Under the pieces are notes generated by a model. That model had not been told where the DNA came from and searched no databases. It saw only the letters and a program-made list of their open reading frames with translations. From NCBI GenBank assembly GCA_022393335.1, contig JAJEKB010020803.1, positions 756,940 through 820,939 on the forward strand: a DNA stretch of 64,000 nt, read 5' to 3'. The DNA is from Macrotrachela quadricornifera. Taxonomy: Eukaryota > Rotifera > Eurotatoria > Philodinida > Philodinidae. The first letter of the stretch is position 1. Each line of letters starts with the position of its first letter. A program made the translations under genes and the position numbers. Below are positions 1 through 64,000 of this stretch, one piece after another.

Positions 1-389
1 ATTGAACTTATATTTCGAAGAGATGAATTCCAAGAAGTTATTAACCAACGATCAATTGGTATTAGACAAATAAAATGTCGAACAAGAACAATTGAAAGAA
101 TATTAAAATAAGAGTTAATTTTGCAGAGAGCACTATCGGTAGAGAAACCAGTGTAGTTTGTCCAAGCAATTATCACACGAAGAAGACAACTAACATTAAG
201 TAAAAGAAATTGTGATAAACATAAACAAATAAAATACCATGAACAAGGATTAAACCGAAGTTTACGTCGACTAAATAAAATTATATTGAATACATTACTA
301 ATCACACCGATAACATATACAACTGGAAGAAAATATTCCACAAGAGCTGTTTGAACTTGATTTAACGTAGCAATCAATGGTGTTGCCAT
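1..389 (-). CDS. Class A-like (rhodopsin-type) GPCR, N-terminal part, cut by window edge
   Basis: An open frame runs from an ATG at 389-387 down to base 1 (129 codons, no stop), so only the amino-terminal part of the gene is visible. After a short extracellular start there is a hydrophobic helix (VEYFLPVVYVIGVISNVFNI) with the GxxxN pattern of TM1, then basic residues SRRKLRF, then TM2 with WYFICLCLSQFLLLNVSC. A Cys (ALCKIN) sits where the TM3 disulfide Cys is expected. TM3 ends in IDRWL, the position of the DRY motif. IDRWL followed by a short Ser/Asn/Arg loop is typical of the expanded orphan or peptide-type receptor families of rotifers. The protein would sit in the plasma membrane and couple to G proteins; the ligand cannot be told. 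No intron is needed in the visible part. Confidence 0.8.
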   Translation of the reverse strand, partial: MATPLIATLNQVQTALVEYFLPVVYVIGVISNVFNIILFSRRKLRFNPCSWYFICLCLSQFLLLNVSCLLRVIIAWTNYTGFSTDSALCKINSYFNILSIVLVRHFICLIPIDRWLITSWNSSLRNISS

Positions 390-1894
390 TTTTTTTCCTT
401 TCTTGATTTAATAAATGTTATACTATGAAATAATAGAAAGTATATTTAATTTCTTATATATAATGCTATCTATAAAATTTGAACTTTTGGCTGATAAATA
501 TGTTTCTACTATAAAAATTCATTAAGATGAAAAAGAGATATCTTAAAGCGACTAATAATTAGACATATTTATCGAACGGATATTATAATTACTGTAATAC
601 AGGATTTGAAAATAAAATAGAAGCATTAGTGCAAAGGAGAAAAAGCAAAGAAAATATTTTAATAAAAAATTAAGACAACAGTCATGTTAATAGAGGTGGG
701 ATGACTGAGAGCATGTTATTTGTTTATTTCAACAGATAGCCAAATATATCATTGACGAGTTATATGTTTATATTAAAATGAATTTTATTACACCACACAA
801 AAAAAATATTTTCTATAACTGATCTCAAAATTTGATGTAATCGCTCTTTGTGCGTTTTATTTTGTCAAATCTTTTATAAAAGTGCAAATTAACTCTTCAT
901 AAAATTTTTATCATAATCATTTTATTTCTTAATTTATTCTGCCCTCCAGTAGAATGAGAAAACTAATTTTAATATAAAGAACATCTATATATGTACCTAG
1001 GGGCGAAGTTCTAAAAGAACATAATAACTTGACTGAAAAAAATATCAAATAAATATATATTTTTTAGTTGCACCGAAACCAAACCTATCCTTTTATTGTG
1101 CCTAACTGTCTCACGTTATCCTGCTTCTCTGGAAGGTTATAGAAATTTTCTGTCAAGATCGTATCATATTTATAAAGAACGGTTACTCTTAATACTTTTG
1201 ATTCCTACAAAAATCTTATTAATAACGAATAGGAATAGTCTAAGTAGACTTTACATTTAAAGCGTATTGTAAATTTCATTACATTAATCCTATATTCTTT
1301 TATAAAATAGGTTTCAACGAGTACACTCGATGTCAATGTGTACTCATTTTTCAGGGACATTTAAGTGCAGATAATCTATCGACATAATAAAAAAAAACAT
1401 GATCAGAATATTGCTTGATAATTGCAAAAGACAAATTTTCTATTCAGGATCGGATAAACTTTGTCAACAAATGCTATCTATCGAACAAAATATCGAATGC
1501 TTTGTACAATGAACTGGTGAATTCTGAATACTCATCAGTGGCACTTGTCATAGAATCTGTATAGTTCAGTAAGATCATCCACTATTCGTGCTGTAAAATT
1601 TGAGTATGTAAGTACGACTATCTTTGTATATTTTCGTAGTTTATTGAAAATAATCATAGATTTATATTCTATTTAGTACAGTTGTATTACATCTATTTTA
1701 TTTAAATGTATAACTAACAACAAAAAATATAATCATACATCATTAAAAAGAAGTAATTAAAAATAAGCAGGAAGGAATGTTAAAACATCAATCAAGAAGA
1801 TAAATTTAAAATTATTACTGAAATTAAAATATACAATAGCAATAAACGTATTTTATAATTCCTTACCAAAAAAATTACATTTTATCCATAACTA
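390..1894. other. Intergenic, no gene seen
   Basis: A+T-rich sequence between the divergent GPCR start and the mariner element. No open frame with coding character or recognisable domain, and no clear inverted repeat was found by eye. Confidence 0.5.
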
Positions 1895-3051
1895 TATGGG
1901 GCACTACAAAAGTTTTGTAGCCAGGCTCTTCTAGAAGTCATAATTTGAGGACATTTATTATATTATAATGATTAAACATAATTAGGATTATGTGCAAAAT
2001 TTCAGACTTCCACCATTTACCCGTCGTTGTATTTTTTCATTTCTTTCGAATCACCCTCACATCATTTTCGACATAAATTTTCAACTCTCACGTGAACAAT
2101 CTCGCATTATAATTTTATATGACTGAAAAATTAGTTTAACATACAACGAAAGCCATGCCCGTTTGGTGCAAGCATGAGAGGACCAAGCATCTTGTGACAT
2201 CACAGTCCTCCGTTGGTTTCATGAATTCCAGCGAAATGAATTTAGTGCTGAAGATCCTGCCCGCCCAAGCCGTCCTCGAACATCTGTCAACGAACAAACA
2301 ATTGATGCTGTACGAATAATAATTGAAAATGATCCTCATTCAACATACCAACAAATAGAGGACATCTTTTGTATTAGTGCCACATCAGTTAACTAATGAC
2401 CAAAAACAGTAGCACATCCAATTTTGCCGTCATTCACTGGAGAGATTTGAAGAAGGTCAATCTCATCGTGTATTTGACATTGTAACTGGTGATGAACCTT
2501 AGTTCCACCATTATGACCAAGAAATAGAAGAGCGTTCAAAAATTTGGTCTTTGTGAAATCTGGTTTAATCACGTATACCATTAGAAACTGGTGCAACTCT
2601 AAATGCAAATTGGTATATTAACATCTATCTTTCAAGCTGTATCAGAACAAAGACAAACCCATGGTCTTCGATGTCACATCTTTCATGACGATAATGCAAG
2701 ACCACATCGAGCTTGGATCACCAACGAATTTTTAATCGAAAATCATGTAGAATCGTATCCTAATCCTCCATATTCTTCAGATCTAAATTTCTGCAGCTTC
2801 TTCTTATTCCCAAAATTCAAAAATCAACTATGTGGAATTCAGTTCGAAGACGACAACGCAATGTTAACTGATTTAGAACAAGCCATTGACAGTTTCACAA
2901 AAGAAGACTTCCAAAACTGCTTCGAAGACTGGTTTATTCGAATGCACAAGTGCATTGATGCTGAAGGACAGTATTTCCAAAAAATACATTAGAACCAGTC
3001 TCTGAATATTTGTCTTAAGGACTGACTGCAAAACTTTTGTAGTGCCCCATG
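1895..3051 (+). mobile_element. mariner-family DNA transposon, inactive (~1.16 kb)
   Basis: The ends are near-perfect inverted repeats of about 28 bp. The left end from 1896 reads ATGGGGCACTACAAAAGTTT, and the right end at 3021-3050 is its reverse complement with two mismatches further in. Both ends are flanked by TA (1893-1894 and 3052-3053), the mariner target duplication. The interior encodes a broken mariner transposase on the plus strand. The length is slightly below the usual ~1.3 kb, consistent with an internal deletion. Confidence 0.92.
2071..2992 (+). pseudogene. mariner transposase pseudogene (DD34D family)
   Basis: The N-terminal helix-turn-helix region is recognisable (LSREQSR, KISLTYNESHARLVQA, then EFQRNEFSAEDPARPSRP and VNEQTIDAVR), with a stop after ILYD and frame changes. 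After ISATSVN roughly 50 residues of the linker are missing. The first catalytic Asp is present in VTGDE, but the next residues are Pro and a stop where Thr-Trp is expected. The last third, 2603-2992, is an open frame with the second catalytic Asp in HDDNARPH. The third catalytic position, 34 residues later (family motif SPDLAPCD), reads SSDLNFCS, so the acidic residue is lost. The element therefore cannot encode an active enzyme. Confidence 0.9.
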
Positions 3052-5799
3052 TAGATTGAACTTAGTAATACGTTAAAAAATAAATAAAAATTAAAAAATT
3101 CTTTTCAATTTGATGTATATATCCTCACAACACTGAATTCTAACAGGTTCCTATCAAAAATGATTATTTCCTCGACTGAAGGGAGGACCTTACAAAAAAA
3201 ATAAAATGTGTTTATTTGCTTGTTTGTAGCAAGGTCAAAAGAATATCAGGGTTAAAAAAAGAAGTGCATATTAAGGTTTTTCGTGCTTTTGATGAAAGTT
3301 TGTCATAGGTTCTCAATGATCACGAAGTCGAAATTGAAGTTAGGATTTTGATCCAACTGACAACTGGTCAGCATAATGGGCCAATCAGAAATGTGCTTGT
3401 TTCCTTTGACTTAAGCGAGTGCCATATGAAACAAAATGAATTTGAATGTAGTTTTGTCGTAGAATCAAAGGTTTGAGATTGAAAAAAACATGTGTTAAGG
3501 AAACGTCAAGAATAAGAGAAATATGATTATGAAGACTAGTTAAAGGTAGTCAAGCATAACTTCGGTTGTTTAGAAAGTTCACTCTCATTTCAGGTACTTT
3601 TTCGTTTAATTTATATAAAGAAAAAATAAATATTTATTAATAAGTTTGTTGTCAAATATCCATTTGTTTTTTAAATATAAGTTATTTTTAAATAGAAATC
3701 GTTAAATATCTATTAGAAAATTTTGTTTATTGATGATATTATATAATTGTGTTGTCTAATTTATTTCATAACAGAGCTGTATTTAGAATAATTGTTATTT
3801 ATCAACATTACTAAGGTAGATTCTTTTTATTTTGTTTAATCGAGCATATCTGGCTGAATTTTTTTAATTGGGAGGATGTAGAGATATTGAACAATAGATA
3901 AAATTTTAAAAAAATATTCTCAATATGAATATTTTTTTTTGATGAAGAGACATGGGGACATTAAATAATTGATGAAATTTGAAAAATAAGTATAGTTCTT
4001 TTCCTTATGAATCAGATATTTTCGCGACGTATTTGTTTTTTTACGATGAAAATTTAAAAGATTATCGGTGATTTATATCTTTTTTTTATTTTTTATTCGT
4101 ACCTATTATATGAATAACACACTATAGTAAAAAACAGGTCTTAGTTTGAAGCAAAAAAAAATTATGGTAAGGTTAAAATCAGTTTTCTAATTTTTTTACA
4201 TTTAAGACCAACCAAAGAAAAAGGAAGAGCTCTCTATTCCGTTATTTTGCCCTCATATTTATTTGTTTTTTAAAAAAAATAAATTGCTATTTATTTTCGT
4301 TTTAAGGCGTCTCTAACAAAAAAAAATAAAATACCTGAAATGAGACGCTACTGTTTAGGCTAGTGAAGCGTCATTAAGAGTAGTTAGAATTATTGATTAC
4401 GAATAATAAAGCTTATTAGTTTTAATTGTAATGATTACTAATGACGGGAAGGTATGAACTCGTAAGAGTCCATTGCAAAAGGCGTGCTTTTTATGATTTT
4501 TTTTACAAAGTTTTCGTATCAAATTTTGACAAGGGGTTTTGTACCGGTCTTTTTATAGTGTCGTCGTATAGCTTTTATAAGGTGTTCAAATTAGTCTCAT
4601 AGGGCTATCCTAACCTTAACTCAATTAGTGTATTCTCTAGTATGATGTTGCGGACAAGGTTTCGAATTCAGATTAGTATTGCATCAAAATTATAAGGATG
4701 GTTCTATTGGTAAAAAGATTTTCCTCGATTGCCCATCTATTTTTCATACTACGGTCAAAATACTATCAAAATCCTTCCAAAACGTAAGATCATGGTTTTC
4801 AGTATTTTGAGTCTAGATCCATCTATATAATTGAACGAATCCAATTTTTCTATGAAAATGATCCACTCAACGAGCTCTACAAAACAGACTATGTTAAAAT
4901 TTTTTGACTCCTCATCTCATTGTTCAATCAAAAAAGTTCAACCTTATAGTTCAAAATGGCTACATTTTGGAGAGTGGAGATATAGTAGGTTTTGTAGAGA
5001 GAAGTCTGCTCTACAAAACCCTGTATTTGGTTTTCTGTTTAAATTCGAAAAACCTCAGAAATATACGATGGAAAATTATACACTATATGAATCTTAGGAG
5101 TAGATGAGTTTTGATGATTAAATGCAAAGTAATTTTTAATAAAAGCTTAGTAAAAAATTTTAAGTAAAGAAAACATTTTTGCACAGCATTTTATTTCAAT
5201 GTAATTGTTCAGTTATTATATCAATAAAGCTTTAGTTACTTTTCGTGGTCGTCCTTGTTTTCTCGTTTCATCCAATGAAATTCACGTCTGATTCCTTTTT
5301 TTCCTTGGATATTATGTGGAGCAATTTCTATGTTTCTATAGACGGTTATATAATGAATAATTAATTTTTCCAAACACTGATGAATACGTTGAGCGGGATT
5401 GAGCTGTTAAAAAAGAGTTTTGCATCAAGAAACGTCTATCAACTGCGTGTTATTGCATTCAATGTATTATTCTTCATGTAGTTCTGCTAGAAAAACTAAT
5501 GAAAAGCAAATCAAAGTCTGACGATGATTGAATTTGTAGGGAGAAATAATTCTCAGATGAGAGTTTAGAGAGAAATGGGGTGTGGGTAAGTAGAAAGGAA
5601 AGGTCATTATCCATATCTACACTGGCACTTACACCTATAAAAAGTAGTTTCATTATATTTGAGAAATAAATGTATAATTGACAAAGATGGGCTGTCCATA
5701 TACGTATATTTCCTATTGTTTAAATGCAAACGTTTCATCTAAATCAAAGACCACTTCATCTATCATGTAGATAAAGTTAGAAGCATATTCGAATTCCTT
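3052..5799. other. Intergenic, no gene seen; one short perfect hairpin
   Basis: A+T-rich sequence without a supported gene. A perfect 12-bp hairpin lies at 4988-4999 / 5009-5020 (GGTTTTGTAGAG with a 9-nt loop). A weak inverted match (TCTCATTTCAGGTA near 3592 and its complement near 4334) may mark an old MITE. The open frames at 4831-5107 overlap the hairpin and show no domain. Confidence 0.4.
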
Positions 5800-6291
5800 G
5801 CACTAATATTCGTCTACAGACTTATGTCAAAAAAAAAATAGTGACTGAGCCAGATAGAAAATCGAATTTACTATCAGATACATACATTTCAAAAAAATTT
5901 TCTTGTATGAAACGAATAAAAAATACCAAATACTATTTTGGAGATCTATCTGGCACAAGTGATTTCTTTATCGCCACAATGGTTTATCCGAATATTTACT
6001 CACGTTATCAGACCGAACCTCCTGATTGTTCTCTGAAGAAGTGAAGACCCATTTCGATGATGAACTGGATTGAATGTGACATCAAACGATAGATCACATC
6101 GAGTTCTAACTGGCACAAGCTGAAAACGAATATTTGGCGAAAATACTGAGTTTTTACTTAAAACAGCGTCTCAAAAGTAGTATTTTGAATTTTTTATTCG
6201 TTTCATGCAACAAATTTTTTTTTGAAATGTATGCATCTGATAGTAAATTTGATTTTCTATCTGGCACAAGTCTGTAGGCGAATATTAGTGC
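5800..6291. repeat. Inverted-repeat (foldback/MITE-like) element
   Basis: The arm at about 5800-5943 is repeated in inverted orientation at about 6171-6291. Shared blocks include GCACTAATATTCG, AGATAGAAAATC, TTTACTATCAGAT, CATACATTTCAAAAAAA and ATGAAACGAATAAAAAAT. A ~225-bp centre separates the arms. The left arm carries an extra A-rich insertion near 5828. No transposase is encoded. Confidence 0.85.
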
Positions 6292-6623
6292 AGAAAATTC
6301 GCATCTGCTGCTAACTTTACCTACGTTCATCTATCTTCTCGTTTTGAATTGCAAAAACTTATAACGCAGTCAACATATACGTATGAAAAAATTAATATTC
6401 AACAAGATCTGTGTATAAATAAGACTTTCTCTTTATCTCTTATCATATTATTATAAAGAAAATAACAAGCACTCCTTTTGAAAGAATAAACCTTAGGAGA
6501 TGAAACATGAGATAAAAGATCGTCGTCATTTTTATTTTCGTCCTGTGTGAAAGAGAATACCTTTCTGGCTCGCAAGTAATTGTATTGGATCAATATCGTT
6601 TCCACAGTTGCATCAGCAAAACG

Positions 6624-9359
6624 ATGAAACGAAAAGGACGTGCAAAATCACTAACCAACAAGAAACGACGACTGTGTTCTGTCAATAAATGTAAGAAACA
6701 AATTCGACGAGAAGGTCTATGTGTTCAGCATCTCACTGAAAATAAAAGTGAACAACAACTGACAACACAGCCAGTGATTAACTCAGACGTTGTTACAATA
6801 GGTCATATAGAAGAAAATATTCCTGACGAACATGGTGAGTTTCTTATCTAAGAAGTAAAAAATAAAACATCTTTCTAGAAACACTGTCAGAATCATTCGA
6901 ATTGTTACCACCTCAATATAAAAATTGTACGCTAGAACAAATAATTGCCGATTCTAAAAATAATTCCGAGTTAAACTTAAGACATAAGGATTTGAAAGGT
7001 CGAGACATGGGAATTGTAGCATACTATGCACTGGCAAGGAATAAGGTAGGTAGCATCGTTTTTTTACTAATAGATCTCTTGCGATATTCAATTCATTGAG
7101 TAACATGTGTCATGTAGTCGATCATTAAACTCGATCTCAGTTTCAATGGCATCACAACCGAAGGAATGAAACATCTGTGCGATGGATTACGCTTGAATAC
7201 AGTAAGAATAATATATTCTAGGTGATTCTTATTAATCTATCTCATTCGATCTAGACTCTAACTACATTAAACCTGACAAACACTCATCTAACAGCTCATA
7301 CATTGAAGCATCTGAGTGATACATTACGATCGAATACGGTGAGAAAAGTGCTACTTAAGCTGTGTTCTATCGCTGTGTTTCATTCGATATAGGTTCTAAC
7401 TACTCTGGACTTGTCATACAGTCAAATTGGAGCACCAGCTTTAAAACATCTGAGTGATATGTTACGATTGAATACGGTAAAAGAAATATCTTTCGGCTTG
7501 TTTTAAACAGATGTTTCCCATGCCAAGTAGACACTTACAACGCTCAATCTTTCTGGTAATAAGATCAAATCTCAAACATTGAAATATTTGACTGATGCAT
7601 TAAAAGTGAATAAAGTGAGAGAGCCATTTTCTTCAATGATCTCATATGAATCTCTCCTCGTCGATATAGACACTCAGCTCGCTTAATCTTTTCAATAATG
7701 AACTCGAAAAACAAGGAATACAATACATATGTGATGTATTACAATGCAATACAGTGAGACAATGATCTCTCTTAATTGTCATTCCCTTTCACTCTATTAT
7801 CGACCTCAGACACTCAATATACTTTACCTTAGTTCTAATCAGATCGATACTCTAGGAATGCAATCATTGAGTATTGCATTACAATCAAATAAGGTGAAAG
7901 AAAAGTATCTTGTTCGTTCATTTAATATTGAAAGTATTCATACGCTTTAGGTTCTTACTACATTAGACTTAGAAAGAAGTTTTATAGGAACTGAAGTATT
8001 AAAACATCTTGCTGATGCCTTACGAATAAATACGGTGAGAAAAGTATATTTTCAAACTGATTCATATAGCATTTTTCTGATTCGGAAGTAGACATTAACA
8101 AAACTCAATCTATGTTATAATTCGATTACTGCTCAAGCAGTCAAACCTTTGACTGATGCATTACTAGTGAATCAAGTGACGAAATTATTTTTTGGATTTA
8201 TCTCATACTGATCTTATTTTGTTGATATAGACACTCACTTCACTTAACCTTTCTCAAAATCATCTTAAAAACGAAGGCATGAAATACATCAGTGATGTAT
8301 TACAATCGAATACAGTAAGAAAATGATCCTGTCAATCTATTGTTTACACAGAATTCTAATATAGACACTGACTACACTTAGTCTACAGGAAAATGGTATC
8401 ACTAATGAAGGAGCACAGCATTTGAGCATTGCATTACAATCAAACAAGGTGAGATCACCATGTCTTGTTACTCTATCTCGTGCTGATGTTTTGATTGTCG
8501 ATTCAGACACTATCAACACTCAGTCTTTGTTCAAATAAGATCGAACATGAAGGAGTACATTATCTCAGTCAGGCCTTACAATTGAATCAGGTAAAACAAG
8601 CATTTGTCTCATCTGCCCTGTACTTAGATCTATTCTGCAATATCGCAGTCGCTTACAACACTATATCTCGATTCGAATAAAATCGGAGTCAAAGGTGCAC
8701 ATCATCTTAGTGTTGCTTTACAAGCGAATGTAGTAAGAAACATGTTTGTTTGATCTCGCTGACACCTGAAAGTTCTTTTATATTTAGGCACTCACTACAC
8801 TTTCTCTTTCCTCGAATGAGATTGAGGATGAAGGCACACAATATTTGAGCGATGCTTTGCGAACGAATAAGGTAAGATGAATATCTTCTTGATAGATTTG
8901 AAATAGATATATGTTCGTCGACACAGACACTCACTATAGTCAATTTGAGCAACAATCTTATCGGAGAAAAAGGAGTACAATATCTAAGTGACACATTACG
9001 AGTGAATCAAGTAAGAACAAGATAATATGCCATGGCTCATACTAGCATTTGCTTATTGATTCAGACAATCACCACATTGGATCTTTCTTCGAACAGAGTC
9101 GGTAATATTGGAGCAGACTATCTTTGCGATGCACTACGTTCGAATACAGTAAGAGAAGCACTCGAATGATCTTTCTAATAAGAATGCTTTTCCTTTGTTG
9201 CAGACACTTACCAAACTCAATCTTGTACTCAACAGTATCGAAACACAGGGGTTGCAACATTTGAAAGAAATCAAGAACAGCAAGGATAACATTGAGATGG
9301 AGTTATCCTATGATTGGAGACATAGTTCTATGCTGAGTAATGAATATTTGTGGTACTGA
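6624..9359 (+). CDS. Intracellular leucine-rich repeat protein (RI/NLR-type LRRs), 18 exons, 597 aa
   Basis: Exons: 6624-6834, 6879-7045, 7118-7201, 7255-7338, 7393-7476, 7531-7614, 7670-7753, 7810-7893, 7951-8034, 8092-8175, 8231-8314, 8365-8448, 8507-8590, 8649-8732, 8788-8871, 8927-9010, 9065-9148, 9204-9359. All introns are GT..AG. Exons 3-17 are each exactly 84 nt, phase 0, and encode one 28-residue repeat of the form TLTTLxLSxNxI..EG..xLSxALxxNx. The last exon holds a partial repeat, a short tail and the stop. LRRs of this ribonuclease-inhibitor/NLRC type form a solenoid for protein binding. Exon 1 is basic and carries C-x4-C-x9-C-x2-H (CSVNKC...GLCVQH), a possible small zinc-binding module. 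I see no NACHT or other effector domain. ATG 6624 is chosen because a good acceptor (tttccacag, ending 6607) lies 16 nt upstream. Joined, all exons are free of stops. The ligand is unknown. Confidence 0.9.
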
Positions 9360-9876
9360 TATGAAAGAACAATTTTTTCATTTTGTTTTTCATTAATTAA
9401 AGAATTATTCACGCATCTATAGCAGGAAAGAAGTTCTATGAATTGCCAGCAAATTGATGGAAATAGCTAACAGGTGACGTTTGATGATGTTGAGTTTGTA
9501 AAATGGATACTTCCGTAATGTAATGTATCTAAGAGGTATTGCACGTAGACCACGACCAATGTATCGATCTTATTGTTTTTTTCTAAATTATTATTTTATA
9601 TAAAGAATAAGTCACATCACGGGAAAAGGATAATCGACAAGGTATATCAAATTACACACTTTAGAACAAAATGAGAACAAACCAAACTAGATGTCTCTCC
9701 TTTACCCCATTCAGTTTTTATGATGTAATTACGAGAGAGTGTATTTGAAAGTAATCTGTCATGTAATGACCATGTTGAATATCTCGAATATCGACATTTT
9801 AGCTACCACCCCTAAAGTCAAAAAAGTAGTACTATTTAACAGTTTTACCATACGCTGTATTCTGTTGTCTTATGCA
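9360..9876. other. 3' flank of the LRR gene, no gene seen
   Basis: No coding signal. This is probably the 3' UTR and intergenic sequence of the LRR gene. Confidence 0.4.
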
Positions 9877-10602
9877 GGGTTGCCAAATCTTTTGATTTGA
9901 CCAGGAGACTTTCGATTTTTAAGATTTTTTCCTAATTTCTCTTGATTTTTGGTTCTTTGCTTAAACATCTTTTCATAACAGAAGCTTCCTCTGAAATGCA
10001 CTGATTTCAATCTAGCTACGCTAAAATGTGAAAATACCGCTAAAAATCTTCTAAAAAATTCATAAAAACCTTGTAAACCTCTAGAAATCTTTTGAATCGT
10101 TTTAGTAGTTACATTCTTTGAAAATTTGTTGGGACTTAATAGAAACTTCAGGTGGTGGGCGTATGAGAATTTTGAAATTTTGGAAGATCAGACCTAATCG
10201 TGAAAAGTCTGATCGCATAATAGGATTTTATTTTTTAAAAAACACAAGTTCTGATTTACAAAGCTCGATTTCGACTCCTGAGTCGGTTGCGAAATGGTAA
10301 ACTAGTCAGGTTGGTAAACTGATTGATTGAAACCGCATGTTATACGAAATAATTTTGGTAAAACGGACAAAAAAAACAAGCGAAAGAATCTTCAGAAGAA
10401 AAATACAATCGTGAAACATCAACATGAATTATTTATATTTCTCAATAAACAGCTTTGAAAAGATCAGTAAAATGAACTATGTGTAAGTGTCTTTCTAGTT
10501 TTGAGAGAAAGTTTCCTGATTTTGTAAGAAAAGTCTCCTGATTAACTTCTGTTTTTTAAAGAAAAAAACTTGGTTTATAAAATATGGATTTGGCAATCCT
10601 GA
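9877..10602. repeat. MITE-like element with short terminal inverted repeats
   Basis: GGGTTGCCAAATC at about 9877 and GATTTGGCAATCCTGA at 10587-10602 are inverted relative to each other. Inside, CAGGAGACTTTC (about 9902) and its complement near 10500-10545 continue the symmetry. The centre is A+T-rich; the open frame at 10118-10300 has no recognisable domain. Confidence 0.5.
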
Positions 10603-10984
10603 ACCCAATTTAATTCTCTTGCCTTTTTCATTGCGTAAATCCCTAAATCGGTATCATAAACAGCTTCTTTTTCGATTGCTCTTTTCTTTGGAATTTTTCA
10701 GGTCCTGTTCCACTTTTTTCGATATATTCTCTAAATCTTGTAATATAAACCATGGATTTGATCTTTCGAAATCGATTAGAAATAGTTGAAGAAGAATATC
10801 TCGCCTTTTGGCTATTTTATAGTATAGGTTGATGTCCGAGGATATTTCTATTAGCCCGATATTTATCCGACAACTATTTCTAGCTGTAACTCTGGACAGA
10901 AGGCTGGTCAGACTCAGAGTTTTTCTCGCTCAATTACTTGAGCTCTATATACACACTGACTAACCACATACCAGCTACAGGAGC

Positions 10985-11067
10985 CTTATGGTATGTCGAT
11001 AGTAAGTACTGAGGTTCGAACACAGTACTTTGTGGATACGTGTTGAACAACGAAACCACTCAGCCAT
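10985..11067 (-). repeat. tRNA-derived SINE head (copy A)
   Basis: Read on the minus strand, a consensus RNA polymerase III box A (TGGCTGAGTGG, 11066-11056) is followed about 35 nt later by a box B (TGTTCGAACC, 11022-11013), as in a Leu/Ser-type tRNA. The acceptor ends do not pair and the T stem has a mismatch, so this is not a functional tRNA gene. It matches the head of the SINE copy at 15466-15770. Confidence 0.6.
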
Positions 11068-11865
11068 GGAGGCTATTCCTGGGAACGGCACATGAAACTG
11101 ACACCCCTGAAAAATTTTCGAATATCAATCCGAATAATTTGAATACTCATGCTGGCAAGTTGTATTCTCTTGATGAGTATTTTCATGAGGATAATCTTCT
11201 CACTGTTTTCTCAAGTTTCTTCTAATAGAAATAAACTCTAAATCTCCAGTCCTTACTCATACAAAAACTATCTTTATCTAAAACTAAAGGTTTTATCCTT
11301 ATTAACTATTATCGAAATGAGAAATCGTTATTAAGTTGAAAAAAAATAGCAAGATATTATTATTATAAACAAAAAATACCTGAATGTTGTTATTAGGAAC
11401 AATTTTTTTCAAAGAATATAAAAGATTTTCCTTTCAAGGTTCGTTCATTGATTAATAGAAATTCATTTTCTCTGAACCTTTGGATTCAGACAGAAAATGT
11501 TAGAGAGACCTTTGCTTGAATTTTGTTAAAGTGTCATTCTTGGAGCTAAAAACTAGCAGAGTGTTATTATTAGGAAAAGTACTTCTAATAATAACAGAAG
11601 CAGTTGATTATCATAGATCACTGATATTTTCACCACTACATTTTAAAGAGAGACGATTAGTATATCATTTGAAAGCGAAGACTACTATGATTATGGATAG
11701 GCAAATATGATTTCAATGAAGTGAAAAATAGCTAAGAACTCAATCAATTATAAGACAAATAAATTTTTTAGTATTGTTATTAATATCGATATATTACGCA
11801 AAAGAAAATTTTTATTTAAACTTTTTAATAAAACAAGACAAAGATATAGATATTTCTTAATCAAA
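11068..11865. other. Intergenic, no gene seen
   Basis: Short open frames at 11040-11225 and 11516-11710 show no domain. A+T-rich sequence 3' of the astacin gene. Confidence 0.4.
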
Positions 11866-12952
11866 TTAACTTGAGCAACCATAATAAGCACGAATTTCAG
11901 CAATATCTATTGGACTAAGTTTTGCTCTTTGACCAATTTGTACATTTTCTACTTTTGGTGTAATTGATGGTTTTCCATTGCTACTAAATGAATTACCACC
12001 ATAATGCATTATACTTCCATAATCATAAGGTGTATTTTGATTAATAACACTGCTATCCCAATTATATTTAACAAAATTATGTACCTAGAATTAACAGATC
12101 AATTTTATTTAGTTATTATTTTTTGTATTAAAATCTTACTTTAGTTAATTTAATATTTCCATAATTAATAGTAATATATTGATCACGATCAGGACGTGAT
12201 TGTTCATGATAGAAACCTATATATTAACAAACAATAATTAATAACTGAATTAATTTTCTTTTTTTTGAATATTTTCTAAAGTATTTACCGAGTACATGCA
12301 TAAGTTCATGTTGAATAGTTCCAGAACCAAAACAACCATTTTCTTGTAATGTCATTTTTTTTTGACCAAAAGAAGAATATCCCACCTAATAGAATGATAA
12401 ATATAATTTATTAGAAAAATTTTTTAGAAAAATTATTTAACCGATGCACTACAACCAGTTCCATATTGAATTTTAAGAAACACTTTATCATTCGGTAGTT
12501 TTGGTCGAAAAGTAATACAATGTATACGTGCTGTTGTTCCTTCAATTGGTGTACTTGTTACATCCATTAATGTTTTCATTGCATTTTCAATCATAGTACG
12601 ATGACCAGCATCTACAAATTTTATATTCATTTTTACTTATAAAAAATTTTATTAATTAATCTTACTTGTAATTAATGAAAGATCGTATGGAATAACATTA
12701 TCTGGCCAACGACGTGGTTCATTAATAGCAACACCTCTTGAATTTGTTATTGTTGGATTAAATCCATATGGTAAAATCATATCACCTTCGAATTCACCAC
12801 CTAACAAAGATCCTATATGTATAAAAAAATAATCTCTATGAAAACTCACCAAGTAATTCATAATTAGTTTCATCTTCAACAGGAATTATGATAGGTGTGT
12901 TGAAGGTCGATCCGATTAAAAAAACACAAATAAGAAAGTTAGACACGAGCAT
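11866..12952 (-). CDS. Astacin-family (M12A) zinc metalloprotease, six exons, 270 aa
   Basis: Exons from 5' to 3': 12952-12850, 12812-12666, 12611-12442, 12385-12289, 12216-12140, 12084-11866. Introns are 38-56 bp, GT..AG, and phases agree. Residues 1-18 are a signal peptide (MLVSNFLICVFLIGSTFN), so the enzyme is secreted. A propeptide follows with FEGD (42-45), the family's Asp switch that blocks the zinc. The mature domain starts near RRWPDNVIPY (68-77). The zinc site and family signature HELMHVLGFYHEQSR is at 166-180, and the Met-turn SIMHY at 222-226, with its Tyr zinc ligand. The four family cysteines are at 115, 137, 158 and 268. The protein ends shortly after the catalytic domain, with no EGF, CUB or ShK tail, so it is a minimal astacin as in digestive or hatching enzymes. 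It looks intact. Confidence 0.95.
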
Positions 12953-12983
12953 ATTTTAATATTTTGAATAATTATGCTGTTTC

Positions 12984-12991
12984 TATTTATA
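12984..12991 (-). promoter_or_regulatory. TATA box of the astacin gene
   Basis: On the minus strand GGTATAAATAG occurs 32-39 nt upstream of the astacin ATG. The position fits a core promoter with a very short 5' UTR. There is no splice acceptor between it and the start codon. Confidence 0.55.
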
Positions 12992-14449
12992 CCAGTTTCT
13001 TTTTTGTTGTTATTTTTTTGATAAGAAAAAAAAACTAACCTTCGAGAGTATATCATCGTGAGGAGCTGCACATCTGATTTAGTTCTAGAACCACCCACAT
13101 TAAATATTATCCTACGCAATAGTTTTTCATTTATGTTTCATGAAGTAGTCGTAGGCGAAATGTTTTATTTTCCATTAATTTTATTAATTTATATAATAGA
13201 TAAGAATTTAAAAGAAGATTATTGAGTATAAAGGAAATAATTACATAACTTTGAGATTTTAATAAAAAATAGGGTGAAGCACTTTCAGGACAAATAAATA
13301 AATCATTTAGATAAGCTTCAATATTCGCAATTGTTACGAATAATAATACAAGTATATTGTCTATAATGGTTAAGAAATATCAATATAAGGACATATTTGA
13401 TATTTGCATTGCATACAGATGATTATATTCACATAATAATATTTAGTCACGAAACGTGGCTTTTTTTTAAAATTCTGATATCGAATATTCTACATTTTTT
13501 TTCAGCCGGAATGAGAGGTTTATTATGCTTGTCGATACATAATATATGAAATGATACCGATCTTGTACACGATCGGAAGTAATATTTTGCTAGGGGAGTA
13601 CACCTTTCAGCGTGTTTATCATTAATTTTAATAAACTTAAAAAATTTAATCCAAAATCTTGAGTTGATAATAGTAATGGAAGGCGAGCTGATTCAAGTAG
13701 TTTCGATCAATGTTCTGCACGACGTAAATAAAAGCAATAGATGTTCAGAAACTTGAACTCAAACATTGGATCATATCGAATTTTATAAAGGTGTTGTCAA
13801 AATATCTGAAAAACAAAACACAACACGCGAATGATGAGAGAAAAGATTCTTAGTATGACTGCGCTACATACACATTAGAATACAACTGAATGGTGTCTGA
13901 TGGACGACAGATAAAAATCAAAGATGGATAATAAACTACCATATTCTTCTTTGTTCCTCACTATGAAGACTTTCGAGATGTTTTATTTATCTTCCGATTT
14001 TTTTCATTTCTAGATTTCTTGATATATCCTTTATAAAAGGGTATTCATACTGGACAATTGAAATACTGATTGCATAGGCCAAATTATGAAGCATTATTAT
14101 GACATCTACTATCTTCAGTTATAATACATATCTTTCATATTCAAAAATCTCTTAATTCATCTACCATTTTGAACAGAATGATCATAAGATAGTTTGATAA
14201 TATTAGTTTTATCACAGTATTACTATTGAATGAAACCTATTCTCAAAATTTTCCATATGTTTCTCGCTAAGATCTTCATTAATCTTCTTAGTTATTCGTT
14301 TTTCACTAGATCAATATCTGTTTCTAGATTCCATAATTAAAGCATGAATGTAATATTTTTATCGGAAGTGAAGTTCTATTAGTTTTTCCGTGAAATTTAT
14401 TTTCTATTGAAAGAAAATACTACCCTGCCAACAAATACATTTATCGTAG
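12992..14449. other. Intergenic, no gene seen
   Basis: A+T-rich, with no supported reading frame or strong repeat. Confidence 0.4.
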
Positions 14450-15150
14450 GGATTAAGATTCCGACTACAGCCGATGGTACTCTTTAATATAGTACTTGAG
14501 CATGTAAAGATAGCATTAAAAGACTTTTTGCTTTGGCATACATTCGAACTACTACGGTACGAGCAAATATAAAGTCCTTTTCGGGATTCAGATCCTGACT
14601 ATAGTCAAGGAAATAACTAATATTAATTAAAAACTGACCTCAGACTCGAATTCTCTACTTTCGATTACATTCGGTCAAATTTTTAAAGCGCTTATTGCTG
14701 AACAATCATTGATTTAGCGCATACTTGATTCTAACTGGCTGAAATAAACACACAAACTTTAAAGATGTAGCCGCCGACATGACCCTTTCCTTGAGAAAAG
14801 TGAATAGCAAAGTATCGTCAAAACGCCAATAAGTCTTTAAATACAAAAGCTCACATCTGGTTGATCGGTTTTCCGATTAATGGAAGGGTTCAATCGAAAA
14901 CCCAACCTCAGATTCGAACTTTTCCGCCCTCGATAACCTATATCGTAAAGTTTCATCAAAAATGCAAAAAACCTTCAAATACAAAACTTCATATTTTATT
15001 GGCTGATTTTCTAATCAACAGGAAGGTCAGATTAAAGATCCGACCACAAATTTCGATTCTCGATCCTCAAGATAACCTATATCCTAAAGTTTCATCAAAA
15101 TCTCGAAAAGTCTTAATAGATTCGAACTGCTATGCAGCGGACAAACACAC
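14450..15150. repeat. Degenerate tandem repeat (period ~140 bp), locus 1 of 3
   Basis: Diverged units recur. Each has a block like CTCAGATTCGAA, a block like CTCGATAACCTATATC, then AAAGTTTCATCAAAA; units lie near 14640, 14860-14960 and 15000-15100. The same family appears, inverted, at 47785-48120 and again at 62640-63010. The open frame through 14861-15205 follows the repeat and is not a gene. Confidence 0.6.
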
Positions 15151-15465
15151 AGTGAATTTCGGGTTTAAGATTTTTACTATAGTTAAGGAAATAAGAATGG
15201 GATAGAGATCTGAAAATGTGGAACTCGCACATCTTCTTCAACTTGGTTATGTTAATATAAAATATATAAATTGAACAATATTTAATAAACGATAGTTGTT
15301 TTCAAAACAATCGATCGTTAGATAAATGAGCTCTCATATTTATATTTGAATTTCTAATTATTTTTACTGACGCTTCAATTTTTATTTGCTTGCTATTATA
15401 AGCTCATCATTTATTTTCTTTCTTTCATTTTGTTTTTCTTAATTTATAATAACAATAACAATAAC

Positions 15466-15770
15466 ATCTCATAGGCTTGCTGCCCGTTGGGACCGGCCAC
15501 AGTTATTATTACTGGTTTTCTACACGTAGCCGGGCTCTATCGTCTTGTTCTTTTTTACAGACGGCGGTATCTGCGCTCTCTTCCGTGCAACATGCTGACG
15601 AAAGATATTAGTCAATACGAATGATTCATGTGAAATGAATCGTTTGAGACAACTTTGTCGTTAGTGATTTGGTCAGAGTCATTTCATGGATGATGTTACT
15701 GAGGTTTGAACATAGTACCTTGTGTTGGGAAACTCTCTAAACCACTTGATCTCACCACTGCTTGGACAAT
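15466..15770 (-). repeat. tRNA-derived SINE, copy B (longest)
   Basis: The body (about 15500-15660, blocks AGCCGGGCTCT, TTGTTCTTTTTTACAGAC, GCTGACGAAAGAT) is shared with the copy at 41840-42035. The tRNA-like head lies at about 15690-15765 and, on the minus strand, has AAGTGGTTTAGAG (box A-like) and TGTTCAAACCTC (box B-like), matching copy A near 11000. The element thus reads head to tail on the minus strand. Confidence 0.65.
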
Positions 15771-16026
15771 AATCAGCATTGATTGACTCTAATAGAATTT
15801 GTTTTCTTCTAAAGTTTGCAATTGTTCAGATGACTGTTACAAAAAGAATTTCCTATTTGTGATCCTTTCTTTTAATTGTTTGAATGAAATTCCCTATGTG
15901 AGAATCTAAGCTGTTTCAAAAGACCGTTGAGCAAAGACGGAATGCGTCTTGGCTATTTAACTCGCACCTTCATCCTCCCTGACCCACATCCTCAGAACGT
16001 AACTGGTCTGTGTCATAGTAGCAGCA

Positions 16027-16539
16027 GTGTCACATATCCAGGAAATCGGGCATGCTGGAGAAGTGTAGGGAGATGCTGGAGATGCCGCGTCTCCTGTAGA
16101 CACCGCATCTCCTGAGGAGATGTTTGAAGATACGGCATCTCCTGCTGGAACTCTAGGCTAAAAATTAAAAAAAATTTTCTCATCAGGAAATGTTGATACG
16201 GGAGCTGCCGCATCTCCCGCACTTCTCCACAGGGAGATACGGCATCTCCCGCATCGGCATCTCCTGATAAATTTTTTTTTTAATTTTTAGCCTAGAGATC
16301 CAACAGAAGATGCCGTATCTTTAGAGATGTCTTATCTCCAAGTCCGTCTTCACTGGGAAATGCGGCGTCTCGCACATCTCTCTGAGTGAGGGTGAGGGCG
16401 GAGAGGAAATGTGACATATCTCGCATCTCTCTACGCTTGTCGTAGATCTCGTTATGCTTCTCTTGTATCTCTTACATTGCACTTCTCTCGCATCTCCCTA
16501 CACTTCTCCAGCATGTCCGATATTCTGGATATGTGACAC
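16027..16539. repeat. Palindromic foldback element with internal GGAGATGCGGCATCTCC-type repeats
   Basis: The termini are inverted repeats of about 50 bp: GTGTCACATATCCAG at 16027 and its complement ending at 16539, continuing through GGRCATGCTGGAGAAGTGTA. Inside, short dyads of the form GAGATGCSGCATCTCC recur about ten times. A second inverted pair (CTAGGCTAAAAATTAAAAA near 16153 and its complement near 16283) is nested within. The G+C content is well above the surroundings. Confidence 0.8.
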
Positions 16540-17043
16540 CTCTCCATAGTAATGGTAGTTGGCCTTACTTTGATACCTCGCTCTCACACCTACTCTCACT
16601 GTCCTTCCCTCAAGCTCCCTTCCAAATAGTCACATTCATTCAAGACCTTAGTGTCACGTAAGTTTTTAAAAACTCTTACATATATGTCTTGATGCAATTC
16701 CGTCAAAGATTGTGATTTTTCGTACGATATTCGTCCGACGATAGAAGGTCACATAAGATCAGACGTGCGATCTTGTAAGATCCTATCGATTGCTTGTTGG
16801 ATCTGAACATGTAAAATTAAAATTTGAGATTTGAACCAGAAATAAATAGAAATCGATTATTTGTTGCGACAGTTGAAAATATTTTTAACTGAATACAAAG
16901 AAAAAACGTGGAAGAATGCAATTTCGCAGAGTTTGTTTACTTGTTCTTCTCTTCAGGTATTTTTGTTTGCTCCTATCGAATTTAATCGTCTCCTCAGACA
17001 CAATCGTATACTGCAACTTTTCACTGAAAACAAGAAACAAGAA

Positions 17044-18216
17044 ATGTTGAAATCGCTGCGAAAAAACAGATTAATTCGTTGTCTCGTTTGTTGGTCGCTG
17101 AGATCGTCACAGATAAAAAGTCAACATAACAATGATGCAAACACTATGAACGAAAATACGACAGAATCATCTTTCAACAATCTCAAACACTGTGAGGACA
17201 TGAACAAAAATGATAGGTTGCGACCTATATGGTTTAGGAAGTCGACATCGATCATCGAAGATGATCAATGGGAACCGTTTTCCGACATTGACAATGATAT
17301 CGTTGAGAAGGCGTTTATTCGTAAGCAAGATACTATTGAAATTGATGACTATTATGTCAATCTCCAACATTGTATCGCCAGTAGAAAAAATGACGAAACA
17401 AATTTGAATGAAGAAATCAAACGGTCTCTAGTACAAAATTTTATTCGACAAAACCGATATTCTCTTCCAGTACCGGCGCTTTCAGATCCATTTGTCGAAT
17501 GTGATTCTGAAGATAACTTTCATAAAGACTACTATGAAATTTTTCCATACAAAGACGATGATGAATTACTTGAACTTGCTGCACAAGGAATTTTGATTGA
17601 AGGTGAAAAATTGAAAAAGAATATTCAAGCAAAATGGATTGCGGACAAGTTAAGGTCATTGATTGAATACATGAAAAATCATTCGTCATCGCGTGGCAGA
17701 GAAATCGAACCAAAGCAAACTGTTGAACTCTTACTTTATCTATATACACGAGATAGTTTCTTATATAAAGCGGTTAATCAAACTATGAGATGCGATGATC
17801 GAACAAAATTCGATACATTCGGACCATTCTGTTATCTCATGTTTTACTTTTGTAATCCTTATGGATTGAAATGTGGTGAAACCTTTTTACAACCATTCTA
17901 TGATGACGTTATTCTCTATCGTGGTTGTAATTTGACGCCAAAACAGATTCGACAATACAAATCGGCATTGAACAAAATCAAAGTCTGGCAAGCTTTTACG
18001 TCGACAACCAAAAATCGACAACTGGCTGAAATTTATGGAAATACCTTGTTCATTTTATCTGTCGAACGGTGTTCACGTGTAGCAGATATATCGCACTTTT
18101 CCAATTTTCCTGAGGAAGAAGAAGTACTCTTACCAAGTGGAACAAAGTTCAAAATCGAGAACGTAAAACTTGAGAGAGATGAAAAATACAATATCTATTT
18201 GAGTATCTCCTTTTGA
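17044..18216 (+). CDS. WWE domain + mono-ADP-ribosyltransferase (R-S-E type), 390 aa
   Basis: Residues about 62-125 form a WWE-like domain (RPIWFRKS, QWEPFSDIDNDIVEKAF, IDDYYVNLQ), a module that binds poly- or iso-ADP-ribose. The C-terminal half is an arginine-type ART fold: ILYRG (Arg 293), AFTSTTKNR (Ser 320) and EEEEVLLPSG (the E-x-E pair about 358/360) give the R-S-ExE signature for NAD binding and transfer to Arg. GNTLFILSV is the usual strand between them. No signal peptide or TM helix is seen, so the protein is probably cytosolic or nuclear. The frame is open upstream to 16861 without an ATG. An acceptor-like cttcttctcttcag ends at 16956, so an extra 5' exon is possible; I take the first ATG. 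It is a paralogue of the gene at 38791-39867. Confidence 0.85.
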   Translation: MLKSLRKNRLIRCLVCWSLRSSQIKSQHNNDANTMNENTTESSFNNLKHCEDMNKNDRLRPIWFRKSTSIIEDDQWEPFSDIDNDIVEKAFIRKQDTIEIDDYYVNLQHCIASRKNDETNLNEEIKRSLVQNFIRQNRYSLPVPALSDPFVECDSEDNFHKDYYEIFPYKDDDELLELAAQGILIEGEKLKKNIQAKWIADKLRSLIEYMKNHSSSRGREIEPKQTVELLLYLYTRDSFLYKAVNQTMRCDDRTKFDTFGPFCYLMFYFCNPYGLKCGETFLQPFYDDVILYRGCNLTPKQIRQYKSALNKIKVWQAFTSTTKNRQLAEIYGNTLFILSVERCSRVADISHFSNFPEEEEVLLPSGTKFKIENVKLERDEKYNIYLSISF

Positions 18217-18869
18217 AATCAAAGCTCTCAATTAGTTTTCTGACAAGTTCTTCCTTCAAAGAATCGTTTAACCCTAATTTGGTCGAAAAAATTTACTAAA
18301 AAATATTGAAACATAAGAATGTCGAAATGAAAAAAAATCGAAAAGTGAAAATGTCAAATATATATTAAAGGTAACACGACAGTTGAGCCTTCCATATATA
18401 ACTTTGACTAAAAACTATGATAAGCTACATAAACGTCGCTCAGTATGATAAAGAGCGAGAATATTATGAGAGGGAGAGTCAGAATCAGAATGAAGTGCAG
18501 ATGAGGATACAAGTGAGGGTGTGGGTGAAGGTTAGAGGCTCGGCTGTCCAGAGGCTCAAGTATCGGGCTCAAATCTCGCAAACTTAACTGTTAGTGTTCT
18601 TTAATATTTCGATGATTTTATTTTCGATATTTTTTCTTTTGACATTATTCACTTTCGATACTTTCAGCTTTCGACATCTCTGACTTTCGGCATTTTTGTC
18701 TTCAACGTTTCTAGGGAGAATCAAAGAGTCTTATAACAATGTGTTTCATAACTCAATCGTTCTTTTAGAAACTTCTACCGTTGAAGAGACATCATAGAAA
18801 AACCTATCTATAAAAGGCTGATAAAACAATATAAGGCGAATGCACAGGAAACATACCACCTTTCTGCAA

Positions 18870-19470
18870 AAGGTTTTTTTGGGCACTTTTTTTTGATTTT
18901 TCTAACTATCATCGAAGCAGCGAACAATTGTGACCGAAAACAGTTTGTGACTTTTCTCTGAAATACTGGAGATTCAGGTTCTTTTCTCGAAACACCTAAG
19001 CGGATGGTGTTCACCTAGATTATTACAAGATCTAAAGCTCATATTCTGGCTCATAGTAGGGAACTACCCGACTAGCATAATTTCCCAAGAATCCTTTTCG
19101 ATGTACCTTGAGCAATATAACACATCTTTAAGGACAGTGACTTTTACATAATTTTGGCCGAAATACTTTTTTCAACGAAAATATGAAGTGGCCGTTCTCC
19201 TTAACGATACGTTATATCGCTTAAAATACATCGAAAAAAAAAAGAATTCTTCGGAGATTATGCTAGTCTGGTGGTTCCCTACTATGGGCCAGAATATGAG
19301 CTTTAGATCTTGTAATAATCTAGGTGAACACCATCCGCTTAGGTGTTTCGAGAAAAGAACCTGAATCTCCAGTATTTCAGAGAAAAGTCACAAATTGTTT
19401 TCGGTCACAATTGATCGCTGCTTCGATGATAGTTAGAAAAATCAAAAAAAAATATCAAAAAAAAAACTTT
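18870..19470. repeat. Foldback element with ~210-bp arms
   Basis: The arm at about 18870-19080 is repeated inverted at about 19255-19470, with few mismatches. Shared blocks include GGTGTTTCGAGAAAAGAACC, GAATCTCCAGTATTTCAGAG and CTTTAGATCTTGTAATAATC. The two near-identical 'proteins' at 18808-19014 (-) and 19324-19515 (+) are simply the two arms read outward, not genes. The loop is about 170 bp. Confidence 0.9.
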
Positions 19471-19498
19471 TCCAAATCGTGGTACGTTTTCCATAGAT

Positions 19499-19935
19499 TT
19501 ATTCACCAGTGCTAGTAATAAAATTTTCAATATGGCTGTTTTTGTTATTACACACTGATAATAACGTATAATCAATGGTTGTTTCAAATCTTATTTCACA
19601 ATTTTTTAACTTTGATAGAGAAAATATTTGATGATAAAACATATTTGGAGCTTGATTTTTATCAAGAGACTTAAGAATTAATGAGATAAGATTAGGTAAA
19701 TACAAAATAGCATAATTACGAATGTATTCAAGATAACTTGATCCAATGTTATCAAGAATTAATGTTTTAAATCGAATAAATTCTGAACTAATATGACGTG
19801 GTGATAAAACAATATCAACAATACACAAATTTATTAGATGACATAATGTAATTCGATGTTTGTTTGATTTAATTATTTGTGAATTATATCATTGAAAATT
19901 TAATTTTGACATTGATGAAATATTTGTTTTAATAG
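19499..19935 (-). pseudogene. Relic of a rotifer F-box/LRR-like gene family (C-terminal part missing)
   Basis: The minus-strand frame contains NKHRI followed by LCHLINLCIVDIVLSPRHIS, then FIRFKTLILDNIGSSYLEYI, LYLPNLISLIL and NMFYHQIFSLSKLKNC. This order (NKHRI..LHLSNP, SEF..L.TLILDNI, LP.L..L, YRQIF.L..LK.C) is what I recognise from the large F-box-like families in rotifers. A stop lies upstream at 19889-19891 and the expected F-box N-terminus is absent. The frame ends at 19499, next to the foldback element at 18870-19470, which may have truncated it. I am fairly sure of the family and less sure of its function. Confidence 0.55.
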
Positions 19936-20395
19936 AAAATTTGAATTAATAAAAAGATAGAAAAAGGACACAGAAACTGCTTCAATATTGAAGTTGGTGT
20001 GTGCCGTGATAGATGGCATAACATCAGCAGAGAAGTTTGGACTATAAGAGTACTTGATCTCATGGACAATTCAACGCAAAGATGACAACGTTAGTCGAAC
20101 GTTGTCACAACAACAAGAGCTCCTATCAAGTATTTAGAAGTAATCCTCGTTGATGATCAAAGAAGCCAAAAGGAAAAGGTAAGCAAATTTCAAACAAAAG
20201 GCAGAAGATTATGCCCTGTGATAGTTGTAGTGACATGGGCCTACTAACTTATTATTAGCGTAAAACCACTATGGATGACCTCTACTGCATTCCACTTCCT
20301 CAAGACCAGCTCATTCGAAACACTAGAAGGCAACTTGAGCAGCACTGGAGATTGCAGCAAGAGGATAATTTCAGGCACAGAAGTCGGTTGACGAG

Positions 20396-23111
20396 TAGAG
20401 CCCTGCACGGGTACAAATTTTCGTACCCGTACCCTACCCGTACAGAAAATTTTTATCCGTACCTTACCCGTACCCGTTAGTCTCATACTCGTATGCTACT
20501 CATACTTTGTTACACAATTCATAGTGAGTTTAGTTTTTTATTTCGCGTGATTAAATAAGAATGAAATAAAAATATCTGTATGATGTTCAAATACAATTGC
20601 GAAGAAATACAAGAGCATCTGATGAATCAGGTCTCAGCGATTGTCGCCGAGTCTCGAGTGTTCGTGCAGTTTCGCTGAAAATTCGTTCGCTAGTAGCAGA
20701 GCTGGCTGGAATAGATAATAAAGCCAACGCCAAACGAGAGAGTTGCTCGTAAATGATAGAATGATCTTTCCACCATTGTAATATATCGATGTCTTTTGGA
20801 CAAACAAATTTCTTTTTCATGTAATCATATACTTCATCAAATTGATCAACATCATTATCGGATGAATCGCCACCTCTTCCACTAATTGATCTCAGTACAT
20901 CATTGATAGTTAACTCGTCATTTCGAGAGCGTTTAGCTTTATTTTCATTTGAAGTAGTTGCACTTGTAAGTGGTGTTACTTCAATAACTTGTTGATCAAT
21001 TTTCAATGTCTTTAACATTGTACGAACATTTTTAATAACTTTATCCCGATCAGACTTTTTCAATGGCTTAAGAAAATAAAAGAAACTTTTGTAAATTCAT
21101 GTTCATAAACAATAAATGTCATACTAGCATTTAAATTTTTAGTTTCCGGGTGAAGAAAAGTGGCAATGTAATGAAACTCTGACAACTAAATTTTATCTTC
21201 AAGTTTACCAAGTAAAACCGTTTTAAATTCTTTAGCTGCTACAGTTTCACCGGGACGTGTTTCACAATAATCTTGAAATTTTTTAAAAATAGGTACGACA
21301 AGATGCAGAGTAGGATAGTCATCACCTGATAAAACTTCACTACCGGTTTTGAAGAGCGACAAAATGCTGCATATTTCTGTAAGGATAGTTCGATTGATAT
21401 TGTCCAAATAAAATCCTTCATTACGATCATCCACAATTGATTCAACATCTGTAAAATTTATTAAAATCGAGTTCAACATCTCAAAGATAGAGTTCCATCT
21501 TGTGATACAATCATTCTTTAATGTTGTTGGAAGAATATGTTGAAACTCACATCTTTTAAAATGTGAGACCAACTCACGACAAGATCTAACTAGCAAATCG
21601 ATAATAACACAATTTTCGATTGTGTGTTGAATAGCTAAATTGATACAGTGACACACACATCGAATGTGAGCTTCTGATTTAAGTGCACTAATCAAATTCG
21701 ATCCATTATCACTAATGAAAATAATATTAGCATCATTTGGATTAAGACCATAATATTCGAGTGTGTTATATATCGCTTTTCAAGTATTCTCTAAAATACC
21801 AAAAAATACTTTTCTTTTTCATTAACAAACAGATATATGTATTTAAATAAATAAATAAATATATATATTTATATATATATTCATATATATTTATATAAAT
21901 AAAGAAAAGAGCATTCGAGAGTTTTACCTCTGATATAAAAACTTGGTAATTTGCTGGCTGAAAAATATTTACAAAAATACTTCTAGGCTACCGAACTTAC
22001 CACCAGTTTTTGCTGCGGTAAAAATCATAGTTTTTAGCATAAAATGTTTTATTTTCCAATCTTTTCCATAATGAATGTTTATAGTCAAATAATTATCCGA
22101 TGTATGTTTGTTTTTCCAATAGTCACATGTAATTCCAAACAATTTTACTTCTTCAATATCATTCTTTAATGATATAACCAGCTTTTTTCTTTCATCTATA
22201 TAAAAGAATGAAACACATCTGTAATTAATATTTTTAGTCTACTCATAGCGACAGATTGTACTCGACGAGATATTGTTGTCGGATCCGGTAAAATATCAGA
22301 AATTTTAATTTGATAATTATTTGAGTGGCCAGTATCAAGTAAAGCTTGACCTAGTGCTTGAAAACCACGTCCATTAACAGAATTAAATGCCCTCATATCA
22401 TATGCACAGAATTTTACGCAAGCATCTAGTACTTTCTTTTTTTGTTCCATTGAGACTTTATCATATTTTTCAGGTTCAAATAAAGTGGTAATTTTCGGTG
22501 TTGTAGTTGGTTTTATTTTACAATTTTCATGGTGAAGTTTAAGTGTTTTTGAACCAGTTTTTTGTGCATCATAAGCTAAAATTGTTTTACATTGAATACA
22601 TATTACATAGGGAATGACATTATCTTTTTCATCTTGAATATGATTGAACGAATTCCACCACCTGGCAGCAGCAGCAGCAGCTGGTTTATTGCAAAACCTG
22701 TATTCACCACTGTCTAGTTTTTTTTAAATTAAATCCTTAGCGATAACAGACATAACCAATAAATTACTGATTAAAAAAAATTTACTAATATATCAAATAA
22801 AGCTAAAATAGTAATGGGTACAAGTATTTATTGTATTCTTCCAGCAGGAATCATATGTATATACAATACATATATATATGACGCGTATACTATACAGCTA
22901 ATAGTTCAACAATAAATCCAATCAAATATATGATTAAAGATGTCTCTATTAAGCAACACCATTTAACAATACATGTATCCAAACTTTTGTATTGAAATTT
23001 TACAAACGAAGTTTGAGTATCTTCAAAGAATATTTTTCATACCCGTACCCGTACCCGTACCCGAGTACGGGTACGGGTACGGGTATCCGACCCGCGGGTT
23101 GCAGTGCTCTA
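20396..23111 (-). mobile_element. hAT-superfamily DNA transposon, decayed (~2.7 kb)
   Basis: The ends TAGAGCCCTGCACGGGT (20396) and, inverted, TAGAGCACTGCAACCCG (23111) match over about 17 bp. Both ends carry subterminal arrays of CCCGTA/CCGTAC. At 23040-23090 these form a palindrome of ACCCGT repeats meeting ACGGGT repeats. A broken hAT transposase lies on the minus strand between them. I could not find a clear 8-bp target duplication. Confidence 0.85.
20587..22720 (-). pseudogene. hAT transposase pseudogene (BED finger, RNase H-like core, hATC domain)
   Basis: From 5' to 3': a BED-type zinc finger (WWNSFNHIQ, then C-x2-C and H-x4-C in ICIQCKT..HHENC, about 22690-22500); the region with NSVNGRGFQ and DPTTISRRVQS; the first catalytic Asp in GITCDYWKN (about 22110), after a one-base frame slip at about 22200; the second Asp in ISDNGSN (about 21710); then the helical insert with CITRWNSIFEML. 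An in-frame TAG follows LGKLEDKI, then EFHYIATFLHPETK. The hATC dimerisation domain is intact at 20587-20800 (LSIPASSATSERIFS). Around 21800-21990 two GT..AG introns can be drawn, but the join leaves TGA where Trp is likely. An A+T microsatellite sits inside at about 21840-21900. Confidence 0.85.
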
Positions 23112-23941
23112 GTATAGATACCTTAATGGAGACTTTGATTGTTATAAATTTATTCTACAGTCGTATTGTTGGCATGACTGATTATTATATCTGCTGATAA
23201 TTCAACAAGCTCTACAAATTGACATAATTAAAATTTAAAAAGCAACTTATCAGTTTGTAGTGTTCCCTCTTCGGAAAAATTAACGAAGGAATATATTTTG
23301 CTCTTAACTAAAAAAATTCATAGCTGCTGCTAGAAGTAATTTGAGGGCGAATTAATTTACACTATATCATTCGTAGCTATGGTTTATCTAACCATCACAT
23401 CTTCAGTCGAAAATATTTTTAGCATCTCAGGAAGTTCCCTCGTGAGACGTTGTCATCTGATGAGATCATTTAGCATGGTCAAAACATGTTATGGTAGCTA
23501 GGACTCACCCCTCATCCTCAGATGATGATGAATACAGCAGATGGTCTGTCTCAGCCTTTCGGCTGAAGCAGAAACGAAAGCACATTTTTACTAGCAAATA
23601 TTGTCGTAATCTCCATTAGACTGACACTCCTTTCATATCTACATTTCTCGTTATCATTGTCATTGTGAAAAAAAAAAGTGAAAAAAAGTATGTGCTTTTC
23701 TCTTTTCTGTTCTCTTGTCGACAGCTTAGGTGAGAGAAAAACATGATGTTTGAATTTCATATCACTACATCGCACAACACTCAGCACGACAATCGCGTAT
23801 GTATAATGCATTTTGGGTGTTTTAGCCTAATCCCACGAAGAGTTTTGTCTTCTATATTAGCCAGTTACGGTAACACTGTTTCACCTGAAACTTAGTAACA
23901 ATAGGCTGCAAAGTGATTTTGTCTTTGTACAAAATATCTAG
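23112..23941. other. Intergenic, no gene seen
   Basis: Short frames (23551-23811 minus, 23852-24121 minus) show no domain and partly overlap the inverted duplication that follows. Confidence 0.35.
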
Positions 23942-24497
23942 GATATACCAAAAGCTTGTATCACGATATCTAAAAGATCTTGTCGGATGAAATGACCTAT
24001 TCAGAAATAGAGGAACAAATATATCAAGTTGTAGAGGTTTTCGATGCGCATCAAATGATGTATAGTAAATCCTGTTTTTATAGAACTTTGAAGGAGCTAG
24101 AATCAATTTACTGACACACAATTACACATCCGTATCCATCCATATTCACACCTATACCCACGGACGATAAAATAATGATTATTGTGATTCTTGTTATTAA
24201 TTGAAAACATTTGTAAAATATTATTTCTCGAATGCGACTATGGAGAGTTTTTGACAGACTACAACTTCATACATGTACCATTTTCGGTCATCTGATGAAT
24301 GTGAACGTGAATATGTAGCCGTCTATCAGTAAATTGGCTTTGGTTCTTTCAAAGCTCTGTGAAGTCAGGATTTACTATATATCATTTGATGCGTATCGAA
24401 AACCTCTATAGCATGATATTTTTGTTCCTTTATTTCTGAATAGGTCATCTCATCCGACAACATCCTTAAAATGCTATGATACGAACTTTTGTTATAG
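23942..24497. repeat. Inverted duplication of an unknown reading-frame fragment
   Basis: The arm at about 23942-24113 is repeated inverted at about 24328-24497, roughly 80% identical by eye. Read outward-in, both copies keep the same reading frame: SDEMTYSEIEEQIYQ..VFDAHQMMYSKS on plus and SDEMTYSEIKEQKYH..VFDTHQMIYSKS on minus. The minus copy continues upstream as an open frame to 24655 (96 aa). The plus copy has a stop just before SDEM. I do not recognise the protein. Confidence 0.6.
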
Positions 24498-24655
24498 TCT
24501 AAGTAGAACAGATGAAAATACTCAGCGTCTAAAAACATGTCGAAAGATCCCTCAAGATGCCCTATAATATGCAATTTACAAACGTTTTCTTCGAAAAAAA
24601 TGTTTAATTGTGAGGAGCCTACTACATTTACGACAACGTCGTCAGTTGTAAACAA

Positions 24656-26872
24656 AACTGAGGCAATTATATTTCGTGTATTTCAGTAAAGGAACAAGTG
24701 AGCCAGTCTCCACCGCACCGTAGTTGTACTATATGGAGTAGAAATAACTTCAATTTTCAGACAACTCAATATGTTCTTAAAATCTGAAAGTTTTCATGTA
24801 TTGGAAATACCAATCAATGCTGCCTTTTATCATAGGTGTATATTTAATAGTCTCAAAGACTACATTGTTTTGGGGAAACATAATTATTAATGATGTACCT
24901 AACTTCCGTTTCTTCTTCGCAAACTATGACATAGATATCGTAAGGCTATTTTGGACTAGACTTTTACATCATGGAATTTATCTCTTAATAAATGTTTATT
25001 TATAAATAACGTTCAATAAGTAATAATTCATTACTTTTTAGGTTGAGTGAATATTTGAGTAGTACCATCCAAAACACATGTCATATCAAGGTCGAGAATA
25101 GAGCCACTAAGACTGAAGCAAATCATTTCGGCTTTTAGGTGAAGAAAGAGCATGGTGTGAACTTTATTTTCATATAAATAGATTTAGAATTACTCATGTA
25201 CTTGAATGTTCGATAAGGAACAGGACAAACTTTAGTAGGCAGTTTTTAGGCTATGAAGTTCAAACAGGACTGCCAGCTGTACTCCATTTCAACTCTTTGT
25301 ACCTTTGGAATACGCATTTTTGTACCACATTTAAGCTTTTTACATCTTCCACTACTTATGAACTACGTGTCAACAGAGACTCTGGAAACCATCTGTTTGA
25401 GCCTTAAATTATATTCTAGAACTGTTCTTTTTTTACTTCTTAATAGCGTGCTGATAGTCAAACTGAGTTTTCGATAGAGCAATAAAATGATGTGTTAAGA
25501 TTTTTGCTATAATGACGAACGAAAATGATCGAATAAATGAGAAAGTAACAAGAATAGAGTTAGTTAACTCAAACAGTACCAAATCTAACGCATCAGATAT
25601 TAATTTGATTCTTCAAAAAATAATAATAATCCATTCACAGTTCTCCGCAGAAAAGCTCTTGACAATATGGAAAACCTAAAGGTTTCCCTCGGCAACATCT
25701 GAAGTTAAATTATAATCTAAAACAAGAAAGTCACAGATGAATGGAAAAATTTTTCGCTTCACAAAGGTCAACAACGACAAGGACGTATCTCATGTTTAAG
25801 AAAAGTATTTTTGATTTTTTCGAAGTGTTGATTTTTCTCAGTTTTACTTACACTAATTTTCACCAAAACCATCATTTTTGGCAGCAAAAGTGTATAACAA
25901 ATGTTCTAAATTGAATGTAAGAAGGATATTTCTATTTTACTTATTCTTTTCTATATTTGTTTTTTCCTCATCAATGTCTCATTTACTTTCGAACAAGTGT
26001 CGTTTGTATAGCTGTCTTCAATGACAATATTGTAAAGAAAAGTTTTTGTATTGTGGACCAATGTCTTGTTTTTGAGTAGATTCACAACTGTACGCACGTT
26101 TCTTAGTAGTTTGAAAGGAAATTCTCATTGAGAGAGGTTATCTGAATCATAAATTGTATATAACTATTCCTGAACTCCAGCTCTCTCTCTAAATAGAAAT
26201 TGATTGAAAGTGACAAGATTTTCGTGCACATTGGGACCAATAGAAGATACTATCCAGCGCTAATGCGAAACTCTTTCAGTCGCAAGTATCTCGAGTCATT
26301 TTTTGTGTAACAACGCTTACGTTAGTTAATCTCGATAGACAGTGTTCTTTTTAATGATCATATTTACTTTATTTACTGAAACGTTTTCTTTAGAAAACAC
26401 TTAATTTCTGGGCTTATTGTTTGCGATAAAACAATATTTTCGATAATTTTTTGCAAGAGGAAAAGTCAATAGGAAGTCTTTTATGGGACTACTTTGATTT
26501 TTGGAGAAAAACTATGTATCCAATAGATGTACCCTATTTAGAAAAATTTTGTACCTCACATGTACGCCATTTGAGACTTATGAGATGGCGACCCTAAATT
26601 CAAAGGAAAAAAATAAGTATAATCCAACATAACTTTGTTTCTACTCAAGCAATCAGGATGCGGATGGTCCCACTGGCCCACATTCTTAGTGAAGTATGTG
26701 CACACAAACTTTTAGAGCTCTGACACTCATGACGGTTAAGATTCGGAGAGGAAGGGAGCGACTGGCTCATGCTTGTATTCTAACTACTATGCTCATTCGT
26801 CACGAACCTATGATGTGAACTATATTGTCGTATAGAAATTTGTTTCTTTACATCTATCCGAAAATATCAATT
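24656..26872. other. Intergenic, no gene seen
   Basis: Short hydrophobic frames (24796-25005, 25253-25477) lack a start context and any domain. No strong repeats were found. Confidence 0.4.
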
Positions 26873-26886
26873 CTTTTTTTTTTCAG
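26873..26886 (+). promoter_or_regulatory. Splice acceptor just upstream of the monooxygenase ATG (candidate trans-splice site)
   Basis: A T-rich run ending in ttttcag (AG at 26885-26886) lies 32 nt before the ATG at 26919. Bdelloid rotifers are known to add a spliced leader to many mRNAs, so this may be a trans-splice acceptor. A 5' UTR cis-intron would look the same. Confidence 0.5.
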
Positions 26887-26918
26887 TTAAAGCAAGATAT
26901 TTACAAACAAGTACCACA

Positions 26919-28205
26919 ATGTCTTTGTCAGAATGCTGTGCTGATGATACTAACATAAGGAACATAATCGTAGTAGGAGGAAGTCTCGGAGGATTATTTG
27001 CAGGGGTAGCATTCAAACGACTGAATTACAACGTCCATATCCTAGAGCGAAATCCTACACCTCTTTTACACGACCAAGGTGCAGGTATCATTGCAGGTGC
27101 AGAAACTCGAGAATACATCGAAAAGTTTGACAAATCGAAACGGGACATCGTAGTAAAGTCGGCATTTCGTCACTACCTCGATATTCAAGGGAACGTCATA
27201 CATCGAGAAGATTGGCCTCAATACATGACTAGTTGGGATTTAATATATTATATTCTACGAGCGAATTTCGATGGGATCAAGAGTGAATACTGTAAAGTGC
27301 CAGATCAAGCAGATGGAAAAGCAATTTACGATTATGACGCAAACGTAATTGATATGAAAGTCGAGAATGATCAAGTAACTGTATTCTACGAACAAAATAA
27401 TCAGAAAAAGTCAATAAAAGGCGACATCTTGATCGCAGCAGATGGATCGTCGAGCAGCATTCGAACACTACTGTATCCAAATATCGAACGAAAGTATGCT
27501 GGTTATGTGGCCTGGCGTGGAACAATTCTCGAATCAGAAGCATCTGAATCCCTCAAATCGACTTTCGTCGAATGCTTCACATTCTTTCATGCACCTGGTA
27601 CGCAAATTCTCTCCTACGTCATTCCTGGACAGAATGGAACAATAAAACGAGGAGATCGGTTGATAAATTGGGTATGGTATTGCAATTGTGAGAATTTATC
27701 TAAAGTGCTCATCGATTGCGACGGAAAAACACATCGATGGACATTGCCTCTTGGAAAGGTCGATCCTAAAGTCTGGAATGATCAAAAAAATCTTGCAAAT
27801 GACATCCTACCGCCTCAGTTTGTAGAGTTAGTCAATAAAACGCGGTCGCCATTTGTACAAGCTATCACTGATGTTCTTACACCACAAGCATGTCACTATG
27901 GCGGTAGAGTTGTGCTTGTTGGTGATGCATTAGCTGGATTCCGACCGCATACAGTTGCTAGCACGAGTCAAGCTGCTTTTCATGCCCTACAATTGTGTGA
28001 GAACATGAAAAGCTGGGATGAATGGATGAAGAAGAAGAATTTATATGAAGAGACTGTGATGGAGTTTGCAAGACATGGTGTTCAGCATGGACAAAAGCTA
28101 GGCACTGTATCTCAATTCGGCCATCACATACTCGATGGAAAGATGAGTATGGCTCCTCCATCAATACGGGACTGTGTATTGTGTTGTCGAACAGTTGGAT
28201 TATGA
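26919..28205 (+). CDS. FAD-dependent monooxygenase, 2,6-dihydroxypyridine 3-monooxygenase-like, 428 aa
   Basis: A class A flavoprotein hydroxylase: it would use NAD(P)H and O2 to hydroxylate an aromatic or heteroaromatic substrate. The Rossmann FAD motif is IIVVGGSLGGLFAG (16-29), followed by an acidic strand end, HILER (40-44). The DG motif is AADGSSSSIR (173-182) and the GD motif is VGDALAGFRPH (334-344). YAGYVAWRG (193-201), NWVWY and SPFVQAITD resemble the bacterial dihydroxypyridine/salicylate hydroxylase branch. The length (428) is normal for that group. The gene is a single uninterrupted exon, unlike the LRR and astacin genes, and such enzymes are mainly bacterial or fungal, so horizontal acquisition is likely. 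It has no targeting signal and the substrate is unknown. A likely poly(A) signal (AATAAA) lies near 28289. Confidence 0.88.
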   Translation: MSLSECCADDTNIRNIIVVGGSLGGLFAGVAFKRLNYNVHILERNPTPLLHDQGAGIIAGAETREYIEKFDKSKRDIVVKSAFRHYLDIQGNVIHREDWPQYMTSWDLIYYILRANFDGIKSEYCKVPDQADGKAIYDYDANVIDMKVENDQVTVFYEQNNQKKSIKGDILIAADGSSSSIRTLLYPNIERKYAGYVAWRGTILESEASESLKSTFVECFTFFHAPGTQILSYVIPGQNGTIKRGDRLINWVWYCNCENLSKVLIDCDGKTHRWTLPLGKVDPKVWNDQKNLANDILPPQFVELVNKTRSPFVQAITDVLTPQACHYGGRVVLVGDALAGFRPHTVASTSQAAFHALQLCENMKSWDEWMKKKNLYEETVMEFARHGVQHGQKLGTVSQFGHHILDGKMSMAPPSIRDCVLCCRTVGL

Positions 28206-29393
28206 TATGATAATTAGAATTCATTTTAGTTTTTTCGATTGTTTTTGACTTTAAATGGATCCAATCAGTGTTTCCACTTGTACACTGAAAATAAAAAGGG
28301 TTTGATACGAAACTAAAAAAGCATTTTGCCCTTTTCAACGAATTCGAAATCCTTTTAGTATAAGTACACTTTACTGGTCACATTTGGTTTTTTGAATTTT
28401 ATGCTTCCTATGAAATTCTTAGACGTTGGAAGCTGTAGGGCAGAAGAAAATCTGTGACGATCGACAATATATAGCCGGTACCAGGACATCAGTGTAACTT
28501 CAAAGTTCTTGATCTTCTAATGTCACTTTAAAAGATAGTAATGAGAAAATCGTTTGACCTCAGCGTTATCTAAAAGCCAATGTGAATAAAGCCATAATAG
28601 GTTCATAAGGATGTTTTTATCTATCTTAAGCTACCCAATAAACTTATAAAGGCTTCATCCACATAGATTTTTGAGTTGTTCTGAGACCAAACGATTTTCT
28701 TTCTCTTATTTTTAAAATGAGATAATGGCCACCACGCATTTTAGACATGTATTGATATCCCGGAATCGACTTTACATGGCCGTCCGCCAAGTATTTTCTT
28801 CTATTTTATCGTTTCCAGCATCCAAGAATCTCGAAGGACGTATAGAATCCAAAAAAAAATTTGAGGTAGTCGGTAAAGTGTACTTATACCAAAAAAAGGC
28901 CTATTTCCCACAGTCGAAAAATACTTCACGCAAGTCTTACTTTATATCAAAACAAAAACGTATAGAATCAATGTTATTAAAGCAAACGTACGTCACAGGT
29001 GTCCCTGTTTCACCGCTTATATCTCAGTTACTTTAAGAGTTAAAATTTTATTTTTATACCCCGAGAAAGAGAATCAATTTCTGCATCTACCCATATAAAA
29101 AAAAATCATTTCCTAGCTACTCTAACAATTGATTAATTAGCGGTATAAAATGAAATATCTCAAATATTCGCTTTATCTGTAATGCAGTCAAAGATCATCA
29201 TAGTCAATTTTAAAGTTGAGAAGCGAAAATCAATGAAATACTCATAAGCAATCTTTCTTCAGCAAAAATAAATGGCGTGTTTGCTTTATTTGCCTTGCAG
29301 GTAAACTAAACGCATAGGATATTTTTAAAAATTCACGAAAAATCTAAAATAGTACCGATTGAGTTGAATAATTCGAATTAAATAGAGTTCAGA
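28206..29393. other. Intergenic, no gene seen
   Basis: A 103-codon open frame at 28725-29036 (+) is basic and lacks any recognisable domain or good context; I do not call it a gene. Confidence 0.35.
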
Positions 29394-29787
29394 ACAGAGA
29401 CGTGCACCGTCCGCGCGGCCGCCCTAGGTCAAAAAAACTTCAAAAATTATTTTAAAGAAAAATCAACTTTCATGTCTTCGGGACGATATCTGCGCATCGT
29501 TTATGTTAAATGCAAAGTTAAAAAAATGAGATGCCATTATCAGAATAATTACTGTTAAAAGAAACCAAAATTCACCATTTCGACTACTAAAAATTATTTG
29601 CAATAAAATTTTATGAAATTTGATTTTCTTATAACAGTAATAATTCTAATAATGGCATCTCATTTTTTTGACTTTTCATTTAACATACACGATGCACAGA
29701 TATCATCTCGAAGACATAAAAGTTGATTTTTCTTTAAAATATTTTTTAGAGTTTTTTTGACCTAGGGCGGGCGGTACACGTCTCTGT
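29394..29787. repeat. Foldback/MITE element, ~394 bp, termini ACAGAGACGTG
   Basis: The termini ACAGAGACGTGCACCG (29394) and CGGTACACGTCTCTGT (ends 29787) are inverted. The symmetry continues through CCTAGGTCAAAAAAAC, AAAGAAAAATCAACTTT and GAGATGCCATTAT almost to the centre. The ends begin CAGAG, as in many hAT elements, but no 8-bp duplication is visible. It could be a non-autonomous hAT. Confidence 0.8.
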
Positions 29788-31763
29788 GAGGCGATACTTA
29801 TCCTTTCTTCTTATTCCAGACTTGACCAAGAACATTTTCACTTTCTTAAGTACTTGTTTACTGAGATGACAAGACAAATTCATTTAGAAAAGTGTTGTAG
29901 GTTCTGCATTTCAGTCACATTAGATTAGCTTGACAAGCTCTTCAAAAGAGCGCACTGCTGACATTTACAATGGAGGTGCTTGTGTTTTCAGTTAAGGAGA
30001 TTAGACATATTCGAATCAAATGAAAGCTCTCGTTGTGAAACAAACTTTGCGATCCACATATTTTGTATTCGACAAAATTGATGTTTCCCATAAAAACTCA
30101 ATGGCTCAATAGTTTGTAAGAAAAAATTAATGGTAAGTATAACATACTATTAATAGTATATATGTATCTGTACAAAGTTTGAGCTCAATCGGCGTAGCTA
30201 TTCTTGAGAAATAATTTATTTTGGACTCCGTTTTTCGGTATTTTCGTTTTTTGGATTTTTCGTAAAGTGCTTATAAAATCTCGAGAATTCAATATTTTTT
30301 AAATCGGCTTGCGCCAAAATTTATCAAATTCTTCTTTCTAAAACACATATTAAATTGACCAAAATTTATAAATCACGATTCTTCAGCTTGTGTGGAATTC
30401 GGGTGTAACCTACATACAATGGCTCATATACAACATAGTCCTTTTACTAAGATGATTTTTTTTTCTTCAGTTGGTTTTTTCCAAGCATGAGTCAGTACCT
30501 TGAATAAGTGATTTCTTTTCTCTTTCATATATTAGATTTTTTTACCACTATGAGTCAATACTTTTGTTCGAATGATATTACTCGATTACATCACGTCTTG
30601 TCTTTGCTCGTTTATATTATCTTTATGTTTTCTTTTGATCTATAGATTTATGTGTGTATATTTATAAGATTGTTGTTTTTCTGTTCCCTTCCAATGAGCA
30701 TTTGATAAAGGAACATAATTGTAAGAAGAAAAGGAAATCTATAACAATTTATTTTATTTATTTTTCTATTCTATATATATTTTTTCGCAACGATAAAAAT
30801 GTAAAAAAAATAATATTAGATGAAATGGTTAATCAGTGATAGCTGTCTTTAGTCTAGGTTTTGAATAAGAGCTCAACAATGTTGTTTATGAGAAAAATAT
30901 GTAATTCAAACATTGAATTCAATATTTCATGTCAGTTTGAACTGGTGGCGGCACCACAGTGGGATGATAACTTAGCCATGAGAATTTCTTAAAGACTTTG
31001 CAAAATAAAACGATTGTTTCGTTTCAAACGATATCGCAGCATACTACTTGTTAAATTGCAGAGATTTTCCTAGTTTTCTATTCATTCTTTATTGAGAATC
31101 ACAACAAAAGTTCATAACAAAACATTGTACTTAGAAATACAACCTTATAGATGTAGAATCTTAGTCTGTTATTCTTTTGTTAAACAAAGAAGCACGCCAG
31201 AGATGATTAATTCGCTGTCACTCTAAATCTAATAGCTCACAATTTCATGACGCTATTTGAATCGCAAATTATTTATATTATTATTGACAACGAACAAATC
31301 CAAATCTAAATGGTAAGGCTTTAGTGTCAAAGTTCAAAATATTTTCTTAGACGTACCGCTCCCGTAATTAAGTATAGTGTTGTTGTTGACGCCTTATCTC
31401 AACAAATCCATAGTAGATGCAAATACTATATATCGAATTAAAACTTAAACCCGCTGAATCCAAGCTCAAATTCAAAATATGGTGTGTCAAATTCAAACTA
31501 AACCATACCAAATCTCAAGGCATCTAGTTTGTTGCATTCTTACGTGAAAGAAGAGCGAAAGACAGTTGTCTTAAGGCTCCCCCTCCCCCCTTCACAAACC
31601 AACTTTGTCATTTCTCATCCGATTTCGACGAAAATCTCTGAGAAACGAATGAGTTACAGTCAATTTATTGGTCAAAAATACCCTCCACGCGGGCAAGGTT
31701 TTCGATATAAGAGTATTGGCTAATCATATCGGCATAGTCATTAACTTGTAAGTGCCATTAGGG
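29788..31763. other. Intergenic, no gene seen
   Basis: A+T-rich; repeat-like fragments occur but no gene can be supported. The frame at 30654-30839 is low-complexity. Confidence 0.35.
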
Positions 31764-31925
31764 CCAGATCCTAATAGACTCCGATTTTTTAATTCTCCTT
31801 TGTTTGATTTTTAAAAGTGCTTTTTCAAAAAATCTTCAAATTCAAAGGAGTAATAAAAATGAAATTTCTAAGTTTTTTATTCAGTAAAACAGAAATTCAA
31901 AAACCGGACTCTATTAGGATCTAGC
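31764..31925. repeat. Short MITE (~160 bp)
   Basis: CCAGATCCTAATAGACTCCG at 31764 and CCGGACTCTATTAGGATCT near 31905-31922 are inverted repeats of about 35 bp with few mismatches, around an A+T-rich centre. Confidence 0.7.
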
Positions 31926-32916
31926 TACACCTGTCCTCTATATAATAAAAAAAGAATATCCCTTCTCTATTGAGTTGTTGTTAAGAAAGACGTGCTCGCG
32001 TAAACTGTCTACTCAAAAAAATTGATTTTGAGAAAAGTGGAAACGAAGTTTTAGAAATGGATTTTTACAGCCAAATCCCAAAAAAACATGTTTACATGTT
32101 ATATTTTCAATATATACCAATGGACTTTTTTAAAGCGCGTAACAAGTGAGTAAGCTAACGCCATCTCTCATACTTAATATGACAAAAAATGTTATGTGCA
32201 ATGCGGTTATATGGAACAATAAGCAGTTTTTCAAAAACTGAAAACCATAAAAATTTTGAGCAAAACAGAGTAGTAGAGTAGAAATTTTTTACGATAAATC
32301 TTTCAAAAAACCATACATATTCCGAAAGAGGAAATTTCGGTGCATTTTCCTATACTAAAAATTCAATATTGATTTATTTTCGAAGAAGTCATTTTTCTGA
32401 GGGGGGGGTCCTTAAATTCAGTCGTTTTTCATAAAAATTCTGAAGTAGACTTCGGTTTGTGACTATCTTTGTCATGTTATATCTGTCGCAATCTGTGGAG
32501 GATGAAGAGGAGTACAAATTTCTATCGCTATACTACAACAGTCATTTTAGATCGTGTTCCATTAAAAGCGTCAAAATTGCAAAGTTATATTCAACTCTAA
32601 GGTCGAGCTGCCCATCATTAGCTCTGTACAAATAAATGCAAATGCTTCGTTCATTTTGAAACGAGCAGCGTTCTTGATGAGAATCAAAGTTGAAAAAATG
32701 TTTACTACACTTTACCTTGGAAAAACTTGTAGGCAGAGCCTGGGATGGAAATTTCTAGCGCCGTTCCCAGCTGTTATGTTAGCTAGAAGTCATGTCATTT
32801 AACCCTTTACGGCTGGATGTTGCCTTTTGGCAACATCTGACCGCAACGGTACAAAAATTTGAAAAAAGTGAATTATTTTTTGCCGATAAAAGACCAATAA
32901 TTTGCTGTTAGTTTTA

Positions 32917-33509
32917 CGAGGAAACCACCCCAACTGTTTACAAGCTTTTGGCTATAGGTAGCCCTCAGTGAAACTAAGAAAAACCTAAAAGGGTTCGTGC
33001 CCATGGTGTGTTCCAGGTGAGATATCAAGTTTTTAGTACATTTTCGGTATAGCACCCCCACTTTTACAGCAAAGCTATACTTTCGAATTTTCACTTGAAA
33101 TTTTGCGCACATGAAGACCTCAGCTAGACTAGCTTGCATAAAAAATTTCAGAAGTTTTGAACAAAGTCTCTTGAAGATACAGAACTATCGAGAAACAGAT
33201 CTTTTTCCATACATAGTGTATATAGGATGCATTTTTCGAACCTCGGTATGTCATAAAGACTTTGTTCAAAACTTCTGAAATTTTTTATGCAAGCTAATCT
33301 AGCTGAGGTCTTCATGTGCGCAAAGTTTCAAGTGAAAATTCAAAAGTATAGCTCTGCTGTAAAAGTGGGGGTGCTATAGCGAAAATGCACTAAAAACTTG
33401 ATATCTCACCCGGAACACACCATGGGTACGAACCCTTTTAGGAGTTTCTTAGTTTCATTGAGGGCTACCTATGGCCAAAAGCTTGTAAACAGTTGGGATG
33501 GTTCCTTCG
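32917..33509. repeat. Foldback element with ~255-bp arms
   Basis: The left arm, about 32917-33172, is repeated inverted at about 33255-33509 around a ~80-bp loop. Shared blocks: CAACTGTTTACAAGCTTTTG, AAAAGGGTTCGT, ATGGTGTGTTCC, GAGATATCAAGTTTTTAGT, CATGAAGACCTCAGCTAG, TTCAGAAGTTTTGAACAAAG. The open frames at 32873-33139 (-) and 33398-33613 (+) are the two arms and not genes. Confidence 0.9.
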
Positions 33510-34432
33510 TTAGTGACTCCAAACACTATGCTCTTTCCACTTTTCTCAGTTCTCGCTCTAGAAACAGAGTTATTCCGAGGTCTCTCAATAAGTATTGTTT
33601 TATGAAATCTTAAATAGTATTAAACGTAAAGACTTAATTGAACTGTTAAGATATAGTTCAGACATTCAATTATTAGATAATTAAATATGTTAAATTTTAA
33701 CTCTCTAACTGTTCAACTATTGAAACGTTTTTAATAGACGTTCTCATCCTCACCCTCACAATACGATTCTGTACGGAGATCGTAATGGTCAAAATAAGTT
33801 ATAGTTTTTGAAATTAAGAAATATCTCGTAAATCCTGTGAATGTTTATAGAACTCACAAATCATCTCCCGAACCTTTTGAAAATGGTATACAATAAGATT
33901 TAGGACAATAACAAACTATTTGAGGGATATATGAGAGAGTTTATGAAAATAATATATCTTTAAAACGGTATATAAAAGTGCAAAGTATGACAAACGTTTT
34001 TAACGTTTATAAGCTTCAAATACTCTTTCATATACGGTAAAAAGGATTCGTCATACGTTGCATTTTCATATACTCTTTAAGAGGTACTTTCTTCTACCTT
34101 TTTTTACAGTAATTCGTATATATGTTGAATCTAAATCTCCGTCAGATGATCTACACAAGAACGTAGTACCTAATATAGTAGTTCCATCAACACTATGATC
34201 AGTTCTGCACATATTAGCAGATTTTTTTCAACCATCAAGTCTTTCTGTATACGAAATCGAAGTTGGTTCATCGATCGAAAGAAAACAAATACAAATTAGA
34301 TTTTAAGATAGAGTTTATAAAGAAATACAATTTCAAAAACACAAATTATTTGTTAATGAATAACTTTTTAAAATAGATATGAATGTCAGAGAGTGATTGG
34401 GAACGAGAAATTATGATAATCTGTATCGACGA

Positions 34433-34801
34433 TTATGCATGCATTGGACAGTACTCTTTCGGACCCGCACCATTACCAAATCCACCTGATCGTTTGATAA
34501 CATGACGAATGCATATTTGTCGTCCACACGGGTTCGAAAATATTCCATTGACGCCGTGTTCACATGTTGCAACTGCAAGTAAATGACATCCTTTTACACT
34601 ACACAGTGCTTCGTGATATTGTTGCTGAGAATGTGATTGGAGAGCTGATTGACCTTGACGTTCAACTTTTTCCAGTTTTTGCCTTTGTTCTTGTAATTGA
34701 TGTTCCATTGCTTCCACACGTAATTCCAATTGTTTCGTTGCTTCCACACGAGATTCCAATTGTTCCATTCTGTGTAAAAGAGCTTTTTCATCCAAGGACA
34801 T
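34433..34801 (-). CDS. Small coiled-coil protein with a C-terminal Cys/His cluster, 122 aa
   Basis: A single-exon frame with an ATG at 34801 and a TAA at 34433. Residues about 5-50 are strongly heptad-like (MEQLESRVEATKQLELRVE, LQEQRQKLEKVE), a parallel coiled coil. Residues 67-121 hold C67-x4-C72, C80-x-H82, C92-x4-C97-x2-H100 and C118-x2-H121, enough ligands for two zinc ions in a B-box/RING-like arrangement. I do not recognise a named family. The CSVKGC start resembles CSVNKC in exon 1 of the LRR gene. No transposon feature overlaps it, and the frame is intact in a region otherwise full of decayed repeats, which argues for a real gene. A scaffold or E3-like role is only a guess. Confidence 0.55.
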   Translation of the reverse strand: MSLDEKALLHRMEQLESRVEATKQLELRVEAMEHQLQEQRQKLEKVERQGQSALQSHSQQQYHEALCSVKGCHLLAVATCEHGVNGIFSNPCGRQICIRHVIKRSGGFGNGAGPKEYCPMHA

Positions 34802-35557
34802 TGTTTTAAAATGAAAATATCAGTGAACTCTAAGTTTAACCTAAAAATTAAAAAGAAATATTCCCAATCGATAAATAATATCTGCTTCCATAAAGAGCAT
34901 TAGGACTCAATTATTTGAATAAATCACATTTTAAATGTCGTCTTCTCTGATTCTCTCCATACAAATACATGATATCAACTAGAGCTCTCTGTTCTATGGA
35001 AACTTAATAAAAATGACATTATTCGAAAGAGGTGAAAAACTGAGTATTGGGTAATAGTTTTCAGAAACGATTTTTCGTTAGTCGTGACTAGACTTTTTAA
35101 GAAACTTCTTTTCCTACACATACACATAAATAAATAAGTTTAGAGAAGGGTCAAAATATTACTTACGATCAAAGCCACTAAAATATACTGCGAGGTTTTT
35201 GACTTCATCACTAGCAGTTGTCTCATATATATAGATGAATTGAATTGCGTGGTCTATTGCTTTCAATACACGTGTTAGTAGGTGTGTATAAAAAAGGATA
35301 TTTTTACCTGTATGTGTGGGAGTAGGAGGCAACAAAATGACGCACTATAGTATGACTCATGAGAGAATCTCCCCAAGATAATCCTTACGATCGCCGTAAC
35401 TGTCAAAAACCATAACGTATTCTGTCATTTCCGGGCCATATTTTACTCATTTCATATGCGCAGTATTACGGTCGTATTTCATTGTATTGTAAATGAACGT
35501 AAACGGCTGGATACTCGATTTTTGGACCGTTTACGATCGAAGGTGATTGACCTGAAT

Positions 35558-36164
35558 CCCCAACTGTCAAATCGCTTTTTGGTCGTACATATGTTTAAAC
35601 GATAGACCTCAGTGAGTAATCAAAAACCTCCAAAGAGATCGGTTTCCCGGGTCTTTGTCCCAGAGATATCGAATTTTTACTATATTTTTCAATAGAACAC
35701 CGTGGTCCTCCTCCGGATTCACCGAAAACTCGACTTACGAATTTCAACTTGAAACTTTGTAGAAATAAAGATCTCTATGAGCTTAGTTTATTTTGAAAGT
35801 TTCAAATTTTTTGGTTGCTCCTATCTTAAAGTATGAACATCCAACTTTTTGAACTATAAGTATAGCACAAAATGAAAACGTTTAATGTCCATATTTTAAG
35901 ATAGGAGCAACCAAAAAATTTGAAACTTTCAGAATAAACTAAGCTCATATAGATCTTTATTTCTACAAAGTTTCAAGTTGAAATTCGAAAGTCGAATTTT
36001 TGGTGAACCTGAGGGGGACCACGGTGTTTTGTTAAAAAATTTAGTAAAACGTCGATATCTCTGGAACGAAGAGCCAGGAAACCGAACCCTTTGGAGGTTT
36101 TTAATAACTCGATGAGGTCTATCGTTTAAACATGCACGACCAAAAAGTGATTTGACAGTTGGGG
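35558..36164. repeat. Foldback element with ~270-bp arms
   Basis: The left arm, about 35558-35838, and the right arm, about 35893-36164, are inverted repeats. Shared: CCCCAACTGTCAAATC, CGATAGACCTCA, ACCACGGTGTT-type blocks, CTTGAAACTTTGTAGAAATA, AAATTTTTTGGTTGCTCCTA. The frame at 35929-36246 (-) is one arm. A half copy of the same family lies at about 50790-50940. Confidence 0.9.
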
Positions 36165-37197
36165 AGGTTCCCTCGTCAGTTCTATTCTTCTGCAATAGTG
36201 ATTCTTTGTGAATGTCTTTTACAAGTTCGCTTCTAACACTTTCCACGATGCTGCGAATATCTTCATCATTATAATTCGCAAATTTTTCTGTCGCAATTTT
36301 GAAGTACTTTATCTTGCGAAAGTACTCCTATATCAATAAAGCACCAGTAGATAAAACTTCGATCAATGAGAAAAATGCTGATTTTCAACGAAAGAGGGTG
36401 CTCAGGTCAAAAATGCATACATAATTCACAAAAACACTTATCCAAATAGTTTACAGAAAAAATAATCCACATTAATAGGAAAAATCATAAGTCAAGACGA
36501 AAAATGCTTTTCTGTATAAAGACATATCGGCTTGCACGGGCGTAACGCGATGACGTTTTGATTGGAGTGTCTCTAACTTCTCTCTCAGATTAATAGTCAC
36601 GGGAAGTGTCATTCTTTGCTGTAAGACTTAACTGTCGGCGCTCTATAAGTCCTTGAAAAAACCACCTCGTTCCATTGAGTTTTGTAAAACTGATCGATAA
36701 AATACATGTCGTAACATGACGACGAGAAAACGATAAAATATTGACGGAGCACTGCTTGTTCCCTATTTTCTTGCGAATCTACACTATATCAAAGGATACT
36801 TTTATTTCATGTTTTGTAGCCCACACCTTATCGTATCTAACGGTAAAATCAGTTTTGCGAATATATAATGTATTGTTGAAAAAAAATTGATTTTATCAAC
36901 GTAACGTGATGATGCTACTTTTTTCGACCAATCTTTTTCGTATAATTTCCGGTTTTATTTACACAGTAGTGTCAACGATGGATAAATGTTTTCTTAAAAA
37001 CTAATTAAAAAGTTCTCATATGTTTTATTTATTGGGGTAGTTCCATGGGGTGTCAAACACTTTTTACACAAAGTATTCAGAAAACTTTCTTTTTTATCAG
37101 GGTTTGTAGAACTTTTTTCGCTGATCATTTTGGTATAAAAAAGTTGCGGACTTCATTATGAAATGATGATGCTATAGTCAAAATAAAAATCATAGTA

Positions 37198-37539
37198 AAA
37201 TAGCTTAAAATTCCATTTTTCCTGCTAAAACATCAGAAAAAGTCGAGTCTCTGATCTCAAAGACATTTGCAAAATATTAAATAAATATCAATACAATATT
37301 CTACAGAACATTCCTATCAGAAATCCTATTTCATATGGTAAATATCCCATACAATGTTTCATTAAGATTTATTCAATATTTTTCCAATGTCTTTGAGAAA
37401 TCATCTATAGGGTTTTATAGAGAAAAGTTTTCTCTGAAAAACCTACTATTTAATACTTCGCTGGAATTTAGTTACTCTGAGATCAGAGACTCGACTTTTT
37501 CTGATGTTTTAGCAGGAAAAATGGAATTTTAAGCTATTT
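37198..37539. repeat. MITE/foldback with perfect 61-bp terminal inverted repeats
   Basis: Bases 37198-37258 and 37479-37539 are exact reverse complements over all 61 positions (outer end AAATAGCTTAAAATTCC, inner end GTCTCTGATCTC). The 220-bp centre is A+T-rich and non-coding. The perfect match suggests recent insertion or ongoing arm homogenisation. Confidence 0.95.
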
Positions 37540-38109
37540 CTGCTGACGATATTCACCTTGTATTTGACATGATCAGATTTGCAAAAGTGCTGCGTCTAAT
37601 CTAAAAAATTTCTCTGGTAATAATTGCAGAAAAAGTATGAGTAATTATTTTTGCTTGTTCTCTTTCTTACCTGTGCAGGCAAAAAGTGATCAACAAAAAA
37701 AGAATCAATGCGTTAACGTCAATTTATCATTCGAATTAGCTTTTGCGTTAGTAACAGTGTGTATCATACCTGTGCAATAATCACGCGCATCTGACTACGC
37801 CTCTGTGTATAAAATAGCTGCTTTTATCATGCTTGCAAAACTACCTTATATATCTCGATTCTTTTCATTACTCAATAGAATGTTGATGATGAGCGTCTCT
37901 ATTCGAAAATAGGAAAAATAAAAGAATCATGTATCCATGTATTTTTTTCAATATTAGTGTTTCTTATTTCAAAAGAGAGCAATCACAGCAAGTGTATATG
38001 ATGGTACGCGATGGTTAGAGACACTCTATATGATTGTAAGTAACTTACAAGATGGGTAAAAATGTTTTTCTAGAGAGTATTGGTGTGATTTTGAATAGAG
38101 TTAATAGTA

Positions 38110-38352
38110 AATTTTATACCAAACGAAAGCGCATTAAAGATAGGATTTATCAGTATTAAATAGTGAGGATCCTGTCAATCTTTTGTTATCAAGTATAACA
38201 AATTTTCTTCGACTTATTATGAGAAAACTGCTGTCATGAGGTAGTTCAAAAAGATGGATTTGATTTGTTTGATATAAGAAGTTTTATAGAACTCTCACTA
38301 TTTAATACTGATAAATTCCATCTTTTTCGCACTGTCATTTGGTATAAAAATT
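38110..38352. repeat. MITE with AATTTTATACCAAACGAAAG termini
   Basis: The left end AATTTTATACCAAACGAAAG and the right end (complement, with a few mismatches, ending 38352) continue inward with GGATTTATCAGTATTAAATA and its complement. The same terminal sequence is found inside the larger palindrome at 40871-41512, so these are two members of one family. Confidence 0.8.
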
Positions 38353-38790
38353 GGTATTGACTCTACATTCTCTATTAATAACTTGTCTATAAATGTTGTT
38401 TAATCATGCATAAAAAAGACTCAAATAGTATACTCACATGTTGTATTTTCATATTAACATTTTATACAGCTTTTCTTGTACTATCCGAACACATTCAAGA
38501 AAATTCTTTTTGATTGTATTCTAGATTTTTTAGATGAAAAATACCATTCTCAAACGTTTTGCCCTTGATAATAAGATAAGACGTCACATAATTCAAAAGA
38601 TTTCTTTAAATTTCATGGCATTTATGAAGGTTCGAAAGAACTCCAGTGTTCGATGGGTGTTTATAGTTAAAGCCATTGCTCATTGCCTTATTATGCTGAG
38701 TTATTTTTTTCAAATTTTCAGATATAAAATAAAAACTAGGTTATTATTATATTTGTACTATTAGAAAGCAACATAGAAAGAAATAATATT

Positions 38791-39867
38791 ATGGCTTCGT
38801 ATGTACCTTCAACATCAAATAATTCATTGAAAACTGTTGAATGGATGTGGCAATCTAATCCAAATCCATACTCAGAATCTGAGGAAGCCACATGGAGTCA
38901 TTATTCCGATTTAGAAAATTTAATCATTGAAGAAGCCTTTCAAGATGGACAATCACAAGCTCAACTCGATGATTATTACATTGATTTAGAAATTAATCGT
39001 CAAATATCGAATATTGATGATTACAAACAACGACCTATTAAACGTGTAGTTCGTAAAAGAGAAGACAAACATTTACGAGAAGCACGTTTTGTGGATCTCC
39101 CTGTTAATTCGGGACGTTCATTCGGTGGTCAATATGGTTGGGTGTCACCATTTGTGATTGAAATCCGAAGAGATTTGGGTTTGAAACGGAATGATTTACC
39201 TTCGAAAATACCAAACATGATCCCAATGCTGATCGAAAAAGCTGCTTGTGTTATTATCGAAGAAGGAAAACATATTCGAAAAGAACGAGAAGCCGAAAAA
39301 TTGGCTAAAATGCTTAAAGAAAAAATGCATGCAAACATGGAGGACGTATGGAAGTGCTGTGTATATCTTTATACCTTGGAAAGTTTTTTATATAAAACTA
39401 TGAATACAGTGATGAGATTAGTGGGTGATCAAGCACAGGAGCAAGCATGGCGAAGTAAAGTTCGTACATTGGGACCATTTTGTTTATTACTCTGGGATGA
39501 TCCATTTAATACTAAACTGACGACTGACAAGACACTTTATCGTGGAGCCACGCTAAATGAAGAACAGATTGCTAGATATAAAGATATGGCTAAAGATGGT
39601 AACGCATATGGATCTTTTCAAGCATATACATCGACCAGTCGAAATCGTGTAAAAGCAGAAAATTTTGGAAATACTTTATTCATTATGACAGTATTATTGG
39701 CGTTTATTGCTGATGTTAGTGACTTATCGGAATATCCTAATGAAGAAGAAGAACTTATCACACCAGGTGTTTGCTTTTCTGTTAGAAGTGTTGAATTCGA
39801 TCGTAAGAAGAAAAAGCATTTAATTCATTTACAATTAAAACAACGATTTTCTAGTAAGCGAAAATAA
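38791..39867 (+). CDS. WWE domain + mono-ADP-ribosyltransferase (R-S-E type), 358 aa
   Basis: A complete single-exon gene. Residues about 17-85 are a WWE-like domain (VEWMWQSNPNPYSE, TWSHYSDLENLIIEEAF, LDDYYIDLEINRQI), expected to bind ADP-ribose polymers. The ART domain follows a helical linker: TLYRGATL (Arg 251), AYTSTSRNR (Ser 281) and NEEEELITPG (E-x-E about 319/321) complete the R-S-ExE set. GNTLFIMTV lies between. No signal peptide, so it is likely intracellular. The C-terminus is basic (FSSKRK). Shared blocks with 17044-18216 (YLYT..SFLYK, GPFC, QI..YK, GNTLFI) show a paralogue. A candidate acceptor (ttttcag ending 38721) lies 70 nt upstream of the ATG. All key residues are present, so it should be active. 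Confidence 0.9.
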   Translation: MASYVPSTSNNSLKTVEWMWQSNPNPYSESEEATWSHYSDLENLIIEEAFQDGQSQAQLDDYYIDLEINRQISNIDDYKQRPIKRVVRKREDKHLREARFVDLPVNSGRSFGGQYGWVSPFVIEIRRDLGLKRNDLPSKIPNMIPMLIEKAACVIIEEGKHIRKEREAEKLAKMLKEKMHANMEDVWKCCVYLYTLESFLYKTMNTVMRLVGDQAQEQAWRSKVRTLGPFCLLLWDDPFNTKLTTDKTLYRGATLNEEQIARYKDMAKDGNAYGSFQAYTSTSRNRVKAENFGNTLFIMTVLLAFIADVSDLSEYPNEEEELITPGVCFSVRSVEFDRKKKKHLIHLQLKQRFSSKRK

Positions 39868-40870
39868 TCTTTTATTATAACTTTAGCAATTTTAAAATGT
39901 TTTCTGCACATGTCCAATACGTCACATTAAAATTAAGATAGTTGACACAATTATAATTTTGTCATATAAATATGATGAAGTTCCGTATATCGCCATAATT
40001 ATTAAATAATAGAATAACGATCGATATAACCTTTTCTGCACAAATATTAGTTGATTTATCATTTGTCAAAACATGCGCACGTAATATTAGAAATATTTGT
40101 AGAGAATCGTCATACGAGAATTTCTTCAGAAACATATCTATAAAACTGTATCTGCTTACAAATACTATACTCTAATAAGGTTTAGTATCGAGTTATATAT
40201 CTATATATGCGGCAGACGTTTTCTTTCCTGTCATATATGCAAGATGCCCATTCCTTCAGTATACTTTCATTTATGTTCTCTATTTATGGGATTTTCCATC
40301 CCTACGAATAAACTACAGGTGAAATAGTTAGTACACTGTATAGTAATATGTCAAAAGAGAATAGGGTTAAAGTTTCCCGACTATCATTATCAAAACAGCT
40401 GAGAAACGACATTTCCTCGAAAAAATCGAAAACTCGCTACATATAAATTTTTATCATATATATAGAAAATTCGAGGTTTTTAAGATTCGACTAGTCAATA
40501 AGAAAATTTAGTATAATCTAGACGCTATTTGTTTTAACAATATATACACTCTTAAAATTGAAAATAAGCGAACAATTGAGGATTGTACATATGCGTTAAC
40601 GTTTTACTCTGACTTTCTCGATTTGTTAAATTCAAACTAAAGTCAATTCATATGTCTCTTGCTAGCCCTTTAAGTACGGTAGTAAGTAATATACTAATTA
40701 TTTGTTCCAGTCCTATGTGTGAGGTATTTATGTAGATAACGATCTCGCGTGACATTTCGTTGATGTTTTTCTACTTTCTTATGATGGACAAGTTCTATGA
40801 CTTGAATATTTTGATCAGCAAGATTTCAAATATCTCGCGTGACCGAAAAAAGAGAGTTGTATGTACGCAT
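39868..40870. other. Intergenic, no gene seen
   Basis: 3' flank of the ART gene; A+T-rich, with no domain-bearing frame. Confidence 0.4.
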
Positions 40871-41512
40871 AATATGGGAGTGCCCAACTTGAAGGATACC
40901 CCAAGATACAGAATAGGGAATGACATTATTCCAAGGAGTAGTATATAATGAATTTTATACCAAACGAAAGCTTGTCAAAAATGGGATTTATTAGTACTAA
41001 ATAGTAAGGGTTTTGTAAACTTCGTAATGTTGAATTTAAGAAATTTTAAGAGATTTTATACATTAAAAAATATTAAAAAACCTAAATTTTTCATATGGAA
41101 GAAAAATATAAGATTTTCTCATAAAATCAGCTTCTACACATTATTTCTACTATCTTACATGTTTTGAAATGTATTCAGCAGATGCAGCGTGGAAAACTTA
41201 ACCGAATAAGTGTATTTCGAAACATGTAAGATATTAGAAATAATGAATAGAAGCTAATTTTATGAGAAAATCTTATATTTTTCTTCCATATGAAAAATTT
41301 GGGTTTTTAATATTTTTTAATGTATAAAATCTCTTAAAATTTCTTAAATTCAACATTACGAAGTTTAGAAAACCCTTACTATTTAGTACTAATAAATCCC
41401 ATTTTTGACCAGCTTTCATTTGGTATAAAATTCATTATATACTACTCCTTGGAATAATGTCATTCCCTATTCTGTATCTTGGGGTATCCTTCAAGTTGGG
41501 CACTCCCATATT
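40871..41512. repeat. Large near-perfect palindrome (~310-bp arms)
   Basis: The arms 40871-about 41180 and about 41205-41512 are inverted repeats with few differences. The outer ~80 bp (AATATGGGAGTGCCCAACTT at 40871 and its complement ending 41512) surrounds inner ends of the AATTTTATACCAAACGAAAG family (about 40951 and 41440), which also occur at 38110-38352. This looks like one element nested in, or extending, another. Confidence 0.9.
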
Positions 41513-41839
41513 TCGATAAAATTATAAGAAAATTTACATTGAAAGAACCAATAGGTTTTATATTTGAGAAGTGTAGGTTGTACATTATAAATGTCATCAA
41601 CTGTCAAAATTCAGATGACACATAGCCAATTGGTCATACAACTTTTTCCCCGAAGGATGGCAGCAAAAATCGGACTTTTGAATGTTGTGTAGCCAATATC
41701 TCAGAACTTATTCAAAGTTTTATAAAACTTCTTGCATTTGCACTATCATTTAAAACTATCTCCGTAATCGATTATACATATATCTAGACGTAATAAAAAC
41801 CAAATATAATTATTGTGATGTCCATAGATTGTCAGTCGT

Positions 41840-42035
41840 TGGAATTAGCAGCGATTATTATTTCTAGTTTCCAAATGCGGCCGGGTTCTTTGTCTTTTCT
41901 TTTTATAGACAACATTATCTGCATTCTCTTTTGTCTAATGTACTGACGAAAGATTTACTCAGCACGAATGACTCTTGTTAAACGAGTCGCTTTTAGACTA
42001 GAACAGTTTCTTGTAGACGCGTGTCGAACAACGTA
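41840..42035 (-). repeat. tRNA-derived SINE, copy C (truncated head)
   Basis: The body matches copy B (15466-15770): GGCCGGGTTCT, CTTTTTATAGAC, TACTGACGAAAGAT, ACGAATGACTC. At its right end GTAGACGCGTGTCGAACAAC resembles the 11031-11050 part of copy A; box A is missing. Confidence 0.6.
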
Positions 42036-42412
42036 TGAATCTAATTAACTTGACTAAAAAGACCAAAAACTACGGTAATTTTTCATAAAAAGCTATTTCA
42101 GAAAACAAATAATTTGGGATATCCTAAAGCTCTACTTTGATAATCCGAAACTTTTTTTAGGGTTTCCGATAGTAGCAAATACCTTTTCTAGTGCTTCATC
42201 AGTTGTAAAAACCAGTTTCTTTATATATAAACCTTGCATATTTAACTCACACGACCCCATGATATTTCAATCAGAATCAATCACAACACCAATTCCCTCA
42301 CGAAACACCCATCAGCGGCGACATAGACATCTAGTGAATATCTAATCTTATCCTTTTCAATTCAATCTATTGTAAAAATACTTGATGAAACACTATTATT
42401 ATTGTAATTCTA

Positions 42413-42628
42413 GTGAACGACAAACATCATATTCCCAACCGGAATAAAAACAAAAGTAAAGAAGACGAATATGATGCTCTTGCTGATCTTAATTATGTTT
42501 ATAATCCTCGTGATGATCTTGCTCGTGGTCGTGATGAAATTGACACTCATGATCGTCTTGATGGTATTCTTGGTCGTGGTGCGCATGATACTGGTGGTAG
42601 TTTTGATCGAGATGGCAACTATAATTAA
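42413..42628 (+). CDS. Possible short acidic protein or exon, uncertain
   Basis: The frame (71 codons from a GTG) reads as hydrophilic and Asp/Arg-rich: EDEYDALADLNYVYNPRDD, then GRDEIDTHDRLDGILGRGA. It is preceded by an acceptor-like attctag ending at 42412. A TATA-like TATATAAA lies at about 42220 and AATAAA at about 42679, so a small transcription unit is conceivable. No upstream coding exon with a matching donor could be fixed, there is no ATG in frame, and I know no homologue. Confidence 0.25.
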   Translation: MNDKHHIPNRNKNKSKEDEYDALADLNYVYNPRDDLARGRDEIDTHDRLDGILGRGAHDTGGSFDRDGNYN

Positions 42629-42679
42629 AAGGTGATGGAAATGTAGAGTAATGGACAATATTTTGTATAAAATTTTGAA

Positions 42680-44265
42680 TAAAAATATGATTTTTTGATA
42701 ATTGATATTTTTTAATGTTGATATCAGAATAGACTACAATTCAGATCAAATATTTTCAAAATCATTCTTTTGAGCTATTGAAAAAAACTGGTTATATGTC
42801 CTTTTGATAACTTCTTTTCTTTTCAATTCTTAGATCTGATTGTCTTTCCAAAAGTTGCGCCGTAAAATTGTCTACAAAACTTGATAAAAAGGTAAGAAGA
42901 AAAATCTAACGAACAATATCCCACGCATAAAAACGGACCTACTTTGTAAGCTATTTTCATTTACAATCTTTATAATATTTCAAACCACTAGAGAGAGAAT
43001 GAAACAACAGTGAAGATGTTTTTGAGTAATTTGAAGTACACTCTTTTTCATCATACATTTCTAAGTTCATTTAAATCAAAATGATCATTGAAAAACTTAA
43101 CGCTCCAAAATTTATTTTACAATGACAAAGATCTACTACTTTTCGCTTTCTAATTTTGAAAAGAAAACTACCAAGTGAGCTTTAAATAAATTTCCGCCAT
43201 TGAACCTGATACAGTAGTCATTTTTTCGAGTTCAAAAGGTGCAACTTTGGCTTAATTATGCGGTGTCTTCCACAAGCCCTAAAAACTACAGATTCAAATA
43301 GCTCAATTTTCAAAAGCTAGAAAAGCGTTAAATATTCTTTGTTAGATATTCCTCCTTAACCTTTTATAGATATACTTTTTATCAAGTTCTGTAGAGAATT
43401 TCATGATACATCTTTTGGCAAAAACATTCAAGTCTAAAGGTTGAAGAGAAAAAAAGTTTTAGTCAAAGTACAGATGGAATCAGAACTTAGTTTACAACCT
43501 TTATAAGTGTTCTTTCTTTACTCTCGAAGAAAATTATTCCAGACTTTCATTAGTGTTAAGTTGATTACTTATTAGAGTTAAAGACACAGGCAGAAGATAT
43601 TACAAAATATTTTAGATCCATAATAGTCATTATACATAATTTGGTGTCCTTCAATATCGAGAAGACTACTTGTCAAAAGACACAACCGGATATTGATATT
43701 GAACGAGTTTCCTATAAAACAGAATACGTTTAATTCTCTGAGGATGGATCGATTGTTTTTCGCCTCTCTGTTCCCCAGTATCGAAAAATACTTAGTTAAT
43801 ATTTAACTGTTAAATATTTAAGGTCATAAATAACTAAATGTATTATCTCATATTTTTCTTTTACTTTTTTGGTTCTCTCATATCAGCTCTTTTCAAATAT
43901 CTTTTGTTCTTGTGGCTAAGGTACAATGTCCTTGTAACAATGTCCCTATGATTTGGTCCTCAAAAAAGCATTTTTGCCGAAAAGTGCCTTTGGTCAAAAC
44001 GTCCTTTCGAAATCGTCCTTTGCATCAAGAATGTCCTCTTTTATGACCTTCGTTTTATCGAACGGGTGGATCAGAAGAAATGGTGTTCTCAGTATTTTTA
44101 AGATTTCTCCTCTATTATCTCTGCGATTAAAACTCTTTTTATTATCTAAAGATAGAACTTGAAATTCTACATGAAACCACATATGACCGCGTCCAAAAAC
44201 TGTCTTAGATATATTTGAAAAAAGATGAAAACTAAAGGTACACAAGCAGGTGTAATTTGTCAATA
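42680..44265. other. Intergenic, no gene seen
   Basis: A+T-rich; the frames at 43953-44263 overlap on opposite strands and show no domain. Confidence 0.35.
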
Positions 44266-46135
44266 CAGTAAAACCTCCATAAGATGAACACCAACGGGAC
44301 CGTTCAAAACGCGTTCATTATAGGAGGTGTTCATTATATAGAGGTGTCTCATTAAGTGAATATATACATGTACACAGTGTATGGGGAGTGTCACAGATTG
44401 ATGCATACACCTTGCTTATTAGAAATTCCTCTAATTACGCAGCGCATAGAATAAAAAGATATTTCTTCATTTATTCTACATGTTTATTCAAGTTTTATGA
44501 GACAAAATTACAAAAATATATTTTTTTCATTTATTAAACATTTTAATTTAATTTTTACGAAACTAATCATCGATCTTTGCTTGTTTGACTCCCTTTGAGT
44601 CAATGAAAAGTTGAGTAAGTTGTGAATCCAATTGAGAAATAAGTGAATGTAATTCTGGGTGGTGACTAGAAGCCAGAATATGTAATTCTCTGACCATTTC
44701 CATTGCGTCAATAAGCTTTAGTGGTGCTTCAGCCGATATATCATCGTCCTCATCGTTATTCTTCTGATTTTTGTTGCCATATCCTTCATCGACGATGGTC
44801 ACATTATTATCGAAGTTGTCCTAGTCATTGAAAGCTGGTGTATTTAAGTCCATTTCGACGAATTCCTTTGCTGAAAGACATTATCCATGATTATGAATAT
44901 GAGTAAGAAGTCTATCGAGATCTTTCGATGCTGTTGTAATATCATCAGTAATAATTTCTTCGTCTGAATCACTATCATTCTCAAATGCAGTAGTAGTCAT
45001 AACTTGAGCCTTTGGGTTAACGAAGCTTGCCACTCGGAATGTGTTGCGAATCGCCGATTGAGTGACAGCTTCCCAAGCACTTTCTGTCAAAGTTACGGCG
45101 TCAAGCGCTGTGATGATAATGACATCTGATGAGGTAGCGACAGTGCAGCACGATATTACGTGTTTCACAAGATATTGACCTAAGTAAATTCATTGTTATA
45201 TTTAATGAAATATAAAAAATGAGAATACTCACAATAATGACACCTGAAATTCTTGATTATCCTTTGATCAAGTGGTCGTAACTTTGATGTTGAGTTTGGA
45301 GGAAAGAATTTGACACATATGTTGGAATATACAATATCAGGATTATGACATGGTGCAGCTGCTTCACCAAAAGTAGTTCGATATTGTATATCATGACGTT
45401 TGCGAAACTTTTCCAACGAACCACTGCTTGCTTTGAAATCGTCAACATTTGGACCACCTAGTTCTTGACGAATTTGTCGTACTCGCTCTTGTAAATGAGG
45501 ACCAGATATGGGAATGTTTTTACTACATTGTGCCACGAACCATTCATATACTTTTTGATCTAGTTGCTGACTGAATTCATCACGTAAATTCCGCTTCTTG
45601 TTTGAGTTTTCATTTTGTTCGTAATTTTTCATATACTCAACTTTGCGCTTGATAATGTTTAAAATACTGCCAATTGAGATCTTGTAGTGGTTAGCCAACG
45701 TACGGTACGAAACGTTCGCTTCATGTTTACGAATTAGCTCTATTTTTTCAGAAAGTGTTAATTTGTGCTTTGTTGCATTTAACAATTGTAGATAGAAAAA
45801 ATGCGTTATTCTTGTAGACATAGCCGATCAGTTCGTTCTTGACTATTCATATTCATTGTTCTTTTTGTTCTATACATGCGACGGATCAATTTAATATGAA
45901 CTATTGATTATCATTATTCTTTTTCAATACATGCGACGAATTTTCTTCTAATGAATAGACCGTCAATGATTTTTGCATTGAACATGTGTTCGTTATATAG
46001 AGGTTTTTCTCAACATTGGAACCAAAAAAGTGTTCATTGTTCAGAGTTGGAAGGTGTTCATCATATAGAGGTCAATTCACAGCAAAAATTGATCGGAGGG
46101 ACCGGAGCATGTGTTCATTAGGAGAGGTTTTACTG
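44266..46135 (-). mobile_element. pogo/Tigger-type Tc1-mariner element, internally deleted (~1.87 kb)
   Basis: The termini CAGTAAAACCTCC (44266) and its complement (AGGTTTTACTG, ending 46135) are typical of pogo-group elements, with TA on the left side. Subterminal sequences GTGTTCATTATATAGAGG recur in both orientations at both ends. A damaged transposase occupies the minus strand. Confidence 0.88.
44563..45821 (-). pseudogene. pogo/Tigger transposase pseudogene lacking most of the DDE domain
   Basis: The N-terminus has a Psq/CENP-B-type helix-turn-helix (KLTLSEKIELIRKHE, SYRTLANHYKISIGSI), then a CENP-B-type second DNA-binding domain (DQKVYEWFVAQCSKNIPISG, SSGSLEKFRKRHDI). Directly after FGEAAAPC the sequence jumps to IVYSNICVKFFPPNSTSKLR and PLDQRIIKNF, so the first two catalytic acidic residues are deleted and only the third region remains. 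A 53-bp intron (45232-45180, GTGAGT..TTAG) joins HYC to QYLVKHVISCC. The C-terminal part then runs to 44563 with two in-frame stops (after HIHNHG and PAFND). The DNA-binding part is the only potentially functional piece. Confidence 0.85.
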
Positions 46136-46349
46136 AATTGGAATAAGATGATATATAATCAAACGAATTATACCAAAATTATTTATGTAAACAAACATAA
46201 GATACAACTAGAATATATAATGAAATAAATATCTACCATTATAGTATATATTCCAAATGAGAAACTAATACCAATCAAATGTTTTCGAAAAATACATTCG
46301 AACTAAAATAAATATAATTAGTTCGAGATTAAAAATAATGAATGATTGA

Positions 46350-46788
46350 CAGACTGGATTGAAATGACTCATGCGTCTTGGTGAATAACCAAATTAGAGA
46401 TAATGAAACCAAGCAGTACCAGGTGTCCAACCAAGAAATATCTTTTCTAATGAATAATCATTTGGTGCTTCAGGATGAGGATAGTAGACTTCATCTTTAT
46501 CAATATTTCCTGCATTTTTATGATATTTATTATGTGTTAACTAGAATATAACAATAAAAATATATTTAATCAAAAAGACAAAAAAAAGACTTTACTTTCC
46601 AAGGATAATACGGTGCCAATACCCATGAATGCAATATAGTGCCTAATTAAAATAGAGAAAATATTCATCTTAACTTATTCTTATGAACCATAATCACCAA
46701 TAATATCATTTAGTAATTGATATCGACTAAAACTGTCATGACCACAATCATGTCCAAGCATAAATAAAATAAATGTGAAAAGTTCGGA
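46350..46788 (-). pseudogene. Broken omega-6/omega-3-type (delta-12/15) fatty-acid desaturase fragment
   Basis: Three exon-like pieces join in phase: about 46788-46689, 46642-46596 and 46540 downward. The first has the first histidine box in FMLGHDCGHDSFSRYQ; the second reads ILHSWVLAPYYPWK; the third has LTHNKYHKNAGNIDKDEVYY (second His box region) followed by FLGWTPGTAWFHYL, a stop, then FGYSPRRMSHFNP. This is the plant/nematode/protist-type membrane desaturase that adds double bonds to 18-carbon acyl chains. The N-terminus and everything beyond HFNP, including the third His box, are missing, so it is a relic. Intron ends are canonical, so it derives from a normal host gene copy. Confidence 0.75.
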
Positions 46789-46789
46789 T

Positions 46790-47784
46790 TTAAATCAGAG
46801 TGTTATGTATACTTCAAAAAGTAAAAATAATCGACGAAAAATTGATTTTGATCGAACTGTTGAAAACACTAGCTATCGAGAATCTATGATCAGCATTTTG
46901 ACCTTGTCTCGTCAACGGATTGGACATTTGAGCGTTGGGGCATGTCAATTGGACAGAAAATAGTTTACTCTACAAATTCATCCTACTCAACTGAGCAAGT
47001 TATGTGATAAAATAATCGCTAGAAATCAAAAACTGAGGAAATCCGAAGAAATCTTACACTCCGGCAGGTGATATTTGAATTTTTGTCACGTGGTGCACGA
47101 TATCCTAAGCTTATTTTTTACAAGATATAGATCTCATCAAGACACATCTTTTCTCACTAAATTGTAAGAAAAAAAACCTGAGAAACCAAGTTAGCATGGA
47201 CGACATTGTAGTCGATCCTATCTAATCATCATTGATTCAACTCTCACAGTGATTGAATATATTTAGAAATCATAGAAACCGAGTTCAGATTCGTGTTGAA
47301 ATTAGAAAATTGGGTAGAAGGAGTTATTTTAGAATAGATTTGAGCTTGTATCTAACGAGATTATGGTCATAGGTAATCTCATCGGTCTATTAGAGATACA
47401 TGATATACAGAGACATCAGTATTTTCATAATAATCCATCGATATAAATAGATATCGAATTCAGATTTTCTCCATTTGATAACTCTTTTTAGTAGTGACAA
47501 AACGACTAGTCACCTGAGACATAATTAGACACACTGGTTTCAGGATACAAATTTTGTGCATTGTTGGGATTATATTTAGGCAGCTTTCACTTAAAAAACT
47601 CCGATTTAATTCCAAACTAATATCACATTCAGAATCAGCGTTAAAAACTGAGTCGATTTATTCTCTTTCTCGTAGAAAAGAGTCCAGTAGAAGTAGGTTG
47701 TTTGCTTGCTTGCTTGATAGCTTGTATGTTTGAATTGCACTGATTGGTCGAATAAAGATATCGAAACAAAAAAAGGATCCTTTC
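46790..47784. other. Intergenic, no gene seen
   Basis: No coding signal beyond short random frames. Confidence 0.35.
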
Positions 47785-48120
47785 GAATAAAACTTGATCA
47801 AAGGTAATTGATGGTGAGCAATTCATATCTGAGGTTAGTTTTTATTAACTAACTAATAATTATTAATTAACTGACTATTAATTATTGTTTTTTTCATAAA
47901 ACTTGACTGAAGTGTAATTGAGGGCAGAGAGTTCTAATCTGAGGTTGCTTTTTATTAATTAATTATTAATTAACAGTTATTGATTAATAATCATCAGTCT
48001 GCCCATAAGACTTCACCAAAAGCTAATTTAAGGCAGGGAATCGAAAACTGAAGTCAGTTTTTATTGATTACTTAGTAAGTAACTATGACTTGGTTGTTAA
48101 CTATGAATATTTTATAAAAA
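47785..48120. repeat. Degenerate tandem repeat (period ~110 bp), locus 2 of 3
   Basis: Three units start near 47785, 47895 and 48005. Each has AAAACTTGA.C.AAGT.TAATTGA, then CTGAGGTTNNTTTTTATTAA and a TTAATTAA-rich spacer. Its reverse complement matches the unit at 14450-15150. Confidence 0.7.
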
Positions 48121-49402
48121 AAAATTTAGCCATAGATATTCGCGATAAAAGGCAAAATCTATCATCGATGATGAGATTTAAGTGAAAAGAGTAGCGGATA
48201 ATAAAACTTACTAATCTCATTATAGGGTTAGGGAAAAATCAGCCCACTTTTCTGCTCAAAATACTAAGTTTAAACGTGTAGATAAATGCACTTGGTAGAA
48301 TAATGCAGTGTGAATGTGCTGATTTCGAATCGTGGAACCACATAAATAAATAATTTGACAACAGTTTAGAAACAGCATTTCTATGAAAAATACCTAAGCG
48401 AGTCTGCAGACGAGTGTTACTTCTATATGTTGTGAATAATTCTAAGAAAAAAATTTTTTTTAAAACTTTCTATACCTCCACTCAGGGATAGTCTGATCTA
48501 GTCAAAAATGACAATTTTTTCGATATCTCAACCATTTCTTGACGGATCCTTCTCATCTTCTTCTCTCGACCGAAATATTGATGAGACAATACTGTACACA
48601 AAATTTCAGCACAATCGAATGTAGTTGTGAAGAGTTATCGTATAAACGGACAGACGGACACACTGACCGATTTTAAAGTGTATGAACTTGTTGAGTACAT
48701 AAAAAACATTCTGTACGACTGATTTTCGGCACTGCCACATAGAAGTTTGCTTATTTTAACAACAAAAACTGCATGCATAGAATAAATAGTTTTGTAAACT
48801 GTAGAGTTTTTCACGCTACATTTTATGGTAGATTTTATTTTTTAATACAAATATATAATTGATGATAAAATGAAATCAAACATGCAGCCGTTTAATCTTC
48901 CTTAATCGTTACTTTTTGATAAGGAAAAACACATGTGAAGAACTTCCTTTATTAGGTTTTTACTTCTTGAGCTAGAATTTTTATTTTTTATCCAATAAGT
49001 ACGCTTTGATGTTTTCTTTAAAACGATTATTTATTTGTTGAAATTCCTTAATGTAGTCGTAAAGATTTATCAATTAAAAAAGTTCTATGAACTTTTTTCC
49101 ATATCTTATAACTCTTAAACGACCAGAACCATGCTCATATTTCGCACACAAACAAATAAACAGTTTATAGTATCCAAAATGATATTGTCATCATTGAATT
49201 TCTTTGTAATTAACAATTTTTAAATATCCTTATTGTGGATAGTATAATGATCAGACAAACTGAGTGCTAATTTTATTTAAAGAAATACAGTTGGTTAGTA
49301 AGCTAACTATATTGAAGGCATTTATCCTTTTAAAAAAATTAATCAAATAGGTATCAGCTAAGCAGCAGAGTTTTGCAGCGTAACATGTATGTGTACCTAT
49401 AG
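48121..49402. other. Intergenic, no gene seen
   Basis: A+T-rich 3' flank of the large minus-strand gene. Confidence 0.35.
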
Positions 49403-49841
49403 TCATATTGTGTAAGTGATTTTCAAGTATGGTAAAGCTTGACCATAACGATACACAATATATTCATTGAATCCCTGCAATGTTCCTACGATTGAATGAT
49501 GTTCCAATGGTGCCGCACGCAGTGTTTTATCAGTTTTTGCTTGTTTTGACTCCTTGCCCAACAAAACTTTAGCGTAAAATATAACACGTGTCTTACCAGT
49601 TCCACCTTCTACCGTATAGGTATGCGACTTTGCAGGATCATCAGCAAAATATGCACCACTACCTAAAACATTCAAAACAACAAGAAAATCATTAGTACGA
49701 TCATCGTTAATTGAGAAAATCTTGCAACTTCTCTTGTACACTGGGGAAATTTATGTTATGTTAAGCTCATTATAAAACCGTTAGTTAAGATTTTGATCTC
49801 AGCTGAAAGAGTTCCCATATTCTACCCAACAAATAACAATC

Positions 49842-49876
<35 letters not shown>

Positions 49877-52800
49877 TGATTACAGATTTCTTTCTCATCT
49901 AAGAATGTCGAAAAAGAACAAACTCAACTATTCCTTTATTTATGCTATTTCTACTGACACTCTTTATTGTTAATATAAATCGAGAAATGTGAATCTTCAT
50001 CTAAAGATTTATATTTAGATTTATGAAATTTTGAAACTTCGGTTTTCATTTGACTTCCATAGTCTCAAAATCAAAACACATGATTTTCTCGTCCATATCA
50101 GAGGAAGGTCAATTAACATAATGATTTCAAATAATATAGACAGTAAATTTTATACTAAATGATTACCAGTTCATAATATGAGAATGAGATATATCATTAG
50201 AGCAACTTCCAAATTCGTACTCTATTACGTCTCTAACGAGAAATAAATCGCATTTTTCGAAAAGTCTAGACATGCTCAAAAAGAAACTTTTGATCTCCTC
50301 TCTTTATATCACATCGGTAAAGCTAGTGTTTTAGTCAGAACTACTTGAAATGAAGATTCTGAAGATCGATTTTTTTAGACTATCCTATATATAAAAATTA
50401 CCTGTAGCAAAATTTAGTGTCATAAAACACACGAGTCGTAGTTTCGTGGAGTTATATTGCTAAAAAATAATTATGTCTATATATGTGTGACTTTTTACAA
50501 ACACCTCGGAATAACTTTCTACTTAACTTGAACTGGCACACTTTTAGCAAAAAAAAACATTTCCTGAGACACGTTCTAAAAGAGAATGTTGAAATGTTTC
50601 GGGGTAGAAACTTTGATTCACCCCCGCACAATAGATAGAAAAAGGAGATCAGGAACAATTTCCAATTGCCAAACCGCTTTTAAATCGAGACTATATGCAT
50701 TATATAGGCCTTAATAAGCTATGAATATCCTGAAAAGAGTTCATGCTTTTAGCTTATTTCTATCGAAATACTTAATTTTTATGGCATTTTTTAGCAAAAA
50801 GCCGTGGTCCTCCTTAGGTTCACCTGAAAAATTGATTTTCAGGTTTCGACTTGAAACTTTGTATAGAGAAAGATCTTAATGAGACTAGTCTAAGCTGAAA
50901 GTTTCAGATCTTTCAGTTCCTTCTATCTCGAGATACAAGTACAAGAAAAAGTACTCTTTTTCACATCACTTATAGCACCAAATATTAAGTATTCATATTT
51001 AAGGATAAGACTCATGTTACGAATACCGAATCACTTTTAGCGGTGAACCGGTGGTTAATCGTAGTTTACCGGAGAAAACCAGCGACTAACCGGTAAAACC
51101 GGACAAACTGACGGTTAACCGCAGTTTATCGAAAGAAAGCGGCGGTAAACCGATAATATTCCGATGAACTATATACGATAAAAAGAGGATGGCTATATAG
51201 AATGGAAAAAAAACATATGTACATGTGCTCATGTGCTGTATTATTTATTTTGCTTTTTTACTTACTCAAAGACACAAATGCACCTTAACGACGAAAACGT
51301 TCAAATAAGCATTAATATTTTTTTATATTTAAGTTTTTAACATTTACTTTTTATATTAATTTTTTGGAAATTTATTAAATTATCTTTTTAATTCTATACC
51401 TTTTCAGATTCATTCTTTTAATACTTATTGTTTTTTAGATTTATTTTCTTTAAATTTTTTTAATCTTGATTTTATTAATTTTTATAGTAGTTTTTGGAAA
51501 TTTATTTTTCTGAAAGTTTTTTAATTTTTTGTATCCTTACATTTTCTTGTATTTTTATTTTGCGTGAAATAAAAATCCTATGAATCTAAAAATGTCTGTT
51601 AATTTTTGCTATCCATACATTCAAAAAATAGAACAAACGGCGCATTGGCTAGTTGCACATACCACCATCGGTTAACTCCAGTTCACCGAAAAAAAACCGG
51701 CGGTATACTGCGGTTTACCGACGGGTTTTTCCTCTTCAAGCGTTCTCTTTATGTTGTTTATTTATCAATAATTTTCACGGATATTATGGTTCCATAGTAC
51801 ATGTGAAAGTTTCTCGATAAACAAACAACATAAAGAAAGCGGTTGAAGGAGGAAAAAGCCGTCGATAAACCGCCAGAAACTGGTAAAAAACGCGGAATAT
51901 TGGCGATATACTCTTCGGTTCTACGATCGGTTTACCACCGGTTAACCATCGGTTCACGAGACATGGGTAGTTACTATCCATTTCAAAACAGAATGCAGTC
52001 GGTTGCATGTTGAATAACTTGGCAACGCTGATAGCTAACGAGTTCGGGTTTTCACTGTAAGAAAGAAGAAACCTGGAGCCATTTATCTTTCGAATATTGT
52101 ATTGGTCGAAATCTTTTGCAAAACTATCATTTTTGCAGATCTTTCCTAAAAATACGTGAAAATAATATAATCATTCAATGAAGCTAAAAAATGGAATTTT
52201 TTACTTTTTGGTCTGAAAGAAAATATTTGCTTTTTTAGCTAGGTAATTTTCATTTTCTAGTAAAAAAAAATTGCAAAAATAATAGTTTTCCAAAAGATCC
52301 CGTCCAATACAATATTCGAAAGATAAATGGCCCCAGGTTTCCTCTTTCTTACGGTGAAAATCCGAACTCGTTAGCTATCAGCGTTGCTGAGTTAATCAAT
52401 AAGCAACCGACTGTATTCTATTTTGAAATAGATAGTAGTTATAATGAAAAAAAATCACCTTTGACACTTATTATTCGAAAGACTAATACGAAGAATCATG
52501 TGGACAAAATGGTGATTAATGAACACGATACTGAATGAGAAAATTTACGTTTTACTTGACACTTATTATATAGAGACAACAAATCGACTTTATCGCATAA
52601 ATTTTTAAGAATCTGAGGCAAACAAATAGTGATCAGACATGTATATTAATCATACATAGATATCTTAATAATAAATATTGAAGTTTAATTTTAGAACTGT
52701 TTTAGTTTAGATTATTTTAAGAAAATATAAAATTGACTTGTTAAATAATTGATATATTTGTATGAGATATCTGAAAAAAGAACATCATTTTAGGCTAGAC

Positions 52801-55800
52801 ATATTTCGAAATGCATACCATATAAGTCTAATCTTAATTAGAAAATAATTGAACATTTTATGCTATGAGTGTTCCCGGATATAATTAAATAATTGAAGAT
52901 TAATTCATTGATTAACTTACCCCAGTTTCCATTTTGACTGAAATATCGATCATCAAAACCATTATTTTGTATCCCTTCAATTGCATCTCCATATGTTCCA
53001 TGAAATAGTTCTCGTTCATTTGCATCACGCTTTGAACGTTGCTTCTCAATTATGTCTTTCATTGCTACATATAGTTCTACTAAACTTGGATTCTTTATTT
53101 CTTCAATCGATTTGATTGTGATATTTCCTATTTTTTTCATTTGTGTTTCCACATCTTGGTATAATTTATCTGTTGATATTAAAGGTACTAGAACAGACCA
53201 ATACTTTGGATCTGGATTGGGTATAACATGTAATGGTTGTCCTAGTTGTGTCCAATGACGAATATTTACCATTTTATTAATACGTTCCGGAAGTGTAGCA
53301 TCATCCGAACGAAGTATTTGAAAACGTTTTTTTTTAATATTATCAACAATAGTTTCAAGTTCAATTAAATATGGTTTTTGTTGAATATCAACACGCATTC
53401 CTAATTCATGTGTATAATTTTTTTCTAATGATAAATTATTAACATCAAAATCAATACGATCATGTGTTAATGCAACATGTGGTTCAATTAAATCCATTGT
53501 GAATGGTCCCGTTGGAGCATCTTCATCAATTAATAAAACATATCTCCAATTTTGCCGAAAGACTTTGCATGTTATGTTATATTTGTGCAATTCATCATGA
53601 AATTTCTCAATATTAAAATAACTATGTGTTGGTAAATGACAATCTAAATCGGCTGGAACGACTTCCCGATTCATATATGGTAAATTATTATTGTACTCAA
53701 TCCAATCCTTTGGAGTTGCTGGTAGGGGAGGAATAGTTGGTCTTGATATATAATTGCCAACGACCCAATCACGTACAAAACCACCTTCAAGTTTGCAAGA
53801 AAACATAGTAACAGCAATCCAAGCTACAGCTTCCATTCGTGTTTCACGACTTGCATTTGGACCTTTGATACTATTATATAAATCTATAGCTGTTCGTTTA
53901 GGATCAGTTATACGAGAAATTCGTTCTTCAATATCATGATATGTTGCACGTACTTGAGGACGAAATACACGTGGAGGAACACCTATATATCATATAGAAA
54001 ATTAATATGAAAAATCTTATACATGGAACAACAATGGGATTTATTTCATTTTTTGAGTATATCTCGACAATAATCTAACATAAAAAATATTCATTATCTT
54101 AGCTTAAATACTTTTTTTTCGAAAAGGTAGTCTTAATGATTATCAGAGATTCAAATAAATTATCAATTTTATTTATCAAAATTTTTAATAGAAAGTTTCA
54201 TTTTTGGAACAGCAAATCTGAATATCAAATTATAATATGAAAAATCTTTGATTGTCTATTTATTGATTTATTTCAATTTATCTATCTGTTTTTGTAAGTT
54301 AACTTTTGCACATTTTAACTGTTCTAAACTTTTTTTACACTCATATCCTCATTTTGTAAGTTAGTATACAATCCGAATTGACAGATGTTCCAAATTTTTT
54401 CGAATTTCTGACATTTTTTTTTGTTCCCATCACATTTCAATTATTTTTTAACACTCTAAATATATTCTTTCTTATTGGATAGAGGTTTAGTATTTTCTGA
54501 TGGTAATTTATCAAAAAGAATCATGATTTTTCTTATTCTTTTATATGAAATTTAAAAGAAATGATAACTATTATTTTCATTTAAATATATATTTTACGAA
54601 GGTAAAGAATAGCCTTATTCGTAAGTTGGTTAAGAAAGCTACACCTAAAGTGCTGATAAAGGACGCAGAATATCGAAATTTTTCGGATTTTTGAGTTTCC
54701 CATCTGATTATCCTATGATACAATTGTGTGCTCGTCTCTACTTGAAATATCCTATTAAACTATGTCATCAATTAATTTAGAAAGTTTTTACTCAAAAGTG
54801 AAGTTTCTTTTCTAAATGTTAATATTAATCTTTTTGTTTCATGTAATAGTTATATAATTCTACTGAATCTATCGATGCTTAGCTTATTCATGATATTTTC
54901 AGAAAGATAACTTCGTTCTCATTTTTATTAAGATATTTTTTGGTTTGTTTTCCGTCATTATTATATAAGGTAGGGATGGGACTTTACCTTTACTTTACTA
55001 GTAATTACGTAAGTACTTATAAGGGAAGGTCTATAAGTGTGACTCTCCGTTTTGAATCGGATATTTGTCATTTTGTAGAGCTTAGTGAGTACGGTAACCG
55101 CGTATAAAGGATTTCTCCCCATGGTGAACTTTTTAGGAACAACGAGCTTCCATACTTTCTGAAAAATCATCATAAGACTCTTAAGTGAAGGGTTGAATTT
55201 TAATATTGTAAAAGCAAAACATAGTATTGTTCAGGCCAATCTGAGGTTATCAATGATGCTTTTTCATATGGCTCGAACAATATTATGTTTTCTCCTTGCA
55301 GTATTAAAATTCAACCCTTCACTTAAGAGTCTTATGATGATTTTTCAGAAAGTATGGAAGCTCGTTGCTTCTGAAAAGTTTACTATGGGGAGAAATCCTT
55401 TATAGGCGGTTACCATATTCACTGAGCTCTACAAAATGACAAACACCCGATTCTAAACGGAGAGTCACACTTGGGGACCTTCTCTCGTTACTTACGTAGT
55501 TACTTGTAACTAGGTAACTACCGTATTCATATAATGATTGCTGGAGGGTAACTATCATGAGGTGCCGTTGGGTCCTCAACTGTTATACTATAGAGGTACC
55601 CTGGATCTTCAATAGGCATGCACCGAGCGCGGTTATTACCGGCTTCGGCCGTTTCCAGCACCGAGAATCTGGGAATAGCTATTGATAAATAACTCGTTTC
55701 CGTAGTCAGTTCTCTTGACTTTATTCAAGGTCATGATTTTGAAAGTAACCATCCTTTTCCACGTTTACCTCTTAATGCTGTTTCATTCTTTGCAATACGA

Positions 55801-58800
55801 GAAAGAAATTCTCTGGGCGTAACCTTATATCCTCCAATATTCTATTACGGGGTATCTTTATATCCTTAAATACTATATTATGACTAGGAACGGCACTTTA
55901 GCTTTTCTATTAGTTGAAAACCTGACGAATCAAATAGCGGGAAATTCTGACTTGCTTATTTCACGAATAGCCGTGGGAGCTTATTTAATGACTTTTGTAG
56001 AGCACTCTTAATAACCTCAAATTGGCTCAAACTACCTTATGTTCCGTCCTTCTTTTCATGGAGAAAAAACGTCTCGAAATCTGATTGGTCGAAAGTTCTA
56101 TATTAAGAACACCCTTATAGTTATAGCAGTTGAGGACCCAAGGGTACTCCATGATAGTTACCATTCAACAATGACTATATAAATACGGTAGTTGTCTAGT
56201 CACAAGTAACTATTGTAGTTACTTTACTTTAGTTACGTAATTAAAAGGTAAAGTAAATATCCTACCCATAATATAAGCATGTAAGGAAGCTATACAGGTC
56301 TGTTTGGAACTCTAAAATTAAATGAAATAGAACTAGTGGCGTATAGGGGTTGGACGGTTCAGTTCAGTTCCAAAGAACTAAACTGTTGGAACAGTTCTTT
56401 TGATAGGAACTGTTTGAAAATTTTCCCAAAACAGAACGATATTACTCAATATCGGAAGGATTATTCTCATAACGGAGCAATGCTTCCGGGTATTGAATAA
56501 TATTGTTCTATTTTGAGAAAAATTTCAAACAGTTTAGTTCTTTAGAACTGAACTAAATTGATCAATCCCTACTGATGTAACTAAAATTTTGTCTAAGGAG
56601 AAGGAATAGCAAGGCAGTATCTCAAATGTGATTTATTCGAATGATCGATTAATTTGTGAAATATGTTCAAATGGATTATGGAATATTGAAATAGCTTTGA
56701 CGTATTATAGTCAAGTTGAAATATAAAAATGCTATGACAGATAAAAAAGTTTATTTAACAATTTTCATTATTTACAAATGATAGACAGTCTCTTAAAATG
56801 AAAAAGTAAATGAATGAAGTAGAGACGATAATAATTACAGGTCATTTTTCTAGTAGATCAATAGGAAAAAATGTTATTGTTTAGATGATAGATAGAACTT
56901 TCTAGTTCAATATTATCAAATACAAATCTTTCATAGTTAAGTTATTCTTTTTGTTAAAAATATAATTTAATATTAACGAACGAAATACTGTTTATGAAGG
57001 CAAAAAAAATCAATATTATATTACTAGCAAATGTTTATTAGAAACTTTTTTGAACTAAGTCATATAAAGAAATTAGTAATTTTGAGAAAACTTTACATTG
57101 TAAAAGTGTAGAATCTAAAGAAGTTGAAAAGACAGAAACATTAGTTATCTGTATCTAACATTTAGACTAGACTACAATGAAAAAAATCTATGTGTAGGAT
57201 ATGGTCAATTGTTGATTCTGATGTAAAATTTCTATTCGAACTTATAATAATAAAGGAATCAATGAAAGAATGACATTCAGATAATTTATATAGAATAATG
57301 TAGTAAAATCGAATTGTTTATTTTTAACTTACCTGAATTTGGATGTCGAATAACAGCACAATGTCCTAACCATCTCAAGAATGTTTTGAATTCATCTTTG
57401 ATATTTTTATAATCGGAATGTCTGCCTATGACTTTGACTGTAATATCTTTTGTTGCTGTATTTGGATTAACAGTTATTTTTACTTGTCTCTCAGTTATCC
57501 ATCGGCGAATCATTGGTTTAAATATATGTACCATTTTTCCGACACTTTCTAAATTTCGTGATAAATTTATATATTCTGTTGAATTTTCTGGAAATTCATT
57601 TTTAAGTAAAAATTCCGATTGTTCAATTGCTAATTGTTGTAGAAAATGTAACTCAGCTTTAAGAGTAGTTCCAGCAATACCGTCTAATAATAGATTTGTA
57701 TTATTGGGTTTACTACTCGGATTCAATGATATAGAAATTGGTTGAAATTTCAATGTTGCATCTGATAATATATTATTATTTTTTAAATGATCTAATTCTG
57801 TATTATTTAATTCCAAATTTCGTTTAAGTGGATAAATAATCCATTCTAGTTGAAGTTCGCCAAGAAATGAAAGAATAGCTCCCGAACGAATCGAAGATAA
57901 ATAACGGATATCTTTTGCTAAAACAATTGAGACAGGCGACATACTTATATGACGAACAAGAGTCGATTGTGAATCTAAAACAGCAATGTTGTTATCAGTT
58001 GAATCATATCGAACATAATGATGATTTCTACGATATAATTCTTTTAATGAAACAAATACATTATCATAATAACCAGCTAATAATGATTTAGCAATTGATG
58101 GCCAATCACCAGATGTTATTTGAGATTCTTGATAATATACTTTTGATGATTTAAAAGATCTGTCTAAACTTTTATATCGTCTTCGTGCTTGTACAAGAAT
58201 ATGTTCAATACTACTGAGACCTTTCTTTTGACAAATAAGTTTCAAATCATATGCTCTGCCTGGAACAGATTGATCAACACATAAAATTTCTTGCATTACA
58301 TTAAATAATGTCATAAAATCACCATCTGAACTTTTTAAATTTTGTGGAATTGATTTTAAAAGAGTTGAAGTATTAAGAACACTTAAAATAGATGATAAAT
58401 AAATAAGATCACGTCCACAATCATATCTCGTAAGAGCAGCTAATACACATTTCGACATTGCTAATGAACCAAAATCGGGTAATTTAGAAAGTTCTTCACC
58501 TTCTTTTGTAAAATTTTCACTTGGACTGGCTTTCAAAATGCCTTTAAAAAGATAATTGAAAGCATTATGATCATACATATCTTATCTCAAATTTATATAT
58601 CATTTCAAAATTTAAAATAAATGTGCTTCAAATTGACTTTTATCCAAATAGGTCCTTCAATGTTCTTCTCAATTATATATCTCAAATTTTCTTCAGTTGA
58701 TACGAAGAAAAATATTTCCTACCTAATATTCTTAATTCTTCAATTGCATGATGAATTATTGTATCTTGTGGAGGATTAGGAAAATATTGTTTCATATATG

Positions 58801-61800
58801 TTATTCCTTGTTTTAATGGTGATTTTCTCAATCCAAATTCAATATTGATTAAATTCGATTGACATATTTGTGGTGTTGGATATTTTTTATCTTCAACTTT
58901 AAAATCATATAATGGATAATATTCTCCAGGTTGTGTTCTACCCAATCGTCCAAGACGTTGTTTTATTGTTGATTCAGCTGCTCGTTCTTGTTTTAGTATA
59001 GTTTGTTTTAAATCTGGATCATAAACAGGAATATTAATCATTCCTGTATCAATAACATATTTTAATTGTGGAAATGTTAATGAAGTTTCAGCAACTGTTG
59101 TTGAAAAGAAAACACTTCCATTTTCAATATAATCTTTTTGTGTTGATGCTTGTTGCGATTGAATAAGAGGATAAGCAATAATTACTCCACCAGTTATACT
59201 TTTCAATAATGAACAACATTCATTAACATCTTTAACAGAACTAACAAAACATAAAATTTGATCATGTCGTCGACATTGTTGATATAATTCTTGTACAAAA
59301 TTTAATATATTTTTTTTTGAAGGAGGATTTTCTTTTACATCATATCTTTTTCCTATTTCTGGTTTTTTAAATTCATCTACTGTAATTCCTTGTATATTAC
59401 GGAAAAGATTCGGTACAGATGGATCAAGTGTAGCAGATGAAATAATTAATTTTATTTTTGATTTAATATTTGGATTAATAGATAACATTCGTGCTAATAA
59501 TGCTAAACAATGATCAATATTTATTGAACGTTCATGAACTTCATCAATAAAGAAAACAATTGATTTATTTATATGAGTTTCATTTGTAATGAAATTTTCA
59601 TCATAGAGTAAACGTTCTTTTAGAAGACCATCAGTTACATATAAAACTTTTGCTTTTGGATTTTTTTCAGCACCACTAACGGCCCATCCGGCTAATTTCT
59701 CTGTATAAGTATTATTCATTGATTTCGTTATTTCATTAACACGATCACAAATTAATCTACAAGGTAAACGTCGTGGCTGTGTAACAATTATTTTATCATA
59801 ACCTTTTGCAGCAAGTAGAGCTGGTAATAATGTTGATTTTCCTATAAAAGAAAAAAAAAAGAAAGCTGTTAGCCCTATTCCTAACGAGATAAAAAATGTG
59901 AAATACGATAAAGCTGCATACATTATATAACAGATATCAAGAGTTTATCCAAATAAGTGTCTATAATGGTCTGCAGTCCTTTATAGATTACAGTCTATGT
60001 TAGAATACTAGGAGCTACTTCAGTGTCGGTCATTGTCTGCTATCCCTAGTGAATGTACTGAGAAAGCTTCACCAGGATACCTGATATGGGTACTTCGAAA
60101 AAGTCTCAGTAATTATACTGATGTAGGTATTACATTTGATACTCATATTAGTATGTTTACTGAACAAGTAATTGTATGAGTATCTACATGTGTAAATTTA
60201 CTGAGAAAATTTCTAGACAATACTCTAAATTTGTCTCGTTTGGTGTAGCAAACTGTTCATTCACTCATTTCTTCTGTGCACACAACTTAATATAAACAAC
60301 TAGATAAAACGTAAGAAATTAACTTTTTTTATACTATTTTTTTCGTTGATTATTTCTTGATTATTTACTAGTTGAGAACATACCGATCTCAATAGAAAAT
60401 AGAGACAGAACTACCTTGAAGTAGTCCGATGGATATCCGACCAACTCAGGTGCAGAGGTCATATTTTAGAATTGATCTGCTTGAATTTCCAGAATTGGAA
60501 AAATATCATAAAATGCTTTAAAAGAAAAAAAAATGAAAAAAGGGTCAGGGCGAGGTTCGATCATCGACAAACTGCAGTTTTGGCGTCTGGGTATCCGCCT
60601 CAGTACCTTATAGATATCTAAAAGTACTTTAAGGTATTCAGTACCCTAAGGTTTCTGTGACATATTTGGTAGCAGGGGACTTTTTTGGGTACACTCACCC
60701 TCAGTACATTCACTAGGAATGGTGTCGCTTACGGTCTGTCGGAGAGGGTGGTGGATCCAAATTTCTATCCTTAAAAACTTCAACATTCTCTTTCAGATTG
60801 TATATCATAAAAAAGATGACTTATTAAATAGTTGTATATTTATAGAATAATAAACCTGATCCAGTTGATGTTGCAATTGTAGTAACTGTATGTTTATCAA
60901 TTTGATCCAAAAGTTCGCATGCTGATTCAAATAAAGGCAATTGAATATTAAAGCAACAATAATAAATCATTAATCGTTTTAGTATATCAGGTATATGACC
61001 AAAATATTTTTGATTCATTTCAAAATCTAATTTAATTTGTTTAATAAATGTATCAAGAACAGTGATAGAATTTACACTTGGCTTATTTTCATGATAATTT
61101 CGTTGAAGATTAATATTATGTTCAATAAATTCTTCAAATGCTTGTTGTTTTATTGGTTGAATTTCTTTGGCAAATAATTTTTCATTTATAAAATTATCTG
61201 TTTGTTTGATAATTTCAGTTTTTATTGTTGTTAAATCATCTGAAATACATTTTCTAGTTAATGATGTTGCAAGATTTTCAATATAATTATCAAATAATTG
61301 AATGTATTCTTTTGATTTATCTTCAAATAATTGAATAAAATATTTAACATATTGTTTCCAATATTGTATTTTAGATTTAACCTTTAAAAGTTCCAATTTA
61401 GTAGATTTAATAATTTTAGATAACGATCGTCGGTAAAAATCTTTAGCTTTTTGTATTAATTGTATAAATTTTTTAATTCGTTGTAGAATTGTTTTGAATA
61501 TTTGATGATGATTTTGAAAACCAATAATAGTTACATTATATGTTATATTTGATCCATTAATAATTTCTCCAAGTGACATATTAGGTAATCTATCAGCAAA
61601 ATATTCATTAATTACCTCTCCTTTATCTTTCATATATTCTATAATTAATGATTGTTTAGGCGCAAGAAAATCTTGTATTATTTGTTTATCGATATTGTTG
61701 TACTTAATAACTTTAATAGAATTGACTATTTCTTTATTTTTCTTCTTTTGTTGTTCTTCTTGTGTTTTATAATTTTGCAATTCTCCAATTAATTTATCAA

Positions 61801-64000
61801 GATCTGAGATCTGTTTTGCTTGTTGTTCATTTTCTTTTTTAGCATTAGTTTGATTTTTTGTAGCGATTTCAAGTTTTTTGATTAATTCTTGTTTTTCTAT
61901 TTCTTTCATTTCAATAAGTTTGGCATTATTTATTTCCATGTTATTTATTTGTTTAGCAAGATCTGCTATTTCTTTGATCTTTTTCGTTTTTTCTTCTTCG
62001 ATTTCATATTTTCTTCTTTGAAGTTCTTCAGTTTTTTGTTTCATTTCTTTATTAGCGTTTTGCTTCATTTGATTTATTTCTTGTTCAAGTTTTAAGATTT
62101 CGTCAGATTTATCTTGTCTTTCTTTTTGAGCTTCATCATAGGCATTTTTAGTAGTAAGAAGTTCTTTTTCGAGATTTTGATTTTCTTTCTCCTTCTCTTC
62201 TAATTCCTTTTTAATTCTCTCTACCACTTCAGTAGTCTCTTCGATTTTCTGTTCCATATTTGTTGATAACATTTTAAGATCTGCAATTTTAATTGTTTGT
62301 TCTTCGAGAGATATTTGGTTTGATAAACTAGTACTTGTTGTTGGTTCTTCCTGTAACATATGAGCAAGACTTTTTTCATGTGTATTCAGTAGTGTCGTCA
62401 TTGAAAAAGATTCAATTGATGATTGATCAATGCTTTGATTATCTGTAGTTGTCGAATTAGTATCTTTCTCATTTTTAATATCATATAATGACCAATGTCC
62501 ATCCTGTGAAGATTCAATATTCTAAATAAAACAAAAGAAATTTTGTTTTAAATTTATCGTTAGTCGATACAGAATTTGATTGTCTACATATTGTTATAAG
62601 TTAGTTTAAAATAAAAGTAACGCTCATCTGAAAACTCGCTCAGCTCTTTCTCGTAGAAATCGTGTTTTTAAACTACCATCATGCTATTCATTTATAAAAT
62701 TAAAAAAATCGAAAGTCAGATTCAAGTTCCACAACTTCACCTACCTTTGACCAAACTTCATAAAAACAAATAGCTTTTATTAAAAATTTGTCGTTTGTTT
62801 AAAAAATTCAGGTTCAAAAAACTTTTAGAAAACAGGATTCAAATTTGAATTCCTCGTCCTCGATTACCCTTCGAACAACTCTGATAATTTTCTTTTTTTG
62901 TAAAGTAGTCCTTCGTGTAAGAAAATGATCCTCAAAAAAAATTTCAAGAAAATAACATCAGATTCGAATTCCTCGACTTCGATTACCCTTTGGTTAAGTT
63001 TTAATGGATAATATTAATAAAATGTTTTTTTGACCTTGTGCGGACATACAAGCAATCAATCAGACAATTTATGTTTGCAAGACTCTTCTCTACGAGAAAA
63101 GGAAAAATCAGAGACGATTTTAATAGACTTTATTCTGTAATATAATATCTGAAGTATTTTGTTAAAATATTTTTTGAAAAATCTTTCAGAAAAATAAATC
63201 AAACGTTATTTTAAATGTTGTCTATTTCATACATAAAAGAATATACATAGATTTAAAATATAATAGAAAGTTTTAAATTTAGATAAAATTTATTTACCTG
63301 ATCTGTGTTGTCATCATCATCATCGTCATCGTCATTTTTGGTTAAAATGTTTAGTGATGTAGGATCTTGATCATTTTCTTCTTCTTCTTCTTCTTCTAAT
63401 AGATCATCATCTGATTTTAAATTTGATGTTGTATGAATGATTTTTGATATTTCTCTCGATCGTTTTGTTGTAAAAGGTATTGGTTGAACATGAGTTAAAC
63501 TATCATAATTATCAAGTTCATAGATTTTGTTTTGACAGCGTTCATCATTCGAAATTATCTTTGGAATCCATCGTATGTAACCAAATATTGTTTTGTCTCT
63601 ATTTTCAAATGTAAACTCTTGAAGATCAAATATCAAATCAAGTCCTACAAATTGTAGATCGAACTTGATCTGCTTTCGTCGATAATTCATGGCTTTGTCG
63701 AGTTGTGAATTGGTATTTCTCGTACAGTTATACCAACATTTAAGCTGTAATTGAAAGTGACTACCATAAACTGTTGGTATCTGAATTATTTTCATAGGTT
63801 GTTGACTTTCTGTTTTGATTTCAGTATGTTTAATAAGCATTATTTGCCATCGTGCAAAACAATCAAAATTAAAAATGGATGAACCACGACATCGAACCCA
63901 TGCATTGGAATTTGTTGGATCACGATTCCTACCAGATCGGTAAAATTTAATAATTGAAACACTATAAATATTTGGAGGTGTGCCCAAATAGACTGAACGT
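49403..64000 (-). CDS. Giant fusion protein: coiled coil + DEAH helicase + nucleotidyltransferase-like + PARP; 5' end beyond window, 2,018 aa visible
   Basis: Exons 5' to 3': 63999-63298 (open to the edge), 62521-60856, 59841-58723, 58580-57333, 53982-52921, 49662-49403. All introns are GT..AG; the first junction is phase 0, the other four phase 1, and the joined frame has no stop. Residues 1-234: unknown fold ending in Glu and Asp runs. About 300-500: long charged coiled coil. P-loop STGSGKST across exons 2-3 (~786-793); TQPRR (Ia); DEVH (889-892); SAT (~924); TTVAETSLT (V); QRLGRLGR (VI, ~1084-1091); then HA2- and OB-like regions: a DEAH/HrpA-type RNA helicase. About 1645-1742: GGFVRD, ADLDCH and FTMD, like the metal-binding head of CCA-adding/poly(A) polymerases. 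C-terminus: PARP with LFHGT (His 1906), GAYFADDPAKSH (Tyr 1937) and NEYIVY (Glu 1999), the H-Y-E triad. The protein is probably an ATP-driven RNA-binding enzyme with ADP-ribosyl transfer and possibly nucleotidyl transfer. The weak point is the two ~3.3-kb introns; transcript data would settle it. Confidence 0.82.
49845..49873. repeat. (TA)n microsatellite
   Basis: About 14 uninterrupted TA units inside the last intron of the large fusion gene. Confidence 0.95.
50790..50940. repeat. Half copy of the 35558-36164 foldback family
   Basis: Blocks AGCCGTGGTCCTCCTTAGGTTCACC, split here as GCCGTGGTCCTCC and GGTTCACC, then GACTTGAAACTTTGTA, AGATCTTAATGAG and GAAAGTTTCAGATC, follow the same order as one arm at 35690-35830. 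No inverted partner is present nearby. It lies in the last intron of the fusion gene. Confidence 0.65.
51030..51955. repeat. CGGTTAACCG-rich element with a central palindrome
   Basis: Both flanks (51040-51170 and 51660-51955) are dense in short motifs such as ACCGGTGGTTAA, CGGTTAACCG, GCGGTAAACCG and GGTTTACC. A palindrome is centred near 51788, with arms 51715-51785 and 51795-51870 sharing TCTTTATGTTGTTTAT. Short-motif-rich ends of this sort are typical of non-autonomous hAT-like elements. It lies within the last intron of the fusion gene. Confidence 0.6.
51969..52441. repeat. Foldback element, ~180-bp arms
   Basis: The left arm, about 51969-52150, and the right arm, about 52265-52441, are inverted repeats. 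Shared: CAACGCTGATAGCTAACGAG, ATTTATCTTTCGAATATTGT, CAGTCGGTTGC, TTTTGCAAAACTAT-type blocks. It lies in the last intron of the fusion gene. Confidence 0.85.
54961..55520. repeat. Foldback element, ~240-bp arms
   Basis: The left arm, about 54968-55215, and the right arm, about 55295-55520, are inverted. Shared: GAGTCACACTT-type block, GTAGAGCTCAGTGA-type block, AAAGGATTTCTCCCCAT, AGAAAGTATGGAAGCTCGTT, CTTAAGAGTCTTATGATGAT, AAATTCAACCCTTCACTTAA. The frames at 54961-55173 (-) and 55193-55405 (+) are its arms. It lies in the 3.3-kb intron between the helicase and nucleotidyltransferase exons. Confidence 0.88.
55495..56272. repeat. Second inverted-repeat element adjoining/overlapping the previous one
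   Basis: The block at 55495-55605 (GTAACTACCGTATT, GGTAACTATCATGAGG, GGGTCCTCAACTG) is repeated inverted at 56117-56250. The outermost bases at 54961-55010 (AGGTAGGGATGGGACTTTAC) match in inverted form the sequence ending at 56272, so the two elements may be one nested composite. Same intron as above. Confidence 0.7.
56343..56571. repeat. MITE with GGTTCAGTTCAGTTC termini
   Basis: TAGGGGTTGGACGGTTCAGT at 56343 is mirrored by the complement of AACTGAACTAAATTGATCAA and CCCTA ending 56571. Inner blocks GTTTGAAAATTTT and AGAACGATATTACTCAATA are also mirrored. It lies in the same large intron. Confidence 0.75.
60045..60717. repeat. MITE-like insertion in the helicase P-loop intron
   Basis: CCTAGTGAATGTACTGAG at about 60045 is exactly complementary to CTCAGTACATTCACTAGG at 60700-60717. 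The rest of the intron is non-coding. The insertion explains why this intron is about 1 kb while its neighbour (58724-58580) is about 140 bp. Confidence 0.7.
62640..63010. repeat. Degenerate tandem repeat, locus 3 of 3 (in first visible intron of the fusion gene)
   Basis: Blocks such as CAAATTTGAATTCCTCGTCC / TCGATTACCCTTCG (about 62845) and CAGATTCGAATTCCTCGACT / TCGATTACCCTTTGG (about 62960) repeat every ~115 bp and match the family at 14450-15150. Confidence 0.55.

Follow-up and report, generated by a model that had tools for sequence, protein, structure and literature searches.

The window analysed here, a stretch of 64,000 nucleotides (bases 756940-820939 of contig C4338 in a 450-Mb assembly), carries on its minus strand a gene of six exons. 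Every intron is bounded by GT-AG, the intron phases are 0, 1, 1, 1 and 1, and the joined frame encodes 2329 amino acids, the sole stop being the last codon. Six spliced minus-strand exons in one stop-free frame had been proposed in an earlier note, and all six were found at their places. The start it gave for the first exon, position 63998, was wrong: the window edge cuts this exon (64971-63298, of which 63298-64000 lie inside), and its ATG is located 971 bases past the edge, at position 821910 of the contig. The upstream part of exon 1 was read from locus L009. Intron 4 (53983-57332, 3350 nt) contains inverted repeats with arms at 55022-55238/55269-55485 and 55497-55587/56122-56212, and intron 5 (49663-52920, 3258 nt) contains one with arms at 51972-52163/52246-52437. 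The arms of the large repeats at 51972-52437 and 55022-55485 are 85-88% complementary.

The encoded protein is predicted to be built, in this order, of ankyrin repeats and a WWE-like module, a coiled coil, a DEAH/RHA helicase, KH-like modules, a nucleotidyltransferase (NTase) and a tankyrase-like PARP domain of the H-Y-E type. Beyond the window, exon 1 encodes the ankyrin repeats (approximately residues 124-243) and the initial part of the WWE-like module; the rest of this module and an acidic stretch fall in the window part of the exon (approximately residues 324-558). Exon 2 (60856-62521, residues 559-1114) encodes a coiled coil, recognised by eye, and the pre-helicase region, and its 3' end provides the first half of the Walker A motif (ATSTGSG). 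The motif is completed by KST in exon 3 (58723-59841, residues 1114-1487), which encodes RecA1 and RecA2 with TQPRR, DEVH (from 59545), SAT and QRLGRLGR (from 58960). Exon 4 (57333-58541, residues 1487-1890) corresponds to a winged-helix/HA2 ratchet and an OB fold, followed by predicted alpha/beta KH-like modules in a part of the exon model (its residues 300-402) that was barely covered by the fold comparison. The NTase is encoded by exon 5 (52921-53982, residues 1890-2244), with GGFVRD (from 53785), DLD (53650-53642), FTMD (D at 53494-53492) and DFDVN, and is followed in the same exon by the first half of the PARP domain, whose catalytic H is at 53002-53000. Exon 6 (49403-49662, residues 2244-2329) supplies the second half, with the catalytic Y at 49651-49649 and E at 49465-49463, and the stop codon.

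Other open reading frames were observed on the plus strand of the window. Those at 16846-18216 and 38740-39867 match the NAD:arginine ADP-ribosyltransferase profile PF01129 (51.3 and 38.1 bits, respectively) and the WWE profile (20.6 bits, just below cut-off, and 27 bits); judging from their sequences, they are mono-ADP-ribosyltransferase-like genes in the neighbourhood of the PARP fusion. The frame at 26814-28205 resembles an FAD-binding monooxygenase (PF22607, 166.5 bits).

Helicase, NTase and PARP had been taken by the earlier note for a single polypeptide. Such a model could be an artefact if neighbouring separate genes, one for the helicase and one for NTase-PARP, had been wrongly joined, and the introns of 3.3 kb with inverted repeats between exons 4 and 5 and exons 5 and 6 would be compatible with this, as would the number of database proteins of the family that list no PARP domain. 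However, the Walker A motif (GSG|KST) is split by intron 2 and the PARP domain by intron 5, the latter scoring 51.5 bits against Pfam when joined versus 33.3 and 16.9 bits for its separate halves. A second copy, on contig C1416, is about 95% identical, with all exons and splice sites kept. Inside its exons, gaps add up to 12 nt (exon 1) and 3 nt (exon 4), which leaves the frame intact, and the copy encodes 2332 residues with no stop before the end. Between the two copies raw dS is 0.063 and dN 0.027, for an overall dN/dS of 0.43; dN is 0.004 in exon 5, which carries the NTase, while exons 4 and 6 give dN/dS values of 1.02 and 0.89 from few changes. At least 22 helicase-exon loci were found in the assembly (E below 1e-70, haplotype copies included, one with nine stops). 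Sixteen of the 22 are followed, on their own strand and in under 10 kb, by a PARP match. Among the matches listed, no locus shows one in the 10 kb upstream of it or on the opposite strand, the chance expectation of the pairing being about 0.002 per locus. The six loci without PARP among the matches listed might again be read in favour of separate genes, but missing from those matches does not mean that PARP is lacking there; one of them, on contig C4454, is the copy with nine internal stops. Finally, proteins predicted by others cover the whole chain, and ankyrin repeats, Helicase_C and PARP are present in all 22 full-length relatives chosen. The split motifs, the frame kept in C1416 and the paralogous helicase-PARP loci indicate that the exon structure is not due to chance. 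Together with the intron phases and the whole-chain relatives, they led us to reject the separate-genes reading, which we regard as extremely improbable, and they support a single predicted chain in the order noted.

The earlier note had named the first enzyme a DEAH helicase. Walker A, DExH, SAT and QRxGRxGR motifs are all present, Helicase_C is matched with 32.2 bits (cut-off 23.5) and the predicted folds place a winged helix, ratchet and OB fold after RecA2; these parts of the assignment stand, but the Pfam DEAD profile (PF00270) is not among the matches for the fusion protein, and it is reached by 8 of the 22 relatives. The HrpA equivalog label was rejected, exon 3 alone scoring 111.8 bits and the whole relative P0009 171.8 bits for an NCBIfam cut-off of 722.75.

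The module between helicase and PARP had been called nucleotidyltransferase-like from its GG..RD/DxD motifs only, and the predicted fold bears this out. Its head domain is predicted to adopt a fold of the CCA-adding/PAP I/TENT5 type: the fold matches (VIA-align on the top 1000 of Foldseek) at ranks 1-15 and 21 carry tRNA-processing, CCA-adding, tRNA nucleotidyltransferase or FAM46/TENT5 titles, the exception being 3aql, titled only 'bacterial protein'. GG..RD, DxD and a third carboxylate are invariant in nine of nine divergent sequences. No curated NTase family in Pfam or NCBIfam was matched by the NTase sequences, and a PDB profile search with their alignment gave no match. DUF5769 (Pfam) appeared weakly in seven of the nine sequences (best 6.8e-05), a lead only, and no paper naming it was found in the literature searched. 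From its predicted fold, the module would thus be a nucleotidyltransferase of the Pol-beta superfamily, with a CCA-adding/TENT5 fold. A prokaryotic or viral origin was also considered and set aside: scans of viral_contigs and genome_contigs, seeded with patterns of one or two short peptides, produced 46 pattern hits apiece, of which none was confirmed, a result that says nothing about eukaryotes.

The PARP domain with H-Y-E residues that the earlier note had read was recovered by Pfam well above the gathering cut-off (26.7 bits), and its triad (H2217, Y2248 and E2310) is conserved in relatives. Its closest solved relatives are tankyrase structures (2.9e-16). Ankyrin repeats are likewise recognised by Pfam in the fusion protein. 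The WWE-like module scores only 8.8 bits (cut-off 21.1) and is recognised in one of the 22 relatives; in relative P0067 a WWE of 42.1 bits is aligned at the same place.

We then compared the active sites in 231 profile-aligned proteins (242 fetched minus the eleven HrpA-like rows P0110-P0120). Counting the sequences that cover each site, the three NTase carboxylates are kept in 195 of 197, 198 of 198 and 196 of 201, and the PARP residues in 187 of 189 (H), 89 of 92 (Y) and 80 of 82 (E). All nine scored catalytic sites are covered by 53 proteins, 49 of them fully intact; in two, Q replaces the E of PARP, and in another two helicase residues are altered. The Q is found in the distant members P0102 and P0103. 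Identity to four distant sequences (P0099, P0100, P0102 and P0103) is 32-40% for RecA, 31-37% for the NTase and 29-36% for PARP, versus 22-26% for ankyrin repeats, 12-19% for WWE, 12-14% for winged helix/HA2 and 5-9% for the coiled coil. The three enzymes are therefore the constant part of the protein, and the alignments support three putative catalytic modules with intact active-site residues.

A search for relatives listed 120 of 185 matches, of which P0110 and later rows represent HrpA-like helicases. All named organisms in rows P0001-P0098 are bdelloid rotifers of three genera (Rotaria, Adineta, Didymodactylos), in which the same order recurs, and the nearest named relatives among the matches listed are from Rotaria. 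Many members stand in databases as unnamed proteins or as 'Poly [ADP-ribose] polymerase'. The distant members are P0099, P0100, P0102, P0103 and P0241. P0100 (EukProt EG_transcript_144), which we take to be from Euglena gracilis, aligns over the full query stretch of residues 1090-2329 (100% coverage, 27% identity); DEAD, Helicase_C and PARP profiles are matched by it, and ankyrin falls slightly short of the curated cut-offs. P0105, from the same EukProt set, has a helicase and, by eye, an altered NTase, and ends before PARP. The NTase-PARP part of P0102, used as query, retrieved 19 proteins, namely 13 named bdelloid proteins, P0100, and P0067, P0082, P0102, P0103 and P0241. The window copy and C1416 were placed in one tree with 45 of the 242 proteins (47 sequences in all), where the window gene groups with C1416, then with R. 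sordida and R. sp. Silwood1. Bdelloid genera are mixed within paralogue groups, and the family was therefore probably already multiple before these genera split. As read from the sequences, it is a multigene family, its size being judged from the helicase and PARP matches listed, with the same order in bdelloids and in probable Euglena and protist-like sequences. Contig C4568 holds five of the 22 helicase-exon loci. Matches to more remote DEAH helicases, with 29% and 28% identity to the query exon, were seen at G000:C4163:213828-214613 (open frame of 7011 aa) and G000:C3613:99322-100419 (4080 aa).

No description of the helicase-NTase-PARP architecture was found in the available part of the literature searched, most subscription papers and any bioRxiv preprints lying outside it; so far as these searches go, it is apparently a new architecture made from known domains, widely present and unstudied. 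In the portions available, the word 'helicase' is absent from the main text of a 2014 PARP survey covering 249 species (PMC4245714), a bdelloid repair paper (PMC6264785) and a spaceflight paper (PMC12220480) mention PARPs and not the fusion architecture, and surveys of viral NAD/ADP-ribose systems (PMC9503650) and of jumbo phages (PMC7824862) do not describe it. The claim that no animal protein of such order had been described thus stands as to description, but relatives are many and not from animals only.

We propose that the three-enzyme protein acts in RNA surveillance, a role which the domains suggest and to which we would give an even chance. The ankyrin repeats and WWE-like module would dock and probably read ADP-ribose; the helicase would engage and strip structured or stalled RNA; the NTase would extend or repair the RNA 3' end; and PARP would ADP-ribosylate the enzyme itself, the RNP that it binds or the end of the RNA, and on this marked complex partners bearing ankyrin or WWE modules, or further copies, could gather. 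RNA ADP-ribosylation by mammalian PARPs is already in print (titles cited in PMC10057411), and no counterpart of a mechanism joining unwinding, tailing and ADP-ribosylation was found in the available part of the literature searched. Several results weigh against the proposal: the lack of a significant sequence match of the NTase to any known NTase family, the DEAD profile missing from the window protein and from most of the 22 relatives, the Q in P0102 and P0103, the altered helicase residues of two proteins, the dN/dS values near 1 of exons 4 and 6 (on small counts) and the low WWE score. Going further, and only tentatively, the family might represent an ancient, patchily kept eukaryotic RNA-marking enzyme combining unwinding, 3' nucleotide addition and ADP-ribosylation, which in bdelloids would have expanded into a repertoire of RNA sensors.

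Other roles were weighed against surveillance. If the protein served to repair RNA once desiccation or radiation had harmed it, the helicase would free damaged tRNA or rRNA, the NTase restore 3' nucleotides and PARP signal or cap the ends. The top NTase fold matches, which are tRNA 3'-processing entries, agree with this, as does the survival of desiccation by bdelloids (PMC6264785, in part), and a PARP14-like gene, which need not belong to the fusion family, stands in the available part of a table of radiation-induced genes of A. vaga in spaceflight (PMC12220480). However, the probable Euglena member and others need not share desiccation biology and no tRNA-specific module was recognised in the fusion protein; we consider repair unlikely. 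As an innate defence factor directed at RNA viruses or transposons, the protein would be a nucleic-acid-sensing PARP like ZAP, PARP12 or PARP14, with its own helicase and an expanded family. The number of helicase loci, the mixing of genera in paralogue groups, the greater divergence of coiled-coil, WWE and pre-helicase parts and the two WWE-bearing mono-ADP-ribosyltransferase frames in the same 64 kb would all fit, and a part of interferon-regulated PARPs in sensing foreign nucleic acids is under discussion (PMC10057411). Yet the overall dN/dS of 0.43 between the window copy and C1416 gives no sign of diversifying selection, and strong conservation of the enzymatic core extends as far as the probable Euglena protein; we think this role, too, unlikely.

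The NTase may instead not be directed to RNA at all, but modify a protein with a nucleotide or make a signal nucleotide, the whole chain being a regulator. It has no profile match to RNA NTases, and the pol-beta superfamily also holds protein- and small-molecule-modifying enzymes. Against this, its fold matches, 3aql excepted, bear the tRNA-processing, CCA-adding, tRNA nucleotidyltransferase or FAM46/TENT5 titles given above, and the domain lies behind a DEAH RNA-helicase core; we judge such a function quite improbable.

The three RNA and ADP-ribose activities are known from separate proteins. If the surveillance reading is true, they are tied into one machine, in a fixed order, from the probable Euglena protein to rotifers, and direct tests become possible: which RNA is bound, which nucleotide is added, and whether ADP-ribose is transferred to protein or RNA. 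Bdelloids, noted for their tolerance of desiccation and radiation, would offer a sizeable, apparently unexamined family for tests of stress and defence.

A second DEAH-PARP fusion of the same genome (L042:942-7049, plus strand, contig C4569) is encoded in one uninterrupted frame of 2036 aa, with two WWE stretches (76.5 bits, best at the C terminus) and, by eye, a Cys-rich RING/IBR-like stretch. The window protein shares with it a DEAH helicase joined in frame to PARP and, if its WWE-like module is a true one, WWE, but no GGF.RD motif was seen in the letters of L042, whose WWE is on the C-terminal side. Compared with DEAH/RHA helicases (HrpA, DHX8, Prp43/DHX15), the window protein has the same core motifs and HA2 and OB folds, but it falls far under the HrpA/HrpB equivalog cut-offs and is joined to an NTase and PARP, with a KH-like extension after the OB fold. 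The NTase differs from Class II CCA-adding enzymes, bacterial poly(A) polymerase and TENT5 (FAM46) in having no detectable sequence family membership and in being embedded in a helicase-PARP chain. Like tankyrase (ankyrin, SAM and PARP), the protein has ankyrin repeats, although few, and an H-Y-E PARP. In contrast to tankyrase, no SAM is among its Pfam matches (E up to 10 asked, filters dropping most above 0.1), the stretch preceding PARP having an NTase fold instead, and DEAH helicase, NTase and WWE-like module stand between ankyrin repeats and PARP. With PARP12, PARP13 (ZAP) and PARP14, which are linked to RNA and antiviral defence, it would share a WWE-type module together with PARP; unlike these proteins, it has no CCCH zinc fingers, macrodomains or RRMs among its Pfam matches, and it carries its own helicase and nucleotidyltransferase.
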